Of a stretch of 57,583 nt of DNA, positions 1 to 57,583 are shown one piece after another. A program made the position numbers and the translations under genes. This DNA comes from Bacteroidia bacterium (GTDB taxonomy: Bacteria > Bacteroidota > Bacteroidia > J057 > JAIXKT01). Every line of letters begins with the position of its first letter. Positions within the stretch are counted from its first letter, which is position 1. The stretch lies in assembly GCA_026932145.1 (NCBI GenBank), contig JAIXKT010000055.1:1-57583 (forward strand), in the 5' to 3' direction. The notes under the pieces were generated by a model. The model was not told the DNA's origin. It did not search any database and was given only the letters and a program-made list of their open reading frames with translations.

Positions 1-211
1 CCAATGATACACAAAGAAAAAAATTAAAAAAAATAAAAAGAAAGCTCTAAAAACACTGGAAAGTCTCTCGAAAGTCTGATTTCAAAGTCAAATTTTATAC
101 CGATACATTTGACCTTTTTACCGATAAACCGACATACTCGGTGTGTTCTCCGATTTTTTAGCTACATATATTTATATTCAGTGCAACTTTGTATATCCAA
201 AATAAAGAATC
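1..211. other. AT-rich leader region before the first operon
   Basis: No gene is visible here. The first 60 bases are A-rich. A GAAAGTCT octamer occurs twice near 60-80 and CCGATA-type words recur at about 98-127. Just before the first gene, CAACTTTG at 184-191 resembles the Bacteroidota -7 element TAnnTTTG with the first base changed, and it sits 20 nt before the ATG at 212. This is the most likely promoter position for the six-gene operon. The assignment rests on one near-match only. Confidence 0.35.
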
Positions 212-457
212 ATGCAGTTAAATAAAAATATAGCGGTTAGTGACTCGGGGTTTATTTTTAACCCAAGCACTGGGGACTCTTTTTCTACCAATACTATTGG
301 AGGCGAGATTATTCAAATGCTGAAAGAGAATAAAGATAAGGAAGAGATTATCCAAAAACTCTTGGAGGATTATTTGGTAGATAAATCTACCTTAGAAAAA
401 GACTTACAAGATTTTATTCAGATGCTAACGGCTCATTATCTATTAAAAAATGAGTAA
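212..457 (+). CDS. PqqD-like small protein (peptide-binding/RRE fold)
   Basis: This 81-residue protein matches the general pattern of the PqqD family. It has an N-terminal segment of short beta strands with the FNPSTGDSF pattern (residues 16-24), then TIGGEIIQML and two helical segments ending in a hydrophobic tail. PqqD and related RiPP recognition elements bind a peptide and present it to a modifying enzyme; standalone PqqD-like proteins also occur beside kinases and ligases with unknown partners. It has no signal peptide, so it should be cytoplasmic. The gene overlaps the following ATP-grasp gene by eight bases, which argues for coupled translation and a shared function. No precursor peptide gene is seen next to it, so its ligand is unknown. 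The family call is from pattern recognition, not from an alignment. Confidence 0.7.
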   Translation: MQLNKNIAVSDSGFIFNPSTGDSFSTNTIGGEIIQMLKENKDKEEIIQKLLEDYLVDKSTLEKDLQDFIQMLTAHYLLKNE

Positions 458-1499
458 GCAAAAAATCACCGTAGGAGTTACTGGCTTAAATAACATTGAC
501 AGTCCTGGGCCGGGTATTCCGGTAATTCGGGCTTTAAAGGAAAGTTCACATTTTGAGGTTCGGATTATTGGGTTGAGCTATGAAACCTTAGAGCCGGGGC
601 TGTATATGCACGATTTGGTTGATAAGTCGTATTCCATACCGCTTCCGGGTACCGGAACGGCAAGTTTATTACAACGTTTGAGCTACATTCATGAAAAAGA
701 GCAGTTAGATGTTATTATTCCCAATTTTGATGCGGAGTTACACAGTTTTATTCGGTTAGCTCCGCAGCTAAAGGCTGAATTTGGAATAGCTACGTTTCTG
801 CCTACCCAAGAGCAATTTGAATCTCGGCATAAATCGGTGCTGTATGAATTTGGTGTAGCCAACAAAATTAAAGTACCCAAGTCCCGTATGGTATTTTCTC
901 CGGCAGAAATTACCGCACTTGCGTATGAATTTTCTTTTCCGATTGTCGTTAAGGGAAAGTTTTATGATGCGCATATTGCTGCAACAATGGAGCAGGCTAT
1001 TAGCTATTTCCACAAAATCAGCGCTAAGTGGGGGCTTCCTATCATTATCCAAGAATTTGTTTCCGGTAATGAAGTGAATGTTACAGCCATTGGTAATGGT
1101 ACGGGAAAATGTATCGGCGCAGTGCCTATGCGTAAATTGTATATTACTGACAAGGGAAAAGCTTGGGCAGGCATTTCCTTAGAAGACGAGCAACTTATCG
1201 AGATTACCAATCGAGTTATTGCAAACTCCTGCTGGAAAGGCGGCTGTGAGCTGGAGTTCATCAAGACACAAGCCGGTGAATATTATCTATTAGAAATGAA
1301 TCCCCGTTTTCCGGCATGGATTTATTTAGCCGTAGGCTGCGGCCAAAATCACCCGGAAGCACTCGTTAAAATGGCCTTAGAGCAAAACGTGGAACCATTT
1401 GCAAATTATGAAAGCGGAAAATTATTTATCCGATACAGTTTTGACCAAATTGTATCATTGAGTGAATTTGAGAAAATATCTACATTCGGAGAATTATAA
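450..1499 (+). CDS. ATP-grasp ligase (CarB/PylC-like)
   Basis: This 349-residue protein has the three-part layout of an ATP-grasp enzyme. An N-terminal Rossmann-like lobe begins GVTGLNN and has DVIIPNFDAE near residue 90. The central ATP-binding lobe has FPIVVKG near 168 and IIIQEFVSGNEVNVTAIG near 199. The C-terminal lobe has the metal and ATP motifs GGCELEFI and YYLLEMNPRFPAW (about residues 255-290). These enzymes form amide or similar bonds through an acyl-phosphate. The sequence is nearest in style to carbamoyl-phosphate synthase and PylC-type carboxylate-amine ligases. It overlaps the PqqD-like gene upstream and lies 29 bases before a decarboxylase-like gene. I infer that it ligates a small amine or amino acid to a carboxylate supplied within this operon; the substrate cannot be read from the sequence. 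Confidence 0.8.
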   Translation: MSKQKITVGVTGLNNIDSPGPGIPVIRALKESSHFEVRIIGLSYETLEPGLYMHDLVDKSYSIPLPGTGTASLLQRLSYIHEKEQLDVIIPNFDAELHSFIRLAPQLKAEFGIATFLPTQEQFESRHKSVLYEFGVANKIKVPKSRMVFSPAEITALAYEFSFPIVVKGKFYDAHIAATMEQAISYFHKISAKWGLPIIIQEFVSGNEVNVTAIGNGTGKCIGAVPMRKLYITDKGKAWAGISLEDEQLIEITNRVIANSCWKGGCELEFIKTQAGEYYLLEMNPRFPAWIYLAVGCGQNHPEALVKMALEQNVEPFANYESGKLFIRYSFDQIVSLSEFEKISTFGEL

Positions 1500-1528
1500 A
1501 ATTATTTTTTCTAACAAAGACAACTATT

Positions 1529-2890
1529 ATGAGCAAGAAATCCTATGAACGTCCGGTCATTCAGAAGCTAAACGCCGGTATTATGAACAAGTTTGGCACT
1601 AAAACGGAGTTTTTTCCGGTAACTCATATTGACGGAGTTGCGGTAAACAAACTATTAACCGATTATGGTTCACCGCTTTTTGTGATTTCGGAAAGACAAA
1701 TTCGCAGAAATTACCAGCAAGCGAATCGAGCTTTTAAAACCCGCTACCCCAAAGTACAATTTGCTTGGAGCTATAAAACCAATTACCTGAATGCTGTCTG
1801 CAAAACATTTCATCAAGAAGGTTCTTGGGCAGAAGTTGTTTCTATTTTTGAATACCGGAAAGCCCTTGCAAATGGTGTTCCGGGAAATAAAATTATATTC
1901 AATGGCCCTGATAAAACAGAGGCTGACCTAAAATTTGCTGCAGAAAATGATTCGCTCATCCACATTGACCATTACGATGAATTGTATCAACTTGTAGAGA
2001 TTTTGCAAACAGAGGATCTTCATGCTCGGGTAGCTATCCGGGTAAATATGGATACCGGAATTTACCCCATGTGGGATAGGTTTGGCTTTAACTACGAAAA
2101 TGGGCAGGCGTGGAACGCAATTACCAAAATCATGTCCCAGCCGGGAATGGAATTGGTGGGCTTGCATTGCCATATCGGAACATATATGCTGAGTGCGCAA
2201 GCATACGCTACCGCTGCCTATAAATTAGCTGACTTAGCACACCATATCAAACTTAAATACGGAAAAGTTATCCAATACTTAGATTTAGGAGGAGGATTTG
2301 CTTCCGAAAACACCCTAAAAGGTTCTTACCTGCAAGGTGCTGATGTTGTTCCCTCTATTGACGACTACGCAGAAGCTATCACAACAGCAATATTGAATGC
2401 CGGATTTAAGCAGGAAGACCTACCAACCTTATTTTTAGAAACTGGAAGGGCATTAATTGATGATGCCGCTTGGCTGCTGGGAACCGTTATTGCGACCAAA
2501 CGTTTAAGCGACGGCAGGAGAGCAACTATCTTGGACTTCGGGGTAAATCTGCTCTTTACTTCTTTCTGGTATGACCATAAGATTTCTGTATCCAAAGAAT
2601 TTTCACACCACACTGAAGACATGATTCTTTACGGACCTTTGTGTATGAACATAGATTGTGTGCGGGAAAACATTAACCTTCCGTTACTGAACAAGGGAGA
2701 CCACGTTGTTGTGCACAAAGTAGGTGCTTACAATATGACCCAGTGGATGCAATTCATCCAAATGCGCCCCAAAATCGTGCTGATTGACAGAGAAGGAAAA
2801 GTACACATCATCAGGGAAAATGAATCCTTAGAAACAATGCTGCGATATGAACAAACTCCTGACCATTTACAGGATATTTCATTAGCTTAA
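1529..2890 (+). CDS. Fold-type III PLP decarboxylase-like protein (LysA family)
   Basis: The 453-residue protein follows the diaminopimelate/ornithine decarboxylase plan. The likely PLP lysine is K83 in FAWSYKTNYLNA, matching the usual YAxKAN motif. HCHIGTY, YLDLGGGFA (phosphate-binding glycines), LETGRALID and GPLCMNIDCV follow, the last holding the Cys and Asp expected in the C-terminal active-site motif. HKVGAYNMTQW near the end matches the GAY motif. It would decarboxylate an amino acid or act on a related D- or L-centre. It is somewhat longer than typical LysA because of an N-terminal extension of about 25 residues. Its position after the ATP-grasp gene suggests it makes the amine that is ligated, or processes the ligated product. 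It is unlikely to be the housekeeping LysA, because no other lysine pathway genes are adjacent. Confidence 0.75.
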   Translation: MSKKSYERPVIQKLNAGIMNKFGTKTEFFPVTHIDGVAVNKLLTDYGSPLFVISERQIRRNYQQANRAFKTRYPKVQFAWSYKTNYLNAVCKTFHQEGSWAEVVSIFEYRKALANGVPGNKIIFNGPDKTEADLKFAAENDSLIHIDHYDELYQLVEILQTEDLHARVAIRVNMDTGIYPMWDRFGFNYENGQAWNAITKIMSQPGMELVGLHCHIGTYMLSAQAYATAAYKLADLAHHIKLKYGKVIQYLDLGGGFASENTLKGSYLQGADVVPSIDDYAEAITTAILNAGFKQEDLPTLFLETGRALIDDAAWLLGTVIATKRLSDGRRATILDFGVNLLFTSFWYDHKISVSKEFSHHTEDMILYGPLCMNIDCVRENINLPLLNKGDHVVVHKVGAYNMTQWMQFIQMRPKIVLIDREGKVHIIRENESLETMLRYEQTPDHLQDISLA

Positions 2891-2976
2891 TCATAAAACC
2901 AGAATCTATACATTTATCTGATTATCAATAAATAACATATTGAAAAAAATAACCTGTTTACTAAATTGAGATATTT

Positions 2977-5157
2977 ATGCTGAAGCAGATTTCTTTATGG
3001 CTTGAATCAACCCTAAATAGTTACGGCCAGATATTTTTTTCATTAAATCCGGTTTTTTCTGGAATAATTTTATTGGTAACTTTATTTGTACCAACACAAG
3101 GTTTAGCCGGTTTATCAGGTGTTTTGTTAGCCAATTTTTTGGCACAGCGCTTAGGTTTCAACCAAACAGAAATTCGGGAAGGTATTTTTGGTTTCAATGC
3201 CTTGTTGTTAGGCTTAGCCTTAGCGCATCAGTTTGACTTTACACTCACATTCTGCTTCTTCTTTATCATATCAATCGTTATTTTGCTGCTGATGACGGCT
3301 GTGATAAAAGGTTTTTTGCAGGTTTATCATTTGCCTTTTGTGAGTTTACCTTTTTTGGCGACCTATTGGCTCGTTTCTCTCTCGGCGGGCAATATGTCGT
3401 CTTTGGTATGGAGCGACCAAGCCGTTTATGCAATTAATGAACATTCAAGGATGCAGGAATATGCTTGGTATCAGTTAGTTCACAGCTTAGATGCTAATTC
3501 TTTACCGTTATTTGTAGCTGTTTTTTTGCGGACGTTATCGTCCGTATTTTTTGTAGATTCTATTTTGGGAGGCTTATTGATAGCTTTGGGGCTATTGTAT
3601 CACTCAAGGATTGCGTTTTCGTTAGCGGTAATAGGCTTCTCAACGGCAATCGTTTGTTATCAATTATTAGGTGTTCCGTTATTAGATTTTATTTATGGTT
3701 TAAGCGGCTCCAATTTTATTTTTTGGGGAATAGCCGTAGGCTGTTTTTATCTTGTGCCAAATATTGGGAGTTATTTAGCGGTGATTATTCTAACACCGGT
3801 TTTAATGATGCTGGTAATTAGCTCCGGAAAAGTGCTGGAAGTTTTTCAACTAAAAGCCTTTACAGTAGCCTTTTCTGCACTCACTATCCTATTTTTGTTT
3901 GCATTATTACACCGTTGGTTTCATCAGTTTTTGCATTTGGTTACAGTTCAATATTACCATGCAGAGAAAACAATCTATAAATATCTTTCTTCATTACAGC
4001 GTCTAAAAAATGTTGGTTATGCTAAAATTTCCTTACCGTTTTTTGGAGAATGGTCTGTTAGTCAAGGATATAATGGTTCTCTTACCCACTTAGGTGATTG
4101 GAGCTACGCCTTAGATTTTATGATTCAAGATGATGAACAAAAGAGTTATTACAGAGCGGGAGTTAATCGGGAAGACTATTATTGCTACAACAAACCGGTT
4201 TTAGCTCCTTTGGATGGCTATGTTTATGACATTCACAATTACGTTGAAGAGAATGACATTGCTGGAGTGAATACAGAACAAAATTGGGGTAATACTATTA
4301 TTATCAATCACTTGAATGGGTTATATTCACAGATCAGCCACCTTAAAAAAGATTCATTTTTGGTTTCTATTGGGGATTATGTTACTCGGGGCACAATCAT
4401 AGCGGCTTGTGGAAATAGCGGGCGTTCACCGGAACCACATATCCATTTTCAGCTACAAACAATTCCATTGGTTGGTGCAAAAACACTCCCTTATCCGGTG
4501 GCTTATTTTGTCGAAAAAGATAAAAATGACCAAGAAACATTACACACTTTTGAAGTACCAAAGCTACATACAACCATCAGTAATGTTCTACCGGCTGAAC
4601 TACTCACGGCAAGTTTTGATTTCAAACCCGGTAAAAAAATTGCTTTTTTGAAAGAAAACACTCAAGAACTCACCGTTTGGGAGGTGATGACAGACGCTTT
4701 CAACCGAAGTTACTTATTCTGCACCGAAACCAAATCCGTAGCCTATTTCATAAATGATGCAACAATGTTTTATTTTACTGACTTTGAGGGAGATAGAAAC
4801 TCATTGTTATTTCAATTTTACTTAGCGGCTTTTCGCGTATTGCTGGGTTGTTATCCCAAAGTTACCCTCACAGACCAAATTCCCTTAATTCATTTCAGCA
4901 GCATTTGGGTTCAGTGGATACAAGATTTCTTAGCTCCGTTTTACCTGTTCGTTAAGGCTGCTTATGAAAGCCGAATCTCGACAGTAGATAATCAACATTC
5001 ACCGGCTAACTTAGCGATTTTAAGCCACATAAATACCCGATTTTGGGGTAAAAAAACAAATTCAGTTTCCTACAAAATCTCTTTGTACGAAAAAAGAATC
5101 CAGCACTTTTCTATTTTAAAAAAACATCAAACAATCAATTATTTATGCGTTGCTTGA
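2977..5157 (+). CDS. Urea transporter family membrane protein fused to M23 metallopeptidase
   Basis: This 726-residue protein joins two unrelated parts. Residues 1 to about 320 are very hydrophobic, with roughly ten membrane segments and urea-transporter-like phrases (FFSLNPVFSGIILLV, REGIFGFNALLLGLALA). From about residue 355 a soluble M23 (LytM-type) peptidase follows. It has H371 and D380 in THLGDWSYALDF, a glycine-rich beta core (SIGDYVTRGTIIAACGNSG) and H488/H490 in PEPHIHF, so the zinc ligands look intact. A further 200 or so residues after the peptidase have no recognised domain. M23 peptidases cut peptide cross-links in murein or glycyl peptides. No urease genes are nearby, so ordinary urea uptake is doubtful; the channel may carry another small amide or amine. 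The stop overlaps the next gene by 13 bases. Confidence 0.8.
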   Translation: MLKQISLWLESTLNSYGQIFFSLNPVFSGIILLVTLFVPTQGLAGLSGVLLANFLAQRLGFNQTEIREGIFGFNALLLGLALAHQFDFTLTFCFFFIISIVILLLMTAVIKGFLQVYHLPFVSLPFLATYWLVSLSAGNMSSLVWSDQAVYAINEHSRMQEYAWYQLVHSLDANSLPLFVAVFLRTLSSVFFVDSILGGLLIALGLLYHSRIAFSLAVIGFSTAIVCYQLLGVPLLDFIYGLSGSNFIFWGIAVGCFYLVPNIGSYLAVIILTPVLMMLVISSGKVLEVFQLKAFTVAFSALTILFLFALLHRWFHQFLHLVTVQYYHAEKTIYKYLSSLQRLKNVGYAKISLPFFGEWSVSQGYNGSLTHLGDWSYALDFMIQDDEQKSYYRAGVNREDYYCYNKPVLAPLDGYVYDIHNYVEENDIAGVNTEQNWGNTIIINHLNGLYSQISHLKKDSFLVSIGDYVTRGTIIAACGNSGRSPEPHIHFQLQTIPLVGAKTLPYPVAYFVEKDKNDQETLHTFEVPKLHTTISNVLPAELLTASFDFKPGKKIAFLKENTQELTVWEVMTDAFNRSYLFCTETKSVAYFINDATMFYFTDFEGDRNSLLFQFYLAAFRVLLGCYPKVTLTDQIPLIHFSSIWVQWIQDFLAPFYLFVKAAYESRISTVDNQHSPANLAILSHINTRFWGKKTNSVSYKISLYEKRIQHFSILKKHQTINYLCVA

Positions 5158-6488
5158 TTGTTGTAGCAAAAGTAGGGCTTTTATTAGCCAGTTTTGCAGC
5201 TATCGTTTTTAATGGATTTAGTCAAAACCTCTTAGATGTTGATTATCAAACGTACAATCTTTTTGTGCAAGGAAAGTATGACTCCTTAAAAATCATTGGA
5301 AATGAATACATTAAAAGAGGTGATGATTTTTATTTTTTGAGAATGCGTTTGGGAATGATTTATTATCAGGAAAAGAACTATGAAGTTGCTCAACAGCATT
5401 TTGAACGAGCATACCAATTTAACGATGCTGATTCAGTTTTACAGGAATACTTGTATTTTACATATCTCTTTACGAATCAGCCGGAATCGGCAAATATTTT
5501 GCTCTGTAAGTCATCAATAAGTCTGCAACAAAAGCTAAACTATCGTCCTTCGGGTATCCGGCAGATTACCATCGGCGGCGGCTATCTGACTACCAATAAT
5601 GACCACAACTTTGCAGCAAAAGATATTTTGCAGCAAAATGCCTATGCAGAAGGATATTTTTCCGGTAAAGCTATTTTCGGACGCTTAGAAATACAAAGCG
5701 TTCATAATAAAGGACTTAGAATGTTTCATGCAATCCAGTGTTTTAGTACTACAACTCTTGGGCGCACAATTGCGCCAACGTTTCATTATGCCCAAACGGG
5801 TAATAACTTAAATATTCAGTATAACGGAATGTTATCTTATGCTTTTAATCGTGGTTGGAAAACTTATTTGGGGGCGGGCTTTTATAGACAGACATATTCT
5901 TTGTATCAATTTGAAACGACGAATCCTGTATCTCCGGATACTTTTCCCAAAACAAAAGTTTTTTATCAAGGTTTTTGGTCAGATTGTTTTGCCGGAGTAT
6001 TTGGCGTGAGCAAACGCCTTCCGTACTGCGCTCCTTTATTGGAAATTGCAGTTGCAAATTTTAACCAGAAACTCTTTTTGCAGGGAGAAACCTCTATTAC
6101 TTATTTTCCACTTGGAAATACCCATTTTTACGGCACAACTACCTTCACATTAATCAAGCAAGATTCTTTAAATCAGTTTGTTATATCTCAATCTATCGGT
6201 GGAAAAATAACCAACAAGCTCTGGTATGAAATCAATGGCAGCTACGGAAACCATCAAAACTATCTGGCTGCGATGGGGTTTCTAACCTATAATACGCTTG
6301 GAATAGTTCGCAGCACCATCGGGTTTGATTTACGATATTATCTCAATCGGTTTATAATCAACTTATTGTATAGATTTCAATTACGGGAAGGGAACTACTT
6401 TCAAGTTACCCGAGAAAATATTATTCAACGACCAAATTTTAATTTCAATAACCACATTTTTTCAATTTCAATAACATGGAAACTGTAA
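5145..6488 (+). CDS. Predicted outer-membrane beta-barrel protein with N-terminal TPR segment
   Basis: The 447-residue product starts with a signal peptide (MRCLIVVAKVGLLLASFAAIVFNGFSQ). A TPR-like helical part of about 90 residues follows (FLRMRLGMIYYQEKNYEVAQQHFERAY). From about residue 140 to the end come alternating amphipathic strands rich in Tyr, Phe and Gly, finishing with HIFSISITWKL, the aromatic last strand typical of outer-membrane barrels. The layout resembles YaiO-type outer-membrane proteins, but no diagnostic motif was found. The start overlaps the end of the transporter-peptidase gene and the stop overlaps the next gene, so the three are translationally coupled. A role as the outer-membrane exit or assembly point of this operon's product is inference. 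Confidence 0.6.
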   Translation: MRCLIVVAKVGLLLASFAAIVFNGFSQNLLDVDYQTYNLFVQGKYDSLKIIGNEYIKRGDDFYFLRMRLGMIYYQEKNYEVAQQHFERAYQFNDADSVLQEYLYFTYLFTNQPESANILLCKSSISLQQKLNYRPSGIRQITIGGGYLTTNNDHNFAAKDILQQNAYAEGYFSGKAIFGRLEIQSVHNKGLRMFHAIQCFSTTTLGRTIAPTFHYAQTGNNLNIQYNGMLSYAFNRGWKTYLGAGFYRQTYSLYQFETTNPVSPDTFPKTKVFYQGFWSDCFAGVFGVSKRLPYCAPLLEIAVANFNQKLFLQGETSITYFPLGNTHFYGTTTFTLIKQDSLNQFVISQSIGGKITNKLWYEINGSYGNHQNYLAAMGFLTYNTLGIVRSTIGFDLRYYLNRFIINLLYRFQLREGNYFQVTRENIIQRPNFNFNNHIFSISITWKL

Positions 6489-7093
6489 GAAAAATTTCTG
6501 TATTCTGTCTGTTAGCAATGCCTTTAGTTGTTTTTGGACAAGACCAAGCTATTCTACATCAGGCATTTAGCAAAAGTTATACTCAAGAATCTGCACATAA
6601 TTACAAAGGAGCTATTGCCGAACTTTCTGCACACTACACCGAATCGTCTTACGAACTCAACTTACGTCTTGCTTGGCTTAGCTATTTAGCCGGATTATTC
6701 AATGAATCCGTTACATATTACCAAAAAGCGGCAAAACTGATGCCTGCGGCAACAGAACCTCTTTGGGGAATCATCAACCCTTATACCAAAACCGAAAATT
6801 ACAATGATATTGAGCAAATTTACTTGTCTATTTTGAAGTTAGATCCCAAAAATGCTAAAGCTAATTATTCTTTGGGAATTTTGTATTACTACCGCAAAGA
6901 CTTTATCAATGCAAAAAAATATTTAGATGTATCCCTAAATCTATATCCATTTGACTATGACTCTATGCTGATGAGTGCTTGGACAAACTATTTTTTAGGG
7001 AAATTAAACGAGGCTAAAATTCTATTTAACAAGGTGTTGCTTTCAAACCCCAATGATAAATCTGCTCTGGATGGATTGGGGCTAATCAAATAA
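6476..7093 (+). CDS. Secreted/periplasmic TPR-repeat protein
   Basis: This is a 205-residue protein with a signal peptide (METVRKISVFCLLAMPLVVFGQ) and about four TPR units. The units are seen as repeated Y-x-x-A and A-x-x-x-x-x-x-A patterns, for example LGILYYYRKDFINAKKYLD and SAWTNYFLGKLNEAKILFN. TPR domains mediate protein contacts, so it is likely a periplasmic adaptor for the barrel protein encoded just upstream, with which it overlaps by 13 bases. It is the last gene of the operon; a long hairpin follows 43 bases later. No enzymatic motif is seen. Confidence 0.7.
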   Translation: METVRKISVFCLLAMPLVVFGQDQAILHQAFSKSYTQESAHNYKGAIAELSAHYTESSYELNLRLAWLSYLAGLFNESVTYYQKAAKLMPAATEPLWGIINPYTKTENYNDIEQIYLSILKLDPKNAKANYSLGILYYYRKDFINAKKYLDVSLNLYPFDYDSMLMSAWTNYFLGKLNEAKILFNKVLLSNPNDKSALDGLGLIK

Positions 7094-7135
7094 GAAACAC
7101 TATTTATTACTTTTCATAAATAGTTTAAACAACTT

Positions 7136-7205
7136 AACATCCAACTTCTATAATTTAACAATCTGTTTTTCAGGATATTGCTTTAATAGAAGTTGGATGT
7201 TTTTT
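7136..7205 (+). terminator. Long-stem hairpin terminator of the first operon
   Basis: A perfect 16-base stem pairs 7136-7151 with 7186-7201, separated by a 34-base loop and followed by TTTT on the plus strand. It lies between the end of the TPR gene and the convergent sigma factor gene. The T-run orientation fits termination of the plus-strand operon. The large loop is unusual for an intrinsic terminator. Confidence 0.65.
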
Positions 7206-7210
7206 AGATT

Positions 7211-7837
7211 TCAGGCTGCATTTTTAGTGTCTAATAAAGTGCGCAGTTTTTTTAAGGCATAACGCAGCCGTCCTAAGGTAGTATTTAGGTTGGTGCCTGT
7301 TTGCTCTGCTATTTCACGGAAAGAGAGTTCTTCAAAAAAGCGCAGGTGAACTACCTCCCGCTGAGATTTTGGAAGCTGGTTTAATAAGCAGGAAATAGTT
7401 TCTGCTAATTCTTGATACATAAGTTGTTCCTCCGGCATACTATCGCTATGAATAGCCTTTTGAGCTACAAGCAAGTCTTCGTTACCCCACAGATGTTGTT
7501 TACTCTTTTGGTTTCGATACTTATCTATAGCCAGATTTCGGATAATACGGCTTGCCCACGATAAAAATCTACCGTCATCAGCATACTTTCCAGAAATAAC
7601 CTGTTGATAGATTTTTAGCATACCCTCTTGCAGCAAATCATCTACAGATGCTGCATCCAGTAAAATTTTTTTAGCTACACTGCGCAAGTATGTGTGATGG
7701 CGGTGCATCAACATATCAAAAGCACGGCATTCCCCTTGTTGCAAAATATGAACTAATTCAATATCTGAAAGATTTGCCCAACTTAACTTTGTTTTCATTG
7801 CTTTACGATTTAAAGGTTTTCGTAAAGGTTCTTCCAT
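7211..7837 (-). CDS. ECF-type RNA polymerase sigma factor
   Basis: The 208-residue protein has the sigma-70 region 2 signature ASVDDLLQEGMLKIYQQV and RFLSWASRIIRNLAIDKYR. It then has region 4 (LPKSQREVVHLRFFEELSFREIAEQTGTNLNTTLGRLRYALKKLR), a helix-turn-helix that would contact the -35 region. It lacks regions 1 and 3, as ECF factors do. A second possible start at residue 14 (MKTKLSWANLSD) would give a more usual N terminus, so the first 13 residues are uncertain. No anti-sigma factor gene lies beside it, unlike many Bacteroidota FecI-type factors, so its control is not evident. A TTTACGT/ACGTAAA inverted repeat sits immediately upstream at 7841-7858. Confidence 0.85.
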   Translation of the reverse strand: MEEPLRKPLNRKAMKTKLSWANLSDIELVHILQQGECRAFDMLMHRHHTYLRSVAKKILLDAASVDDLLQEGMLKIYQQVISGKYADDGRFLSWASRIIRNLAIDKYRNQKSKQHLWGNEDLLVAQKAIHSDSMPEEQLMYQELAETISCLLNQLPKSQREVVHLRFFEELSFREIAEQTGTNLNTTLGRLRYALKKLRTLLDTKNAA

Positions 7838-7840
7838 ATT

Positions 7841-7858
7841 TTTACGTTTATACGTAAA
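7841..7858. promoter_or_regulatory. Inverted repeat upstream of the sigma factor gene
   Basis: TTTACGT (7841-7847) and ACGTAAA (7852-7858) form a perfect seven-base inverted repeat with a four-base spacer, starting four bases before the sigma factor ATG on the minus strand. This position suits an operator or a 5' leader hairpin. No binding protein can be named. Confidence 0.3.
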
Positions 7859-8156
7859 TCTGAAACATAAATTTTACACTATTAAGTAAAAGTGCTCTTA
7901 TAGGTAGCGGTCTAATGATGAGTGTAAATATTTAACGAATAAAGTAATGAATTATTTTATGGATAGAATTTTTTTAGCAAGAAATGATGGCTCAAATGTA
8001 GTGAATTATTTGTTTTACAAAGAACTTTTAGTGCTAAAAAGTAGTTTTTGGTAAATACGTAACGCTCCGGTTAGTGGCTATTTTGATACCCAAAACGCCC
8101 ACCAAGTTTATTGGACAATTTAGTTAGAAAATATTTAGGCAGCGTTAAAAGTTTTG

Positions 8157-8164
8157 TATTTTTG
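8157..8164 (+). promoter_or_regulatory. -7 promoter element (TATTTTTG)
   Basis: TATTTTTG matches the Bacteroidota -7 consensus TAnnTTTG and lies 21 bases before an in-frame ATG at 8186. This makes that ATG a better start than the upstream TTG at 8111, which would precede the promoter. Confidence 0.5.
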
Positions 8165-8185
8165 TCATTTTCGGATAGTTACCTT

Positions 8186-8821
8186 ATGTTATTGGGTCTA
8201 ATACATATATTAGCATTAAATATAGTGTTGTTATTTGCACCGGGTTTGTATGTTATTTCAATATATTCACGGCGCAGACTCAAACATGTTACCTTAGAAT
8301 GGTGGCCTTCCGGCTTAGTACTATTTTCCACCGCACTTTTGGTGCTAAATATTTTATTACTGATAACGACCGGATTGTTAGCTACATCCGTTATGGATAA
8401 TTTTCCAAGCATAATCGTTAATTCGCTTCCTGCTGAAAATATCAGGCTATTAGCATTAGATAGCTTTTTCTTACTTATATCTGGCGTTTTAGTATATATT
8501 TCCGTTCAAAATTTGTTTACTCAATACGTTACCCACGAGGGAATTGTGATTTCACAAATCAAATTAAGCCATAAATTAGTAACTTACAAGCTATTACGCT
8601 GGGAAGATATTTCTGATTATTACCTAAGGCGGGATTACCCTGTTACCTATTTCAATTTTTTAGTAAAAAACAGCCAGCAAAATGGTTACGACCGTATTCA
8701 GGTTCAAGTTCCGTTTAGCCATCTGCAACATTTTCAGGGTATCTTGGATATGAATTTGAATTTACAAGAAGAAATACGTGAACGAAAGCGTATGCAAAAC
8801 AGAAAAATTTCAAAAAATTAA
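8186..8821 (+). CDS. Membrane protein with C-terminal PH-like domain, function unknown
   Basis: I do not recognise a named family. From the ATG at 8186 the protein is about 211 residues. It has three or four hydrophobic helices in the first 120 residues (LLGLIHILALNIVLLFAPGLY, LVLFSTALLVLNILLLITTG and LLALDSFFLLISGVLVYIS). The C-terminal half is soluble and beta-rich (HEGIVISQIKLSHKLVTYKLLRWEDISDYYLRR), reading like a bacterial PH or YcxB-type domain anchored in the membrane. A TTG start at 8111 is also open and adds 25 residues, but the TAnnTTTG element at 8157 argues for the shorter form. The next gene begins one base after its stop, so the two are probably co-transcribed. Confidence 0.55.
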   Translation: MLLGLIHILALNIVLLFAPGLYVISIYSRRRLKHVTLEWWPSGLVLFSTALLVLNILLLITTGLLATSVMDNFPSIIVNSLPAENIRLLALDSFFLLISGVLVYISVQNLFTQYVTHEGIVISQIKLSHKLVTYKLLRWEDISDYYLRRDYPVTYFNFLVKNSQQNGYDRIQVQVPFSHLQHFQGILDMNLNLQEEIRERKRMQNRKISKN

Positions 8822-8822
8822 T

Positions 8823-9674
8823 ATGAAAATTCAAACCGTTGGTGTTGCGGGAGCTGGAATTATGGGGCAAGGTATCACAACAACCATTTTGTTATCAGGA
8901 TATAACGTTATTTTGTATGATATTAATAACGAAACATTGGAGTCTGGGAAACAGTTAATTACCGGATACATCAACAAAAGTCAGCAGTTGGGAAAGATTT
9001 CGGCAGAATTAGCCCAGAACGCCTTGTCTAATTTGATAACTACCACCACACTCACAGAACTTGTGGGAGAGTTAATCATAGAAGCTGCACCGGAATCATT
9101 AGCCATAAAACAAGAAATTTTCAAAACCGTAGAATCCGTTAATAGCACCGAAACAATATTTGCGACAAACACTTCTTCGTTATCTGTTTCTCAGATAGGC
9201 AGTTGCCTTATCAACCAAAAGCGTTTTTTAGGGTTACACTTTTTCAACCCGGCACCTTTGATGAAGTTAGTGGAAATAGTTCGCAGCTTAGCCACTACAC
9301 CAGAAACGGTTCAAATAGTGCGCAATTTTACCGAATCTTTACAAAAACAAACAGTGATAGCAGCAGATACCCCCGGCTTTATTGTAAACCGAATAGCCCG
9401 CTTTTATTACTTAGAAAGCCTGCGTATTCTAGAAGAACAAGTTGCTAATGTGGAAACTATTGACAAACTATTTGAAGGAACTAACTTTCGGATGGGGCCT
9501 TTTCGGCTGATGGACTTGATTGGCATTGATACGAACCATGAAGTTACAAAGTCAATCTACCGCGGTTTTTTTGATGAACCTCGTTTTAGACCCAGCAGGA
9601 TTCAGCAAACATTGGTGAACGCCGGAAAGTTTGGGAAAAAAACACGCTCAGGATTCTACGAATATCCCGACTAA
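8823..9674 (+). CDS. 3-hydroxyacyl-CoA dehydrogenase (3-hydroxybutyryl-CoA type)
   Basis: The 283-residue enzyme opens with an NAD-binding Rossmann motif (VGVAGAGIMGQGIT). It has FATNTSSLSVSQIG, the catalytic region LGLHFFNPAPLMKLVEIV with the conserved His and Asn-Pro, DTPGFIVNRIARFYYLES, and a C-terminal helical domain with GPFRLMDLIGIDTNHEV and FGKKTRSGFYEYP. These are the hallmarks of the HbdA/PaaH group, which oxidises the 3-hydroxyl of an acyl-CoA with NAD+. The start at 8823 is preferred over an upstream in-frame start inside the previous gene, because it follows that gene's stop and begins the domain directly. The hemJ gene begins at the base after its stop. Whether the role is fatty acid, butyrate or phenylacetate metabolism cannot be decided; a crotonase-fold gene lies 3 kb downstream. 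Confidence 0.88.
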   Translation: MKIQTVGVAGAGIMGQGITTTILLSGYNVILYDINNETLESGKQLITGYINKSQQLGKISAELAQNALSNLITTTTLTELVGELIIEAAPESLAIKQEIFKTVESVNSTETIFATNTSSLSVSQIGSCLINQKRFLGLHFFNPAPLMKLVEIVRSLATTPETVQIVRNFTESLQKQTVIAADTPGFIVNRIARFYYLESLRILEEQVANVETIDKLFEGTNFRMGPFRLMDLIGIDTNHEVTKSIYRGFFDEPRFRPSRIQQTLVNAGKFGKKTRSGFYEYPD

Positions 9675-10193
9675 ATGCTTTACATCAAAGCACTACACGT
9701 GATTTTTGTCGTAACTTGGTTTAGTGGCTTATTTTATGTAGTACGCCTATTCATCTACAACCGAGAAGCACAAGATAAGCCCCCAAAAGAAGCATTAATC
9801 TTACGAAATCAGTACCAAATTATGATTAACCGCTTATGGTTGGGCATCACTTGGCCTTCAGCGATACTAACATTCATTTTAGGAAGTACCTTATTATCAA
9901 CCTATGAGAATATTCCTACTTGGCTTTGGTTGAAAATATGCCTGATAGTTGGGTTATTTACCTATCATGGAACTCTTCATTATATCTATAAACAACAAAA
10001 AGAAGGTCATTTTTCTTTAACCTCAAAACAACTTAGAATCTGGAATGAAGTAGCCACTGTTTTCTTAGTCGGAATCGTAATGTTGGTAATCGTTCGGGAT
10101 TCAATAAGCCTACTTTGGGGCTTATTGGGGATTTTTTTATTCGCTATGGTATTATTAACAAGCATTCAGGTCTATCAACGCCTCCGAAAGTAA
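9675..10193 (+). CDS. hemJ: Protoporphyrinogen IX oxidase HemJ-like membrane protein
   Basis: This 172-residue integral membrane protein has four or five hydrophobic segments. It carries the HemJ pattern: MLYIKALHVIFVVTWFSGLFYVVRLFIY with the conserved His8 and Arg, GITWPSAILTFILG, WLWLKICLIVGLFTYHG with a conserved Lys and His, and RIWNEVATVFLVGIVMLVIVR with the N-E-V-x-T signature. HemJ converts protoporphyrinogen IX to protoporphyrin IX in haem synthesis in bacteria that lack HemG and HemY. The ATG follows directly on the stop of the acyl-CoA dehydrogenase gene, implying an operon. Some databases label this family CopD-like, but the N-terminal His and NEV motif favour HemJ. Confidence 0.85.
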   Translation: MLYIKALHVIFVVTWFSGLFYVVRLFIYNREAQDKPPKEALILRNQYQIMINRLWLGITWPSAILTFILGSTLLSTYENIPTWLWLKICLIVGLFTYHGTLHYIYKQQKEGHFSLTSKQLRIWNEVATVFLVGIVMLVIVRDSISLLWGLLGIFLFAMVLLTSIQVYQRLRK

Positions 10194-10292
10194 GATACTA
10201 TTTCCGAAATTAGATAATAGAAATTCTAAACTTATTGGTTCATAATGTCTTTTGTGCTGCACAAAATAAATGATGGACTCATTAAGAAATCT

Positions 10293-10317
10293 GGTTGTGG
10301 TTCAGAAAGTATGATGA
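10293..10317 (+). repeat. Dispersed repeat TTGTGGTTCAGAAAGTATGA, copy 1
   Basis: This 25-base stretch shares TGTGGTTCAGAAAGTAT with copies at 21285-21309 (same strand). Its reverse complement matches parts of 22718-22733, 24702-24725 and the hairpin at 28520-28565. All copies lie between genes. Confidence 0.7.
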
Positions 10318-10451
10318 GATATTTAGCTAACTTTACAATTAACGAAACCCATAATGCCCTGATAGCAATAATAACTCATCAGCAAAATTACGGCTTTCCT
10401 ACATTCTATACCAAAACCTGAACATTGGTTTAAGCCGGTTTGGCACCTGTT

Positions 10452-10556
10452 AAATTTGTAACTTTGCAGTCCATAACGTTGTAGTATTTTGGTTGCCAAC
10501 GCAATAATATGAATTTTGGGCTGTAAGCCTATTGAATATTAGTTTGAACCAGTTTA
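10452..10556 (+). repeat. Palindromic dispersed repeat, copy A
   Basis: About 105 bases align without gaps to 22763-22866 at an estimated identity above 80 percent by eye. The core is an imperfect palindrome with arms CAGTCCATAACGTTGTAGTA and AATATGAATTTTGGGCTG around TTTTGGTTGCCAACGCAA. Both copies lie directly upstream of a plus-strand gene for an exported protein. Overlapping TAAATTTG and TAACTTTG boxes occur at its left end (10451-10466). Confidence 0.7.
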
Positions 10557-10600
10557 TTCTAAAACAGTAATTTTGCTATTTGAAACAGCATACGAGTTGC

Positions 10601-10608
10601 TAACTTTG
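10601..10608 (+). promoter_or_regulatory. -7 promoter element (TAACTTTG)
   Basis: TAACTTTG matches TAnnTTTG and lies 18 bases upstream of the ATG at 10627. It is likely the promoter of the thioredoxin-fold, sigma-54 regulator and crotonase-fold gene group. Confidence 0.55.
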
Positions 10609-10626
10609 CCATAACTAACTCAACAG

Positions 10627-11241
10627 ATGTACAAGATCTTTTTAATATTGTGTTTATTCCCTATCTTAAACCTAAATGCTCAGCTTGGGCCGGGAAATAC
10701 AGCTATACCTTTTTCACTTAAAAACGTTGATGGAAAAACAATTTCTTTGTATTCCTTAGAAGATATGAACGGAGCTATTCTTGTTTTTACCTGTAATAGT
10801 TGCTCATACTCAAAATCTTACGAAGAAAGAATCAACCAACTGCATAAAAAATATGCCCCCAAAGGCTTTCCTGTAATCGCCATTAACCCAAATGACCCAA
10901 AGATTGATACCAAAGATTCTTATGAAAATATGGTTAAATATTTTAATGAAAAAAAGTATTCTTTTTACTATCTGCAAGATATTACCCAAGAGATAGCTAA
11001 GGCTTATGATGTGCAAGAATTGCCCTACGTTTTTCTTTTACAAAAATATACCGGCGGAAATTGGGGGGTAGAATATACCGGAGCTATTGATGATAGCCTA
11101 CAAAATAACCAGAAAATAAAAAACCGCTATGTAGAAACAGCTATCCAGCAAATTCAAGATAGCGTTGAGGTAAATCCGACTTCCACAAAAACTATCGGCT
11201 GCGGTATCAAATGGAGAGGCAGTAACAACACAAACAAATAG
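10627..11241 (+). CDS. Exported thioredoxin-fold (AhpC/TSA/TlpA-like) protein
   Basis: The 204-residue protein has a signal peptide (MYKIFLILCLFPILNLNAQ) and an AhpC/TSA-type thioredoxin fold. GNTAIPFSLKNVDGKTISLY is followed by LVFTCNSCSYSKSYEERI with a CxxC pair, then GFPVIAINPND, and the cis-proline region QELPYVFLL. The FTCNxCxxxxxYEERI form is typical of a periplasmic thioredoxin-like group. It would reduce or oxidise disulfides, or act as a peroxidase, in the periplasm. The next gene begins 27 bases downstream, so co-transcription with a sigma-54-type regulator is plausible. Its partner protein is not evident. Confidence 0.8.
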   Translation: MYKIFLILCLFPILNLNAQLGPGNTAIPFSLKNVDGKTISLYSLEDMNGAILVFTCNSCSYSKSYEERINQLHKKYAPKGFPVIAINPNDPKIDTKDSYENMVKYFNEKKYSFYYLQDITQEIAKAYDVQELPYVFLLQKYTGGNWGVEYTGAIDDSLQNNQKIKNRYVETAIQQIQDSVEVNPTSTKTIGCGIKWRGSNNTNK

Positions 11242-11268
11242 AATCCCGAAAAAGCCAATTATCAAAAT

Positions 11269-12465
11269 ATGAAATTAGAGCAAGTTAAGCAGCGGTTTTC
11301 TATTATAGGAGAAAACGACCGGCTGCTGGCTGCAATAGAGATGGCGATGCAAGTAGCTCCCACCGAAGTGGCCGTGTTAGTCGTAGGCGAAAACGGAACA
11401 GGAAAAGATGTCTTCTCAAAAATAATCCACCAATTAGGGAAACGCCGATTAAAGCCCTTTATCGCCATAAATTGCGGAGCTATACCGGAAGGAACTATTG
11501 ATTCTGAGCTATTTGGGCACGAAAAAGGATCGTTTACCTCGGCTTATGAATCCCGAAAAGGATATTTTGAAGAAGCTAACGGCGGAGTTATTTTTTTAGA
11601 TGAAATAGCCGAAATGCCAATGGCAACTCAATCCAGGCTGTTACGGCTATTAGAAAATGGAGAGTTCCTACGTGTAGGAAGCTCAAAAGTCCAAAAAACA
11701 GACGTTCGAGTAGTAGCCGCCACCAATAAAAACTTAGTAGAAGCCATACGCTTAGGGAAGTTCCGTGAAGACTTATATTTTCGGCTAAATGCCGTTACCA
11801 TTCAGGTGCCGTCTTTACGCGAACGAGGTAAAGATATAGAACTCCTCTTCCGGTACTTCGCCCATGAATTTAGCTCCAAATATGGGCGAGAACCCGTTCA
11901 TCTGACTCCAGAAAGCATCCCAAGCCTACTTCAATACCGTTGGCCAGGGAATATCCGAGAACTGAGAAACTTTGTAGAAAAACTGACCGTCATTTTGCCT
12001 AACCCAGAAGTAGATACCTTTACTTTAAAGCAACATTTACCGTCCAGTAACGTATTTTTACCGGTTTCTTTAAGTACCCCTCCCGCACAAGACCAATTTA
12101 CGCACTTCGCAGATTCCAATGCAATATTGATACGGATGCTTTTTGAAATCAAACAAGAAATTTCCGAATTACGAAAAATGATTTCTTCGCAGATAAGATC
12201 TAACCAAAACTATGAAGATGATTATCCTGTTTCTACGATTCATTCCGATCCGTATTTATTCAATGCAGAATCCTTAGGCAGTACTCAACCCATTCCGGAA
12301 AGCCGCCAGTTAGATGAATCATTATCAATTGAAAAAAAAGAGAAAGACTTAATCGTTCGGGCACTAAGTAAGTTTAAAAATAACCGAAAACGGGCTGCTG
12401 CCGAGTTAGGTATTTCCGAAAGAACACTTTATCGCAAATTAAAATCCTATGGCTTAGAGGACTAA
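11269..12465 (+). CDS. Sigma-54-type AAA+ regulator with Fis-like HTH, variant GAFTGA loop
   Basis: The 398-residue protein is an AAA+ domain of the NtrC type without an N-terminal receiver. Walker A is GENGTGKD (residues 40-47) and Walker B is GGVIFLDE (105-112). The sigma-54 contact loop reads GSFTSA (87-92) instead of GAFTGA. Sensor motifs (VRVVAATN, FREDLYFRLNAVTIQVPSLRERG) and YRWPGNIREL follow. After a variable linker, the C terminus is a Fis-type helix-turn-helix (NRKRAAAELGISERTLYRKLKSYGL). Such proteins hydrolyse ATP to open sigma-54 promoters. The second glycine of the loop is replaced by serine, which may weaken or alter sigma-54 contact. It sits between the thioredoxin-fold gene (27 bases) and the crotonase-fold gene (11 bases). 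Confidence 0.88.
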   Translation: MKLEQVKQRFSIIGENDRLLAAIEMAMQVAPTEVAVLVVGENGTGKDVFSKIIHQLGKRRLKPFIAINCGAIPEGTIDSELFGHEKGSFTSAYESRKGYFEEANGGVIFLDEIAEMPMATQSRLLRLLENGEFLRVGSSKVQKTDVRVVAATNKNLVEAIRLGKFREDLYFRLNAVTIQVPSLRERGKDIELLFRYFAHEFSSKYGREPVHLTPESIPSLLQYRWPGNIRELRNFVEKLTVILPNPEVDTFTLKQHLPSSNVFLPVSLSTPPAQDQFTHFADSNAILIRMLFEIKQEISELRKMISSQIRSNQNYEDDYPVSTIHSDPYLFNAESLGSTQPIPESRQLDESLSIEKKEKDLIVRALSKFKNNRKRAAAELGISERTLYRKLKSYGLED

Positions 12466-12476
12466 GCAACTTTGAT

Positions 12477-13259
12477 ATGAGCAATTTTCGTACTATTTTG
12501 TATTCTGTGCAGCAGCATTGCTGCACTATCACACTAAATCGCCCAGAAAAAGGAAATGCGCTGCATTTTGTAATGATTCGGGAGTTAAAGGAAGCCTTAC
12601 AACTTGCGGAAGCAGATACAACCATTCGAGTAGTGGTCGTCAATGCTGCCGGAAATACATTTTGTGCCGGCCAAGACATGGAATACCTAAGCAAATTGCA
12701 AGGATATGGCTTTGATGAAAACCTTCAAGACTCAGTTTATTTACTGGAATTATTTACCAAGTTGTATAAATACAACAAATTGGTGATTTCGGTGGTGCAG
12801 GGTGCTGCAATTGGCTCTGGAGCTACCTTAGCATCGTTAGCAGATTACACTATTGCTACCCCGAATGCTTATTTTCAATTTTCTTCCGTGAAATATGGTT
12901 ACGTTCCGGCCTTAGATATGATTTTTTTACCGATAAAAATTGGCGAAGCCAAAAGCCGTGAATTACTCCTGATTGCAGACCCAATACCGGCAGAAGAAGC
13001 CCAAAAAATCGGCCTAATCAGCAAAGTAACCGAGCCGGAAAACCTAAACACAGTTGTACAAAACTTAGTAACCAAAATAAGCACAGAAAATTCTATGGGA
13101 GCTATTGAATTTACTAAGAGAATGTTAGCAGATTTACATGGTATGACTTTTTCAGAAGCCTCTGTTTTTGCAGCCAAAATAAATGCGCACACACGAACAA
13201 CAGCGGAAGCCAAACAAGGTATGAATGACTTCCTAAACAAACGAAAACCTTCTTGGTAA
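12477..13259 (+). CDS. Enoyl-CoA hydratase/isomerase family protein lacking both usual catalytic glutamates
   Basis: The 260-residue protein has the crotonase fold: ITLNRPEKGNALH, FCAGQDMEYL (oxyanion hole), VVQGAAIGSGATLASLADYTIAT, YVPALDMIFLPIKIGEAKSRELLL and AEEAQKIGLISKV. Aligned by eye to rat enoyl-CoA hydratase, the position of Glu144 is T117 and that of Glu164 is S137. Neither acid/base residue of a hydratase is present. The oxyanion-hole glycines are kept, so CoA thioester binding is likely. It may act in another crotonase reaction (hydrolase, isomerase or lyase) or be non-catalytic. Its closest visible style is the methylglutaconyl-CoA hydratase-like group. It begins 11 bases after the sigma-54-type regulator and is probably co-transcribed with it. 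Confidence 0.8.
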   Translation: MSNFRTILYSVQQHCCTITLNRPEKGNALHFVMIRELKEALQLAEADTTIRVVVVNAAGNTFCAGQDMEYLSKLQGYGFDENLQDSVYLLELFTKLYKYNKLVISVVQGAAIGSGATLASLADYTIATPNAYFQFSSVKYGYVPALDMIFLPIKIGEAKSRELLLIADPIPAEEAQKIGLISKVTEPENLNTVVQNLVTKISTENSMGAIEFTKRMLADLHGMTFSEASVFAAKINAHTRTTAEAKQGMNDFLNKRKPSW

Positions 13260-13357
13260 TTCTCGCTAAGTAAATCCAAAGGAAAACAACCTAATTTATG
13301 GATAGTAAGCTATTTGATTTTTTGCAATAGCATCGGGTACTATTTAATTCCTACAAA

Positions 13358-13954
13358 ATGACTTCATCATTGCATCCAACTGCCGCTATTATTTTGGCCG
13401 GCGGAAAATCTGAACGAATGCAAAAACCCAAACCCTTTTTGCCATTTGATGCAAAAACAACCTTTTTAGAACATCTTATTGAACTTTATAAGGAATTACC
13501 TGTAACTCAAATAGTAGTAGTTTTAAATAAATCCTACCATAACCTTATCCCAGACAATTTTCTTTTTGAAGATATAACCTTCATCTTTAATGAGGATCCG
13601 GATTTAGGGCGCTTGCACTCAGTCAAATTGGGAATCCAGACAATCGTTTCTGCACAAGCAACTTTCATTCAAAATATTGATAATCCGTTAGTTGCCAAAG
13701 AAAGCCTTAATTTGCTAATGCAGCATTTACCTCAAGAGGGTTATCTTATTCCGGTTTGTGATAACCTTCATGGGCATCCGATTCTTATTTCTCAAGAATT
13801 ATTTCCCAAGATTTTACTATCACCAAATTCAAAAACACTTCGAGATGTTTTGTTTACCGAAAAAAAATACTTCGTAAATGTGCCGGATAAAGGAATCCTG
13901 ATAAACATCAACACTCCGGAAGATTATCAAAAATACTTTCAGATAAGTTATTAG
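13358..13954 (+). CDS. MobA-like nucleotidyltransferase
   Basis: The 198-residue protein begins with the nucleotide-binding signature AAIILAGGKSERMQKPKPFLPF (residues 9-30). It has DNPLV near 109, where a metal-binding Asp is expected, GHPILI and the ending ILININTPEDYQKYF, which are typical of the MobA/MocA family. These enzymes transfer CMP or GMP to molybdopterin, or NMP to sugar phosphates. No molybdenum cofactor genes are adjacent, so the substrate is open. The gene stands alone, 98 bases after the crotonase-fold gene and convergent with the GMC oxidoreductase gene. Confidence 0.75.
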   Translation: MTSSLHPTAAIILAGGKSERMQKPKPFLPFDAKTTFLEHLIELYKELPVTQIVVVLNKSYHNLIPDNFLFEDITFIFNEDPDLGRLHSVKLGIQTIVSAQATFIQNIDNPLVAKESLNLLMQHLPQEGYLIPVCDNLHGHPILISQELFPKILLSPNSKTLRDVLFTEKKYFVNVPDKGILININTPEDYQKYFQISY

Positions 13955-14035
13955 GTTGTGTTTCTGAAGCTATCATTTTAAAGTTACTTCTTCTTGCTAT
14001 TTTTTTTGCCTGCTTTTTGAGGTCAGGCTATTAAG

Positions 14036-15421
14036 TTACGTTGTTTTTTCCAAAATTTCTCCACAGCGTTGGGAGAGTGCCATAATTGTCAGAGAAGGGT
14101 TGATTCCGGGAGCTTGAGGGAAAATACTTGCATCTGCTATTGAAATATTAGGAAAGTCAAATAGCTGAAAATCAGGATTTACTACTGCCGTTCTAACATC
14201 CGTTCCGATGGCACAACCTCCCATGAGGTGTAAACCAAAATAAAATGGTGAACGCACAATCTCTACGGCTCCAGCTTGATGAAAAATCTTGTCAATTACT
14301 TGAAGTCCGGCATTAATCCGATTTTGGTCTTGTTGTGTAAGTGGTTTGTTGATAGATAGTTTTCCTTTTTTATCAACGTCAATAGTTCCGGCTGGTTCAT
14401 CCCGAACAGCAACTTCTATGCAGGCGAGATGCCGATATTTTTTCATCAAGTCTTGGTGAGTTTTACCATAAACACTAAAAAGCATCCCAATAGATATTGG
14501 CGGTGCAAATACATTTTCTAACTTGAAGCCTTGTTTTCTGAAATTAGGGTCAGCGGAACAGACGCTTTGAAAAGAGCCTTTATGAGCATCTACGGGGTCT
14601 TTGAAGATTCCAAATGACATATATTGTGGATGCTGACAAAAGTTTTTTCCCAATGCCGGTAATTTTTGTTTAAATCCTGATTTTAGGAGCATTTGGGTAG
14701 TGCCGAAACTCCCGCCGGCTAAGACAACTCGTCTGGTATTCAGCTCAGATTGTCCCTGTGGGGTGGTAACGTACAAGCGAACTTTATCCGGGAAATGTTC
14801 TATTTTCTGTACTTCTGTTTCTGGTTGGATAGTTAGGCCGGTTGCTTCTGCCTTTTGGATGGCCGCAACTAATGTGCTTTGCTTAGAATCTCTGTGGCAG
14901 CCGCCTAAGCATCCGATACAGTCGTTACCGTTTTCAAACTGGCAGTCGTCCATCCCGCGTCTTAGGTATTTCCATTCGTAGCCCAATTCTGTGCAAGCAC
15001 GGGAAAAAATCTGCGCGTTTCTATTTCTATCTGATTCTTTAAAGGTATAGAGGTCTAAAAGGCTTTCTACGCGGTCATAGTAGGGGAGCATTTCGGGAAT
15101 AGAAAAGTAAGGAACGCCGGTTTGATTTTTCCAGTCATGCCAAGCGATTTCATCGAAACGGTCTAATAAACATTGATTTACGATGGTAGTTCCGCCTACG
15201 ACTCGTGCGCGTAAGAAAGCAGTAGTAGCGTGCTTGTCAAATTCTAAGCCTCCACCCCAAAATAACTGGGCTGAATACGCCGCCTCTGTGCGCGGAAAAG
15301 TATCTTTGCGATAAAACTTACCTGCCTCCAAGAGCAATACTTTGGATCCGCTTTGATGCAAATGATGAGCAATTACCCCGCCGCTTGCCCCAGAACCTAC
15401 AACAATAAAATCGTATATCAT
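14036..15421 (-). CDS. GMC family FAD-dependent oxidoreductase with Cys cluster
   Basis: The 461-residue flavoprotein has the FAD-binding motif FIVVGSGASGGVIAHHL and LLLEAG at its N terminus, and RARVVGGTTIVNQCL (the GMC signature). Near the C terminus are HLMGGCAIGTD with the likely catalytic His, and SIADASIFPQAPGINPSLTIMAL. GMC enzymes oxidise alcohols or sugars. Four cysteines lie at residues 160, 168, 171 and 175 in DDC...NDCIGCLGGC, a pattern seen in some long-chain alcohol and sterol GMC oxidases that may bind a metal or iron-sulfur centre. There is no signal peptide, so it should be cytoplasmic. The substrate is unknown. Its start is an ATG and no close operon partner lies upstream. 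Confidence 0.85.
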   Translation of the reverse strand: MIYDFIVVGSGASGGVIAHHLHQSGSKVLLLEAGKFYRKDTFPRTEAAYSAQLFWGGGLEFDKHATTAFLRARVVGGTTIVNQCLLDRFDEIAWHDWKNQTGVPYFSIPEMLPYYDRVESLLDLYTFKESDRNRNAQIFSRACTELGYEWKYLRRGMDDCQFENGNDCIGCLGGCHRDSKQSTLVAAIQKAEATGLTIQPETEVQKIEHFPDKVRLYVTTPQGQSELNTRRVVLAGGSFGTTQMLLKSGFKQKLPALGKNFCQHPQYMSFGIFKDPVDAHKGSFQSVCSADPNFRKQGFKLENVFAPPISIGMLFSVYGKTHQDLMKKYRHLACIEVAVRDEPAGTIDVDKKGKLSINKPLTQQDQNRINAGLQVIDKIFHQAGAVEIVRSPFYFGLHLMGGCAIGTDVRTAVVNPDFQLFDFPNISIADASIFPQAPGINPSLTIMALSQRCGEILEKTT

Positions 15422-15529
15422 AGCCTACTTTTGACCTCCAAATTAACAACAAAAAATAATTGTGTGGTTTAAATATTAACTTTGTTCAATCTATTTTTGG
15501 CAAAAGCGAAGATTTATTACTGTTCAATT

Positions 15530-16588
15530 TCAATTATGGATGATATTGATTATTGGTCTAAAACCTAACCAACATCTACTTTGATTGCTTGGGCACGCAC
15601 CTCGTGTAGCACCATTGGCTCGAGCGGGAGTAGTGCAATATGACCCACCTTTAACTGCCTTAATACCATCAAATTGAGTGTAAAGTTCTTCATAGTTTTG
15701 GGGGTCTTCTACCGGTGTGGGGATGTTAATTAAAGAATTATCTCGGAGTTCATTGGTGGCTGCTCTGTATATTTGGATGTCTCTGGCGATAACCTGCCCC
15801 AAATCGTCTTGTGCCCATTCTGAAGCATTTCCATACAAACCAAATAACCCAAGAGAATTAGCCGGAAAAGCCCGTACAGGATTCAAAAACATAAAACCAT
15901 CTGATTCAGTAAGTTGTGGGTTATTTCCCAAACCTATCGGAAAAGCACCACAGTTATCCCGAATAGCGGAAAGGTCTTTGCCCATTAAAAATTCATATTC
16001 TAAATCTGAAGGGATTCGCGCCTCAAAAGAAAAGGCAGGAGTATTTTTATCAGATAAAACCAATCTATTCAAACGATTCGTTAGCCAAGTGCAATAAGCA
16101 CTCACTTGGGCATAATTGACACAAACAACCGGATATTGGCTATACTGGGTAAGTTTGATGAGTTTATTGGACTCCGGCATACAGTAATTCGGAAAAAGCA
16201 CTTCAGGATTACAATCAGGCAGTAGCAACCGAATGGCATTGCTATCATTTCTGGCTAATTGTAAACTGTCTTTCAGAAATAAAGCATATTGAGCAGCAGT
16301 AACCTCCGTTTTAGAGACAAAAGCACTCTGAAACAAAAAAGTATCTGTAATAGGCTCATAATGTTCAGGTAGCTTGAGATCCAAAGGTTTAGAACCCGGC
16401 TCCGGCTCTAAATGAGTGCCTAACACAACGTGTTTTTCTGTTTTTTGATCTATCCAAACAAACTCAGACAGTTCTTTTTGTAATTTTTTGCTAAGAATCG
16501 GCTGCGCATGGATATTTAGTATAAAAAACAGATTAACAATTAGATAGGAAATACATAGGCTAAACTTTACGTTCAATTTTTGAATCAT
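15530..16588 (-). CDS. Exported SUMF1/formylglycine-generating-enzyme-like protein
   Basis: From the ATG at 16588 the protein is about 352 residues with a signal peptide (KFSLCISYLIVNLFFILNIHAQ). A SUMF1 domain follows: FVSKTEVTAAQYALFLKDS, YPVVCVNYAQVSAYCTWLTNRL, RIPSDLEYEFLMG, GLFGLYGNASEWAQDDLG and VKGGSYCTTPARANGATRGAC...LGFRPI. In true formylglycine-generating enzymes two cysteines five residues apart follow GGS. Here only one lies near GGSY, so that catalytic chemistry is doubtful. Similar exported SUMF1 proteins in this phylum include the gliding/T9SS components GldJ and GldK, but this is not clearly either. A GTG at 16612 is also open but lies inside the previous gene; the ATG five bases after that gene's stop is preferred. 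Confidence 0.7.
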   Translation of the reverse strand: MIQKLNVKFSLCISYLIVNLFFILNIHAQPILSKKLQKELSEFVWIDQKTEKHVVLGTHLEPEPGSKPLDLKLPEHYEPITDTFLFQSAFVSKTEVTAAQYALFLKDSLQLARNDSNAIRLLLPDCNPEVLFPNYCMPESNKLIKLTQYSQYPVVCVNYAQVSAYCTWLTNRLNRLVLSDKNTPAFSFEARIPSDLEYEFLMGKDLSAIRDNCGAFPIGLGNNPQLTESDGFMFLNPVRAFPANSLGLFGLYGNASEWAQDDLGQVIARDIQIYRAATNELRDNSLINIPTPVEDPQNYEELYTQFDGIKAVKGGSYCTTPARANGATRGACPSNQSRCWLGFRPIINIIHN

Positions 16589-16595
16589 GCAGTTT

Positions 16596-17678
16596 TTAAA
16601 CGTATTGTTCACCCTTTAATTTTCTGACATCAGCTACAATATCGCGGATAGATTGCTCTTGGTTTCGGCTGCATATAAGTAACACATCATTGGTATCTAC
16701 AATAATTAGGTCATTAATATCTTTGATAACAACTAATTTGTTATTATCAATTTTAATGACATTGCCAGTACTTTCATAAACGATTAAATTTCCTTGAATA
16801 GCATTTTGGTGGTAATCTTTGGGGGATTGTTCATATAAGGAGTTCCATGTTCCAAGGTCGCTCCAACCAAAACTTGCGGGTGTAACATAAACATTGGCAG
16901 CTTTTTCCATAACAGCATAATCAATGGAAATATTGGGGCTTTTTTCGTATAAATCAACGATTTTGGTGTATTCGGTATCTGTATTGTAGTGCTTTTTGAT
17001 TTTCAAAAAATCATTTTGAAGGTCTGGCAGGAAGTTTTTTAGAGCTGCGAGAATGCTTTTAGTAGAGAAAATAAAAATGCCGCTATTCCAGAGAAATTCT
17101 CCTGTTTGCAAAAAGGTGCGTGCCAATTCTAAGTCAGGTTTTTCTGTAAAGGTCTTTACTTTATGGTACTTAGTCTTTTTGTCTTCGGTTTCAATGAACT
17201 GGATATAGCCGTATCCGGTATCCGGTCGGGTTGGCAATATTCCCAATGTCATGATGATGTCTTGCTTTTCACAAACGGATAATGCGCCTTGCAATACTTC
17301 GGCAAACTTAGTGGTATTGACTACCAAATGGTCTGCTGGGGAAAAAATCAAGGTAGCAGCTGGGTTAGAGGCGTAAATCTTGTTGCTTGCATAGGCAATG
17401 CAAGGTGCTGTATTCCGGCGGGCAGGCTCAGATAAAATCTGATAAGGCTGTAATTCAGGGAGCTGGGTATGAACATCTTGGGTGTAATCTATATGTGTAA
17501 TCACATAGATATTTTCTAAGGGAAGGAATTCCCTAAACCGATCAAAAGTTGCTTGAATGAGTGTGCGTCCGGTGCCTAAAACATCAATAAATTGTTTGGG
17601 GTGCAGGTTCCGGCTCATTGGCCAAAAACGGCTGCCAATACCGCCAGCCATAATAACCGCATAATGGTTTTTGTTCAT
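16596..17678 (-). CDS. manC: Mannose-1-phosphate guanylyltransferase
   Basis: The 360-residue enzyme has the nucleotidyltransferase signature AVIMAGGIGSRFWPMSRNLHPKQFIDV. The GDP-mannose pyrophosphorylase motifs EPARRNTAPCIAYA, FSPADHLVV, RPDTGYGYIQF, FTEKPDLELARTFLQTGEFLWNSGIFIF and SFGWSDLGTWNSLYE follow. It makes GDP-mannose from mannose-1-phosphate and GTP, feeding surface polysaccharide or fucose synthesis. It is the short form, without the C-terminal isomerase domain found in many ManC/AlgA proteins. It lies 23 bases downstream of the arabinose-5-phosphate isomerase gene and just upstream of the SUMF1-like gene. The three probably share a transcript for envelope sugar metabolism. Confidence 0.92.
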   Translation of the reverse strand: MNKNHYAVIMAGGIGSRFWPMSRNLHPKQFIDVLGTGRTLIQATFDRFREFLPLENIYVITHIDYTQDVHTQLPELQPYQILSEPARRNTAPCIAYASNKIYASNPAATLIFSPADHLVVNTTKFAEVLQGALSVCEKQDIIMTLGILPTRPDTGYGYIQFIETEDKKTKYHKVKTFTEKPDLELARTFLQTGEFLWNSGIFIFSTKSILAALKNFLPDLQNDFLKIKKHYNTDTEYTKIVDLYEKSPNISIDYAVMEKAANVYVTPASFGWSDLGTWNSLYEQSPKDYHQNAIQGNLIVYESTGNVIKIDNNKLVVIKDINDLIIVDTNDVLLICSRNQEQSIRDIVADVRKLKGEQYV

Positions 17679-17701
17679 AGAAAAGCAAAATTAAGAGTTT
17701 T

Positions 17702-18661
17702 TTAACGTATTCCTTCACGGATAATATCATGTAAATGAACCATTCCTATGGGTATATTCGGGGGCTGAACAACAATAAGCTGCATAATAGCATATTTTTC
17801 CATGTGTAGCAACGCATTGTAGGCCAGTTGGTTAGCTTCTATAGTCAGTGGGTTTGGGGTCATTAATGTATTGGCTTTTTGGTAAAATGGTTGTGTATTT
17901 TGTTGTAACATTCTGCGGAGGTCTCCGTCAGTAATGATTCCGGCTAATTCTCCATTGGGGTTTAGCACTGCCGTAGCTCCCATGCGTCCACTTGTTATTG
18001 TTAAGATAATTTCGGAAAGGTCTGCATCTATTTTTACGGATGGAAATGGGTTGCGCATAATATCAGAAACGTGTAAATACAGTTTTTTACCCAAAGATCC
18101 GCCGGGGTGAACCGCAGCAAACTCTTCTGCCGAAAAAGAGCGCCTTTTCAGCAAACAAACTGCAATGGCATCACAGGCAGCTAAGGTAGCCGTTGTAGAA
18201 GAAGTAGGTGCTAAGTTATTAGGGCAAGCCTCTTGGGTTACGGAAACATCTACTAAAAAATCCGAAACTTGTGCTAAATAGGATTCTTTGTTTCCTACTA
18301 TCCCAACAATAATATTGCCACGTGAACGAATTATAGGTACTAAGTTCCTGATTTCCGGTGTGTTACCACTTTTAGACAATACAATAACAATATCCGGCGG
18401 CAGTACCATTCCTAAATCTCCGTGAATGGCTTCGTTTGCGTGCATAAACATCGCGGGAGTGCCGGTCGAGTTAAACGTAGCAACTACTTTTTGGCCAATA
18501 TGCCCACTTTTACCTACTCCTGTAACGATAATTCGACCTTTACAGTTTAATAAGCAGGCTATTAATGACTCGAAACTATCTGTTAATTGGTTAGAAACAG
18601 TTTGTATCGCTTCTATCTCAATGCGGAGCACTTCTTGTGCATCTTGGATGGCTTTTTCCAC
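17702..18661 (-). CDS. kdsD: Arabinose-5-phosphate isomerase (KdsD/KpsF)
   Basis: The 319-residue protein has an N-terminal SIS domain (VTGVGKSGHIGQKVVATFNSTGTPAMFMHANEAIHGDLGM, then VLSKSGNTPEI) and two C-terminal CBS domains (MRNPFPSVKIDADLSEII and LMTPNPLTIEANQLAYNALL). This is the KpsF/GutQ family, which converts ribulose-5-phosphate to arabinose-5-phosphate for Kdo synthesis in lipopolysaccharide. The CBS domains may sense a nucleotide sugar such as CMP-Kdo. The start codon is GTG; no in-frame ATG precedes it and the length fits the family. It is 37 bases downstream of the peptide-binding lipoprotein gene and 23 bases upstream of manC. Confidence 0.92.
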   Translation of the reverse strand: MEKAIQDAQEVLRIEIEAIQTVSNQLTDSFESLIACLLNCKGRIIVTGVGKSGHIGQKVVATFNSTGTPAMFMHANEAIHGDLGMVLPPDIVIVLSKSGNTPEIRNLVPIIRSRGNIIVGIVGNKESYLAQVSDFLVDVSVTQEACPNNLAPTSSTTATLAACDAIAVCLLKRRSFSAEEFAAVHPGGSLGKKLYLHVSDIMRNPFPSVKIDADLSEIILTITSGRMGATAVLNPNGELAGIITDGDLRRMLQQNTQPFYQKANTLMTPNPLTIEANQLAYNALLHMEKYAIMQLIVVQPPNIPIGMVHLHDIIREGIR

Positions 18662-18698
18662 CGACTTTTGAAAGTTATGATAAGTTTAGATAATGGTT

Positions 18699-20525
18699 TT
18701 AACTGCCTGCGCAGCGCATTAGGTTTTTGGGTGTCCAGAATAATTCCGGAGAATATCCGGGTGCAATACTATGCACTTTTACATTCCGAAAACGCTTGTG
18801 AATTAATATTCGGTTTACAGAAGAAGTCAAGAAAATACATGGTTGTTCCTGATAAATAGAGGCTTGTATCTTTTTGAAAAGGTTGGCTCTGTCATTTAGA
18901 TTTGTAGATTCTTGGAGTTTTTCCAATAAATTATCAGATTCCGGGCTTCCAAATCCGGTAAAATTAGTTCCGCCGTTTTTCCATTGGCTGGTATGCCATA
19001 GCTGAAATAGGTCAATCTGGATAGCAGAACGGCTGATTGCGCTATACATTAAATCAAAGTCATGCTTCGCTAAACGCTCTTGGTAAACGGCAAAATCTAC
19101 CGGCACAATATTTATGCGTATGCCAATTTTTTTAGCATTATCTTGCAGAACCAAGGCTATTTTTTTACGCTCTTCATTGCCTGCATTGAGCAAAAACTCT
19201 ACCTCAAAGGGTACATTTTTACCTTGAATCGTTTTTTCTACAATGCCGTCTTGGTTCAGGTCTTTCCAGCCGGCTTCCTCTATCAGAGCTTTTGCTTTTT
19301 CTATATCAAACTGAATTGGCTTTAAGGTATCGTTGTAATAAGTAGTATGTTTAGGATCAACCGTAGAAACTATTCTATTGGCAAAACCCATGTTTATATG
19401 CTGTATCAGTTTATCAACGTCAATCAGATGTGCGAATGCCTTCCGGACTTTAATATCTGTGAATATCTGCTTTCGGTTATTTGGTGGTCGGGTATTAAAA
19501 CCGATATAAGTCATGTTAAACGTTTCAGGAGTCGCATAGATATAATGCTTCAAGATAGCAGAATCTTGTTTTATTTCGGCAAAATCTCGCGCCTTAATTC
19601 CATGATAAATATCTAATTCTTTTGATTTAATTGCCTGAATAGCAGATGTTTGGGACGTTCTTATTTGGTAAATGATTTTTTGCGGCCAAGATTTTATGGC
19701 TTCTTCACTGATTTTATCTCCCCACCAATTTGTTATTCTTTCTAACACAATTCGCTGCCCGCTTATCCAATCTGCTACGTGATATGCGCCTGCCCCGAAA
19801 GCCGTAAGTTCCTTACTGTTAGCCAAAATTCGATTGTATTGGCTTGCAAACTCCACTAAATCAGTATTTTCTAATTGTTTGGGAGTTAGTTTTTGGATTT
19901 CTTGGTAGGAATATTTTTTAAGGATTCCCTTAGGGTCAAAAATATGTTCCGGCAAAATACTTTGCGTGGCAATAGCTAATGCTGCCTGAATGTACGGTTT
20001 TTTAAATCTGAAATGAACCCTATGGCTATCTTGGGCTTTAAAGGTGATGTTTTCCAGAAAGTCAAAATAGTCTCTTAGATGCGGGCAGTTGATTAAGGGT
20101 AGCATTATTACTTTGAAAGAAAACTCGATGTCTTCTGGAGTTATTTTTTTTCCATCCTGAAAAGTTGCTTCGGGGCGTATTTCTATAGTTAAAGTTTTGC
20201 CGTCATCGGAAATTTGAATAGGGTTTTGGGCTAAATAAGGGATAAATTCTTCCGGCTTATTCGGGTTAATTGTGTATAAACTTGGGAATACTAATGCGGT
20301 TATATTGCCGGCATCTGTTGAACGGTAGTTTGTTGGGTGTAACGTTTCGGGGTCTGATGAAAGATGAATATAAATACAATCGCCTACTGCCGGCTGGGTT
20401 TGGTCTGATTGGTATTCCGTTTCAGTAGTTGGTGAAGAACATCGGGAAAAAAGTAATACAAGCGATGTAAGTAATAAAAACTCTGGGAAAAAATTAAGTA
20501 GCTTATTATAAATAACCTTAAGCAT
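18699..20525 (-). CDS. Extracellular oligopeptide-binding lipoprotein (SBP family 5, OppA-like)
   Basis: From the ATG at 20525 the protein is 608 residues. The N terminus (FFPEFLLLTSLVLLFSRCSS) is a hydrophobic leader ending in Cys, read as a lipoprotein signal although the Arg before the Cys is atypical. SBP_bac_5 features follow: LSSDPETLHPTNYRSTDAGNI, DGKTLTIEIRPEATFQDGKKITPEDIEFSFK, FTDIKVRKAFAHLIDVDKL, KALIEEAGW and DFDLMYSAIS. It would capture peptides or nickel-like ligands for an ABC importer, but no permease or ATPase gene lies nearby. An open frame continues upstream to 20762, but it lies antisense to rlmE and has no signal peptide, so it is not used. Confidence 0.82.
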   Translation of the reverse strand: MLKVIYNKLLNFFPEFLLLTSLVLLFSRCSSPTTETEYQSDQTQPAVGDCIYIHLSSDPETLHPTNYRSTDAGNITALVFPSLYTINPNKPEEFIPYLAQNPIQISDDGKTLTIEIRPEATFQDGKKITPEDIEFSFKVIMLPLINCPHLRDYFDFLENITFKAQDSHRVHFRFKKPYIQAALAIATQSILPEHIFDPKGILKKYSYQEIQKLTPKQLENTDLVEFASQYNRILANSKELTAFGAGAYHVADWISGQRIVLERITNWWGDKISEEAIKSWPQKIIYQIRTSQTSAIQAIKSKELDIYHGIKARDFAEIKQDSAILKHYIYATPETFNMTYIGFNTRPPNNRKQIFTDIKVRKAFAHLIDVDKLIQHINMGFANRIVSTVDPKHTTYYNDTLKPIQFDIEKAKALIEEAGWKDLNQDGIVEKTIQGKNVPFEVEFLLNAGNEERKKIALVLQDNAKKIGIRINIVPVDFAVYQERLAKHDFDLMYSAISRSAIQIDLFQLWHTSQWKNGGTNFTGFGSPESDNLLEKLQESTNLNDRANLFKKIQASIYQEQPCIFLTSSVNRILIHKRFRNVKVHSIAPGYSPELFWTPKNLMRCAGS

Positions 20526-20657
20526 AAGTTTTTTTGTTGATTTAGATGTTATCAAAACAGCTTTTGGGATGCGAAGTCGGTAAAGGTAATTATTTTTGAG
20601 ATTTTGTGCAAGTTTATTTTTGTTGTGTGTTAGCTGTTTTTGGGGTATAAAGTTTCG

Positions 20658-20665
20658 TAATTTCG
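20658..20665 (+). promoter_or_regulatory. -7 promoter-like element of rlmE (TAATTTCG)
   Basis: TAATTTCG differs from TAnnTTTG at one base and lies 7 bases before the rlmE ATG at 20673. That is the same spacing as TAAATTTG before the gene at 27268. The rlmE and peptide-binding lipoprotein genes are divergent, with 147 bases between their starts. Confidence 0.35.
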
Positions 20666-20672
20666 TTGGTTT

Positions 20673-21269
20673 ATGGCTTTTGACCCACAGGATTATTATT
20701 TCAAGCGAGCTAAGACAGAGGATTATGCGGCTCGGTCTGTTTACAAACTTCAGGAAATTCACAACCGTTTTCGGATATTTGAGATAGGAGACACGGTGCT
20801 GGATTTAGGGGCAAGTCCGGGTTCGTGGTCTCAGTATGCTGCCCAGTTAGTTGGAAAAAATGGCCGAATTGTAGGCGTAGATTTAACGCCCATAACCCTT
20901 AAAATTCCCAATGCACATTTTATAGTGGCAGACATTCGGGAGGAAACTACTGCGCAAAAGATATTAGATACCGGCTTAAAAATTCCGGTAGATGTTGTGA
21001 TTTCCGACATGGCACCCAAAACTACTGGGGTCAAGATAACCGACCAATCTCGCTCATTTGAGCTATGTACTCTTGCGCTATCCTGCGCCCAAAAATGGCT
21101 AAAACCCGGCGGCAACTTTGTAGCCAAATTATTTGACGGTCCAGACTTTAACCTTTTTCGAGAAGAACTGCGTCAAAGTTTTCGACAAGTAGAAATCCTA
21201 CGCCCAAAGTCCACCCGAAAGGAAAGTAAAGAGCTGTTTTTTATTGGATTACATAAGCTATCTCAATAA
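20673..21269 (+). CDS. rlmE: 23S rRNA (uridine-2'-O) methyltransferase RlmE (FtsJ/RrmJ)
   Basis: The 198-residue protein has the SAM-binding motif VLDLGASPGSWSQYAA and the K-D-K-E catalytic tetrad of 2'-O ribose methyltransferases: K25 in RSVYKLQEI, D112 in ISDMAP, K152 in NFVAKLF and E187 in RKESKELFF. In E. coli the homologue methylates U2552 of 23S rRNA in the 50S subunit. Its length fits the family. It is a single gene, divergent from the peptide-binding lipoprotein gene, and is followed by repeat-bearing spacer and an IS630-type element. Confidence 0.92.
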   Translation: MAFDPQDYYFKRAKTEDYAARSVYKLQEIHNRFRIFEIGDTVLDLGASPGSWSQYAAQLVGKNGRIVGVDLTPITLKIPNAHFIVADIREETTAQKILDTGLKIPVDVVISDMAPKTTGVKITDQSRSFELCTLALSCAQKWLKPGGNFVAKLFDGPDFNLFREELRQSFRQVEILRPKSTRKESKELFFIGLHKLSQ

Positions 21270-21284
21270 GGAGTACGAGCAAAT

Positions 21285-21309
21285 GATTGTGGTTCAGAAA
21301 GTATAATGA
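21285..21309 (+). repeat. Dispersed repeat TTGTGGTTCAGAAAGTATGA, copy 2
   Basis: GATTGTGGTTCAGAAAGTAT is nearly identical to 10293-10317. It lies 16 bases after rlmE and about 170 bases before the left end of the IS630-type element. Confidence 0.7.
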
Positions 21310-21514
21310 AGTTTTTGGTAATAATGAGTAATCTTATCGTCTTATGTCAGAAGTTAAAATAGCGGTTATTGGTTCTCATTGCTGAAGCACAAAGATATCT
21401 ACAAAACAAGTCTAAATAACTCATTACAAGCCAGAAACAGAAGTTTTGTCAGGAGAACTAATGTTAGGTTAAATATGTTATGACGCATATATTTCGTATC
21501 TTTACAAAAAAACA

Positions 21515-21973
21515 ATGATACGATACACGATTAAATTGACAAAGGAAGAAGTAGAGGAACTTCAGGCAATCATTAATAAAGGAAGCCATACTTCACAAAC
21601 ATTCCGTACTGCTTATATTCTGTTAAACTGCGATGAAGGCGAATATTCTGACAAAGTAACCAATGAACAGATTAGTAAAGTACTGAAAGTAGGGATGCGA
21701 ACCATAGACAGAGTTAAGAAAAAATTTATTGAAGAGGGTTTCGAGCAAGTGCTGGAACGCAGACAGACAAGCCGAAAATATGAAATAAAGATAGACGGCG
21801 AGGTGGAAGCTAAATTGGTTGCACTATGCTGTAGCGAGCCACCCAAAGGATTTGCAAAATGGTCTTTGCGATTGTTAGCAGATAAGATGGTAGAGCTGAA
21901 TTACGTGGACAGCATATCTTATGTTTCGGTTGGGAATGTTTTAAAAAAAATGAACTTAAGCCTTGGAAAGTAA
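21515..21973 (+). CDS. IS630-type transposase, N-terminal HTH part (frame 1)
   Basis: This 152-residue frame covers the DNA-binding half of an IS630 transposase. It has LTKEEVEELQAIINKG, RTAYILLNCDEG, a helix-turn-helix (TNEQISKVLKVGMRTIDRVKKKFIEEGF) and WSLRLLADKMVELNYVDSISY. In a complete protein the next residues would be a continuation such as NELKPWKVKGWVIPPEK, which is present in the -1 frame. The crossing point is an eight-A run at 21943-21950. The stop at 21971-21973 ends this frame 8 codons past the run. The protein may work alone as a DNA-binding repressor or be extended by frameshifting. Confidence 0.75.
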   Translation: MIRYTIKLTKEEVEELQAIINKGSHTSQTFRTAYILLNCDEGEYSDKVTNEQISKVLKVGMRTIDRVKKKFIEEGFEQVLERRQTSRKYEIKIDGEVEAKLVALCCSEPPKGFAKWSLRLLADKMVELNYVDSISYVSVGNVLKKMNLSLGK

Positions 21974-22644
21974 AAGGTTGGGTAATTCCACCGGAAAAAA
22001 GTAGTGAGTTTGTAGCACATATGGAAAATGTATTGGATGTTTATAAAAGACCTTACAATGAAGAAAACCCCGTTGTTTGCATGGATGAGTCACCAAAGCA
22101 ATTGATAGAAAGCAAGAACAATTCTCCCATGACTCCGGGTTATGAAAAGCGGGAAGATTATGAATACACCAGACATGGTGTTGTCAATATATTTATGGCA
22201 AACGAGCCATTGAAAAGCAAACGTTTGGTTGAAGTAACGCAGACAAAAACCAAAAAAGATTGGGCAATGTTTGTAAAAAGAATAGCTGATGAAATGTATC
22301 CGGAAGCGAAGAAGATAACTTTGGTAATGGATAATTTTAAAACCCATTCCCCATCGGCATTATATGAAATGTTTGAACCGCAGGAAGCAAAACGAATTTG
22401 GGACAGGTTTGAATTTGTATATACTCCTAAACACGGAAGTTGGCTAAATATGGCAGAAATAGAATTACACGTTCTAAATCATCAATGTTTGAATAGGCAT
22501 ATTGCAAAAATAGAAAATATTGTCAGCGAAGTAGAGGCTTGGCAACAACACAGAAACAACAAAAATGGTAAAATCAATTGGCAATTTACAACAAACGATG
22601 CAAGGCAAAAACTCAGAAGACTTTATCCGTCAATTTACGATTAA
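21949..22644 (+). CDS. IS630-type transposase, C-terminal DDE catalytic part (-1 frame)
   Basis: Read from the -1 frame at the A8 run, this part continues the transposase with NELKPWKVKG and then the catalytic domain. It has VVCMDESPKQLI (first Asp), ITLVMDNFKTHSP (second Asp) and YTPKHGSWLNMAEIELHVL (final Glu), the DDE triad of the IS630/Tc1-mariner superfamily. An internal ATG at 22021 exists but would lose part of the domain. With frameshifting the whole protein is about 376 residues, normal for the family. The intact triad suggests recent activity. Confidence 0.75.
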   Translation, partial: NELKPWKVKGWVIPPEKSSEFVAHMENVLDVYKRPYNEENPVVCMDESPKQLIESKNNSPMTPGYEKREDYEYTRHGVVNIFMANEPLKSKRLVEVTQTKTKKDWAMFVKRIADEMYPEAKKITLVMDNFKTHSPSALYEMFEPQEAKRIWDRFEFVYTPKHGSWLNMAEIELHVLNHQCLNRHIAKIENIVSEVEAWQQHRNNKNGKINWQFTTNDARQKLRRLYPSIYD

Positions 22645-22672
22645 TATAACACTAATTGCTTTTTCAAAAAAC

Positions 22673-22723
22673 CAGAAACCTATGATTGCAATAATACTCC
22701 ATCAACGAAATCATAGGTTTCTG
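22673..22723. repeat. 15-base-stem hairpin after the IS630 transposase
   Basis: CAGAAACCTATGATT (22673-22687) pairs perfectly with AATCATAGGTTTCTG (22709-22723) around a 21-base loop. It lies 28 bases after the transposase stop. It could act as a terminator, although no T-run follows, or it may be a fossil of the dispersed repeat family; its right arm and loop recur at 24668-24705. Confidence 0.6.
22684..22721 (+). repeat. 38-base direct repeat, copy 1
   Basis: These 38 bases are identical to 24668-24705. They begin GATTGCAATAATACTCCATC and end CATAGGTTTC. The two copies flank the secreted propeller gene at 22870-24576. Confidence 0.85.
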
Positions 22724-22733
22724 AACCACAGCC
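22718..22733 (-). repeat. Dispersed repeat half-site (TGTGGTTCAGAAA), copy 3
   Basis: TTTCTGAACCACAGCC is the reverse complement of the dispersed TGTGGTTCAGAAA word. With copy 2 at 21285 it brackets the IS630-type element in inverted orientation. Confidence 0.6.
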
Positions 22734-22762
22734 AAATAAAGGGTTCTATTTCGTTTTTTATT

Positions 22763-22866
22763 AAATTTGCAAACTTACAGTCCATAAAATTGTAGTATTT
22801 TGGTTATCAACGCAATAATACAAATTTTGGACTGTAAGACCATTGAAAATTAGCTTAAGTCAGTTC
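22763..22866 (+). repeat. Palindromic dispersed repeat, copy B
   Basis: This copy aligns to 10452-10556. Its core is a strong palindrome: CTTACAGTCCATAAAATTG near 22774 pairs with CAAATTTTGGACTGTAAG ending at 22838. The copy ends four bases before the ATG at 22870. The better-preserved arms here suggest that copy A has decayed. Confidence 0.7.
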
Positions 22867-22869
22867 AAT

Positions 22870-24576
22870 ATGAGAAAATATATTTTAATTGTTTTTTTTA
22901 CTATAATTTTATCAAGAAGCTATTCTCAAAACCTTGATTATTTATGGGCACAAAAAGCGGGGGGAAATTTTACCGATGCGGGGAACTCTATAGCAACAGA
23001 TTTAAACGGGAATGTTATTGTAGTGGGCACATTTATGAGTGATTCAATTTCATTTGGTTCCATTACTTTGGCAAAATCAGATTCAAGTTCGAGTGCTATG
23101 TTTGTTGCAAAATACAATTCTTCCGGTAGTGTATTATGGGCAAAAACCCCAATGACACCCTCGTCGTATAAAACAACAAATGGTGTTGCTGCTGCAACAG
23201 ATGCGAATGGAAATATTTTTGTTGCTGGTGATATGAATACTGATTCCATAAACTTTGATGGTTCTTGGATAGTTTTTGACAATGCCAGTTATTCATTTGT
23301 GGCAAAATATGATTCCAATGGAAACTTTGTTTGGTTGAAAAAGGCTTTTGGTGCGTATGGAACGGCAGGCGTATCAATTGACGGGAATGGCGATGTCCTT
23401 TTAGCTGCAAAGAATGCAATTTCCTTTGATGGCACACTATTAACAAATAATGGAACAGGTAAACATTTTGTTGTTAAATATAGTAATTCCGGAAACTTTA
23501 TGTGGGTCAATTTTGCTACATTCAGCTCTGCTTCAAGCTATGGCTTTAATTCAGAATGGGACTCAAAAGCAGTTATAACGGATAATGACAATAATGTATA
23601 TCTAACAGGATGGTCAGGATTGGATACTACATTCTTCAATTCTACAAAAACAATTTATGTTGCAAATAATGCTTCATTAAGAAATATGTTTTTGGTGAAG
23701 TACAACAGCAATGGAAATGCCTTGTGGGCCAAAGGAGCCGATAGAACCGTTACCGGATTTACAACCAACATAACTGCTAACAGCATTATCACTTCTGATA
23801 ATTATGTTTATTTGGCAGGTTGGTGGACTGGAGACTCTATAAGATTTGATAATAATCAGATAACCTCTTCCAACAATTATCAAGATATGTTTGTCGCAAA
23901 ATTTGATCTTCTTGGGAATAATATTTGGGCTAAAAGTTTGGGATCCCAAGGTAATGATTATGGCAATGGTCTTGCTCTTGATAACACCGAAAACCTTTAT
24001 TTAGCGGGTACAATTGAAGGTGGTGATATTCACTTTAACAATAATCTTGTCGGAAATTCTATAGGAGGCAACCAAGCTATAATTTTTAAAATTAATTCTA
24101 TTGGTAATTTTTTAGAACATATAGAATCGAACAATATCCCCTTTTATGGTACTAGTTTTGGAAATGCAATTGCCATCGATGCCTCTGACAGTATTTTTAT
24201 TACTGGAAGTTTTATGTCAAGTGTTGCTTTTGGCTCTGATACCTTGACCAGTAACAATATGTGGCAAGATATGTTTGTTTGCAAATTATTCAATAATTAC
24301 ACGGTAGGAATAAACGCTTTAGAGTGTAGTAAAAATAATTTAAAAATATACCCAAACCCAGCAAGTGAGTTAATAACAATAGATTTAAAAACAAAAAATG
24401 CAAATAATGAAACTGAAATTGGTATTTACAGTTTAACGGGTTGCTTAGTCAAAAAAGATAAATTTCAAGGAAACCTAATAATGATGGATGTTGGAGAATT
24501 AGTAAACGGAGTATATATCATAACCGTCAGTTCAAATGGTATTTATGAAAGACAAAAATTAATAATCCATAGATAA
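22870..24576 (+). CDS. Secreted SBBP/beta-propeller repeat protein with T9SS sorting domain
   Basis: From the ATG at 22870 the protein is 568 residues. It starts with a signal peptide (MRKYILIVFFTIILSRSYSQ). Several repeats follow with the pattern GNSIATDLNGNVIVVGTF, FVAKYNSSGSVLWAK and GLALDNTENLYLAGT, which are SBBP-type propeller blades. The last 80 residues are a type A Por sorting domain (KIYPNPASELITIDL ... GVYIITVSSNGIYERQKLIIHR). It should be exported by Sec, then moved across the outer membrane by the type IX system and attached or released. An upstream TTG at 22843 is open but precedes the signal peptide. The gene is flanked by identical 38-base repeats and sits next to an insertion sequence, suggesting recent acquisition. 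Its ligand is unknown. Confidence 0.82.
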   Translation: MRKYILIVFFTIILSRSYSQNLDYLWAQKAGGNFTDAGNSIATDLNGNVIVVGTFMSDSISFGSITLAKSDSSSSAMFVAKYNSSGSVLWAKTPMTPSSYKTTNGVAAATDANGNIFVAGDMNTDSINFDGSWIVFDNASYSFVAKYDSNGNFVWLKKAFGAYGTAGVSIDGNGDVLLAAKNAISFDGTLLTNNGTGKHFVVKYSNSGNFMWVNFATFSSASSYGFNSEWDSKAVITDNDNNVYLTGWSGLDTTFFNSTKTIYVANNASLRNMFLVKYNSNGNALWAKGADRTVTGFTTNITANSIITSDNYVYLAGWWTGDSIRFDNNQITSSNNYQDMFVAKFDLLGNNIWAKSLGSQGNDYGNGLALDNTENLYLAGTIEGGDIHFNNNLVGNSIGGNQAIIFKINSIGNFLEHIESNNIPFYGTSFGNAIAIDASDSIFITGSFMSSVAFGSDTLTSNNMWQDMFVCKLFNNYTVGINALECSKNNLKIYPNPASELITIDLKTKNANNETEIGIYSLTGCLVKKDKFQGNLIMMDVGELVNGVYIITVSSNGIYERQKLIIHR

Positions 24577-24667
24577 AATTGGTTGTATATAACAAACTGT
24601 TGCAAAACAATAAGAGTGTTAAAGGGTAATCGGGCGTTCTGTTTCGTATAAAGTTTCATGTGGGTTG

Positions 24668-24705
24668 GATTGCAATAATACTCCATCAACGAAATCATAG
24701 GTTTC
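24668..24705 (+). repeat. 38-base direct repeat, copy 2
   Basis: Identical over 38 bases to 22684-22721. Unlike copy 1 it lacks the left hairpin arm. It is followed by TTTCATACTTTCTGAAC, where copy 1 has TTTCTGAAC, an eight-base difference. Confidence 0.85.
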
Positions 24706-24725
24706 ATACTTTCTGAACTACAAGC
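24702..24725 (-). repeat. Dispersed repeat TTGTGGTTCAGAAAGTATGA, copy 4
   Basis: The reverse complement reads GCTTGTAGTTCAGAAAGTAT, one base different from the common TTGTGGTTCAGAAAGTAT word. It abuts the 38-base repeat copy 2. Confidence 0.6.
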
Positions 24726-24750
24726 AATTTTCGATCAACACAGTTGTGTT

Positions 24751-24770
24751 TGTTCCTAAGCTAAGGAACA
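24751..24770. promoter_or_regulatory. Inverted repeat just upstream of a -7 box
   Basis: TGTTCCT (24751-24757) and AGGAACA (24764-24770) form a perfect seven-base inverted repeat with a six-base spacer. It ends one base before the TATTTTTG box at 24772. The position suits an operator between the -33 and -7 regions. Confidence 0.35.
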
Positions 24771-24771
24771 T

Positions 24772-24779
24772 TATTTTTG
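24772..24779 (+). promoter_or_regulatory. -7 promoter element (TATTTTTG) with near-leaderless start
   Basis: TATTTTTG matches TAnnTTTG and ends only four bases before the ATG at 24784. That would place transcription start at or next to the start codon. Confidence 0.5.
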
Positions 24780-24783
24780 TGCT

Positions 24784-26199
24784 ATGTTTCTAAAAAGTAC
24801 ACAAACTATCCGCACGCTGTATGTTTTTGTTACGTTACTAATAAGCACATTATTCTGTAAAGCTCAACCCCAAAAACTACCCGTAACTCACCTAAGCATT
24901 TTTGGAAATCAAATTGGATCTGTTATCAAAAGTGGCTCTCTTCGTTTTGACGACCATCGGGCTGTAGTAGAAGTGCCTACGGAAGCTATTCCGGGAACTT
25001 TTCAGATAATTCCAACTTCGGAATACCAAATTACGAAGGCATATACAGCAAAAGACACCATAACCGTTCCCGCAATAGCCTCCGACTTTTTTGAAATCTT
25101 AAAAGCTAATGTAGGTTCGCAAGCAGAAATACACTTCCAAATCGGAAATGAAGTAGATGTCATTACCGGAGAAATTCTGTATTATATGCCTCAAACAGAG
25201 ATTATTGCAGTTAGAAAAAACGCTGGTAACACAATGTTTCTCAGAAAAAAACAAATTCTGCAAGTATCTATTCAGGGAAATGCAAAACTATCTTACGAAG
25301 AAAAAATACTGGGCGATAGCTATACCATTGAAATAGACAAAGACGTAACCTTTGCTCCGGTTTCTATTCAATACCTTGAAAAAGGATATAGCTGGAAGCC
25401 GGAATATCAATACCAAATCTTAAACGAAAAGGAGGGTGTTTTTACGCTATTGGCTTGGGTAAAAACAACTACCGAAGCTCTTCAAGATGCTGAACTGGTA
25501 CTAAGTTTATCAACCCCACGTATTGAAACGAACGAAAAGACGTTAGACATCCGTAACCCACAGGTCTTTGCTGCCGCAACAGTTTCCCTGCCTACTAACT
25601 CAAATTCAAGAGTTATTTTAGAGCAAATCAATATGTCTCATACAGAAGCCGTTGAAGTTAAAATTCCAGAACTCTTGATTAGCCCGGAAAGCCCACGTTT
25701 AGCTAAAAAGCTACCTATAAACGCATATAAAGTTGTGCGCACAGAAAATAAAACCGGACGAACATTCCCACCGGCAGAATTATTAGTCTTAGACGCACAA
25801 CGAAATACCATTTCGCAAGAAAATTTTATGCAATGGAATATTAGCCAAAAAGCAAGTTTCAAAACAGCTACCATTCCCAGCATTGAAGTTAGTGTTACAG
25901 AAGAAGAACGTAGCCGAGAAGTTAAAAGCCTAAAAACGGCTACTCAGTCTTTTGATAAAGTTATTATAAAAGGTACCATTCTGTTAAAAAATACGGACGC
26001 TAAAAAAGTTTCTATAGAAGTGCAAAAAATAGTTGCCGGAAATGTATTGCGCTCATTATTAGGTTCTTTTAACAAACAAGATAGCCGTTGGGGAATGAAT
26101 AATATGAATCTAATAACATGGCCAATATCTTTAATGCCTAATCTACCTTTAACTTTAAATTACGAATACGAAGTATTTTTACCAACTGCTCATGAATAA
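24784..26199 (+). CDS. Exported DUF4139-like protein
   Basis: The 471-residue protein has a signal peptide (LYVFVTLLISTLFCKAQ). It then has the general course of DUF4139/mucoidy-inhibitor-like proteins: an N-terminal strand region with VVEVPTEAIPGTFQIIPTS, a central domain with PVSIQYLEKGYSWKPEYQYQIL and LLAWVKTTTEALQDAELVLSLSTPRI, and a C-terminal beta domain (VIIKGTILLKNTDAKKVSIEVQK ... LTLNYEYEVFLPT). The W-x-P-x-Y motif and the following strand pattern support the call. The function of this family is not established; such proteins are periplasmic or surface proteins. The next gene overlaps its end by eight bases. Confidence 0.6.
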   Translation: MFLKSTQTIRTLYVFVTLLISTLFCKAQPQKLPVTHLSIFGNQIGSVIKSGSLRFDDHRAVVEVPTEAIPGTFQIIPTSEYQITKAYTAKDTITVPAIASDFFEILKANVGSQAEIHFQIGNEVDVITGEILYYMPQTEIIAVRKNAGNTMFLRKKQILQVSIQGNAKLSYEEKILGDSYTIEIDKDVTFAPVSIQYLEKGYSWKPEYQYQILNEKEGVFTLLAWVKTTTEALQDAELVLSLSTPRIETNEKTLDIRNPQVFAAATVSLPTNSNSRVILEQINMSHTEAVEVKIPELLISPESPRLAKKLPINAYKVVRTENKTGRTFPPAELLVLDAQRNTISQENFMQWNISQKASFKTATIPSIEVSVTEEERSREVKSLKTATQSFDKVIIKGTILLKNTDAKKVSIEVQKIVAGNVLRSLLGSFNKQDSRWGMNNMNLITWPISLMPNLPLTLNYEYEVFLPTAHE

Positions 26200-27175
26200 T
26201 TTTGAAAAATTGGATTTTTCCAAAAACCGAATTTGCTGTTTACTAAATATCCAATATCCAATTATTCAGGGAGGTATGGTTTGGTGTAGCGGCTGGAAGT
26301 TAGCTTCGGCAGTGTCCAATGCAGGCGGGTTAGGGCTGATTGGCTCAGGGTCTATGCCTGCTGAATTATTACTTAACCATATTCGTAGTTGTAAACAAGC
26401 TACGAATAAGCCATTTGGAATCAACGTACCACTACACTATGCACATACTCCCGAAACACTCAAAATTATTGAAGAAGAACAGATAAAAATCATCGTTACT
26501 TCCGCTGGGAATCCGGCTCTTTATACCCAAAGACTTAAAAGTATGGGATGTATTGTTGGCCATGTAGTTTCCAACTCCAAATTTGCCCAAAAAGCTGCTG
26601 AAGCCGGCGTTGATTTTGTGATAGCTGAGGGCGTTGAAGCCGGCGGCCATAATGGTAAAGACGAACTAACTACGATGTGCTTAACCCCGCAGGTTAGGCA
26701 AGCGATTACAATTCCCTTAGTTGCTGCCGGCGGAATAGCCACCGGAAAAGCAATGTTAGCCGCTTTTGCGCTCGGTGCTGACGCAGTACAATGTGGAACC
26801 CGCTTCGCCCTCACCCAAGAATCCAGCGCACATCCCAACTTTAAACAAGCAATCTGTAACGCAAAAGAAACAGACACCTCCCTGATACTAAGAACTCTAA
26901 CTCCTGTTCGGGTCATAAAAAATACTTTTAGCCAGCAAATTTCGGCCTTAGAATTATCCCATGCATCCCCCGAAGAACTAAAACTCCTACTCGGAAAGGG
27001 ACGCAGTAAAAAAGGTATTTTTGAAGGCGACTTATCCGAAGGAGAACTCGAAGCCGGACAAATTTCGGGACTCCTCAATAACATCCCTACCACCCAAGAA
27101 GTAATCCAAAGTATGATTACCGAATTTTATACCAGCCTTACAGACATCTACAAAGATTATGTAATATCATCTTAA
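26192..27175 (+). CDS. Nitronate monooxygenase / FabK-like FMN protein
   Basis: The 327-residue TIM-barrel flavoprotein has YPIIQGGMVWCSGWKLASAVSNAGGLGLIGSG, PFGINVPL, IIVTSAGNP, VIAEGVEAGGHNG with the conserved His, IPLVAAGGIATGKAMLAAFALGADAVQCGTRF and ESSAHPNFK. This is the 2-nitropropane dioxygenase-like family, which includes nitronate monooxygenase and the enoyl-ACP reductase FabK. The EAGGHxG motif is shared by both, so the exact reaction is open. It overlaps the end of the DUF4139-like gene by eight bases, an odd pairing of a periplasmic and a cytoplasmic protein. Confidence 0.82.
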   Translation: MNNFEKLDFSKNRICCLLNIQYPIIQGGMVWCSGWKLASAVSNAGGLGLIGSGSMPAELLLNHIRSCKQATNKPFGINVPLHYAHTPETLKIIEEEQIKIIVTSAGNPALYTQRLKSMGCIVGHVVSNSKFAQKAAEAGVDFVIAEGVEAGGHNGKDELTTMCLTPQVRQAITIPLVAAGGIATGKAMLAAFALGADAVQCGTRFALTQESSAHPNFKQAICNAKETDTSLILRTLTPVRVIKNTFSQQISALELSHASPEELKLLLGKGRSKKGIFEGDLSEGELEAGQISGLLNNIPTTQEVIQSMITEFYTSLTDIYKDYVISS

Positions 27176-27252
27176 CAGCAAACCACAACATCGCAGGACA
27201 AAAACTTTTCCTGATGTATATCCCAAACAATACGCTGATGTTGAAATTTACC

Positions 27253-27260
27253 TAAATTTG
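27253..27260 (+). promoter_or_regulatory. -7 promoter element (TAAATTTG)
   Basis: TAAATTTG matches TAnnTTTG and ends seven bases before the ATG at 27268, implying a very short leader. Confidence 0.55.
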
Positions 27261-27267
27261 CGCTATT

Positions 27268-28353
27268 ATGAAGTGGTTTTACTTAATTATCATTGTTTTT
27301 TCATTTGTTAGCGTTTCTGGTCAAACCTTAAATCGCTCTAATTTTCCATCAGTAGGAGATGCATTCAGAGTAGGTTCAAATAGTGCCATTATCCAAATAA
27401 ATCCGGGTAGTGCCGGTATGAACCAAAACTGGAATTTTACAAATATCCTTACGGAATCTGTGGACTCCGTCTTTATCAAAGACCCAATAACCCTTGTAGA
27501 AGGCGAGCAGTTTCCTGATGCCAATATGGCAATAGAAACTATTAAAGGTACTTTGTTCCTATCAGTAGATAACAATGAAGCTATCCAATTAGGTGCATTA
27601 ACCGACCCCGGGCTCGGGCAGTTTGTTACTTTCCGCCATAAAAAACCACTTAAATTCCTAACATTTCCATTGTCTTTTGGAGAAAGTTTTATTGATAGCA
27701 CAGTATTCTTAGATTCTTTAGCAAGTGCTAAAGAAATTTCACAAGGAGCTATTGATTCAGCACACATTATTCGCTATACAAAACGCAACTTATTGGTAGA
27801 TGCCACAGGCACATTAGTACTTGAAGCCGGAACATTTACAAACTGCCTGAGAATAAAGAAAGTAGAATATTCTATGGACTCGACTTACTTCAAAGGCGGG
27901 TTAGTTGGGCAAAATTGGGTTGCTGGCCTGCCAGCTTTTGGAATACCCGCAGCACGCCTCGATACCATAACGACTTATGAATGGTGGAACGCCAGCGATA
28001 AATTCCCACTCCTTTCTATCGAAATCGGTAAAAAAGACACAGTAAAAAGCATCACTTTAAAACCCAGCAATATTTCCAGACGAGAATTAACCCTAAATAG
28101 CAGCACTACTGTATTTCCCAACCCATCTTCCGGCACGTTCTCAATCTCTTGGGAAAAACCATTACCAACTTCAGCAGTTATCTCCGTTATTGATCTTAAC
28201 GGCAAAACTATTTATACTCAAGAGGTTAATGCTCAGGCAACAGAAGATAGAATATCTTTACCACAGGCAATTCAAGATGGTCATTACCGAATTGTGGTTA
28301 AATCTACCTCTGGCGAACTCCTAATAGAAAAGCCAATATTGCTAAGCCGATAA
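27268..28353 (+). CDS. Secreted protein with T9SS C-terminal sorting domain
   Basis: The 361-residue protein has a signal peptide (MKWFYLIIIVFSFVSVSGQ). About 250 residues follow with no recognised fold, containing WNFTNILTESVDSVFI and SFGESFIDSTVF, a layout common in uncharacterised Bacteroidota exoproteins. It ends in a type A sorting domain (TVFPNPSSGTFSISWEK ... IQDGHYRIVVKSTSGELLIEKPILLSR). It should leave the cell through the type IX system. It has its own promoter box and ends before two hairpins, so it is probably transcribed alone. The function is unknown. Confidence 0.78.
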   Translation: MKWFYLIIIVFSFVSVSGQTLNRSNFPSVGDAFRVGSNSAIIQINPGSAGMNQNWNFTNILTESVDSVFIKDPITLVEGEQFPDANMAIETIKGTLFLSVDNNEAIQLGALTDPGLGQFVTFRHKKPLKFLTFPLSFGESFIDSTVFLDSLASAKEISQGAIDSAHIIRYTKRNLLVDATGTLVLEAGTFTNCLRIKKVEYSMDSTYFKGGLVGQNWVAGLPAFGIPAARLDTITTYEWWNASDKFPLLSIEIGKKDTVKSITLKPSNISRRELTLNSSTTVFPNPSSGTFSISWEKPLPTSAVISVIDLNGKTIYTQEVNAQATEDRISLPQAIQDGHYRIVVKSTSGELLIEKPILLSR

Positions 28354-28409
28354 TAACGGAAATATATACAGCCGGTTCTAAAGCGTAATATTTTTTCACT
28401 ACTGAATAA

Positions 28410-28454
28410 CAAAACTCATCCGGCTTGTTTTAGTTACAAGCCAGATGAGTTTTG
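28410..28454. terminator. Hairpin between convergent genes
   Basis: CAAAACTCATCCGGCTTGT (28410-28428) pairs with ACAAGCCAGATGAGTTTTG (28436-28454) with one mismatch and a seven-base loop. It lies 57 bases after the T9SS protein gene and before the convergent alpha-2-macroglobulin gene. Neither side has a strong T-run, so a bidirectional terminator is likely but unproven. Confidence 0.55.
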
Positions 28455-28519
28455 AGTTTATGGTACATCGATAATTCCGTGCAGCATTTTCTGTAATTGC
28501 CCTAACGGAAACAAAAATG

Positions 28520-28565
28520 CGGTTGTGGTTCAGAAATCCTTCATACTTTCTGTGAACCACAACCG
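28520..28565. repeat. Dispersed repeat forming a hairpin, copies 5 and 6
   Basis: CGGTTGTGGTTCAGAAA (28520-28536) and TTTCTGTGAACCACAACCG (28547-28565) form an inverted repeat differing by a two-base insertion. Both arms are the same dispersed word found singly at 10293, 21285, 22718 and 24702. It lies 27 bases downstream of the alpha-2-macroglobulin stop and may help terminate that gene. Confidence 0.65.
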
Positions 28566-28592
28566 ATGATTTTACGGATGCAATCGGCTCTT

Positions 28593-31500
28593 TTATGGAC
28601 TAACCAACGTACTTAGGCCGGCTATCCATTGCTTTTGTTCCGGAGTATAGTATAAATAGCTTCGGCTGGCTGGACCTTCATAACTGCCCGGCACGTCTGC
28701 TTTCAGGTCTAAGTTGACTTCTCTAACTTGATTAGGAGCCATTTGGCGGCAATACAGTACTAATTCACGGCCACGTATTTCATAAAAATCAACAGTTCCT
28801 TTTTCCTGAATTTCTTTTAGCTGCCATGGCTGTGCGGATAAACCACCCGGTATCCCGATAATCGCTAATGTCATGGGTTGGCCTTTGGTAACAGTATTGG
28901 TGATGGTAACCTTAACCCGCATTGTTTCGCCGACTTTTACCGTTTTGGCAGCAGCCTGCACATCTAATTTTATTGGGCATTCCGATTGCTGTTTAGGCTG
29001 AATAGAAGCATATTTGATAGAAATTTCATAGGGAAGTGCTGACTCTGTATTGGTGAATTTCACCTGAATCTTGTGGTTTCCGGTGATAGCGTTTTCCCAA
29101 CCTTTCAGTTCTATAGGGCCTCGCTCTCCCGCCTTGTAGGAATAGGAGGCGGCTTTCTTGCTATCTACATAAACTTCGACAGTACCGCTTGAAGCTGTCT
29201 TTTTAGAATACTGTGAATACAAGGTGAGTGCTTTTAGGGCTAAAATGGTAGATTGTGTTGAACCAAACATCCCACCATTGGAACGGGTGCCAATAATGTA
29301 TTTTATACTTTTGTCTAATAATAACGCATCCGGTTGGTCTTTTTTAAATAATCCCAGTACAACCAAAGCTGTTGTTTCTATGGTTAAGCTCTCGCCACCA
29401 GACCGAGTAATTGAATGAGAAGTGCCCGTCCAAGATCCACCTATACTTTGTTTTGGTTTGATTTTTTCTAATATTTTTGAATAACGAGCATCCTTCGTTT
29501 GGCCAAGGATATTCAGCATTAAAGCTAATTGGTAGGGATCATCGCTTTTTTCAGCTACGGAATAGCAAGATTCTATTTCGTTTTTCAGTTTATCTGCGAA
29601 TCCGGCTTCGGTCAAGGCATAGACGATATAAATGTTGGTAATTTCTGGGGAGGCTCCGCCAAAGGAATCAAGGGCTTTGGGGTCTCTTAGAAATCCGCCT
29701 TTATTGTCTTTTCTGGTTAGCAGCCAATTGGCTGTTCTATCTACCATTTTTTTATCCAAGCTGGCATAAACGGGTTCCATGTCTTTAAATTCGAGGAGTC
29801 CGTATGCTGTCAAGGCTTCGTGGGGGGGTGAACTGCCAAACCATTCGTAACCATTTTGTTTGGTTTCAAAACCCACTAAGCGCTTATAGCCGCGGTCTAA
29901 CAAATCTCTGGCTTTGGTCATTACCGGTACATCAGTTACGTTATTTTCTTTCATATAGCGCAACGCAATTATGTTTGGATAATTACTGGAAGATGTTTGC
30001 TCAAAACAGCCATAAGGTTCTCTTAAAATAGCATCTACGCCGGCCATCATGCTACTTAATGCTGTTGGAAAAACGGATAAGGTTGCCTGCATCGTTCCGG
30101 GTACTACTTGCTGAACACTTAAAGAAAATGAAGATTCTTTATCTGAGCCGGAAAAGCTGATTTGCTGAGGAAAGCCTTTGGGATGAACATATACATTTTG
30201 TGAAAAGGCATCTTCAAGGCCGTTTGCTTGTAGTTTTAACTCCATAAAGTCTTTTCCGGCAATATTTTGAACTACAAAAGCAGCATAGATAGTTTGGGCA
30301 GAATTTGCCGGCACATTCACGTTGTTCGGTAAAGGAGATTTAAGCGAAAATGCCTTGGGTACTACAAAAGAAAGATTTCCGGTTACCGGATTTTTGGTAG
30401 TGTTTTTGATGGTTATCGGGAGGTTGATTTCGTCTCCCATAGAAACCTCTACCGGAATTTTAACACTCATTGAAAGCGGTAATATGTTTGAAAATACGGT
30501 TTCTGTATGAGCTGGAAGCCCATTTTGGCTAAAGCCTTCGATAGTTGCCCGAAAAGAGGTTATCGCATCTGAGGTTGGAAAAGATATGGTAGTAATGCCT
30601 CTTCGGTCTGTAGTAATATCGCCTTTCCAGAATATCGTATTTCTGAAGTCGTTTCTAACTTCCGGTGCAGGTTTTCCTTCATAAATAGGTGTTGGGAATA
30701 CTCGGGCACGGTAATAAGCAATTTGCTGAGGATTCGGCTTAACTGTTTCTTCCATCATCTCTTCATCGGCAAATTCATTTCGATCCTCCATAGGTACGTC
30801 CCTATTTATCTCTTTGTCTTTTTCCACTTTGGGTTTAGCAATTTTTGGGGGGGCAGCAGGATCTCCTTTATTCGGCATTAAATCAGGCTTATTTTCAGCT
30901 TTAGCATTTTTTTTCGGTAGATCTTTTTTATTTATTCCTTCTTCAACAGCTCCATCTATCATCGGTTTGTCATCATTGTCTTGAGCACCTCCGGCAAAAC
31001 CGTCATTAATTTCAGCCCTTTTTCGTCCGCCGGCACCGCCTCTATTCGGGGCTGCTGCCATCGGCATTTCTGCTGGACGGGGAGAATATAGAAATAAAGC
31101 TAAGTTTGATGTGTAGTAAGGGATGTTCTGCTGATAAGATGAATATTTTTGGGCATCTTTTGAATTAATGGAAAAGGTATGATTTTCTGTCAAATCAATA
31201 TTTCGGAAAGTAAACTTTCCGTCTTTACCGGTAACGGCTTTGTTGGGGGTTTTTAATTGTTCGATGGTTACGTCAGCAAGGGGTTTGTTGGTATAAGCAT
31301 CAAACACAGTACCGGATATTTCAGCTAATTCTCGGTTATAGGAAATGGTGGGTGGGTTTTCTTGTATTGCTTTCCAAGTGAATCCGCGCCAGCCGCGGGT
31401 ACGCATTAGCAAGTCAAGTGCTTGGGCTGCCTTTGGCTCTTTAGGGTCAAAGTAAAAATTAGGCTCTTCTATTTTTCCAGCTAATTCACTTTCTAACAGC

Positions 31501-32990
31501 ATTTTAGACAATAAAGAACCGGAACGGTCATCTGCAAAAGACAGTAGATTATCATCCACAACGGCTAAGGATAGGTTTGCCGGAACGGGAACGCCTTGAT
31601 AATCTAAGGTTTGGATGGTCAGTTTAACGGTTTCTCTGGGTTGATAATCAGGTTTATCCGGCTGCAGTTTTACCTGAAGTTGTTTGTGGGAATTAACGAA
31701 TACTAAGCGTTCGCATCTTTCGATACCGCTACCGTCAAATAGCGTAATCACGGTTATGCCAATTGGCAATTGATCTGTTGGAATGCTGATGTTTCGGCTG
31801 TTAGAAACGGGCACTGCATCGGAATAAACTATCTTTTCATGCTGACGCATTACGATTCGTAAAGTTTCCGGGCGGGGAGAGGTGATTTTGACAGAAACTT
31901 CGGTACGTTCAGGAGTAGCAGTCAGGCTGTATCCGGCAGGCAAAATAGCCGGCAGTGAATATTTCTCGGTTATACCAACCGGCTTTGTAATCTTAACAGA
32001 ATATATTTCTTGGGAGTTTGGGGTAAACGAAAAATCGCCCATTCCAAAATGAAAACTTGTAAAAGAAGCTACTACATTACCGGCTTTGTCTAATAGCTGG
32101 CCTTCTATGTCGGCAGGTTTTCCATGCTGGTTTTGAGCAAAAAACGCAACACGCGCCGGAACATTATGAATTAAATCTCCCCCTTCCGGAAAAAAACTTA
32201 ATTTAATATCATTCAGCACAATGGGTATCGAACGAGAAATAGATTCTGTTTGCCCTTCATGGGAAAACAGTAAATTCACTAAACCATCGGAAGATGTGAG
32301 TTCTTTGGGTAATTTAAAAATCACCAATCCTTTGCCTTCATTATCTAATGAAGTGCGGAAGCGTTGGTATTCTTTGCCGCTTAATGATACTACGCTTTGA
32401 AAGGCAGCATTTTCTAATGGTTTATTGTCTAATTTTTTTACTTCGATTTTCAGACCTACTTCATCACCGGGTCCATAAGCTTTTTTCTCAAAATCTATTT
32501 TCATTTTGAGGCGGGGTAGCACAACATCCTGAACGGTAATTTCTTTTTCAAAGAACGGCATTTCGGGCGTGTTTTTTTGCCAGTTGGTGTAGCTGCGTAT
32601 TTTGTATATCCCTCCCGGCCAATCTGGGCTTAGCTGAAAATCACCGGATGCTGTTCCGTCTTTTAGCACTAAACGGCGGGTTACTTCCACAGCCCCTTTG
32701 GGGTTTATTAGCTCCACATAGGCAATTTCGCTTTCCTCAGAGATTTTCATATCGCGTGTGTTTCGCACATAAACCTGAAACCAGATGTCTTCGCCCAACT
32801 CAAATTGAGGGGAATTTATATGTACATATACTTTTTCGGTAGGTAACTGTTTGAAAAAAGTAGAAAACTTCTCTTTTAGTTTAGTTAGAAAATCATCATC
32901 TCCATTAGGCGATGCCGCTAACTTTGGAAACCACCAAAGCCCTAAGGCTAACACAATCGGTAAAATAACCAGATACGATTGATTTTTCAT
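28593..32990 (-). CDS. Large alpha-2-macroglobulin family protein with thioester motif
   Basis: The 1465-residue protein has an N-terminal hydrophobic export segment (SYLVILPIVLALGLWWFPKL) and MG2-type macroglobulin domains (EKVYVHINSPQFELGEDIWFQVYV, FEKKAYGPGDEVGLKIEV). A carboxypeptidase-regulatory-like insert follows near residue 555 (SGTVFDAYTNKPLADVTIEQL). A charged low-complexity stretch spans roughly residues 640-760. The A2M core has GCFEQTSSSNYP, the thioester CxEQ motif with C995 and Q998, followed by an alpha-helical thioester domain (NGYEWFGSSPPHEALTAYGLLEF). Bacterial A2Ms trap proteases in the periplasm. The usual partner penicillin-binding protein 1C is not adjacent. A lipobox was not seen, so anchoring is by the N-terminal helix, or the protein is soluble. 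Confidence 0.88.
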   Translation of the reverse strand: MKNQSYLVILPIVLALGLWWFPKLAASPNGDDDFLTKLKEKFSTFFKQLPTEKVYVHINSPQFELGEDIWFQVYVRNTRDMKISEESEIAYVELINPKGAVEVTRRLVLKDGTASGDFQLSPDWPGGIYKIRSYTNWQKNTPEMPFFEKEITVQDVVLPRLKMKIDFEKKAYGPGDEVGLKIEVKKLDNKPLENAAFQSVVSLSGKEYQRFRTSLDNEGKGLVIFKLPKELTSSDGLVNLLFSHEGQTESISRSIPIVLNDIKLSFFPEGGDLIHNVPARVAFFAQNQHGKPADIEGQLLDKAGNVVASFTSFHFGMGDFSFTPNSQEIYSVKITKPVGITEKYSLPAILPAGYSLTATPERTEVSVKITSPRPETLRIVMRQHEKIVYSDAVPVSNSRNISIPTDQLPIGITVITLFDGSGIERCERLVFVNSHKQLQVKLQPDKPDYQPRETVKLTIQTLDYQGVPVPANLSLAVVDDNLLSFADDRSGSLLSKMLLESELAGKIEEPNFYFDPKEPKAAQALDLLMRTRGWRGFTWKAIQENPPTISYNRELAEISGTVFDAYTNKPLADVTIEQLKTPNKAVTGKDGKFTFRNIDLTENHTFSINSKDAQKYSSYQQNIPYYTSNLALFLYSPRPAEMPMAAAPNRGGAGGRKRAEINDGFAGGAQDNDDKPMIDGAVEEGINKKDLPKKNAKAENKPDLMPNKGDPAAPPKIAKPKVEKDKEINRDVPMEDRNEFADEEMMEETVKPNPQQIAYYRARVFPTPIYEGKPAPEVRNDFRNTIFWKGDITTDRRGITTISFPTSDAITSFRATIEGFSQNGLPAHTETVFSNILPLSMSVKIPVEVSMGDEINLPITIKNTTKNPVTGNLSFVVPKAFSLKSPLPNNVNVPANSAQTIYAAFVVQNIAGKDFMELKLQANGLEDAFSQNVYVHPKGFPQQISFSGSDKESSFSLSVQQVVPGTMQATLSVFPTALSSMMAGVDAILREPYGCFEQTSSSNYPNIIALRYMKENNVTDVPVMTKARDLLDRGYKRLVGFETKQNGYEWFGSSPPHEALTAYGLLEFKDMEPVYASLDKKMVDRTANWLLTRKDNKGGFLRDPKALDSFGGASPEITNIYIVYALTEAGFADKLKNEIESCYSVAEKSDDPYQLALMLNILGQTKDARYSKILEKIKPKQSIGGSWTGTSHSITRSGGESLTIETTALVVLGLFKKDQPDALLLDKSIKYIIGTRSNGGMFGSTQSTILALKALTLYSQYSKKTASSGTVEVYVDSKKAASYSYKAGERGPIELKGWENAITGNHKIQVKFTNTESALPYEISIKYASIQPKQQSECPIKLDVQAAAKTVKVGETMRVKVTITNTVTKGQPMTLAIIGIPGGLSAQPWQLKEIQEKGTVDFYEIRGRELVLYCRQMAPNQVREVNLDLKADVPGSYEGPASRSYLYYTPEQKQWIAGLSTLVSP

Positions 32991-33058
32991 TTTAAATAAG
33001 TGCTTATGTAGTAATAACGTATTTTTCGGCTACAGTATTTGATGAATAGCAAAAATAA

Positions 33059-33082
33059 AGCCAACCACGTACGTGGTTGGCT
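33059..33082 (-). terminator. Perfect-palindrome terminator of the Pmp3-like gene
   Basis: A 24-base perfect palindrome (AGCCAACCACGTACGTGGTT...) lies 51 bases after the stop of the minus-strand gene at 33134-33505. On the minus strand it is followed by a U-rich tract (TTATTTTTG), the form of an intrinsic terminator. It also separates this gene from the alpha-2-macroglobulin gene. Confidence 0.7.
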
Positions 33083-33133
33083 ACAAATTTAATAAATTAC
33101 CGCTTAAATAGCGAAATTTCCTTGTAAGCTGAA

Positions 33134-33505
33134 TTACTTCTGTAGGATTTTAATCAACCCAAATATCCAGCCGGGGAAGAAAAATAGGAAGCATAGCAAA
33201 AGAGTTATCCACCAAGCATTATCCCAATCTCTATAAAGCCCAACCCAAAGCCAAGCTAAAGGTGCTATAAAAATCATTAGTACAATGGCTAATCCCTTTG
33301 AGAAGGAAGCAACTTTCTTAACTCCTTTAACAATCTTTTGCAAAAAGGTTACTTTTTTCGCAACTTTTACCATTTTAGGGTCTTTTTCAAGGCTTTTTAC
33401 TTCATAGTTTGCAGGTTTTGAAATAGGAGTATAAACTCCAGCAGCACTCATTTGGGTTGTAAAAAAACCCAAAAATAGAATTAATAAACCAATTGTTCTA
33501 AACAT
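33134..33505 (-). CDS. Exported YqaE/Pmp3-like small membrane protein
   Basis: The 123-residue protein has an N-terminal signal peptide (MFRTIGLLILFLGFFTTQMSAAG), a basic linker (KVAKKVTFLQKIVKGVKKV) and a C-terminal pair of hydrophobic helices: LAIVLMIFIAPLAWLWVGLYRDWDNAWWITLLLCFLFFFPGWIFGLIKIL. The last part resembles the Pmp3/YqaE family, in which two helices with a P-x-A and a G-W-I/F-P-G-like motif occur. The order is altered here to FFPGWIFG. Typical Pmp3 proteins are about 55 residues and lack a signal peptide; this longer form is seen in Bacteroidota. Its function may be membrane stress tolerance, but that is inference. It is a single gene with its own terminator. Confidence 0.55.
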   Translation of the reverse strand: MFRTIGLLILFLGFFTTQMSAAGVYTPISKPANYEVKSLEKDPKMVKVAKKVTFLQKIVKGVKKVASFSKGLAIVLMIFIAPLAWLWVGLYRDWDNAWWITLLLCFLFFFPGWIFGLIKILQK

Positions 33506-33650
33506 AATAGTAATAATACTTTTAAATGATACGCAATATTAAATTCATTCTTTTTAAGAAACAAATAATTTTTTGTGATTTTTAAATCGTGTTTTTTGTT
33601 ACAAAAATATTAAGGTGGATTCTATAATTTAAATCATTGTTAATCAAGCA

Positions 33651-33674
33651 ATTATACGTATATTTACGTATAAT
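33651..33674. repeat. Perfect palindrome ATTATACGTA/TACGTATAAT
   Basis: ATTATACGTA (33651-33660) and TACGTATAAT (33665-33674) are perfect inverted arms with a four-base spacer. It lies 146 bases upstream of the Pmp3-like gene and just left of the decayed IS5-type transposase. It could be an operator or part of the element's end. Confidence 0.4.
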
Positions 33675-33690
33675 TTAACACGAAAACAAT

Positions 33691-34404
33691 ATGACATCAT
33701 AAGAGTATAAAACCAATGGCCAAAAAGGATTATTTGACGAGCAATTTACTATTGAACGTTTGTCTGCAATTGGCAATCCCTTAGAAAGAATAAGCAATAT
33801 TGTTGATTTTGAGGCATTTTGCAACACATTAGAATCTAAATTATTAAATACAGAAAAGAAAAACAACGCAGGGGCGAAACCTTATGATGTTGTGATGATG
33901 TTTAAAATCATGATTTTACAGCGCTACTATGGCCTTGGCGACAAGCAAGTGGAGTTTCAGATATTGACAGGCTAAGTTTTAAAAAGTTCTTAGGATTGGA
34001 ATCTGGCGACAAAGTACCTGATACGTTGCACTGAGTATATCGAAGTGAGAAAACTGTTTGGGCGCTTAGAGAGAACCTAACAAAAAATTCATCAAGAAAT
34101 TCGCAGTTACAGATGCTTCAGTACACGACTCCCAAGTTTTAGATGATTTGTTGGATAAAAGCGACAACGGGCAACCATTATATGGAAACAGTGCCTATAC
34201 GGGAGATAAGCAAAAAATAAGATAAAATCTAAGACCAGAGTAAGAGTAGAACACGTATTTGGTTTTATGGAACAAAGTATGAACGGGCTTGCTGTAAAAT
34301 CTGTAGGAGTAGCAAGAGCAACAGGAATAATAGGGATCATAAACCTTACCTACAACTTATTCAGGCTTGAACAAGTTCAAAGATTAAATTTATTTACATC
34401 GTAA
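33691..34404 (+). pseudogene. Decayed IS5-type transposase
   Basis: Pieces in several frames match one transposase. At the left, GLFDEQFTIERLSAIGNPLERI and PYDVVMMFKIMILQRYYGLGDKQVEFQILTG form the N-terminal part, broken by an early stop after the fourth codon and another after TG. A middle piece reads FKKFLGLESGDKVPDT in another frame, after which the central catalytic region is missing. The right part reads KKFAVTDASVHDSQVLDDLLDKSDNG, then after one more frameshift RVEHVFGFMEQSMNGLAVKSVGVARATGIIGIINLTYNLFRLEQ, the C-terminal end with the catalytic Glu. At about 714 bases it is shorter than a full gene and cannot be functional. Confidence 0.8.
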
Positions 34405-34437
34405 TATGCTATTAATTAGTTAGTTGCAAATTATCGA

Positions 34438-34461
34438 ATTAAAAATTAAAAATTAAAAATT
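34438..34461. repeat. ATTAAAA tandem repeat
   Basis: The seven-base unit ATTAAAA occurs three times and partly a fourth, just after the decayed transposase. It is a short AT microsatellite with no visible function. Confidence 0.6.
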
Positions 34462-34620
34462 ATCAAGAGATAATTCTGAATCGATAATATTTAGCTACGT
34501 AAAAAGTTGGGGGCTTCGAGTTATCCACGAAAGATGCACATTTTTTCCAAGTAGCTTGCAAAATGGATTTTATCCAAATAGTTTTACGGTTTAATTTGGT
34601 AACTATTAATATGTAGTCTT

Positions 34621-37600
34621 ATGAGTAAAATACGCTTACTGCTGTTTAGTATTGGAATATTGATTTTCTCAAATTTTAGCACAACTGCCCAACTTGGAAA
34701 ACCGTACCAACAATACTATTCACCCAAAGAATACAAGGCACACCAGTTAGTTTGGTGGATTACCCAAGACGCACGCGGAGTTGTTTATGCAGCTAATAAT
34801 GACGGCGTTTTAAGCTATGACGGCCAGCATTGGGAACTAATTTCTACCCCGAACCCAGTTCGTTCTTTATCAATAGACAAAAACAACCGAATCTTCGTAG
34901 GCTGTAAAGGAGATTTTGGAATGTTAAAAATAGACTCCACCGGAAGTTTATTGTACCAATCTATCCGAAAATTATTACCTAAACAAGACCAAGTCTTGGT
35001 GAAAGACTTTGATAAGGTTTACTGTACAGACGGTGCTATATGGTTTATTTCAGAGTTTATGTTAGTTAAGGCAACGGAATCCGGGGGGCTATTTAACCTA
35101 ACGACTTGGAAATTTGAACAAGACGGCCTAACCGGAGCAGGGTTGATGGATGGGAAATTATACATACATCAACGCGGAGTAGGACTTTGTGAGGCGACTT
35201 CTAATGGGCTAAAACCAGCCCATGGTGGCGATTTCTTTAAAGACAAAGAAATAACAGCCATTAAAACCGTAGGAAACGAAAAAATAATCGCCACTGCTAC
35301 CGCAGGTCTCTTTAAATTCACGGCAAATCAAGCAACTGCGATTACCACCCCAATTGATAATATTTTAAAAAGTGCTATCATTTATGAAGTTGCACCAATG
35401 CAAGGTAACCAATTTGCCGTAGCCACAATGTTAGGCGGAGTTTATGTGGTTTCATTATCCGGTCAGGTATTACAAACATTTACCAAAGAAACAGGTTTCC
35501 CAGATAACGATATTTACTATGTTTATACAGATAAACAAGGTGGTTTATGGATAGCATATTCTAAAGGATTAGCCAGAATTGGGCTGAATATCCCGATTAC
35601 CCAACTAACCGGTATAGAAGGTAAGGTAGCCTCTATGGTTTCCTTTAATAACTTAATTTATGCAGCTACCAGTCAAGGGATTTTTGAGCAGAACGGCGGT
35701 ATTTTTCGCCGAATTTCCGGAATCAACACAGAATGTCGCTCGCTACGGATATTTAACGGAAAACTTTATGCAGCCAGCAATAAAGGCTTGATTGAAATCA
35801 ACAATGGAGCTATCCGGTTCGTGCTTCCCAATGAACTATGCCTATCAATAGGAAGTTCAGCCCAAAATGGAATGTTATTAGCAAGCCATTTCAAAGGAAT
35901 TTGGGTCATAGACCCTTCTACCGGTATCAAAACAGATATTCCCAAAGTTACCGAAGAATCATTTTCGTTCTGCGAAACCCCCGCAGGAGATATTTGGGTT
36001 GGAACAAGCTATCAAGGTGCTATCTTGCTAAAACCTAACGGAAAAAACTTTTCAGCCCAAAAATTTGGGCAAAATGACGGCTTGCCCGAAGGAAAAGTAG
36101 AAATAAAACTCATTAATAAAGAAGTTATCTTTAAAACAGAAAACGGATTTTATGAATACAACGGCGGTAAGTTCGTCCCCCTAAATACGTTAAACAAAAT
36201 AGCTTTTTCTAAAGTAGCTGACCTTGTTCAAGGCTCAAACACAGATGTATGGACGGTTCAAGAATCCGGAGTATTCTCTATTGACGGGAATCTAAAAGCT
36301 GACCCAAAAATCAACCCTATTTCACCGGCAAATATTCTACAAGAAAAACCAACTGTTTTTTATATTGATGACAAAAATATTCAATGGATAGCCATTAACG
36401 ACCAAATATTCCGTTTGGATAATTCTCGTATTAATGTCTCAAATGCGGTACTCTTACCCGTAATCACCAGAGTTACTACGGCATCCGGTATAGCTATCTT
36501 TAACGGCTACTATAAAACCGAAGACGAAAAAGCAAGCTATACTCAATCTCCAAAATTCATTCCTGAATTACTGTTTTCTCAAAATAGTTTGATGTTTGAA
36601 TACGGAATACCTTCCTTTGAAAACGAAAAAGGCACTCAATTTCAACTCTTTTTAGAAGGTAATGATAACGGTTGGTCAGCATGGAGCAAGGATTCCAAAA
36701 TTACCTACACCAATTTAAGTTCTGGTGATTATCTATTACGGATTCGTTCCAAAAACGCTTATGGAGCTATTAGTCAGGAGATTACATATTATTTTAAGAT
36801 TTCTCCTCCTTGGTATTTAACTTGGTGGGCATATATCTGCTACTTTTTACTGCTTTCACTCATTGTTTATATAGTTGTTCGAGTAAACAGCCAGCGATTA
36901 GTATCTGCAAACTTGAAGTTGGAGCAAACAGTAAAAGAACGTACCCGCGAAATTGCTAAACAAAAAGAAGAAATTGAAAAACAAAAAGTTGAAGTTGAAA
37001 AAAGCAGAGATTTATTAGAGAAAAAAAATCAAACTATTCAAGAGGCTTATACTCAGCTACAAAACACACAAGCGCAACTCATTCAGTCAGAAAAAATGGC
37101 TTCATTAGGGCAGTTAATCGCCGGTGTAGCCCACGAAATCAATACTCCAATCGGTGCTATCAATGCTTCTGCCGGAAATATTGATAAATCATTGCCGGTG
37201 ATTTTACAAAAACTGCCGTTTTTGGTTCGAAGTATGGATTCATCCAAAGAACAGCTGTTTTTTCAATTAATAGAACGAACCATGGGCTTTTCCGGCTCAC
37301 TAACCAGCCGGGAAGAAAGACAATATAAAAAATCAGTTACAGAATATTTAGAAAATAATCAAGTTGAAAACGCCGCTAATTTAGCCGCCCAACTTGCCAA
37401 AATCGGCTTGATAGACAACTTAGACCCATTTTTAATCCTACTGAAAGACCCCAATTCTACTGAACTTATTGATACTGCTACCGTTATCGGAAAACTACGC
37501 CTAAACCTCGACAACATAAAGTTAGCCATTGCCAAAACCCAAAAAATAGTATTTGCCCTCAAAAGCTACTCTCATCGCCAATCTGACGATGTATTTGTTC

Positions 37601-38058
37601 AGGCAAATATTATCGAAAATATGGAAACAGTCCTTACCATTTACCATAACCAACTAAAATACGGCATAGAAGTTCATACAGACTTTGATGAGTCAACACC
37701 GATGATATGGTGCCTGCCGGATGAACTTAACCAAGTCTGGACAAACATCATTCATAACGCAATACAAGCTATGGATAACAAAGGAACGTTGGATATTTCT
37801 ATTCAACGATTTGGGAATAAGATAATTACAAAACTAACGGATTCCGGCCCGGGTATTCCGCAGGACATCGCTGCCAAGATATTCGAACCATTTTTCACAA
37901 CGAAAAAACAAGGCGAAGGAAGCGGCTTAGGATTAGATATTTGCAGAAAAATCATCCTAAAGCATCAGGGAAATATCTCTGTTGAAAGCCAACCGGGTAA
38001 AACTACCTTTATCGTAGAACTTCCTATTTTAGAAACTCCACCTCAAAAAGTAGCCTAA
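34621..38058 (+). CDS. Sensor histidine kinase with two-component regulator propeller and Y_Y_Y domain
   Basis: The 1145-residue protein has a signal peptide (LLLFSIGILIFSNFSTTAQ). A long extracytoplasmic propeller follows with repeats such as WWITQDARGVVYAANNDGVLSYDG, GGLWIAYSKGLARIG and GDIWVGTSYQGAILL. A Y_Y_Y-type domain (FQLFLEGNDNGWSAWSKDSKITYTNLSSGDYLLRIRSKNAYG) and one membrane helix (WWAYICYFLLLSLIVYIVVRV) come next, then a coiled coil, the HisKA motif LGQLIAGVAHEINTPIG with H838, and an HATPase domain (NIIHNAIQAM, DSGPGIP, GEGSGLGLDICRKII). It should sense an outside signal and phosphorylate an unlinked response regulator, since no receiver domain or regulator gene is adjacent. An unusual spacer of about 190 residues lies between HisKA and the HATPase. 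Confidence 0.9.
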   Translation: MSKIRLLLFSIGILIFSNFSTTAQLGKPYQQYYSPKEYKAHQLVWWITQDARGVVYAANNDGVLSYDGQHWELISTPNPVRSLSIDKNNRIFVGCKGDFGMLKIDSTGSLLYQSIRKLLPKQDQVLVKDFDKVYCTDGAIWFISEFMLVKATESGGLFNLTTWKFEQDGLTGAGLMDGKLYIHQRGVGLCEATSNGLKPAHGGDFFKDKEITAIKTVGNEKIIATATAGLFKFTANQATAITTPIDNILKSAIIYEVAPMQGNQFAVATMLGGVYVVSLSGQVLQTFTKETGFPDNDIYYVYTDKQGGLWIAYSKGLARIGLNIPITQLTGIEGKVASMVSFNNLIYAATSQGIFEQNGGIFRRISGINTECRSLRIFNGKLYAASNKGLIEINNGAIRFVLPNELCLSIGSSAQNGMLLASHFKGIWVIDPSTGIKTDIPKVTEESFSFCETPAGDIWVGTSYQGAILLKPNGKNFSAQKFGQNDGLPEGKVEIKLINKEVIFKTENGFYEYNGGKFVPLNTLNKIAFSKVADLVQGSNTDVWTVQESGVFSIDGNLKADPKINPISPANILQEKPTVFYIDDKNIQWIAINDQIFRLDNSRINVSNAVLLPVITRVTTASGIAIFNGYYKTEDEKASYTQSPKFIPELLFSQNSLMFEYGIPSFENEKGTQFQLFLEGNDNGWSAWSKDSKITYTNLSSGDYLLRIRSKNAYGAISQEITYYFKISPPWYLTWWAYICYFLLLSLIVYIVVRVNSQRLVSANLKLEQTVKERTREIAKQKEEIEKQKVEVEKSRDLLEKKNQTIQEAYTQLQNTQAQLIQSEKMASLGQLIAGVAHEINTPIGAINASAGNIDKSLPVILQKLPFLVRSMDSSKEQLFFQLIERTMGFSGSLTSREERQYKKSVTEYLENNQVENAANLAAQLAKIGLIDNLDPFLILLKDPNSTELIDTATVIGKLRLNLDNIKLAIAKTQKIVFALKSYSHRQSDDVFVQANIIENMETVLTIYHNQLKYGIEVHTDFDESTPMIWCLPDELNQVWTNIIHNAIQAMDNKGTLDISIQRFGNKIITKLTDSGPGIPQDIAAKIFEPFFTTKKQGEGSGLGLDICRKIILKHQGNISVESQPGKTTFIVELPILETPPQKVA

Positions 38059-38130
38059 CAACTAATTATAAACGATAAAAACCTAAACATAGCTGTAAAA
38101 ATCATGAAATAGCAGCTTCATAACGTTGCT

Positions 38131-38138
38131 TAATTTTG
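38131..38138 (+). promoter_or_regulatory. -7 promoter element (TAATTTTG)
   Basis: TAATTTTG matches TAnnTTTG and ends ten bases before the ATG at 38149. Confidence 0.5.
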
Positions 38139-38148
38139 TGGTAAAAGT

Positions 38149-38961
38149 ATGATGATAACCCAAAAGGTAGTTGTAATAACGGGAGCTTCCAGTGGCATTG
38201 GCAAAGCCTTGGCAGAACGATATGCACACGCTGGATACAAATTAGCGTTAGCCGCTCGGAATATTGAACGCTTACAAAAAGCTGCCGAACTGCTCCCTAC
38301 TGATTCTTTATTAGTAACTTGCGATGTTAGTCAGATGGATGATTGCCAGCAATTAATCAGGCAAACAATCGAACGTTTTGGCCGAATAGACACTTTGATT
38401 AACAATGCCGGAATTAGTATGCGGGCTTTGTTTCAAGATGTTTCGCTGGAAGTATTGCATCAGGTTATGGATATTAACTTTTGGGGATCGGTTTACTGCA
38501 CTAAATTTGCCTTACCATATTTACAGAAGACACAGGGGAGCATTATCGGGATTTCATCAATTGCCGGACATCGAGGACTACCTGCCAGGAGCGGATATTC
38601 TGCCAGTAAATTTGCCATGAATGGCTTTTTAGAAGCCATTCGAGCAGAGCTATTGCCAGATAAAGTACACGTTCTTACGGTTAGTCCGGGATTCACAGCT
38701 TCCAATATTCGTAAAGTTGCGCTAAATGCACAGGGTTCCCAGCAAGGAGAAAGCCCCCGAGATGAAACCAATATGATGAGTGCAGAAGCCGTTGCCGAAG
38801 CCGTCTTTAAAGCACAACAAAAACGAAAACACAGTATTATCCTGACTACACAAGGCAAATTAACAGTGTTTCTCAACAAATGGTTTTCTAAGTGGATGGA
38901 TAAAAAAGTTCTGCATATATTAGCTCAAGAACCGGATACTCCCCTTAAAACCAAAGAATAA
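38149..38961 (+). CDS. Short-chain dehydrogenase/reductase
   Basis: The 270-residue protein has the SDR fold: VVVITGASSGIGKALAERYA (NAD(P) binding), DTLINNAGIS, the catalytic Ser in GSIIGISSIAGHRG, and YSASKFAMNGF with the YxxxK pair. The next part (VLTVSPGFTASNIRKVAL) closes the substrate pocket. The extension after residue 220 with a hydrophobic and basic tail is like the membrane-associated DHRS7-type group of SDRs. The substrate is unknown. ATG codons at 38149 and 38152 are both possible starts. It ends in a strong hairpin that separates it from the next gene. Confidence 0.88.
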   Translation: MMITQKVVVITGASSGIGKALAERYAHAGYKLALAARNIERLQKAAELLPTDSLLVTCDVSQMDDCQQLIRQTIERFGRIDTLINNAGISMRALFQDVSLEVLHQVMDINFWGSVYCTKFALPYLQKTQGSIIGISSIAGHRGLPARSGYSASKFAMNGFLEAIRAELLPDKVHVLTVSPGFTASNIRKVALNAQGSQQGESPRDETNMMSAEAVAEAVFKAQQKRKHSIILTTQGKLTVFLNKWFSKWMDKKVLHILAQEPDTPLKTKE

Positions 38962-38996
38962 CATCTGATTACCAAATTGATTTGGTAATCAGATGT
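38961..38996 (+). terminator. Strong hairpin terminator after the SDR gene
   Basis: A perfect 16-base stem (38961-38976 with 38981-38996, arms beginning ACATCTGATTACC) with a four-base loop TTGA begins on the last base of the SDR stop codon and is followed by ATCATTTTA. It is the strongest hairpin in the window. Confidence 0.75.
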
Positions 38997-39007
38997 ATCA
39001 TTTTACG

Positions 39008-39015
39008 TAAATTTG
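39008..39015 (+). promoter_or_regulatory. -7 promoter element (TAAATTTG)
   Basis: TAAATTTG matches TAnnTTTG and ends eight bases before the ATG at 39024. This rules out an upstream TTG start at 38982, which would lie inside the preceding hairpin. Confidence 0.6.
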
Positions 39016-39023
39016 TCCAAAAT

Positions 39024-40733
39024 ATGTTTTTTCGGAAAGTTCTTTGGTTTGTTATATTTGCTGTTCAAGGGATTGTTAGCATAGCTCAGACGTATTCGGT
39101 ATCTACATTTGTCGGTTCGCGCACAAAAGGTTTTTCAGATGGTCCGGGGGGAATTGCCCGCTTTGGTTTCCCAAATGGGATTTGTGTGGATATAAATAAC
39201 AATGTTTATGTTTCTGATGACTATGCGAATGCGATTCGGAAAGTTACCCCAAGCGGGCTGGTTGTTACCTTAGCCGGAAACGGAATGGCTGGTTATGCAG
39301 ACGGCAACTCCTCGCAAGCACAGTTTAACAACCCAATAGGTATGTGTTCAGCTAAAAATGGAGACTTATATGTAGCAGATCATTTTAATCACTGTGTTAG
39401 AAAAATTGATTCTACGGGAAAAGTTACCACCGTAGCTGGGATTCCGGGTAAATCGGGTTATGTAGATGGGCCGGGCAATGCTGCCATGCTTAGCTCTCCT
39501 ATGGCCTGCACTATTGACCAAGCTGGAAATGTCTATGTTATAGAAACCGGAAATCACGCTATCCGCAAAATAACACCTGCCGGAATGGTATCTACCCTTG
39601 CCGGCAATGGTACATCCGGATTCCAAGATGGAATCGGAAAATCAGCCTCGTTTAACAGCCCAATAGCTATCTGCATTGATAAATCCCAAAAGTTATATGT
39701 GATAGACTCCCGAAACCGCGCAGTTCGGCAAGTAGGGCTAAACGGAAAAGTAACAACAGTTGTGCTCCCTAACTTTGAAGGATTAAAGGACAGCACCAAT
39801 GGTTTGGTAAATTTAAACTTTGCCAATTCAGAAGGTAGCTTTGGCGGCGGAGTAGCTGCCGACCCAGAAGGAAATATCTACATTGCAGATGCCGGTAGCT
39901 CTTCCATCATCTGTGTCAATATCTACAAAAAAGTGGTTTCCGTTGTAGCCGGCACCGGAATGCCCGGCTGGAATGACGGAGACGGCAATGAAGCTGCTTT
40001 CAATGAACCTGTTGATATTTGCCTCGATAAAAAAGGAAACCTATACGTTACCGACAAAAAAAACTACTGTATCCGAAAAATAATCATCAACAAACGCCCC
40101 GCAAAACCAGATACCCCTCCACAACAATTTATCTTGCGCGGACGTGTTTACGATAAAGCAAGCAACAAACCTATACCTACTGAATTTAAAATCAATGATT
40201 TAATTCGAGAAAAAACTATATCTACTAACTCTTCTTCAACCGGTAACTACAACACTCCACTACTAAGAGGTCAATACCAAATAATCGTTGATAACGATAA
40301 CTACCTCCCCTTTGAAACCTACATAAGTATCCCAAAATTAGAAGCAAATGATTATGTATTAGATGTTCCGCTAAATAAAATCACAGAACACGCTAAAATA
40401 ATTTTGGAAGATATTAATTTTGAACCAACAAGTGCCAAACTTACCGAACAATCGCTTATTGCCCTATCTCGAATAGCATTATATCTAAAAGTTCATGCAG
40501 GATTGATTATCCAGATTAACGGCCATACTGACCGAGGCGGGTCAGCAGAGCATAACCTAAAATTATCAGAAGATCGCGCCCGTACCGTCAAAGATAAATT
40601 GATTGACGAAGGCGTAAACCCAAACCAGCTTAAATACAAGGGCTTCGGAGGCACTAAACCCATTGCAGATAACAACACTCCCGAAGGAAGAATGAAAAAC
40701 CGCCGAACAGAATTTGAAATTATCGCTAAATAA
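39024..40733 (+). CDS. NHL-repeat propeller fused to OmpA-like peptidoglycan-binding domain
   Basis: From the ATG at 39024 the protein is 569 residues. It has a signal peptide (VLWFVIFAVQGIVSIAQ) and five or six NHL blades (FGFPNGICVDINNNVYVSDDYANAIRKVTPSG, then VVTLAGNGMAGYADG, and so on) to about residue 370. A short carboxypeptidase-regulatory-like domain (LRGRVYDKASNKPIPTEFKI) precedes an OmpA domain of about 110 residues (INFEPTSAKLTEQSLIALSRIA, IQINGHTDRGGSAEHNLKLSEDRARTVKDKLI, GGTKPIADN). The OmpA part should grip peptidoglycan while the propeller binds a partner or ligand in the periplasm. The next gene starts 11 bases later. Confidence 0.88.
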   Translation: MFFRKVLWFVIFAVQGIVSIAQTYSVSTFVGSRTKGFSDGPGGIARFGFPNGICVDINNNVYVSDDYANAIRKVTPSGLVVTLAGNGMAGYADGNSSQAQFNNPIGMCSAKNGDLYVADHFNHCVRKIDSTGKVTTVAGIPGKSGYVDGPGNAAMLSSPMACTIDQAGNVYVIETGNHAIRKITPAGMVSTLAGNGTSGFQDGIGKSASFNSPIAICIDKSQKLYVIDSRNRAVRQVGLNGKVTTVVLPNFEGLKDSTNGLVNLNFANSEGSFGGGVAADPEGNIYIADAGSSSIICVNIYKKVVSVVAGTGMPGWNDGDGNEAAFNEPVDICLDKKGNLYVTDKKNYCIRKIIINKRPAKPDTPPQQFILRGRVYDKASNKPIPTEFKINDLIREKTISTNSSSTGNYNTPLLRGQYQIIVDNDNYLPFETYISIPKLEANDYVLDVPLNKITEHAKIILEDINFEPTSAKLTEQSLIALSRIALYLKVHAGLIIQINGHTDRGGSAEHNLKLSEDRARTVKDKLIDEGVNPNQLKYKGFGGTKPIADNNTPEGRMKNRRTEFEIIAK

Positions 40734-40744
40734 CCTAAATAACT

Positions 40745-41713
40745 ATGTTTCAACCCGGAGATAAAGTTCGCTTGCTTCACGAATCAGGCGAAGGCACTAT
40801 CCAAAAAATATTCCAAAATAGCACTGCTATCGTTCTGATTGACGGCTTTGAACAAACTATTTCTTTATCCAATTTAGTTTTGATAACATCTTCTAAAGTT
40901 ATTCCGCAGGATAAGGTACAGTTTCAAGATAGCAAAATCCCTCCGGTTGGCTTTTGTTTATCCCTCGAATTAGAAAATCAATATATCCTATCCTATTTGC
41001 TAAATGAAACTCCGGATTTAATATTGGTTTCAATAGTGGCCGAAATCCCCTCAGGTTATAGGCCACTAATACACACCACCTTAAACCCATTTACCAAAAT
41101 CACCTTACCTACACTAACTTTACAAGAAATCAGTTCAGTTCCAATTTGGACTATACGTTGGATAGCTCATCCTGCAAACCCTATTCACGATATTTCTGAC
41201 GGATATTACCAATTCAAATTCAAGGAAGCCTTCTTACGAAAAGAACCCAAAATGACCTTAACATCCTCAAAACCAATGATTATTATTCCGATTTTAAATG
41301 AACGGAGTACAATTTCACACCAAACAACACAAACCGAAGAATGGAACAAACAAAAATGGCAGAAAAACCTACAACAAGCACAAGAAAATTCAATTCCAAT
41401 ACCTTCGGACGTAATTGACTTACACATAGAGAAACTTCCTGACGAGCTAAAAAAAGAGCTAAAACGATCTAATGCCGCGCCAATCCATTATCAATTACAC
41501 TATTTCCAAAAGTCTATAGAGGCAGCTTTTGCGCACGGAATCCCAAGCAGTATGCTCATTATTCATGGGAAAGGCGAAGGAATCTTGAAAAAAGAAATCG
41601 AAACACTCCTTAAACAATATCGTGAAAAAAAAATGATAAAAGATTTTTTCACAGATTGGTTCAACACCGGCCAAACACGTATTTCATTTCAAAATAAAGG
41701 TTTTTTGGACTAA
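40745..41713 (+). CDS. DUF2027 protein with C-terminal Smr domain
   Basis: The 322-residue protein begins with an SH3-like beta segment (FQPGDKVRLLHESGEGTIQKIFQNSTAIVLIDGFEQTI). A central beta domain typical of DUF2027 follows (FCLSLELENQYILSYLLNETPDLILVSIVA). It ends with a Smr domain (DLHIEKLPDEL, HGIPSSMLIIHGKGEGILKKEIETLLKQY, with the HGKGxG signature). Smr domains nick or bind nucleic acid, as at the end of MutS2. The linker before Smr is long and charged. It follows the NHL-OmpA gene by 11 bases and is likely co-transcribed, though the two act in different compartments. Confidence 0.82.
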   Translation: MFQPGDKVRLLHESGEGTIQKIFQNSTAIVLIDGFEQTISLSNLVLITSSKVIPQDKVQFQDSKIPPVGFCLSLELENQYILSYLLNETPDLILVSIVAEIPSGYRPLIHTTLNPFTKITLPTLTLQEISSVPIWTIRWIAHPANPIHDISDGYYQFKFKEAFLRKEPKMTLTSSKPMIIIPILNERSTISHQTTQTEEWNKQKWQKNLQQAQENSIPIPSDVIDLHIEKLPDELKKELKRSNAAPIHYQLHYFQKSIEAAFAHGIPSSMLIIHGKGEGILKKEIETLLKQYREKKMIKDFFTDWFNTGQTRISFQNKGFLD

Positions 41714-41755
41714 ATCATAAAAAAATATGTATATTTACTGCAAATCTTTGCAAAT

Positions 41756-42916
41756 ATGTTACGGAAAGTTTTATTTGGATACGGATTAGTTTGTGTATTT
41801 TTTACTCAGGTTGTTTTTAGTCAGTGTATTACAGGGGGTCTAACAACACAAGACTTTCCAATAGTAACCGGTACAGGTGCAGGATATAGCTGGGCTGCAA
41901 ACCTTATCCTAAAAGCAGAGGTGGGTTCAGCCCGTACCATAACCTCTATAACTATTTTTTTGGATAACCCTGTTACCGGAACATGGACGTTTAATAACCA
42001 GCGTATTTATCTGCGACATTCAACCGCAGGAAACTATGCTGATGCAACACATCCCGGAATTGTCGGCTTCACTAAAGTCTTTGATGGTAATATAAATTTT
42101 GCCAATAAAGGTGCTAAAACCATTAATTTCAACACCAATAATGGTGCTGTAAACTCTTTTTCCTATAATGGAACCGATAATTTAGAAGTTTTATGGGAAA
42201 ACCGTTCCGGTGCTGCTTATCCCGCTCCTGACGATATTCGCTGGAATAGAGGTGCACTTAACGGCGCAGTGAACCGCGCTAAACGACAATATGATACAGA
42301 CCCCGCCTTTGTATTTAACCGTACCGGTGCCCGTTTCAGCTACTTATACAAATCAAGCCTACTTACTGAATGTGTGCTACCCGTAGAATTATTAAAATTT
42401 ACCGCAAAACCTACCCCGCAAGGTGCACTGATAGCTTGGGATGTAGCATGGGAAGTGAATAATGACTTTTATACCATTCAGCACAGCACAGACGGAGAGC
42501 ATTTTAGCGGAATAGGTCAAGTTAAAGGACAAGGAACTACCGATGAAGGAAAGCATTATTCTTTTTTACATCCGGATCCCGCTCATGGCAAAAATTATTA
42601 TCGCTTAAGCCAAACAGATATAAACGGCACCACACGCTTCTATGATATAATTGAGATGAGTGCCGGAAATAACCTACTCCCAATTATTACTTGGACAGAG
42701 AGAGGTATTACAGTAACCGGTTTATCAGCCGGAGGAGACCGCGGAAATATCTTGATTACAGACCTTTCCGGCAAAAATCTGGGAGAATTTAGCTTTGAAT
42801 CCGACCTTGGTGATTCCCAACTATTCCCATTAGTAGCACCACACGGAGGCGTTATCTTAATCACTATTGTCTGGAATAATGGGCAAAAAACTACCGTACG
42901 GGCACTGAAACAATAG
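41756..42916 (+). CDS. Secreted protein with fibronectin-like domain and a degenerate sorting tail
   Basis: The 386-residue protein has a signal peptide (LFGYGLVCVFFTQVVFSQ). A beta-rich N-terminal domain of about 190 residues follows (TITSITIFLDNPVTGTWTFNNQRIYLRHSTAGNY). A domain with LPVELLKFTAKPTPQGALIAWDVAWEVNNDFYTIQHSTDGEHF and NYYRLSQTDINGTTRFYD comes next, a fibronectin-like unit very common in T9SS cargo of this phylum. The last 70 residues could be a diverged sorting domain (ILITDLSGKNLGEF), but the N-terminal YPNP motif is missing. AATCTTTG (41743-41750) may be its -7 box, six bases before the ATG. The function is unknown. Confidence 0.7.
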   Translation: MLRKVLFGYGLVCVFFTQVVFSQCITGGLTTQDFPIVTGTGAGYSWAANLILKAEVGSARTITSITIFLDNPVTGTWTFNNQRIYLRHSTAGNYADATHPGIVGFTKVFDGNINFANKGAKTINFNTNNGAVNSFSYNGTDNLEVLWENRSGAAYPAPDDIRWNRGALNGAVNRAKRQYDTDPAFVFNRTGARFSYLYKSSLLTECVLPVELLKFTAKPTPQGALIAWDVAWEVNNDFYTIQHSTDGEHFSGIGQVKGQGTTDEGKHYSFLHPDPAHGKNYYRLSQTDINGTTRFYDIIEMSAGNNLLPIITWTERGITVTGLSAGGDRGNILITDLSGKNLGEFSFESDLGDSQLFPLVAPHGGVILITIVWNNGQKTTVRALKQ

Positions 42917-42920
42917 CATT

Positions 42921-43634
42921 GTGAAAATCCAGTTTATTGGTACTGGAGGAGCATTCGACATAGAACAAGGAAACTCTTCCGCATTACTTAATGTTCACGA
43001 AAAAACAATTCTGATAGACTGCGGCTATGCTGTTTATCCCAAACTACGGCAACTAAACTTAGTAGAAACAATTGATGCAGTGTTGATTACCCATCTGCAT
43101 GATGACCACGTAGGAAGCCTTACAACACTCATTTTCCATTTATACTTTTTAGCCGGCCGCAAAACTACGGTGCTTTTTCCCGACCCGAAAATGTACCTTA
43201 TCTTGAATGATTTTCTCAAAAATGCCCTGATTGATCCCAAAATTTTTGTAGAATTTGAGGAACTTTCTACCATTTCCGGTGCTAAATACTGGGATACTTT
43301 TGGAGAACACTTACCGAAAATGCAAACTTATGGATATTATTTTCAAGAAAGAGATACCGCCATTGCGTATTCTGGAGATATTGGCACTACCACTATCGTT
43401 GAATCTTTATCAAAACCAACGTTTGAGATTCCAAAGAATTTAACCGTTTTTCATGATACATCTTTCTTTGCACACGCTTCTGCACATACCTATTACAAAC
43501 ATCTTGAACCTTTTTTAACTCATTTATCCATAATAGGTTATCATCATAATCCGGCATTTATACCTTCGGATTGTCTTTTGCCTCTGATACATCAATTTCC
43601 TGAATATCTTTTGGATGGAGCAACGTCTGATTGA
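42921..43634 (+). CDS. Metallo-beta-lactamase-fold hydrolase (RNase Z-like)
   Basis: The 237-residue protein has the MBL metal-binding motif THLHDDHVG (H58, H60, D62, H63). Other parts are IQFIGTGGAFDIEQGNSSALL, ILIDCG, IAYSGDIG and a late His (FFAHASAHTYY), the course of RNase Z/ElaC-type and phosphodiesterase-like MBL proteins. The start is a GTG; it gives the usual KIQFIGTGG beginning of this family and lies four bases after the previous stop. The gene overlaps the radical SAM gene by 20 bases. It might act on an RNA end or a cyclic phosphate, but in this company an unidentified small substrate is equally likely. Confidence 0.8.
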   Translation: MKIQFIGTGGAFDIEQGNSSALLNVHEKTILIDCGYAVYPKLRQLNLVETIDAVLITHLHDDHVGSLTTLIFHLYFLAGRKTTVLFPDPKMYLILNDFLKNALIDPKIFVEFEELSTISGAKYWDTFGEHLPKMQTYGYYFQERDTAIAYSGDIGTTTIVESLSKPTFEIPKNLTVFHDTSFFAHASAHTYYKHLEPFLTHLSIIGYHHNPAFIPSDCLLPLIHQFPEYLLDGATSD

Positions 43635-44673
43635 CTGGTCTGGTAATAATTTGCCCACATTAGGCCCAAAATCAGTTGCCGTTGTTTTGACCAATGCTTG
43701 TAACCTAAGCTGCGTTACGTGCTGGAGCTATTCACCTTTGCTAACGAACACAAAGCCTACTATCTCTTGGAAAAAGCAGCATCTATCTTTTGAACTTTTA
43801 CCAACATTATTTAGCCAACTCCGAGATATGCAAGTAGAACGGATTATTTTGACCGGTGGCGGAGACCCGCTTGCTTATCCTGAATTTGAAGAAGCTGTTC
43901 AACTCATTCACCAAAATAAACTTAAAACTACACTAATCAGCAACTTATCGCTGGTTCGTGATGTAGTCTCTTTCAAAAATCTACAGATAGACACTATTTT
44001 AGCAAACTGCTCCGCAGTAGATTCTAAGTCATACATAAATTTTCATCATAACCGGACAGCCGTAGATTTTGAAAAGTTTAAGTCTATTTTGGAGCAACTT
44101 TCCGAAACTACCAAACAACTAAAACTGGTTTTTGTGATTTGCCGCATCAACGCACACTTATTAAGCCAATTTCTTGAGTTTGCTGCTACCTTGCGGGCAA
44201 ATGTGCAATTCAAATTGATGAGTATTGCAGCAGAAACCCAAGCCGTTGCTATCACAGAACCTATAAAGGAAAGTTTATTACAGGAAATACCTCACCTAAC
44301 CCAAATTGCTAAACAACTTAATATCAAAACAAATTTAGATACATTAGCATCTGCATTGCAGGGAGAAACGGCTACATCTTTTCCGATAGAAAAAATCGGC
44401 TGTAGTGCGGGATATTTTTATGCCAGAATCACAGCCGCCGGCGAAGTATTGTTTTGCTGCAATCCCAACAAATTGCTTAAAATTGGCTCTCTTTTCCAAA
44501 ACTCTTTTAAAGAATTTTGGGATGGAGAAAAATGGCAAGAAATCCGACTGCAACTGCATCAAAATCATTTTTTTAATGGTTGTGAGCGTTGTGGTAAATT
44601 TGACCTGAATTTAGTTAATTTTCAAAAAATTACACTTGGAGCAAAAACAGACTCTTTACTGGCTGGTTCCTAA
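43615..44673 (+). CDS. Radical SAM protein with SPASM-like C-terminal domain
   Basis: The 352-residue protein has the radical SAM cluster CxxxCxxC at C29, C33 and C36 (TNACNLSCVTCWSYSP), then ILTGGGDPLAYPEFEEAV and a TIM-barrel-like middle. C-terminal cysteines lie in KIGCSAGYFYARITAAGEVLFCCNPN and FFNGCERCGKF, forming a SPASM-type region for additional iron-sulfur clusters. SPASM proteins often modify peptides or build cofactors. The ATG at 43615 lies inside the MBL gene and the end overlaps the next gene by 38 bases, so the three genes are tightly coupled. No small precursor gene is visible nearby. The substrate is unknown. Confidence 0.85.
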   Translation: MEQRLIDWSGNNLPTLGPKSVAVVLTNACNLSCVTCWSYSPLLTNTKPTISWKKQHLSFELLPTLFSQLRDMQVERIILTGGGDPLAYPEFEEAVQLIHQNKLKTTLISNLSLVRDVVSFKNLQIDTILANCSAVDSKSYINFHHNRTAVDFEKFKSILEQLSETTKQLKLVFVICRINAHLLSQFLEFAATLRANVQFKLMSIAAETQAVAITEPIKESLLQEIPHLTQIAKQLNIKTNLDTLASALQGETATSFPIEKIGCSAGYFYARITAAGEVLFCCNPNKLLKIGSLFQNSFKEFWDGEKWQEIRLQLHQNHFFNGCERCGKFDLNLVNFQKITLGAKTDSLLAGS

Positions 44674-45901
44674 AATAACTCCGCGTATCAGTTATTTAGC
44701 TCAAACCTTGTTTGCAAGTTGGTCTTCTGTTGAAATTATTCCGGCAACTTCTCCCGAAACCAACTCACGCATACTGAACAGCACCCACCAAGAATATCCT
44801 AACCAAATTCAGCTTCCTGAACTTTCTCCGGTTCTGTTTGAATCCGGAGAAACAAAGCACCTACCGGAATTATTGCCCAATCTGGCAGATAAAAATCCAG
44901 ACTCTTTTGATTGGTTTAGCGTTTCTTTCTGGTTATTAACAGAATACGTAAACTATGTAAAACCAAGTTATGATAAATTTGAACGGTATGACTTTAAGGC
45001 TATTGAACACACAGGTTTTTACCAAAAACCATATATTGATTTGTGGGTCAATTATTTAGCAGAAAAAATTCATTTAAAATGGCCTGAAATTCAAATTCAG
45101 AAACCCTTATTTAAGCAGGAAATAACCTGCGATATAGATCATCTATTTGCTTTTCGTAAACGAGGTTTTTTGAATCTATCTAAAAAATTTCTTGCTGCTA
45201 TTTTTCAACAAGATATTGAGCGGATTCAATTGCTGTTAAAATATCTTTATACCGGCCAAGATCCGTACGAAGTTTCATGGGAAATATTATTCAAAATAAA
45301 CCCTGAAACACTGCGTTTTTTTGTTTTACTATCCAACAAGCATCCGCGAGATAGTTTTTATAGTCCTGATTTTCAACCACTAATACAGAAAATTCGAGAT
45401 TTATCCTTACGGGGTTATTCTGTGGGGATTCACCCGAGCTATAACACAATTGACGGCAGCTACATCAAAGATGAATATCTTCAACTTCAAAACATTCTTA
45501 ATAAAGAAGTTACGAATAGCCGTCAACATTATTTGCGTTATAGACTTCCTGCTACCTACCGAACTTTGATTTCTGTAGGAATTAGGGAAGAATTTACTGC
45601 TTGTTTGCCAACTGTTATTGGCTACAAATACAGCACCAGTAGGCCATTCTTTTGGTATGATATTCAAAAAGAGGAAACTACCTCTCTTCAGATTCATCCG
45701 ACTATAGCTATGGATAGAACTTTGCTGGAAGATATGGCACGAACTCCTCAACAGGCAAAAGAAGATTTATTAAAATTACGTACTGATATTCAGGAAGTTG
45801 GAGGCGTTTTTAGGTTATTGATTCACCCGGAAACGCTGAGTAATTTTTTTGAATGGAAAGACTGGCGTGATGTTTTTGTGGCTACACAAATTTATTCCTG
45901 A
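44636..45901 (+). CDS. Polysaccharide deacetylase-like protein
   Basis: The 421-residue protein follows the plan of a Bacteroidota NodB-like family. It has an N-terminal domain of about 160 residues and then ITCDIDHLFAFRKRG (where the catalytic Asp pair is expected). VGIHPSYNTID (the His motif), RQHYLRYRLPATYRTLISVGI and GYKYSTSRPFFWYD follow, and LLIHPETLSN closes the barrel. It should remove acetyl groups from a glycan or be a diverged relative. There is no signal peptide, so it would be cytoplasmic, which is unusual for a deacetylase. The start is TTG within the radical SAM gene; no ATG precedes the domain. The overlap of 38 bases with that gene points to translational coupling. Confidence 0.68.
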   Translation: MEQKQTLYWLVPKITPRISYLAQTLFASWSSVEIIPATSPETNSRILNSTHQEYPNQIQLPELSPVLFESGETKHLPELLPNLADKNPDSFDWFSVSFWLLTEYVNYVKPSYDKFERYDFKAIEHTGFYQKPYIDLWVNYLAEKIHLKWPEIQIQKPLFKQEITCDIDHLFAFRKRGFLNLSKKFLAAIFQQDIERIQLLLKYLYTGQDPYEVSWEILFKINPETLRFFVLLSNKHPRDSFYSPDFQPLIQKIRDLSLRGYSVGIHPSYNTIDGSYIKDEYLQLQNILNKEVTNSRQHYLRYRLPATYRTLISVGIREEFTACLPTVIGYKYSTSRPFFWYDIQKEETTSLQIHPTIAMDRTLLEDMARTPQQAKEDLLKLRTDIQEVGGVFRLLIHPETLSNFFEWKDWRDVFVATQIYS

Positions 45902-46434
45902 ATAGTAAGCGTTCCCTTGATTTTAAAGATTTTATATTTTGTAAAAGTTGTGTTAGACTCCAAACCTTCCCCAAAGATTACCTCTTTGGGAGTGGTGATT
46001 TTAACAAAAGAATTGGTGTGCAAAATGTTCTTATGTTGCTCCCAGATAAGTTTTTCGGTTTCTAATTTTTCTTGTTTGTCATTATAGACAATAACATTTC
46101 CGGATGCTTCCCCGATAGATTTTTCGTTGTATAATCGCGCTTTATCTGCCACAAGATAGCTTTCAATAGCTCCTGAGGGAGTATAAAACTCTATTTTGAT
46201 TCCTCTATTCGCCTCTGTTTGAATATCTTGCCCAACTTTTTTCTCCACTAAGTGCGGAGTAGTTATTTTGGCTTTCATAATTGCAGAATCTGAATAATAG
46301 TAAGTAACCTTAAATGATTCCTGCAAAAAGTCTTTATCTTTTATATCCTGAAGGATTTGCTGCTTGTTTTCTGGCTCACAGCCTATCACAAACAAAATAG
46401 CAATTATGATTGTGAGTATCTTTAATGTATTCAT
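45892..46434 (-). CDS. lptC: LPS export ABC transporter periplasmic protein LptC
   Basis: From the ATG at 46434 the protein is 180 residues. It has a lipoprotein-like leader (LKILTIIIAILFVIGCEP) and then the LptC beta-jellyroll pattern (SFKVTYYYSDSAIMKAKITTPHLVEKKVG, YLVADKARLYNEKSIGEASGNVIVYNDKQEKLETEKLIWEQHKN). LptC links the inner-membrane ABC transporter to LptA during lipopolysaccharide export. In this phylum it is often a lipoprotein. The ATG lies two bases after the stop of the prenyltransferase gene; the longer GTG form would lie inside that gene. The end overlaps the convergent deacetylase-like gene by ten bases. This gene does not sit beside lptA or lptB here. Confidence 0.78.
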   Translation of the reverse strand: MNTLKILTIIIAILFVIGCEPENKQQILQDIKDKDFLQESFKVTYYYSDSAIMKAKITTPHLVEKKVGQDIQTEANRGIKIEFYTPSGAIESYLVADKARLYNEKSIGEASGNVIVYNDKQEKLETEKLIWEQHKNILHTNSFVKITTPKEVIFGEGLESNTTFTKYKIFKIKGTLTIQE

Positions 46435-46436
46435 TA

Positions 46437-47336
46437 TCAAATGAATTGTTTGTGATGTGCCCATAAAATAGTAACCGTAGTTAGAATCCAGAGCAGAACG
46501 GTGAAGAAAATTGGTTTATCTGCAAATAATATATCTTCCGGTTTTTCGGCAGTTAAAGTTCCTGTTGAGCTACTTAGCATAAAGTACCGGAATACGCCAT
46601 AAAGGACAATTGGTAGTGTAAGCATTAGCCACGAAGTAGGTGCTCCTTGTAAGGTAGGGCCGGAACTCCAAAGCATATAAGCTACTAATAAAGCTGTTAT
46701 GGTGATTGTTTCTAATTTTTCTAATAACTCTTTGGAATAAAACTGTAACGTTTTTCGGGCTATGGAATGGCCGAAATAGGTTAGCGCAAGCTCTGCTTTT
46801 CGTTTTTCAATGGCTAAAAAAAGTGAAAGCATTGCTATGGATAGTAAAAACCAGTTTGAAAGCCCAATGCCCGTAGCTAAGGAACCGGCAAATGCCCGCA
46901 AAACAAAACCCGAAGCAATCGCTAAAATATCTAATAGCGGTACTTTTTTAAACCAAAGATTATACCCAACCTGCAAAAAAGCATACGCTAATAAAATTAT
47001 TCCTACATAAAAATTTAAGCTAAAAGAACCTATTAATGAGGTTATTAACAAAACAATAGCGATAACCCATGCAATCTGAACTGAAACTTTTCCGGAGGCT
47101 ATCGGGCGTAGTTTCTTGATTGGATGTTGAGCATCTTCATCTCTATCCAAGATGTCATTAATTACATAAAAACTGCTTGATAACATTGAAAAAGCACCAA
47201 AAACAAGGGCTGCAATTAGCCATAAGCCAGCTTCTAAATGAAAACTAAAGAAAACAGCCGCAAAAACAAAGATATTTTTAGTCCACTGTTTAGGTCGCAA
47301 TAAAGTGATATAAACAGATTTTGGCTTAGATAACAT
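46437..47336 (-). CDS. UbiA-family prenyltransferase (decaprenyl-phosphate phosphoribosyltransferase-like)
   Basis: From the ATG at 47336 the protein is 299 residues with about nine membrane helices. It carries the two Asp-rich motifs: NDILDRDEDAQHPIKKLRPIASG and later FLAIEKRKAELALTYF. The ND-x2-D-x3-D-x2-HP-x-K-x2-RP form matches the DPPR synthase (Rv3806c-like) branch, which transfers phosphoribosyl to polyprenyl phosphate. This supplies a lipid-linked pentose for envelope glycans. An upstream open frame to 47408 lies inside the arginase-like gene and is rejected. It starts two bases after that gene's stop. Confidence 0.82.
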   Translation of the reverse strand: MLSKPKSVYITLLRPKQWTKNIFVFAAVFFSFHLEAGLWLIAALVFGAFSMLSSSFYVINDILDRDEDAQHPIKKLRPIASGKVSVQIAWVIAIVLLITSLIGSFSLNFYVGIILLAYAFLQVGYNLWFKKVPLLDILAIASGFVLRAFAGSLATGIGLSNWFLLSIAMLSLFLAIEKRKAELALTYFGHSIARKTLQFYSKELLEKLETITITALLVAYMLWSSGPTLQGAPTSWLMLTLPIVLYGVFRYFMLSSSTGTLTAEKPEDILFADKPIFFTVLLWILTTVTILWAHHKQFI

Positions 47337-47338
47337 AC

Positions 47339-48529
47339 TTAGTGTGAATGCATACCGGCTAAACGGTATTGGGTATGCCACCAGCGTTCCGGAATTTCGT
47401 CTTGGCATGCTGTTTCATAATCCGTAGGGTGGCAAGGAACTAACTCAAAGCGGTCTGAAGCCTTAGGATTCTTTTTGGGATAAGGCACTTCCATCCACCA
47501 ACGATTGGTTCGTTCATGTTTTAAAAAGATAATTTCTTTGGGATTAGAGCCACTCAGTTGAACACGGTAGGTTTTTACATTATCTCGTGCTGCATCGGGT
47601 TTATCATGAATACGGTTGTAAAAACCTTCTATAAAATACCAGATAAAAAGTGCCGCTAAATGGCTGGTTTGGTCATTAATATCTTTAACCGGGTTGATTT
47701 CATGAATACTTACTGATTCAAGATGATAAGCAACACCCGCATAGCGAGCTAACTGGCAGAATTGCTCTACGGTAAAGCCTGCCGGCGAAGGATGGTTTAC
47801 TCCAGGAGCATCTGCACTATGCACGGCACTCATATCTACACTAAGCATATCCGCATGGCGAAAGTAAGGCTCTGCCTTAGTTAAATTCGATAAAAGATCT
47901 CCTAAGCGTAACCAATTAATATTTAACTGCTTGATAAATTCCTGCTCCGGTATAGTCAAATAATGATTTTGCCCACCAATAACCGTAAATTCACGTAAAA
48001 AGTTAGGTTTCTGGCGAAACATCGCATTGTGATGTGTAAAATGGGTTAAGCCAAACTCTGAATCATAGGCATCTAAGCGAGAATCGATTGTTACGTAATT
48101 TACGGCACGTTCTGCTTCTTCAAAAGCTAAATATTGCGGAAGAGCAAGATCATGCGTACCACCCAACTGAATGATGACTTTATTGGCTCTTAAAAGTGTT
48201 CTTAAAACAATTATAACTGCCTGATGAAAAGAATCTTCTGATTCATATTGCTTTAAGTTTCCTAAATCTACGATAGATATTTTTTTAGCCGGCAGGGCTA
48301 AGTTTGCCAAATAGTGTCTTACGATATTGGGAGCTTGCGCAGAAGCTCCGCTGGATACAGAGCCGTAAGCAGCCGGAAAACCTACTATAACGACATCCGC
48401 ATACAGCCAATCTGGAAAACCCGCCGATAAGCTATTCGACTCTATAACGCCCCCAATACAGTATTTTCCTAAAAAAGAATCTCCGTAAATATCCTCCGGA
48501 AGTTTTTCAAAAAATGGAGAAATATCCAT
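47339..48529 (-). CDS. Arginase/formimidoylglutamase-fold protein with altered metal ligands
   Basis: The 396-residue protein has the ureohydrolase course: VVIVGFPAAYGSVSSGASAQAPNIVR, KVIIQLGGTHDLAL (first metal His), VNYVTIDSRLDAYDSEF, and MLSVDMSAVHSADAPGVNHPSPAGF. In true arginases the second motif is DAHxD and the third is DxDxxDP. Here they read DSRLD and DMSAVH, losing a His and an Asp ligand, so the binuclear manganese centre is probably not formed. Similar divergent arginase-fold proteins are common in Bacteroidota. Its real activity is unknown. The ATG at 48529 is preferred over a TTG six bases earlier. Confidence 0.72.
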   Translation of the reverse strand: MDISPFFEKLPEDIYGDSFLGKYCIGGVIESNSLSAGFPDWLYADVVIVGFPAAYGSVSSGASAQAPNIVRHYLANLALPAKKISIVDLGNLKQYESEDSFHQAVIIVLRTLLRANKVIIQLGGTHDLALPQYLAFEEAERAVNYVTIDSRLDAYDSEFGLTHFTHHNAMFRQKPNFLREFTVIGGQNHYLTIPEQEFIKQLNINWLRLGDLLSNLTKAEPYFRHADMLSVDMSAVHSADAPGVNHPSPAGFTVEQFCQLARYAGVAYHLESVSIHEINPVKDINDQTSHLAALFIWYFIEGFYNRIHDKPDAARDNVKTYRVQLSGSNPKEIIFLKHERTNRWWMEVPYPKKNPKASDRFELVPCHPTDYETACQDEIPERWWHTQYRLAGMHSH

Positions 48530-48547
48530 AACCAAATGTAGCGCAAA

Positions 48548-49222
48548 TTACGGCAAATCTTTGTATTCAGCCATTAGTAGCTTAATTTCTGCAATCATTC
48601 GTTCTAATTCAGCAGGGTTTAAGCCATCATAGAAACCACGAATACGAAATTCTTTATCTATCAAGACTATTTTTTGGCTGTGCAAAAATCCATTTTCGGG
48701 GCCATTACCTTGTTCGGCAGTTACCAAATAACCTTTTGTAGCTAATGCATATATAGAATCTTGATTTCCCCAGACAAACGACCACTTCGCCGGATTTGCT
48801 CGATGTTTTTTCGCATAAGCCGCCAAAACCGGAATGCTATCATGCTTAGGATCAATGGAATAAGATACTATATGTACAGTAGAAACGGTATTTACAAAGG
48901 CGTGAACTTTTTCTAAGTTTTTGGTAAGTTTAGGGCATATTCCAGGACAGGTCGTAAAGAAAAAATCCGCAATATGGATTTTTCCTGCCAAAGAATCTAA
49001 GGAAATAGGCTTGTTTTCTTGGGTAACAAAATGGAAATCAGGGAGTTTATGATAAATAGTATCTCCATTTGAAGCCATTTCTTTATTTCCATAAATGGGT
49101 AATTTATCTACCTGATGATTGAATTTAGAAATGATAAAAAAGATTACCGGTAGTTGCAAAACAAGGATAACGGCTACTACTAAGAAAAAACGTTTGGAAT
49201 TAGGATTTGAAGAAAAGTTCAT
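48548..49222 (-). CDS. SCO1/SenC-family copper chaperone-like protein
   Basis: The 224-residue protein has an N-terminal membrane anchor (RFFLVVAVILVLQLPVIFFIISKF) and a thioredoxin-like SCO domain: LPDFHFVTQENKPISLDSL, FFFTTCPGICPKLTKNL with C92 and C96, VSYSIDPKHDS and FLHSQKIVLIDKE with H181. The two Cys and the His are the copper ligands used to deliver copper to cytochrome oxidase. It should face the periplasm. No oxidase genes lie next to it. It is followed on the minus strand after 18 bases by the arginase-fold gene and preceded by the DUF4337-like gene after 22 bases, so the run 45892-49784 may be one transcript. Confidence 0.88.
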   Translation of the reverse strand: MNFSSNPNSKRFFLVVAVILVLQLPVIFFIISKFNHQVDKLPIYGNKEMASNGDTIYHKLPDFHFVTQENKPISLDSLAGKIHIADFFFTTCPGICPKLTKNLEKVHAFVNTVSTVHIVSYSIDPKHDSIPVLAAYAKKHRANPAKWSFVWGNQDSIYALATKGYLVTAEQGNGPENGFLHSQKIVLIDKEFRIRGFYDGLNPAELERMIAEIKLLMAEYKDLP

Positions 49223-49244
49223 GTAGAAAAGTTACGGTTTATTG

Positions 49245-49784
49245 TTAGGCAAAGAAGAAAGCATAGGCAGTTAGCCCAATCGCAATTACGCCTAAAATAC
49301 AGCTCAGCACCCACATTTTACGGCTCTTTGCGATAATGGCAATAGCCGCCAAAACGATGGCAATTTGATAAAATGCTTCTGCCAAATCATACCAATTTGA
49401 TTTAGCATCAGCATCTTGTGATATTTGCTCGTTTTCTTCAGCTTTAATCTTTATATCGCCTTTTTCTTTTTCGTATTTATCTATCTTTTTGATGATAGTT
49501 TCGATTTCTACTCGGATAGAGTCTTTGTAGGCTGCGGAATAAGTCTCATTTTTTAGCTGGAGTTCTAAATTTCGCTGGTTAATTTCATATAGATTTTGTT
49601 TAATGCTTTTGGATTGAAAATATGCCCAGGCATCATTAGCCTCACCTCTATAAATCAGTACATCATCGCCGGCTTGCCCATTCAAAATAGAAGAAATAGA
49701 CAAAAATACAGCTATTACGGCGGTGGAAAAAGCAGCTATACTTTCTAAGCCGTCTGCTTTGGATTCTTCTTTCTGCGCATCCAT
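49245..49784 (-). CDS. DUF4337-like membrane protein
   Basis: The 179-residue protein has one N-terminal hydrophobic helix (IAAFSTAVIAVFLSISSIL). The DUF4337-like segment RGEANDAWAYFQSKSIKQNLYEINQRNLELQ follows, then a charged coiled coil of about 70 residues. Two C-terminal helices finish it (EAFYQIAIVLAAIAIIAKS and MWVLSCILGVIAIGLTAYAFFFA). The function of this family is not known. It is the first gene of a minus-strand run, divergent from lolA with about 100 bases between starts. Confidence 0.68.
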   Translation of the reverse strand: MDAQKEESKADGLESIAAFSTAVIAVFLSISSILNGQAGDDVLIYRGEANDAWAYFQSKSIKQNLYEINQRNLELQLKNETYSAAYKDSIRVEIETIIKKIDKYEKEKGDIKIKAEENEQISQDADAKSNWYDLAEAFYQIAIVLAAIAIIAKSRKMWVLSCILGVIAIGLTAYAFFFA

Positions 49785-49864
49785 GAAAGCCTAAATAATG
49801 CAGCTAAACTACAAAGATGGAATGAATTTTGTATCTAAATTGTAAAAAACATTTTTTGTTTTAC

Positions 49865-49872
49865 TAACTTTG
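49865..49872 (+). promoter_or_regulatory. -7 promoter element (TAACTTTG) of lolA
   Basis: TAACTTTG matches TAnnTTTG and ends nine bases before the ATG at 49882. The TTG within the box is also an in-frame start, so the longer open frame beginning at 49870 is an artefact. Confidence 0.6.
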
Positions 49873-49881
49873 CCAAATATC

Positions 49882-50535
49882 ATGAAATTAAGCCGTATTA
49901 TTTATTGGACTTTTTGTGTAATCGTGCTCTTAGCCAGCCAAGCTAACGCCCAAATTGACCCTAAGGCAGATAAGCTGGTGAAACGTGCTCGCGATAAATT
50001 CTATAGTTTCCCAGATTTTTCTGCTAATATTGCTTTTTCCTTAGAAAACAAAGCCCTCAAAGAAAAACAACCGGCAAAATCCGGCTATGTAAAAATCAAA
50101 AAAAATAAATATCACGTTATTTTCCCTGACCAAGAGCTTTTCTGTGACGGCAAAACGGTTTGGGTGTATCTCAAAACAAATAACGAAGTAAATATTTCTG
50201 ACTTTGACCCCAACGAAAGCCTGAATATTGATAAGGTTTTTGCACTATATGATAAAGGCATGAAAAGCCGTTTAGATAACGCAGAAACAATTGGAGGCGT
50301 AAGCACCCAAAAAATATCCCTTTTTCCCAATAACAATAAAACAGAATATACCCGCGTAGAAGTCTGGATTAACGCCACCACAGATTTAGTACATCGTTTC
50401 AAATTGGTAAACAAAAATGGTACTACTTATCAATATGATTTATCCGCTATCAAAACAAACACCCTAATACCCGATTCAGAATTTGTTTTTGATGCACAAA
50501 AGTATCCCAAAGTTAATATTGTAGATTTAAGATGA
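49882..50535 (+). CDS. lolA: Outer-membrane lipoprotein carrier protein LolA-like
   Basis: From the ATG at 49882 the protein is 217 residues. It has a signal peptide (IIYWTFCVIVLLASQANAQ) and the LolA fold: DKLVKRARDKFYSFPDFSANIAFSLENKAL, SGYVKIKKNKYHVIFPDQELFCDGKTVWVYLKTNNEVNISDFDP and VEVWINATTDLVHRFKLVNKNGTTYQYDLS. LolA carries lipoproteins across the periplasm to the outer membrane. Bacteroidota LolA homologues often lack a LolB partner; none is seen here. The stop overlaps the pyrF start as ATGA, giving coupled translation. Confidence 0.82.
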   Translation: MKLSRIIYWTFCVIVLLASQANAQIDPKADKLVKRARDKFYSFPDFSANIAFSLENKALKEKQPAKSGYVKIKKNKYHVIFPDQELFCDGKTVWVYLKTNNEVNISDFDPNESLNIDKVFALYDKGMKSRLDNAETIGGVSTQKISLFPNNNKTEYTRVEVWINATTDLVHRFKLVNKNGTTYQYDLSAIKTNTLIPDSEFVFDAQKYPKVNIVDLR

Positions 50536-51347
50536 GAGTAAGCAACCGGTTACGCCGGCTTAGTGAAGAAAAAAAGTCTATCTTATGCGTAGGCTTAGAT
50601 AGCGATATTAGTTTAATTCCGGATTTTTTATTCCAAACAGACAATCCACTTTTGGAGTTTAATAAGGCTATTATTGAAGCAACGGCTCCCTTTGCCGTTG
50701 CTTATAAGTTAAATACCGCTTTTTATGAATCGCTTGGCCAGCGCGGGTGGGATATTTTAGAAAAAACATTAGCGCTGATTCCCAGCAATATCATCACCAT
50801 AGCAGATGCCAAACGCGGAGACATTGGCAATACCTCAAATTTCTATGCCAAAGCTTTTTTTGAATCCCTAAACTTTGATTGCGTTACGGTTAATCCATAT
50901 ATGGGGAGAGATTCTGTATTGCCTTTTTTATCGTATCCAAACAAAATGATTTTTGTTTTGGCATTAACTTCAAATGAGGGCGCACACGACTTTCAGCTTT
51001 CTTTTGACGGAGAGCAACATCTATATGAAAAGGTCATAACCAAATCCCTTGAATGGCAAGAGCATGGCGTTGGCGAAGTGGGCTTTGTGGTAGGCGCAAC
51101 TCAGGCTAAGTTTTTAGAATCTGTTCGGAAAATCACCCCCGACTCGACCCTTTTAATACCCGGAATTGGCGCGCAAGGAGGCAATATGCAAGACGTTTGC
51201 CAGTATGGAAATTATCATGACGGAAACCTATTGATTAACGTCAGCCGCAGCATATTATTTGCCTCAAAAGGAGAAGATTTTCGGCAGTTTGCATACGAAG
51301 AAGCGCGAAAAATCACCCAAGAAATGCAGACCACTTTCCAGCTATAG
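50532..51347 (+). CDS. pyrF: Orotidine 5'-phosphate decarboxylase, type 2
   Basis: The 271-residue protein has the OMP decarboxylase motifs: ILCVGLDSDISLIP, AVAYKLNTAFYESLG with the substrate Lys, TIADAKRGDIGNTSNFYAKAFF with the D-x-K-R-x-D catalytic array, and VVGATQAKFLESVRKITPDSTLLIPGIGAQGG. This length and the DAKRGDIGNT form fit the type 2 family. It makes UMP in the last step of pyrimidine synthesis. It overlaps lolA by four bases, a pairing that does not reflect a shared pathway. Confidence 0.93.
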   Translation: MRVSNRLRRLSEEKKSILCVGLDSDISLIPDFLFQTDNPLLEFNKAIIEATAPFAVAYKLNTAFYESLGQRGWDILEKTLALIPSNIITIADAKRGDIGNTSNFYAKAFFESLNFDCVTVNPYMGRDSVLPFLSYPNKMIFVLALTSNEGAHDFQLSFDGEQHLYEKVITKSLEWQEHGVGEVGFVVGATQAKFLESVRKITPDSTLLIPGIGAQGGNMQDVCQYGNYHDGNLLINVSRSILFASKGEDFRQFAYEEARKITQEMQTTFQL

Positions 51348-51383
51348 ATCACTACTTTAAAGTCATCTTAAAATATTAAATAT

Positions 51384-53024
51384 ATGCCCAAAATTCAGTT
51401 ACGTTCAATATGTATATTTCTGTATATTAGCACATTAGCATTTTTTGTTGGATATAATCCTGCTTTTTCGCAAGATTATTTTAAGATGGCTGAAGCCGAA
51501 ACGAACCCACTTAAGCAGGTAGAACTCTACACTAAGGCGATAGCCCAAAGCCCAAGTAATTGGGCATACTATAAGCGCGGCTTTGCCTATCTAAATGCTC
51601 GAAAATATTATGCAGGTATAGAAGACTTTAAGCAAGCCTTAAATGCTAAATCAGGAAACTTAGACCCTGCTTATATTTATCACGGACTTGGATACGGTTA
51701 TTATGCTATTGGGCACTATAGCCAATCTATTGAAGCCTGTACAAAGGGGATACAACTTAACCCCTCTGTAAAAGGATGCTGGTATATTCGAGCATGGTCT
51801 AAAATGTCTTTATTGCAGTTTGCTGAATCCATTGTGGATTTTAAAAAATATATTGAACTTGCCCCCGGTGAACCTTCCGGCTATTCGGACCTTGCTTGGG
51901 CTTATTACCAAAAAGGGGAATACAACGCCGCCTTAATAGAAATCGAAAAAGCACTACAACTTGCTCCGGAAAATAGCACTTTAATAGAACGTAAAGTTCT
52001 GATACTAAATAAACTTGGAAAAAAAGAAGAAGCCGAAGCCTTAGCTGCTAAGATTACCAACTTTGTAAAAGATGATCCGATTTCTCTTTCCAATTTAGGG
52101 ATTCTTTTTGCTCATAATCGAGATTACAAGAGTGCTATTGACTTCCATTCCCGAGCAATCGCTTTATACAATGAAAAAATAAAAATTGACCCGCGCTTTC
52201 CACAAACCCACAAAACAGATTTGGTAAACATCTATATGAATCGCGGAAACGCTTATTATGGGTTAGCTGATTACCAGCACGCGTTAGCAGACTATACTAA
52301 AGTTATTGACCTTGACCCTACGAACTATCTGGGTTGGCAGAATATTGGGCAGGTTCATACCTTTCAAAAAAACTGGAAAGAAGGGGCTATCGCCTACGAA
52401 CAATGTTTTCGCTATAGGCCAGACCACCCGGAAGGCTGGGTAAACTTAGGCTTTTGCTATAGCAAAATGCACAAAGATCAAGAAGCGGTGAACGCCTACA
52501 CAAGAGGGTTACGCATTACCCCAAACATTGGGCTTCTATACAACAATCGCGGATTCTCCTACCTTCTCCTAAAACAATATGAAAAAGCATATCAAGATTT
52601 AATCAAAGCAATTCAGGTAGATCCGTCCGTAGCTATGTCCCATGTTTCACTTGGAGAATACTATAACGAAGTAGAAAAATATGACGAAGCCATCGCAAAG
52701 TTTAATGAAGCATTGGGAATGCCAGATAAAAATGAAAACGAACTGACCGCCGGTTATACCGGCAGAGGAACAGCATACCTCAAAAAGAAACAATATGACC
52801 TTGCAGAAGCAGACTTCAAAAAGGCATTAGAAATTGACCCTGAATATGTTGAAGCCCATGAAAAAATCGGTATCACCTATTTTGAAAAGAAAAAATATTG
52901 TGAAGCCCAACGGCACTTAAAACAGGGAATTATTTTGGAAAACACACAACAAACAGGAAAGGCTACCGAATGTGCTAAATATCTTGGAAAAATTACCGCG
53001 ATTAATCCTGAACCCTGCCGTTAG
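51384..53024 (+). CDS. Exported TPR-repeat protein
   Basis: The 546-residue protein has a signal peptide (ICIFLYISTLAFFVGYNPAFSQ) followed by about twelve TPR units. Examples are WAYYKRGFAYLNARKYYAGIEDFKQAL, AWAYYQKGEYNAALIEIEKALQLAPEN, NAYYGLADYQHALADYTKVIDLDPTN and TAYLKKKQYDLAEADFKKALEIDPEY. TPR arrays serve as scaffolds. The signal peptide places it in the periplasm or on the surface, but no other domain hints at a partner. It overlaps the serine hydrolase gene that follows by about 50 bases. It lies 36 bases after pyrF. Confidence 0.82.
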   Translation: MPKIQLRSICIFLYISTLAFFVGYNPAFSQDYFKMAEAETNPLKQVELYTKAIAQSPSNWAYYKRGFAYLNARKYYAGIEDFKQALNAKSGNLDPAYIYHGLGYGYYAIGHYSQSIEACTKGIQLNPSVKGCWYIRAWSKMSLLQFAESIVDFKKYIELAPGEPSGYSDLAWAYYQKGEYNAALIEIEKALQLAPENSTLIERKVLILNKLGKKEEAEALAAKITNFVKDDPISLSNLGILFAHNRDYKSAIDFHSRAIALYNEKIKIDPRFPQTHKTDLVNIYMNRGNAYYGLADYQHALADYTKVIDLDPTNYLGWQNIGQVHTFQKNWKEGAIAYEQCFRYRPDHPEGWVNLGFCYSKMHKDQEAVNAYTRGLRITPNIGLLYNNRGFSYLLLKQYEKAYQDLIKAIQVDPSVAMSHVSLGEYYNEVEKYDEAIAKFNEALGMPDKNENELTAGYTGRGTAYLKKKQYDLAEADFKKALEIDPEYVEAHEKIGITYFEKKKYCEAQRHLKQGIILENTQQTGKATECAKYLGKITAINPEPCR

Positions 53025-54426
53025 AATCATTATTTGTATAGTCGGTTTTGTTTTTTCAGGCTGTACGCCGCTACATACTTTTTGGTACAATATGCCCGGA
53101 CATCGGGATATTCATCTTTTTAAAAACCGCCCGCTAATTGCCACAAATCCTACACCGTTCATCACTGCTGATTCAAACATTACTTTGCCGCCTCCAATCC
53201 TGTGGGGAAATCATCGTTATCTAAAATATAAACATACACCGGAGCAGTACTTACACCGTACCAAAACCTATGCTCTGCTCATACTGAGAAATGATACCCT
53301 TGTGTATCAATACTATGCACCCAATTTTAATCGTGCATCTGAGCTTACTTCTTTTTCAGTAGCTAAAGGCATTTTGTCTCTTTTAGCCGGAATTGCTATT
53401 GATGAGAAAAAGCTAAACTTAGAAGATTCGGTTTCTGAATGGCTGCTTCTATGGCGTAATCGCCCCAGCTTTGCCCCAATCCAGATAAAACATTTACTGC
53501 AAATGACTTCTGGATTAAATTTTAGAGACGAATATGTTAATCCGTTTGGAGGAGCTGCACGATTTTATTACGGGAAAAATCTACGACAAAAGGTGCTAAA
53601 CCTCAAACCAAAGTATATGCCCGGAACAGTATATCGTTATAAAAGTTGCGACCCAATTTTAATATCTATGATTTTGGAAAAAGCTACCGGTAAGTCTGTT
53701 ACGGAATATTTACAAGAAAAAATCTGGAATCCCTGCGGAATGCAATTTTCCGGTTCTTGGAGTTTAGACGGTGGTTTTCAACCTATTGAAAAGAGCTTTT
53801 GTGGGCTTAACGCAAAACCCGAAGATTTGCTACGGCTGGGGCAAGTCATGCTTCATCAAGGAAAATACAACCAAAAACAAATTATCCCCCCAAAATGGCT
53901 TCAAGAAATTCAACATATAGATGGACGTGAAGCCAGCCCCAGATTTTATCAATATTATTGGTATTTAAGTGCCGAATCCACAGACTATTTTGCCGAAGGC
54001 ATTAACGGCCAATTACTGTACATTTCTCCTTCTACTCAAACAGTTATTGTTCGTTTAGGAAGTCAAATAGATTGGCATTGGAGGGATAATTTAGGCAATT
54101 TAGCCGGCTCATGTTCTAAAAAAATCCCAATTAAAATCACCCCGAGCCATCGCCTCATCGCCGGAAGTTATATTTTTAGCGTTAGCGACTCCGGAGACAC
54201 CTCCATGTTGGGCAAAAAGGCTAAATTCTGGATTAGTGGTAACCGACTGTACATAAAAACAGATATTCACAAAACCTTTTCAGCCTTTCCTTATCAAGAG
54301 AAATCCTTTTATGACCCTAAAAACCAACGAAACCTTCAATTTCTGCTCAATGATTCCGGACAAATAGACCACATTCTTTGGACCCGCGGGAGGCAGACAT
54401 GGAAACTCTTACCTGAGATTCAGTAA
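52972..54426 (+). CDS. Serine beta-lactamase-like hydrolase lipoprotein
   Basis: The protein, up to 484 residues, has a leader ending in a lipobox (ICIVGFVFSGC), so it should be a lipoprotein. The class C beta-lactamase/DD-peptidase fold follows: TSFSVAKGILSLLAGIAI with the SxxK pair S129 and K132, then HLLQMTSGLNF, GTVYRYKSCDPILISMILEKATGKS where a Y-x-S/N motif is expected, and INGQLLYISPSTQTVIVRLGS toward the end. It may cleave a peptide, ester or D-amino acid. The start is uncertain: GTG at 52972 or TTG at 52984, both inside the preceding TPR gene. No ATG is available before the lipobox. Confidence 0.75.
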   Translation: MLNILEKLPRLILNPAVRIIICIVGFVFSGCTPLHTFWYNMPGHRDIHLFKNRPLIATNPTPFITADSNITLPPPILWGNHRYLKYKHTPEQYLHRTKTYALLILRNDTLVYQYYAPNFNRASELTSFSVAKGILSLLAGIAIDEKKLNLEDSVSEWLLLWRNRPSFAPIQIKHLLQMTSGLNFRDEYVNPFGGAARFYYGKNLRQKVLNLKPKYMPGTVYRYKSCDPILISMILEKATGKSVTEYLQEKIWNPCGMQFSGSWSLDGGFQPIEKSFCGLNAKPEDLLRLGQVMLHQGKYNQKQIIPPKWLQEIQHIDGREASPRFYQYYWYLSAESTDYFAEGINGQLLYISPSTQTVIVRLGSQIDWHWRDNLGNLAGSCSKKIPIKITPSHRLIAGSYIFSVSDSGDTSMLGKKAKFWISGNRLYIKTDIHKTFSAFPYQEKSFYDPKNQRNLQFLLNDSGQIDHILWTRGRQTWKLLPEIQ

Positions 54427-54449
54427 TTACGCTCCCGTACAGAAAATAG

Positions 54450-55535
54450 CTATTTTAATTCTTCATCATTAATGAGGGTGTTTTTATGAAGTTCTCCATG
54501 TCCTAATAAAACGGCAATAAAATGTAGGCTCGGGATAAACTGGCACACTATTTTGAAAATTGCCATATAAGGAATCGCCAATATCATTCCCACAATGCCC
54601 CAGAGATGCCCGCCGATAACAATTGCCAGAATAGAGGCTAATGCGTTCAGCTGGACTTTACGGCCTACAATTTTGGGTGTCAAAAAATTAGACTCAAACA
54701 TATGAATAACCCAAAAAATCAATAGCACTAACCCAGCATCTACAAAAGAATTGTTGGTAATAAACGTGAAGGCTGCCGAAAGCAAGCCTACGCTGATAAT
54801 CCCAACGTATGGAATGATATTTAAAGTAGCTGCCAAAGTACCTAAAAATAAAGCATGTGGAGCACCCACTATCCATAAACCAAAACTACATAAAATACTC
54901 ATTATCAGAATTATGATTCCAATTCCGATAACATATTGTTGAATCATCTGCACTATTTGCTGGATTGCCTCGTGAATATCAAGCCCAAAATTTCGGGTTA
55001 TTACTTGCACAATAACCGCATAAACTAACCGCCGATACTGAATCAAGAGTAAGGCGTAAATGATAACCAAAACTACAACAGACAAAATGTGGGTAGCTGC
55101 AAGCAAAGTGCTCCCAACATATTTAGTAGCGTGCTCTAAAAACAAACTTAGCTTTTGGTTTAAAAACTCAATTTGCTCAGACTGATTAACACCAAACTGC
55201 TCTAAGAAAAATTGCTGCCAAATTTCCCAACGCTGCATTAAATTGGACTGTATGGCAGGTAAGTCTTTTGAAATATTAACGGATTGGGTAGAAAAGAAAT
55301 AACCCGTAACACCTAATCCGGCTACTGTCAGTAAAACACAAAAAAGTAAGGCTACGCCGGTAGGTATTTTTTTTCTCTCTAACCAACGAACAAATGGCAG
55401 ATAAAAACCGGCCAATAAAATACCAAAGCCTATCGGCAGAAAAAACTGCTCGGCAGCAACAAATGCCTGTGTTGCCACATAAATAGCAATAATTCCCAGC
55501 GATATGCGCATACTGATTGGCCAAATTGCTCTCAT
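54450..55535 (-). CDS. AI-2E family transporter (PerM-like permease)
   Basis: The 361-residue protein has about eight membrane helices, with the AI-2E family core VTAINTFLNIIPYVG-type region here seen as LGTLAATLNIIPYVGIISVGLLSAAFTF. IVGRKVQLNALASILAIVIGGHLWGIVGMILAIPYMAIFKIVC follows. Family members export small signals or sodium/protons; the true substrate is rarely known. The ATG overlaps the stop of the FAD oxidase gene by four bases (ATGA), so the two are co-transcribed on the minus strand. Confidence 0.85.
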   Translation of the reverse strand: MRAIWPISMRISLGIIAIYVATQAFVAAEQFFLPIGFGILLAGFYLPFVRWLERKKIPTGVALLFCVLLTVAGLGVTGYFFSTQSVNISKDLPAIQSNLMQRWEIWQQFFLEQFGVNQSEQIEFLNQKLSLFLEHATKYVGSTLLAATHILSVVVLVIIYALLLIQYRRLVYAVIVQVITRNFGLDIHEAIQQIVQMIQQYVIGIGIIILIMSILCSFGLWIVGAPHALFLGTLAATLNIIPYVGIISVGLLSAAFTFITNNSFVDAGLVLLIFWVIHMFESNFLTPKIVGRKVQLNALASILAIVIGGHLWGIVGMILAIPYMAIFKIVCQFIPSLHFIAVLLGHGELHKNTLINDEELK

Positions 55536-56959
55536 AAGAAAATCTTTCCAGGATTTAAAATTCCCTGAGGGTCAAATACCTGCTTAATATTTTTCAGAAT
55601 CGTTAGTTCGGTAGCTGAAAAAGCAATATCCATATAAGGTCGCTGAACATATCCGATGCCGTGTTCACCGGATAAAGTCCCGCCCAAAGAAACAGTATAT
55701 TCAAATATTTCGCGAATAGCCTGCGGAAGTTCATGTTCCCAGCGGTCATCAGAAATATCATTTTTTAGAATATTGATATGCAAATTACCATCCCCTGCGT
55801 GCCCGTAACACACTGATTCAAAGCCAAATTCGATGCCTTTCTTTTTCACAAAACGTAATAACTTAGCTAAATAAGCTCTTGGCACAACGGTATCTTCTTC
55901 TTTGTAGATAGTATTTCCTTTTACGGCTTTACCTAAGCATCTTCTGAGTGCCCATAGTGCCTGCTGCTGCTCCGCAGACTCAGCTACCATAACTTCACCT
56001 CCTTTGTATTTGGAGATTACTGCTGAAATAATCTCACACTCTTGCCAAAGAATATCCAAATTATTTCCATCTACCTCAATCAACAAAAGCGCACCAATTC
56101 CCTCTAATTGATAATGATTAACTTTCAGGTAGTTTTGTGCATAGCGGATGGCATCTTGCTCCATAAATTCGAGGGCAGCGGGCACAATTCCGGTGTGAAA
56201 AATGGCAGAAACGGCATCACAGCAGTCTTCTGCGCTCTCAAAAGGAGCTTGCATAATCAAACTATATTTCGGCTGGTGCACTAAACGCAGGGTAGCCTCT
56301 GTGATAACAGCCAAAGTTCCTTCACTCCCCACCAAAAGCTGGGTTAAATTATATCCGGTTGAATTTTTTAGGACTTTTGCGCCTGTATGAATAATTTCGC
56401 CGGAGGGCAAAACTGCCTCTAAGGCTAAGACATAATCCCGTGTGATTCCATACTTAACGGCATGAATTCCGCCCGAAGATTCTGCCAAATTTCCACCAAT
56501 GAAGCACGAACCTTTACTGGACGGATCCGGTGGATAATACAGACCCAATTTAGCAACGGCTTCTTGCAGCACTCCAGTAATCACACCAGGCTGAACCCTA
56601 ACTTGCAAGTTAGCTGTATCTATTTCAAGAATTTGGTTCATTCTTTCTAACGATAAAGCAACACCTCCATACACAGGCAGCATACCGCCACTCAAGCCTG
56701 TTCGCGCACCCACAGGAGTAACCGGAATATTATTCTCAGAACACAAGCGTAAGGCTTCCGCAACTTCCTGAGTATTAGCCGGAAATACTACTAAATGTGG
56801 CAAAAAACGAAAGTTCTCCGTCCAATCATGGCTGTAAGTTGATAACACCTCCAAAGAAGTAGCTGCAAACCGCTCGCCAACTATTCCTTGAAACCTGTCG
56901 ATAAGTTCCGGTGTAATATTCCCAAAATCACGTTTTCGCAGAAACAAATTAGTATCCAT
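55532..56959 (-). CDS. FAD-binding oxidase, GlcD/D-lactate dehydrogenase-like
   Basis: The 475-residue protein has an FAD PCMH-type domain: LVVFPANTQEVAEALRLCSENNIPVTPVGARTGLSGGMLPVYGGVALSLERMN, GLYYPPDPSSKGSCFIGGNLAESSGGIHAVKYGITRDYVLALEAVLPSG and NSTGYNLTQLLVGSEGTLAVITEATLRL. A C-terminal catalytic half has CYGHAGDGNLHINIL and SGEHGIGYVQRPY. It is of the glycolate oxidase GlcD and D-2-hydroxyacid dehydrogenase family and oxidises D-lactate, glycolate or a similar acid. No GlcE/GlcF partner is adjacent, so a single-subunit D-lactate dehydrogenase is more likely. It overlaps the downstream permease gene by four bases. Confidence 0.88.
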   Translation of the reverse strand: MDTNLFLRKRDFGNITPELIDRFQGIVGERFAATSLEVLSTYSHDWTENFRFLPHLVVFPANTQEVAEALRLCSENNIPVTPVGARTGLSGGMLPVYGGVALSLERMNQILEIDTANLQVRVQPGVITGVLQEAVAKLGLYYPPDPSSKGSCFIGGNLAESSGGIHAVKYGITRDYVLALEAVLPSGEIIHTGAKVLKNSTGYNLTQLLVGSEGTLAVITEATLRLVHQPKYSLIMQAPFESAEDCCDAVSAIFHTGIVPAALEFMEQDAIRYAQNYLKVNHYQLEGIGALLLIEVDGNNLDILWQECEIISAVISKYKGGEVMVAESAEQQQALWALRRCLGKAVKGNTIYKEEDTVVPRAYLAKLLRFVKKKGIEFGFESVCYGHAGDGNLHINILKNDISDDRWEHELPQAIREIFEYTVSLGGTLSGEHGIGYVQRPYMDIAFSATELTILKNIKQVFDPQGILNPGKIFL

Positions 56960-56997
56960 TGGCGAAATTTCGTAAAAAGTATTAGAACAATTCTTTA

Positions 56998-57583
56998 GAG
57001 GTTGTTTAAAAATGGTGTAAAAATTGTTAAATTATTTAATATCACATGGTTAAATACATATTTATTTGTATATTGCTGATTATTAATCAGATAATTAAGC
57101 AAGTATGAAAGCCTACCCAACCAACCTAACTGATATTCAGTACGAAGCTATTGAAAAAATAGTAAATGATAACAGGAAAAGAAAGCATCCTTTAAGATGT
57201 ATTGTAGACGCATTATTGTACATCACCAAAACTGGTGTTCAATGGAGATTGCTGCCTAAAGATTTCCCTAAGTGGCAACTCGTTTATTATTATTTCAGAA
57301 AATGGACAGCAGAAGGGCTTATTGAAGAAATACATGATTTTTTGCGTGATAAGTTAAGAAAGGAAAAAGGAAAACATGTTTCACCAAGTCTTGGATTAAT
57401 TGATAGTCAAACTGTTAAAACTTGTTCTTTCTCGTTATCAAACGGTTATGACGGAAACAAGAAAATTAAAGGAAGAAAAAGACATATTATTACTGACACA
57501 TTCGGATTTATTATAGCTATTGTGATTCATAACGCTGATATTCAGGACAGAGAAGGAGCTAAATATGTTCTTGAAGAATTAAG
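56998..57583 (+). mobile_element. IS5-type insertion sequence, left part only
   Basis: GAGGTTGTTTAAAAATGG at 56998 is a likely terminal inverted repeat; the right end is outside the window. The element contains the start of an intact IS5-type transposase gene. It is unrelated in sequence to the decayed transposase at 33691-34404. It inserted 39 bases upstream of the GlcD-like gene start. Confidence 0.65.
57105..57583 (+). CDS. IS5-type transposase, N-terminal part (cut by window end)
   Basis: The first 159 residues read without a stop from the ATG at 57105. The HTH region is YPTNLTDIQYEAIEKIVNDN and LRCIVDALLYITKTGVQWRLLPKDFPKWQLVYYYFRKW. Then comes the start of the DDE domain: LGLIDSQTVKT with the first catalytic Asp, GYDGNKKIKGRKRHIITDTFGFIIAIVIHNADIQDREGA with the second. 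This is the short-HTH DUF4096-type IS5/IS427 group. No frameshift is seen in the visible part, so the element may be active. Confidence 0.85.
   Translation, partial: MKAYPTNLTDIQYEAIEKIVNDNRKRKHPLRCIVDALLYITKTGVQWRLLPKDFPKWQLVYYYFRKWTAEGLIEEIHDFLRDKLRKEKGKHVSPSLGLIDSQTVKTCSFSLSNGYDGNKKIKGRKRHIITDTFGFIIAIVIHNADIQDREGAKYVLEEL

Follow-up and report, generated by a model that had tools for sequence, protein, structure and literature searches.

The window, that is, the whole stretch of DNA analysed (57,583 nucleotides, contig JAIXKT010000055.1), contains near its start six open reading frames that are overlapping or closely spaced and all lie on the + strand, at the coordinates that had been given in the initial annotation. 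Gene A (212..457) encodes a discrete PqqD-like protein of 81 aa, likely a lasso-type RRE; gene B (450..1499) encodes an ATP-grasp ligase of 349 aa; and gene C (1529..2890) encodes an alanine-racemase-fold PLP decarboxylase of 453 aa. These are followed by gene D (2977..5157), a protein of 726 aa in which a UT-fold channel and an M23 domain, both recognized by Pfam and fold search, are followed by a further C-terminal domain, by gene E (5145..6488), an exported protein with one TPR and a probable outer-membrane beta-barrel, and by gene F (6476..7093), an exported TPR protein of 205 aa. The reading frames overlap by 8 nt at A/B and by 13 nt at both D/E and E/F. The neighbours in the window that were checked, including a sigma factor, an unannotated ORF and a 3-hydroxyacyl-CoA dehydrogenase, are all unrelated.

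Gene order and co-occurrence were counted across Bacteroidota, and rare co-occurrence is clearly not what was found. All 103 loci that hold the first four genes have A-B-C-D in identical order and strand, and all six genes lie within contig reach in 78 of them. The presence profiles of A, B, C and D are identical, with the same 34 of 395 sampled genomes containing each, and in two genomes in which C is isolated, A, B and D are still there on other contigs. The ABC and DEF modules are separable in a few genomes, one of which contains D-F-E without A-C, so the channel module can be used apart from this biosynthesis. Such separability would fit a chance neighbourhood of unrelated genes, a reading that is already refuted by the co-occurrence counts and retains next to no probability, because the order is kept in 103 of 103 loci, one phylogenetic profile is followed over the 395 genomes and co-occurrence persists when the genes are scattered. 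The six-gene operon is a real, conserved functional unit in many Bacteroidota, and the initial treatment of the six genes as one unit was thus borne out. A literature search on this gene set returned nothing relevant and no named pathway, in agreement with the earlier statement that none was known. A role in anti-phage defence was set aside, as PADLOC gave no match.

Gene A matches PF05402 (PqqD) with 49.7 bits (cut-off 23.4; 4.6e-13), and the best PDB match of its profile is TbiB1 (5v1u/5v1v; 9.7e-14), with TfuB1 at 1.5e-8. In LppB, the kinked backbone at the motif proline is held in place by Asn33, and Asp70 forms a hydrogen bond to the motif tyrosine (PMC13381572). Asn33 aligns with Asn27 of A (codon 290..292, + strand), invariant in 53/53 aligned homologues, and Asp70 aligns with Asp64 (codon 401..403, + strand), which is Asp in 50/53; leader binding is lost or weakened when the equivalents of N27 and D64 are mutated (PMC13381572). 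Conservation at the 13 positions of A aligned with the LppB leader pocket is above that of random positions, a level matched in 17 of 10,000 draws. Against the comparison with LppB, the residue of A that corresponds to V63 is acidic. The protein thus shares with the discrete RREs of lasso peptides (TbiB1, TfuB1/FusB1) and with LppB of the linear polyphosphorylated peptides its fold, its sequence similarity and the YxxP-binding Asn and Asp, and on these grounds it is likely a lasso-type RRE. Taken alone, the conserved pocket of A would also suit an RRE whose peptide is unlinked and encoded at another place in the genome.

A candidate binding partner for A is found within the operon. The first 23 residues of C (1529..1597, + strand; MSKKSYERPVIQKLNAGIMNKFG) form a leader-like N-terminal tail, recognized by motif conservation and by disorder in the AF2 model, in which residues 1-4 and 7-26 have pLDDT values under 50 (unstructured). 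The tail reads K-x-Y-E-R-P-x-I, with the motif Y6-x-x-P9-x-I11 encoded at 1544-1561 (+ strand), and matches [Y/W]xxPx[LVIAFY], the motif bound by lasso-type RREs. When Phe is allowed in place of Tyr, the motif is present in 131/131 C homologues (126 Tyr, 5 Phe), compared with 2.7% of other ORFs; the strict form with Tyr only is found in 126/131. The LysA paralogues that were examined from the same genomes as C lack it. Conservation extends beyond the RRE motif, G17, K21 and G23 each being present in 63/64 C sequences; this conserved segment may do no more than contact B or C. The pairing of A with the tail is also consistent: Tyr occurs with Asp64 in 100 loci and Phe with a residue other than Asp in 5, with no mixed cases. 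Asp64 of A is therefore lost exactly where the tail Tyr is replaced by Phe, in one clade, and on the tree of B this covariation is a single event and not several. Judged from these alignments, the most likely partner of A is the N-terminal tail of C, and A likely binds this flexible tail in place of a precursor peptide; the missing leader would therefore sit on the enzyme. Lasso RREs and LppB likewise pair with YxxPx[I/L/V] near an N-terminus, but there the motif lies on a short precursor, whereas here it lies on a 450-residue enzyme.

A discrete RRE normally signals a RiPP cluster (PMC7470986), and ATP-grasp enzymes occur in such clusters (PMC12710340). Both facts would favour an unusual but orthodox RiPP system, in which A binds a precursor encoded elsewhere, B and C modify that peptide and the YERPxI tail is a leader mimic kept for regulation or by descent. 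The initial annotation had seen no precursor peptide, and a survey confined to 4,885 small ORFs in 104 neighbourhoods of the set agrees with it: 89 scattered motif matches and no recurrent family were obtained. The genes that recur beside the RRE in most loci are A-F only, and neither among these nor among the window neighbours was a lasso cyclase or leader cysteine peptidase seen; the cluster thus differs from those of lasso RREs and LppB, being without leader peptidase, macrolactam cyclase or kinase. A RiPP reading would also have to accommodate the co-occurrence of A, B, C and D even when scattered, with no peptide gene found alongside them, and it would make the presence of an RRE motif in the tails of all C proteins a coincidence. 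We consider it unlikely.

The two enzymes support the earlier suggestion that the first three genes resemble a modification pathway. Gene B matches PF15632 (ATP-grasp) with 38.4 bits (cut-off 29.1), and its E-x-N-P-R motif is intact, with E282, N284, P285 and R286 conserved at ≥97%, that is, in at least 97% of 107 rows. Gene C matches the N and C domains of Orn/DAP/Arg decarboxylases (PF02784 and PF00278; 119.8 and 49.8 bits), and its best PDB match is the N-citrylornithine decarboxylase 7kh2 (1.9e-60); the AF2 model has a pLDDT of 89.8. The catalytic set of C is invariant in 64 sequences and comprises K83 (PLP lysine), H213 (stacking His), G254-256 (glycine loop), R307 (phosphate Arg) and C372 (catalytic Cys). 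As in FigC, the pocket has Thr344 where DAPDC has Arg, and the catalytic Cys is followed by Met373 and not by an acidic residue.

A match to TIGR01048 (lysA) at 224.3 bits, together with the absence of a second typical LysA from the window's own genome, might suggest that C is a house-keeping diaminopimelate decarboxylase and the operon part of ordinary lysine and cell-wall metabolism. This reading is contradicted and is very improbable: the score lies below the lysA cut-off of 297.9, where LysA has its CESGD/CETD and RPxxY motifs, C has CMNID (C372-M-N-I-D376) and TSFWY, and genomes with C also hold a true LysA that has both motifs and no tail. C also scores below the cut-off for NF041039 (FslC/FigC), at 233.9 against 500. 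C is not LysA, and by its residues the pocket resembles those of FigC/FslC, whose substrates are amino acids that have been ligated beforehand. The residues that would accommodate free diaminopimelate, lysine, ornithine or arginine have been lost from it, and the panel of free amino acids proposed initially would therefore be the wrong first assay.

Comparison with FigC/FslC, and with SbnH, AcsE, MccE and BtrK, shows the best solved match and a conserved catalytic set common to both. On the specificity helix both C and FigC/FslC carry Thr and Tyr, and in both the catalytic Cys is followed by Met. H357 and R387 of FigC are replaced in C by Ile375 and Gln405, both invariant, and citrate recognition is therefore absent. 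C further differs from FigC/FslC in its conserved N-terminal tail and in having an ATP-grasp enzyme as partner, not an NIS synthetase. A similar logic is found in the butirosin system BtrI/BtrJ/BtrK, in which BtrJ is the ligase: an amino acid is first ligated and the conjugate then decarboxylated by a PLP enzyme, a small protein acting as partner. A differs in having an RRE fold, not an acyl-carrier one, and its GDS residues are not kept in all homologues. The roles of BtrK and BtrI in butirosin formation have been described (PMC7857480).

Carrier roles for A itself were also considered. Nothing suggests that the PqqD-like protein is a modified amino-acid carrier, as had been raised initially, its C-terminus being variable in length and residues; a C-terminal-tag carrier of the LysW or Pup type was rejected on the same ground. 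A phosphopantetheine carrier using 'GDS' was also rejected, as the site lies on the PqqD hairpin and other homologues read GES, GLT, GTS or GQT.

The fusion of a urea transporter to an M23 peptidase in gene D was confirmed, with UT (156.7 bits, cut-off 25) and Peptidase_M23 (55.2 bits, cut-off 28.7) in one ORF. Frameshifted D sequences in L060/L021 were set aside as likely assembly errors. The channel (residues 1-341; 2977..3999, + strand) shares the full UT fold over about 311 residues, with VIA-align Z of 33-34 to human UT-A/UT-B and dvUT. Among the pore residues provisionally assigned to the urea site, Gln18, Phe21 and Phe192 are mostly kept, as are the hydroxyl residues at positions 123 and 296; the canonical glutamate is lost, the family having mostly Ala, Ser or Gly at the position of dvUT Glu187. 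D differs from those transporters also in its fusion to M23 and to a further, mostly beta domain (about residues 527-726; 4555..5154, + strand; pLDDT about 90 or more); the fold search was informative mainly on the other two parts. The M23 domain (about residues 345-526; 4009..4554, + strand) matches DipM, EnvC and LytM with Z of about 13-14 and shares with M23/LytM peptidases the fold and all zinc and catalytic residues: the ligands H371, D380 and H490 and the catalytic H455 and H488, assigned by motif, are invariant in 76 sequences. It differs from them in a longer H-x8-D spacing and in its predicted place on the cytoplasmic face of the channel. The topology of the UT fold, the charge bias and a split homologue that has no signal peptide all point to an M23 domain that is probably cytoplasmic, not periplasmic.

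Gene E contains one weak TPR (TPR_2, 9.9e-5) and has counterparts of about 280 aa beside F in distant loci. Its initial description as an outer-membrane barrel is consistent with a leader-like N-terminus and an aromatic-rich C-terminus, from which a beta-barrel is probable, but searches against barrel families gave no match. F is a TPR protein, as described (TPR_2, 6.4e-11). The proposed span of inner membrane, periplasm and outer membrane accordingly holds for the channel and two exported proteins but not for the M23 domain, predicted to be cytoplasmic.

We favour, with a probability of roughly 55%, a small-molecule pathway with a borrowed RiPP recognition device, in which an RRE-docked decarboxylase acts by a ligate-then-decarboxylate logic and the product has its own channel. 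A would bind the leader-like tail of C and hold B and C together, the gene for A overlapping that for B. From its family, B would join an amino acid and a partner by an amide bond; from family and pocket, C would decarboxylate the amino-acid part of this conjugate, like FigC/FslC, SbnH, MccE and BtrK. A small neutral compound, or a fragment freed by the M23 domain of D, may then be carried, by export or by import, across the inner membrane via the D channel and across the outer membrane via E, F being a putative periplasmic adaptor.

Alternatively, C could be its own precursor or carrier: A would present the tail of C to B for modification (at Lys21 or within G17-x-M-N-K21-F-G23), C would decarboxylate the tail-borne group in cis, and product or tail would be released by the M23 domain of D. 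Conservation past the RRE motif (G17, K21 and G23, each 63/64), the unstructured tail of the AF2 model and an intact M23 site predicted to be cytoplasmic are all compatible with this, and BtrK is an example of this enzyme class working on amino acids bound to a protein (PMC7857480). As the conserved segment may merely contact B or C, and a urea-type pore of 2-3 Å is too narrow for a peptide, we regard this arrangement as rather improbable, although less so than an orthodox RiPP; if true, it would add a new type of peptide-carrier biosynthesis.

Discrete RREs serve to flag peptide natural products, and under the favoured small-molecule reading one seems here to act on an enzyme. An enzyme-docking RRE, if true, would widen the roles of RREs, account for some RRE genes that lack a precursor gene and provide a simple two-protein docking pair. 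About 9% of the genomes sampled from the phylum carry the set, which points to a small-molecule pathway served by its own channel-peptidase fusion. Concrete residues for mutation are Y6, P9 and K21 of C and N27 and D64 of A.

The six open reading frames that the initial annotation placed at 212-7093, all on the + strand, were confirmed on the sequence at those coordinates, with overlaps at A/B, D/E and E/F. Pfam and NCBIfam searches supported the families proposed for A (PqqD-like), B (ATP-grasp ligase), C (fold-type III PLP decarboxylase) and D (urea transporter (UT)-M23 fusion), and identified E and F as TPR proteins. E is also a putative outer-membrane barrel, with no match to a barrel family for it or its relatives in family searches. 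Because the contig begins at window base 1, sequence upstream of the operon was read in relatives only. Literature searches for this gene set gave nothing relevant; its parts are each already known, and their use here is new.

To describe conservation of the set, 80 neighbourhoods of C relatives from other genomes and 33 loci from a phylum sample were annotated with profiles built in this analysis. All 103 loci containing A-D keep their order and strand, with a median A/B gap of -4 bases. E and F come after D; the order in one distant clade is the TPR gene first, then a barrel-like gene of ~280 aa. Among 395 phylum genomes, B, C and D were each found in 34, identical throughout, and A in 35, the extra A (genome G427) being a weak match; the set occurs in 27 of 171 genera. 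Two genomes have C by itself and carry A, B and D on different contigs from it. ABC and DEF are separated in another single genome, and locus L145 (G061:C68) carries D-F-E as a unit without the A-B-C cluster, its D being 55% identical to that of the window; G061 yielded no B match and no close C. The channel module therefore exists apart from the biosynthetic module, and the two are nearly always inherited together. Directly upstream of A, the distant clade (L124, L127, L130, L131, L133-L136, L138) encodes a secreted ~280-aa protein with a C-terminal sorting tail of NPFNPST type, and L144 has a ~660-aa protein between A and B.

The profile of A matches the lasso RREs TbiB1 (9.7e-14) and TfuB1 (1.5e-8), both far above PqqD itself. 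Lasso RREs bind the motif [Y/W]xxPx[L/V/I/A/F/Y] (PMC13381572), and C begins with MSKKSYERPVIQKLNAGIMNKFG, a leader-like tail whose motif (Y6-x-x-P9-x-I11) is present in 131/131 C proteins (126 Tyr, 5 Phe); among the remaining long ORFs of these loci the rate is 2.7%. LysA paralogues of the same genomes lack this extension. In agreement with the earlier statement that no precursor peptide is seen, 104 neighbourhoods held no recurrent motif-bearing small ORF. When modelled by AF2, C has pLDDT 89.8 overall but falls below 50 at residues 1-4 and 7-26, many of them near-invariant, as would be expected of a docking tail. Chain 9x8z_B was identified here as LppB, since a uniform shift of 18 brings the contact residues named in PMC13381572 into register with the chain. 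Through this mapping, LppB N33 corresponds to A N27 (53/53 sequences) and D70 to A D64 (50/53); the hydrophobic pocket is mostly retained, except that LppB V63 is acidic in A. Conservation at the 13 positions of A that correspond to contacts exceeds that of randomly drawn positions, 17 of 10,000 such sets reaching a value as low. Tail Tyr accompanies Asp64 of A in 100 loci and tail Phe accompanies Tyr or His at 64 in five, with no mixed cases; the five form one clade on the tree of B, so this covariation is one joint change and suggestive only.

The closest solved structure to C is FigC/FslC (N-citrylornithine decarboxylase). Thr344 replaces the Arg of diaminopimelate decarboxylase (comparison with PMC7857480). 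Following the catalytic Cys, C has Met373, as FigC does, in place of an acidic residue, but invariant Ile375 and Gln405 stand where FigC binds citrate through H357 and R387. Trp347 (invariant), Tyr348 and Trp406 also line the pocket, and C is predicted to act on a conjugated amino acid whose far end carries no charge. FigC is grouped with SbnH, AcsE, MccE and BtrK, all acting after ligation (PMC7857480), and an ATP-grasp ligase adjoins C; by this analogy, ligation followed by decarboxylation would be the simplest reading. LysA was rejected as the identity of C by score and by motifs. In the window's genome, an ordinary LysA-type decarboxylase was not found beside C, with only a weak match elsewhere, and G004, G062 and G213 are similar; lysine auxotrophy or an assembly gap could account for this.

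In the AF2 model of D (pLDDT 94.6), residues 1-341 form a complete UT fold (Z 33-34), followed by an M23 domain that scores Z about 13-14 and whose active residues are all invariant. Both ends of UT-B are placed inside. A UT of ten helices with its glycosylated loop outside (PMC10541013) has both ends inside. The loop charges of D agree with this topology: putative inside loops carry a net positive charge, outside ones a net negative charge, and the segment leading into M23 is strongly positive. L117 (7744-9998) presents a natural fission of D into separate UT and M23 genes with a 4-base overlap, and its M23 protein has no signal peptide. Together, topology, charge pattern and this M23 half indicate that the M23 domain is probably cytoplasmic. 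D resembles UTs in its pore residues, but Ala, Ser or Gly mostly occupies the position aligned with dvUT Glu187, so it would be unsafe to take urea as the cargo. The C-terminal domain of D (residues 527-726, window 4555-5154) is conserved and confidently modelled and has no Pfam name. On the MAG chromosome carrying L060, the M23 part of D has an apparent frameshift (12880-13080), perhaps a sequencing error.

Co-inheritance, tail, pocket, folds and active sites are established, and in the mechanism proposed the RRE A would bind the C tail, bringing B and C together; B would ligate, C would then decarboxylate, and the product would travel via D and E. We know of no RRE that docks an enzyme through a leader-like tail. 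A rival reading, in which modification falls on the C tail itself, is sustained by the tail residues G17, K21 and G23, each present in 63/64 sequences. Elsewhere, the window encodes an alpha-2-macroglobulin family protein with a TED domain (1465 aa; 28593-32990, - strand) and a 1145-aa regulator-propeller protein (34621-38058, + strand) that has Y_Y_Y and histidine-kinase ATPase domains.
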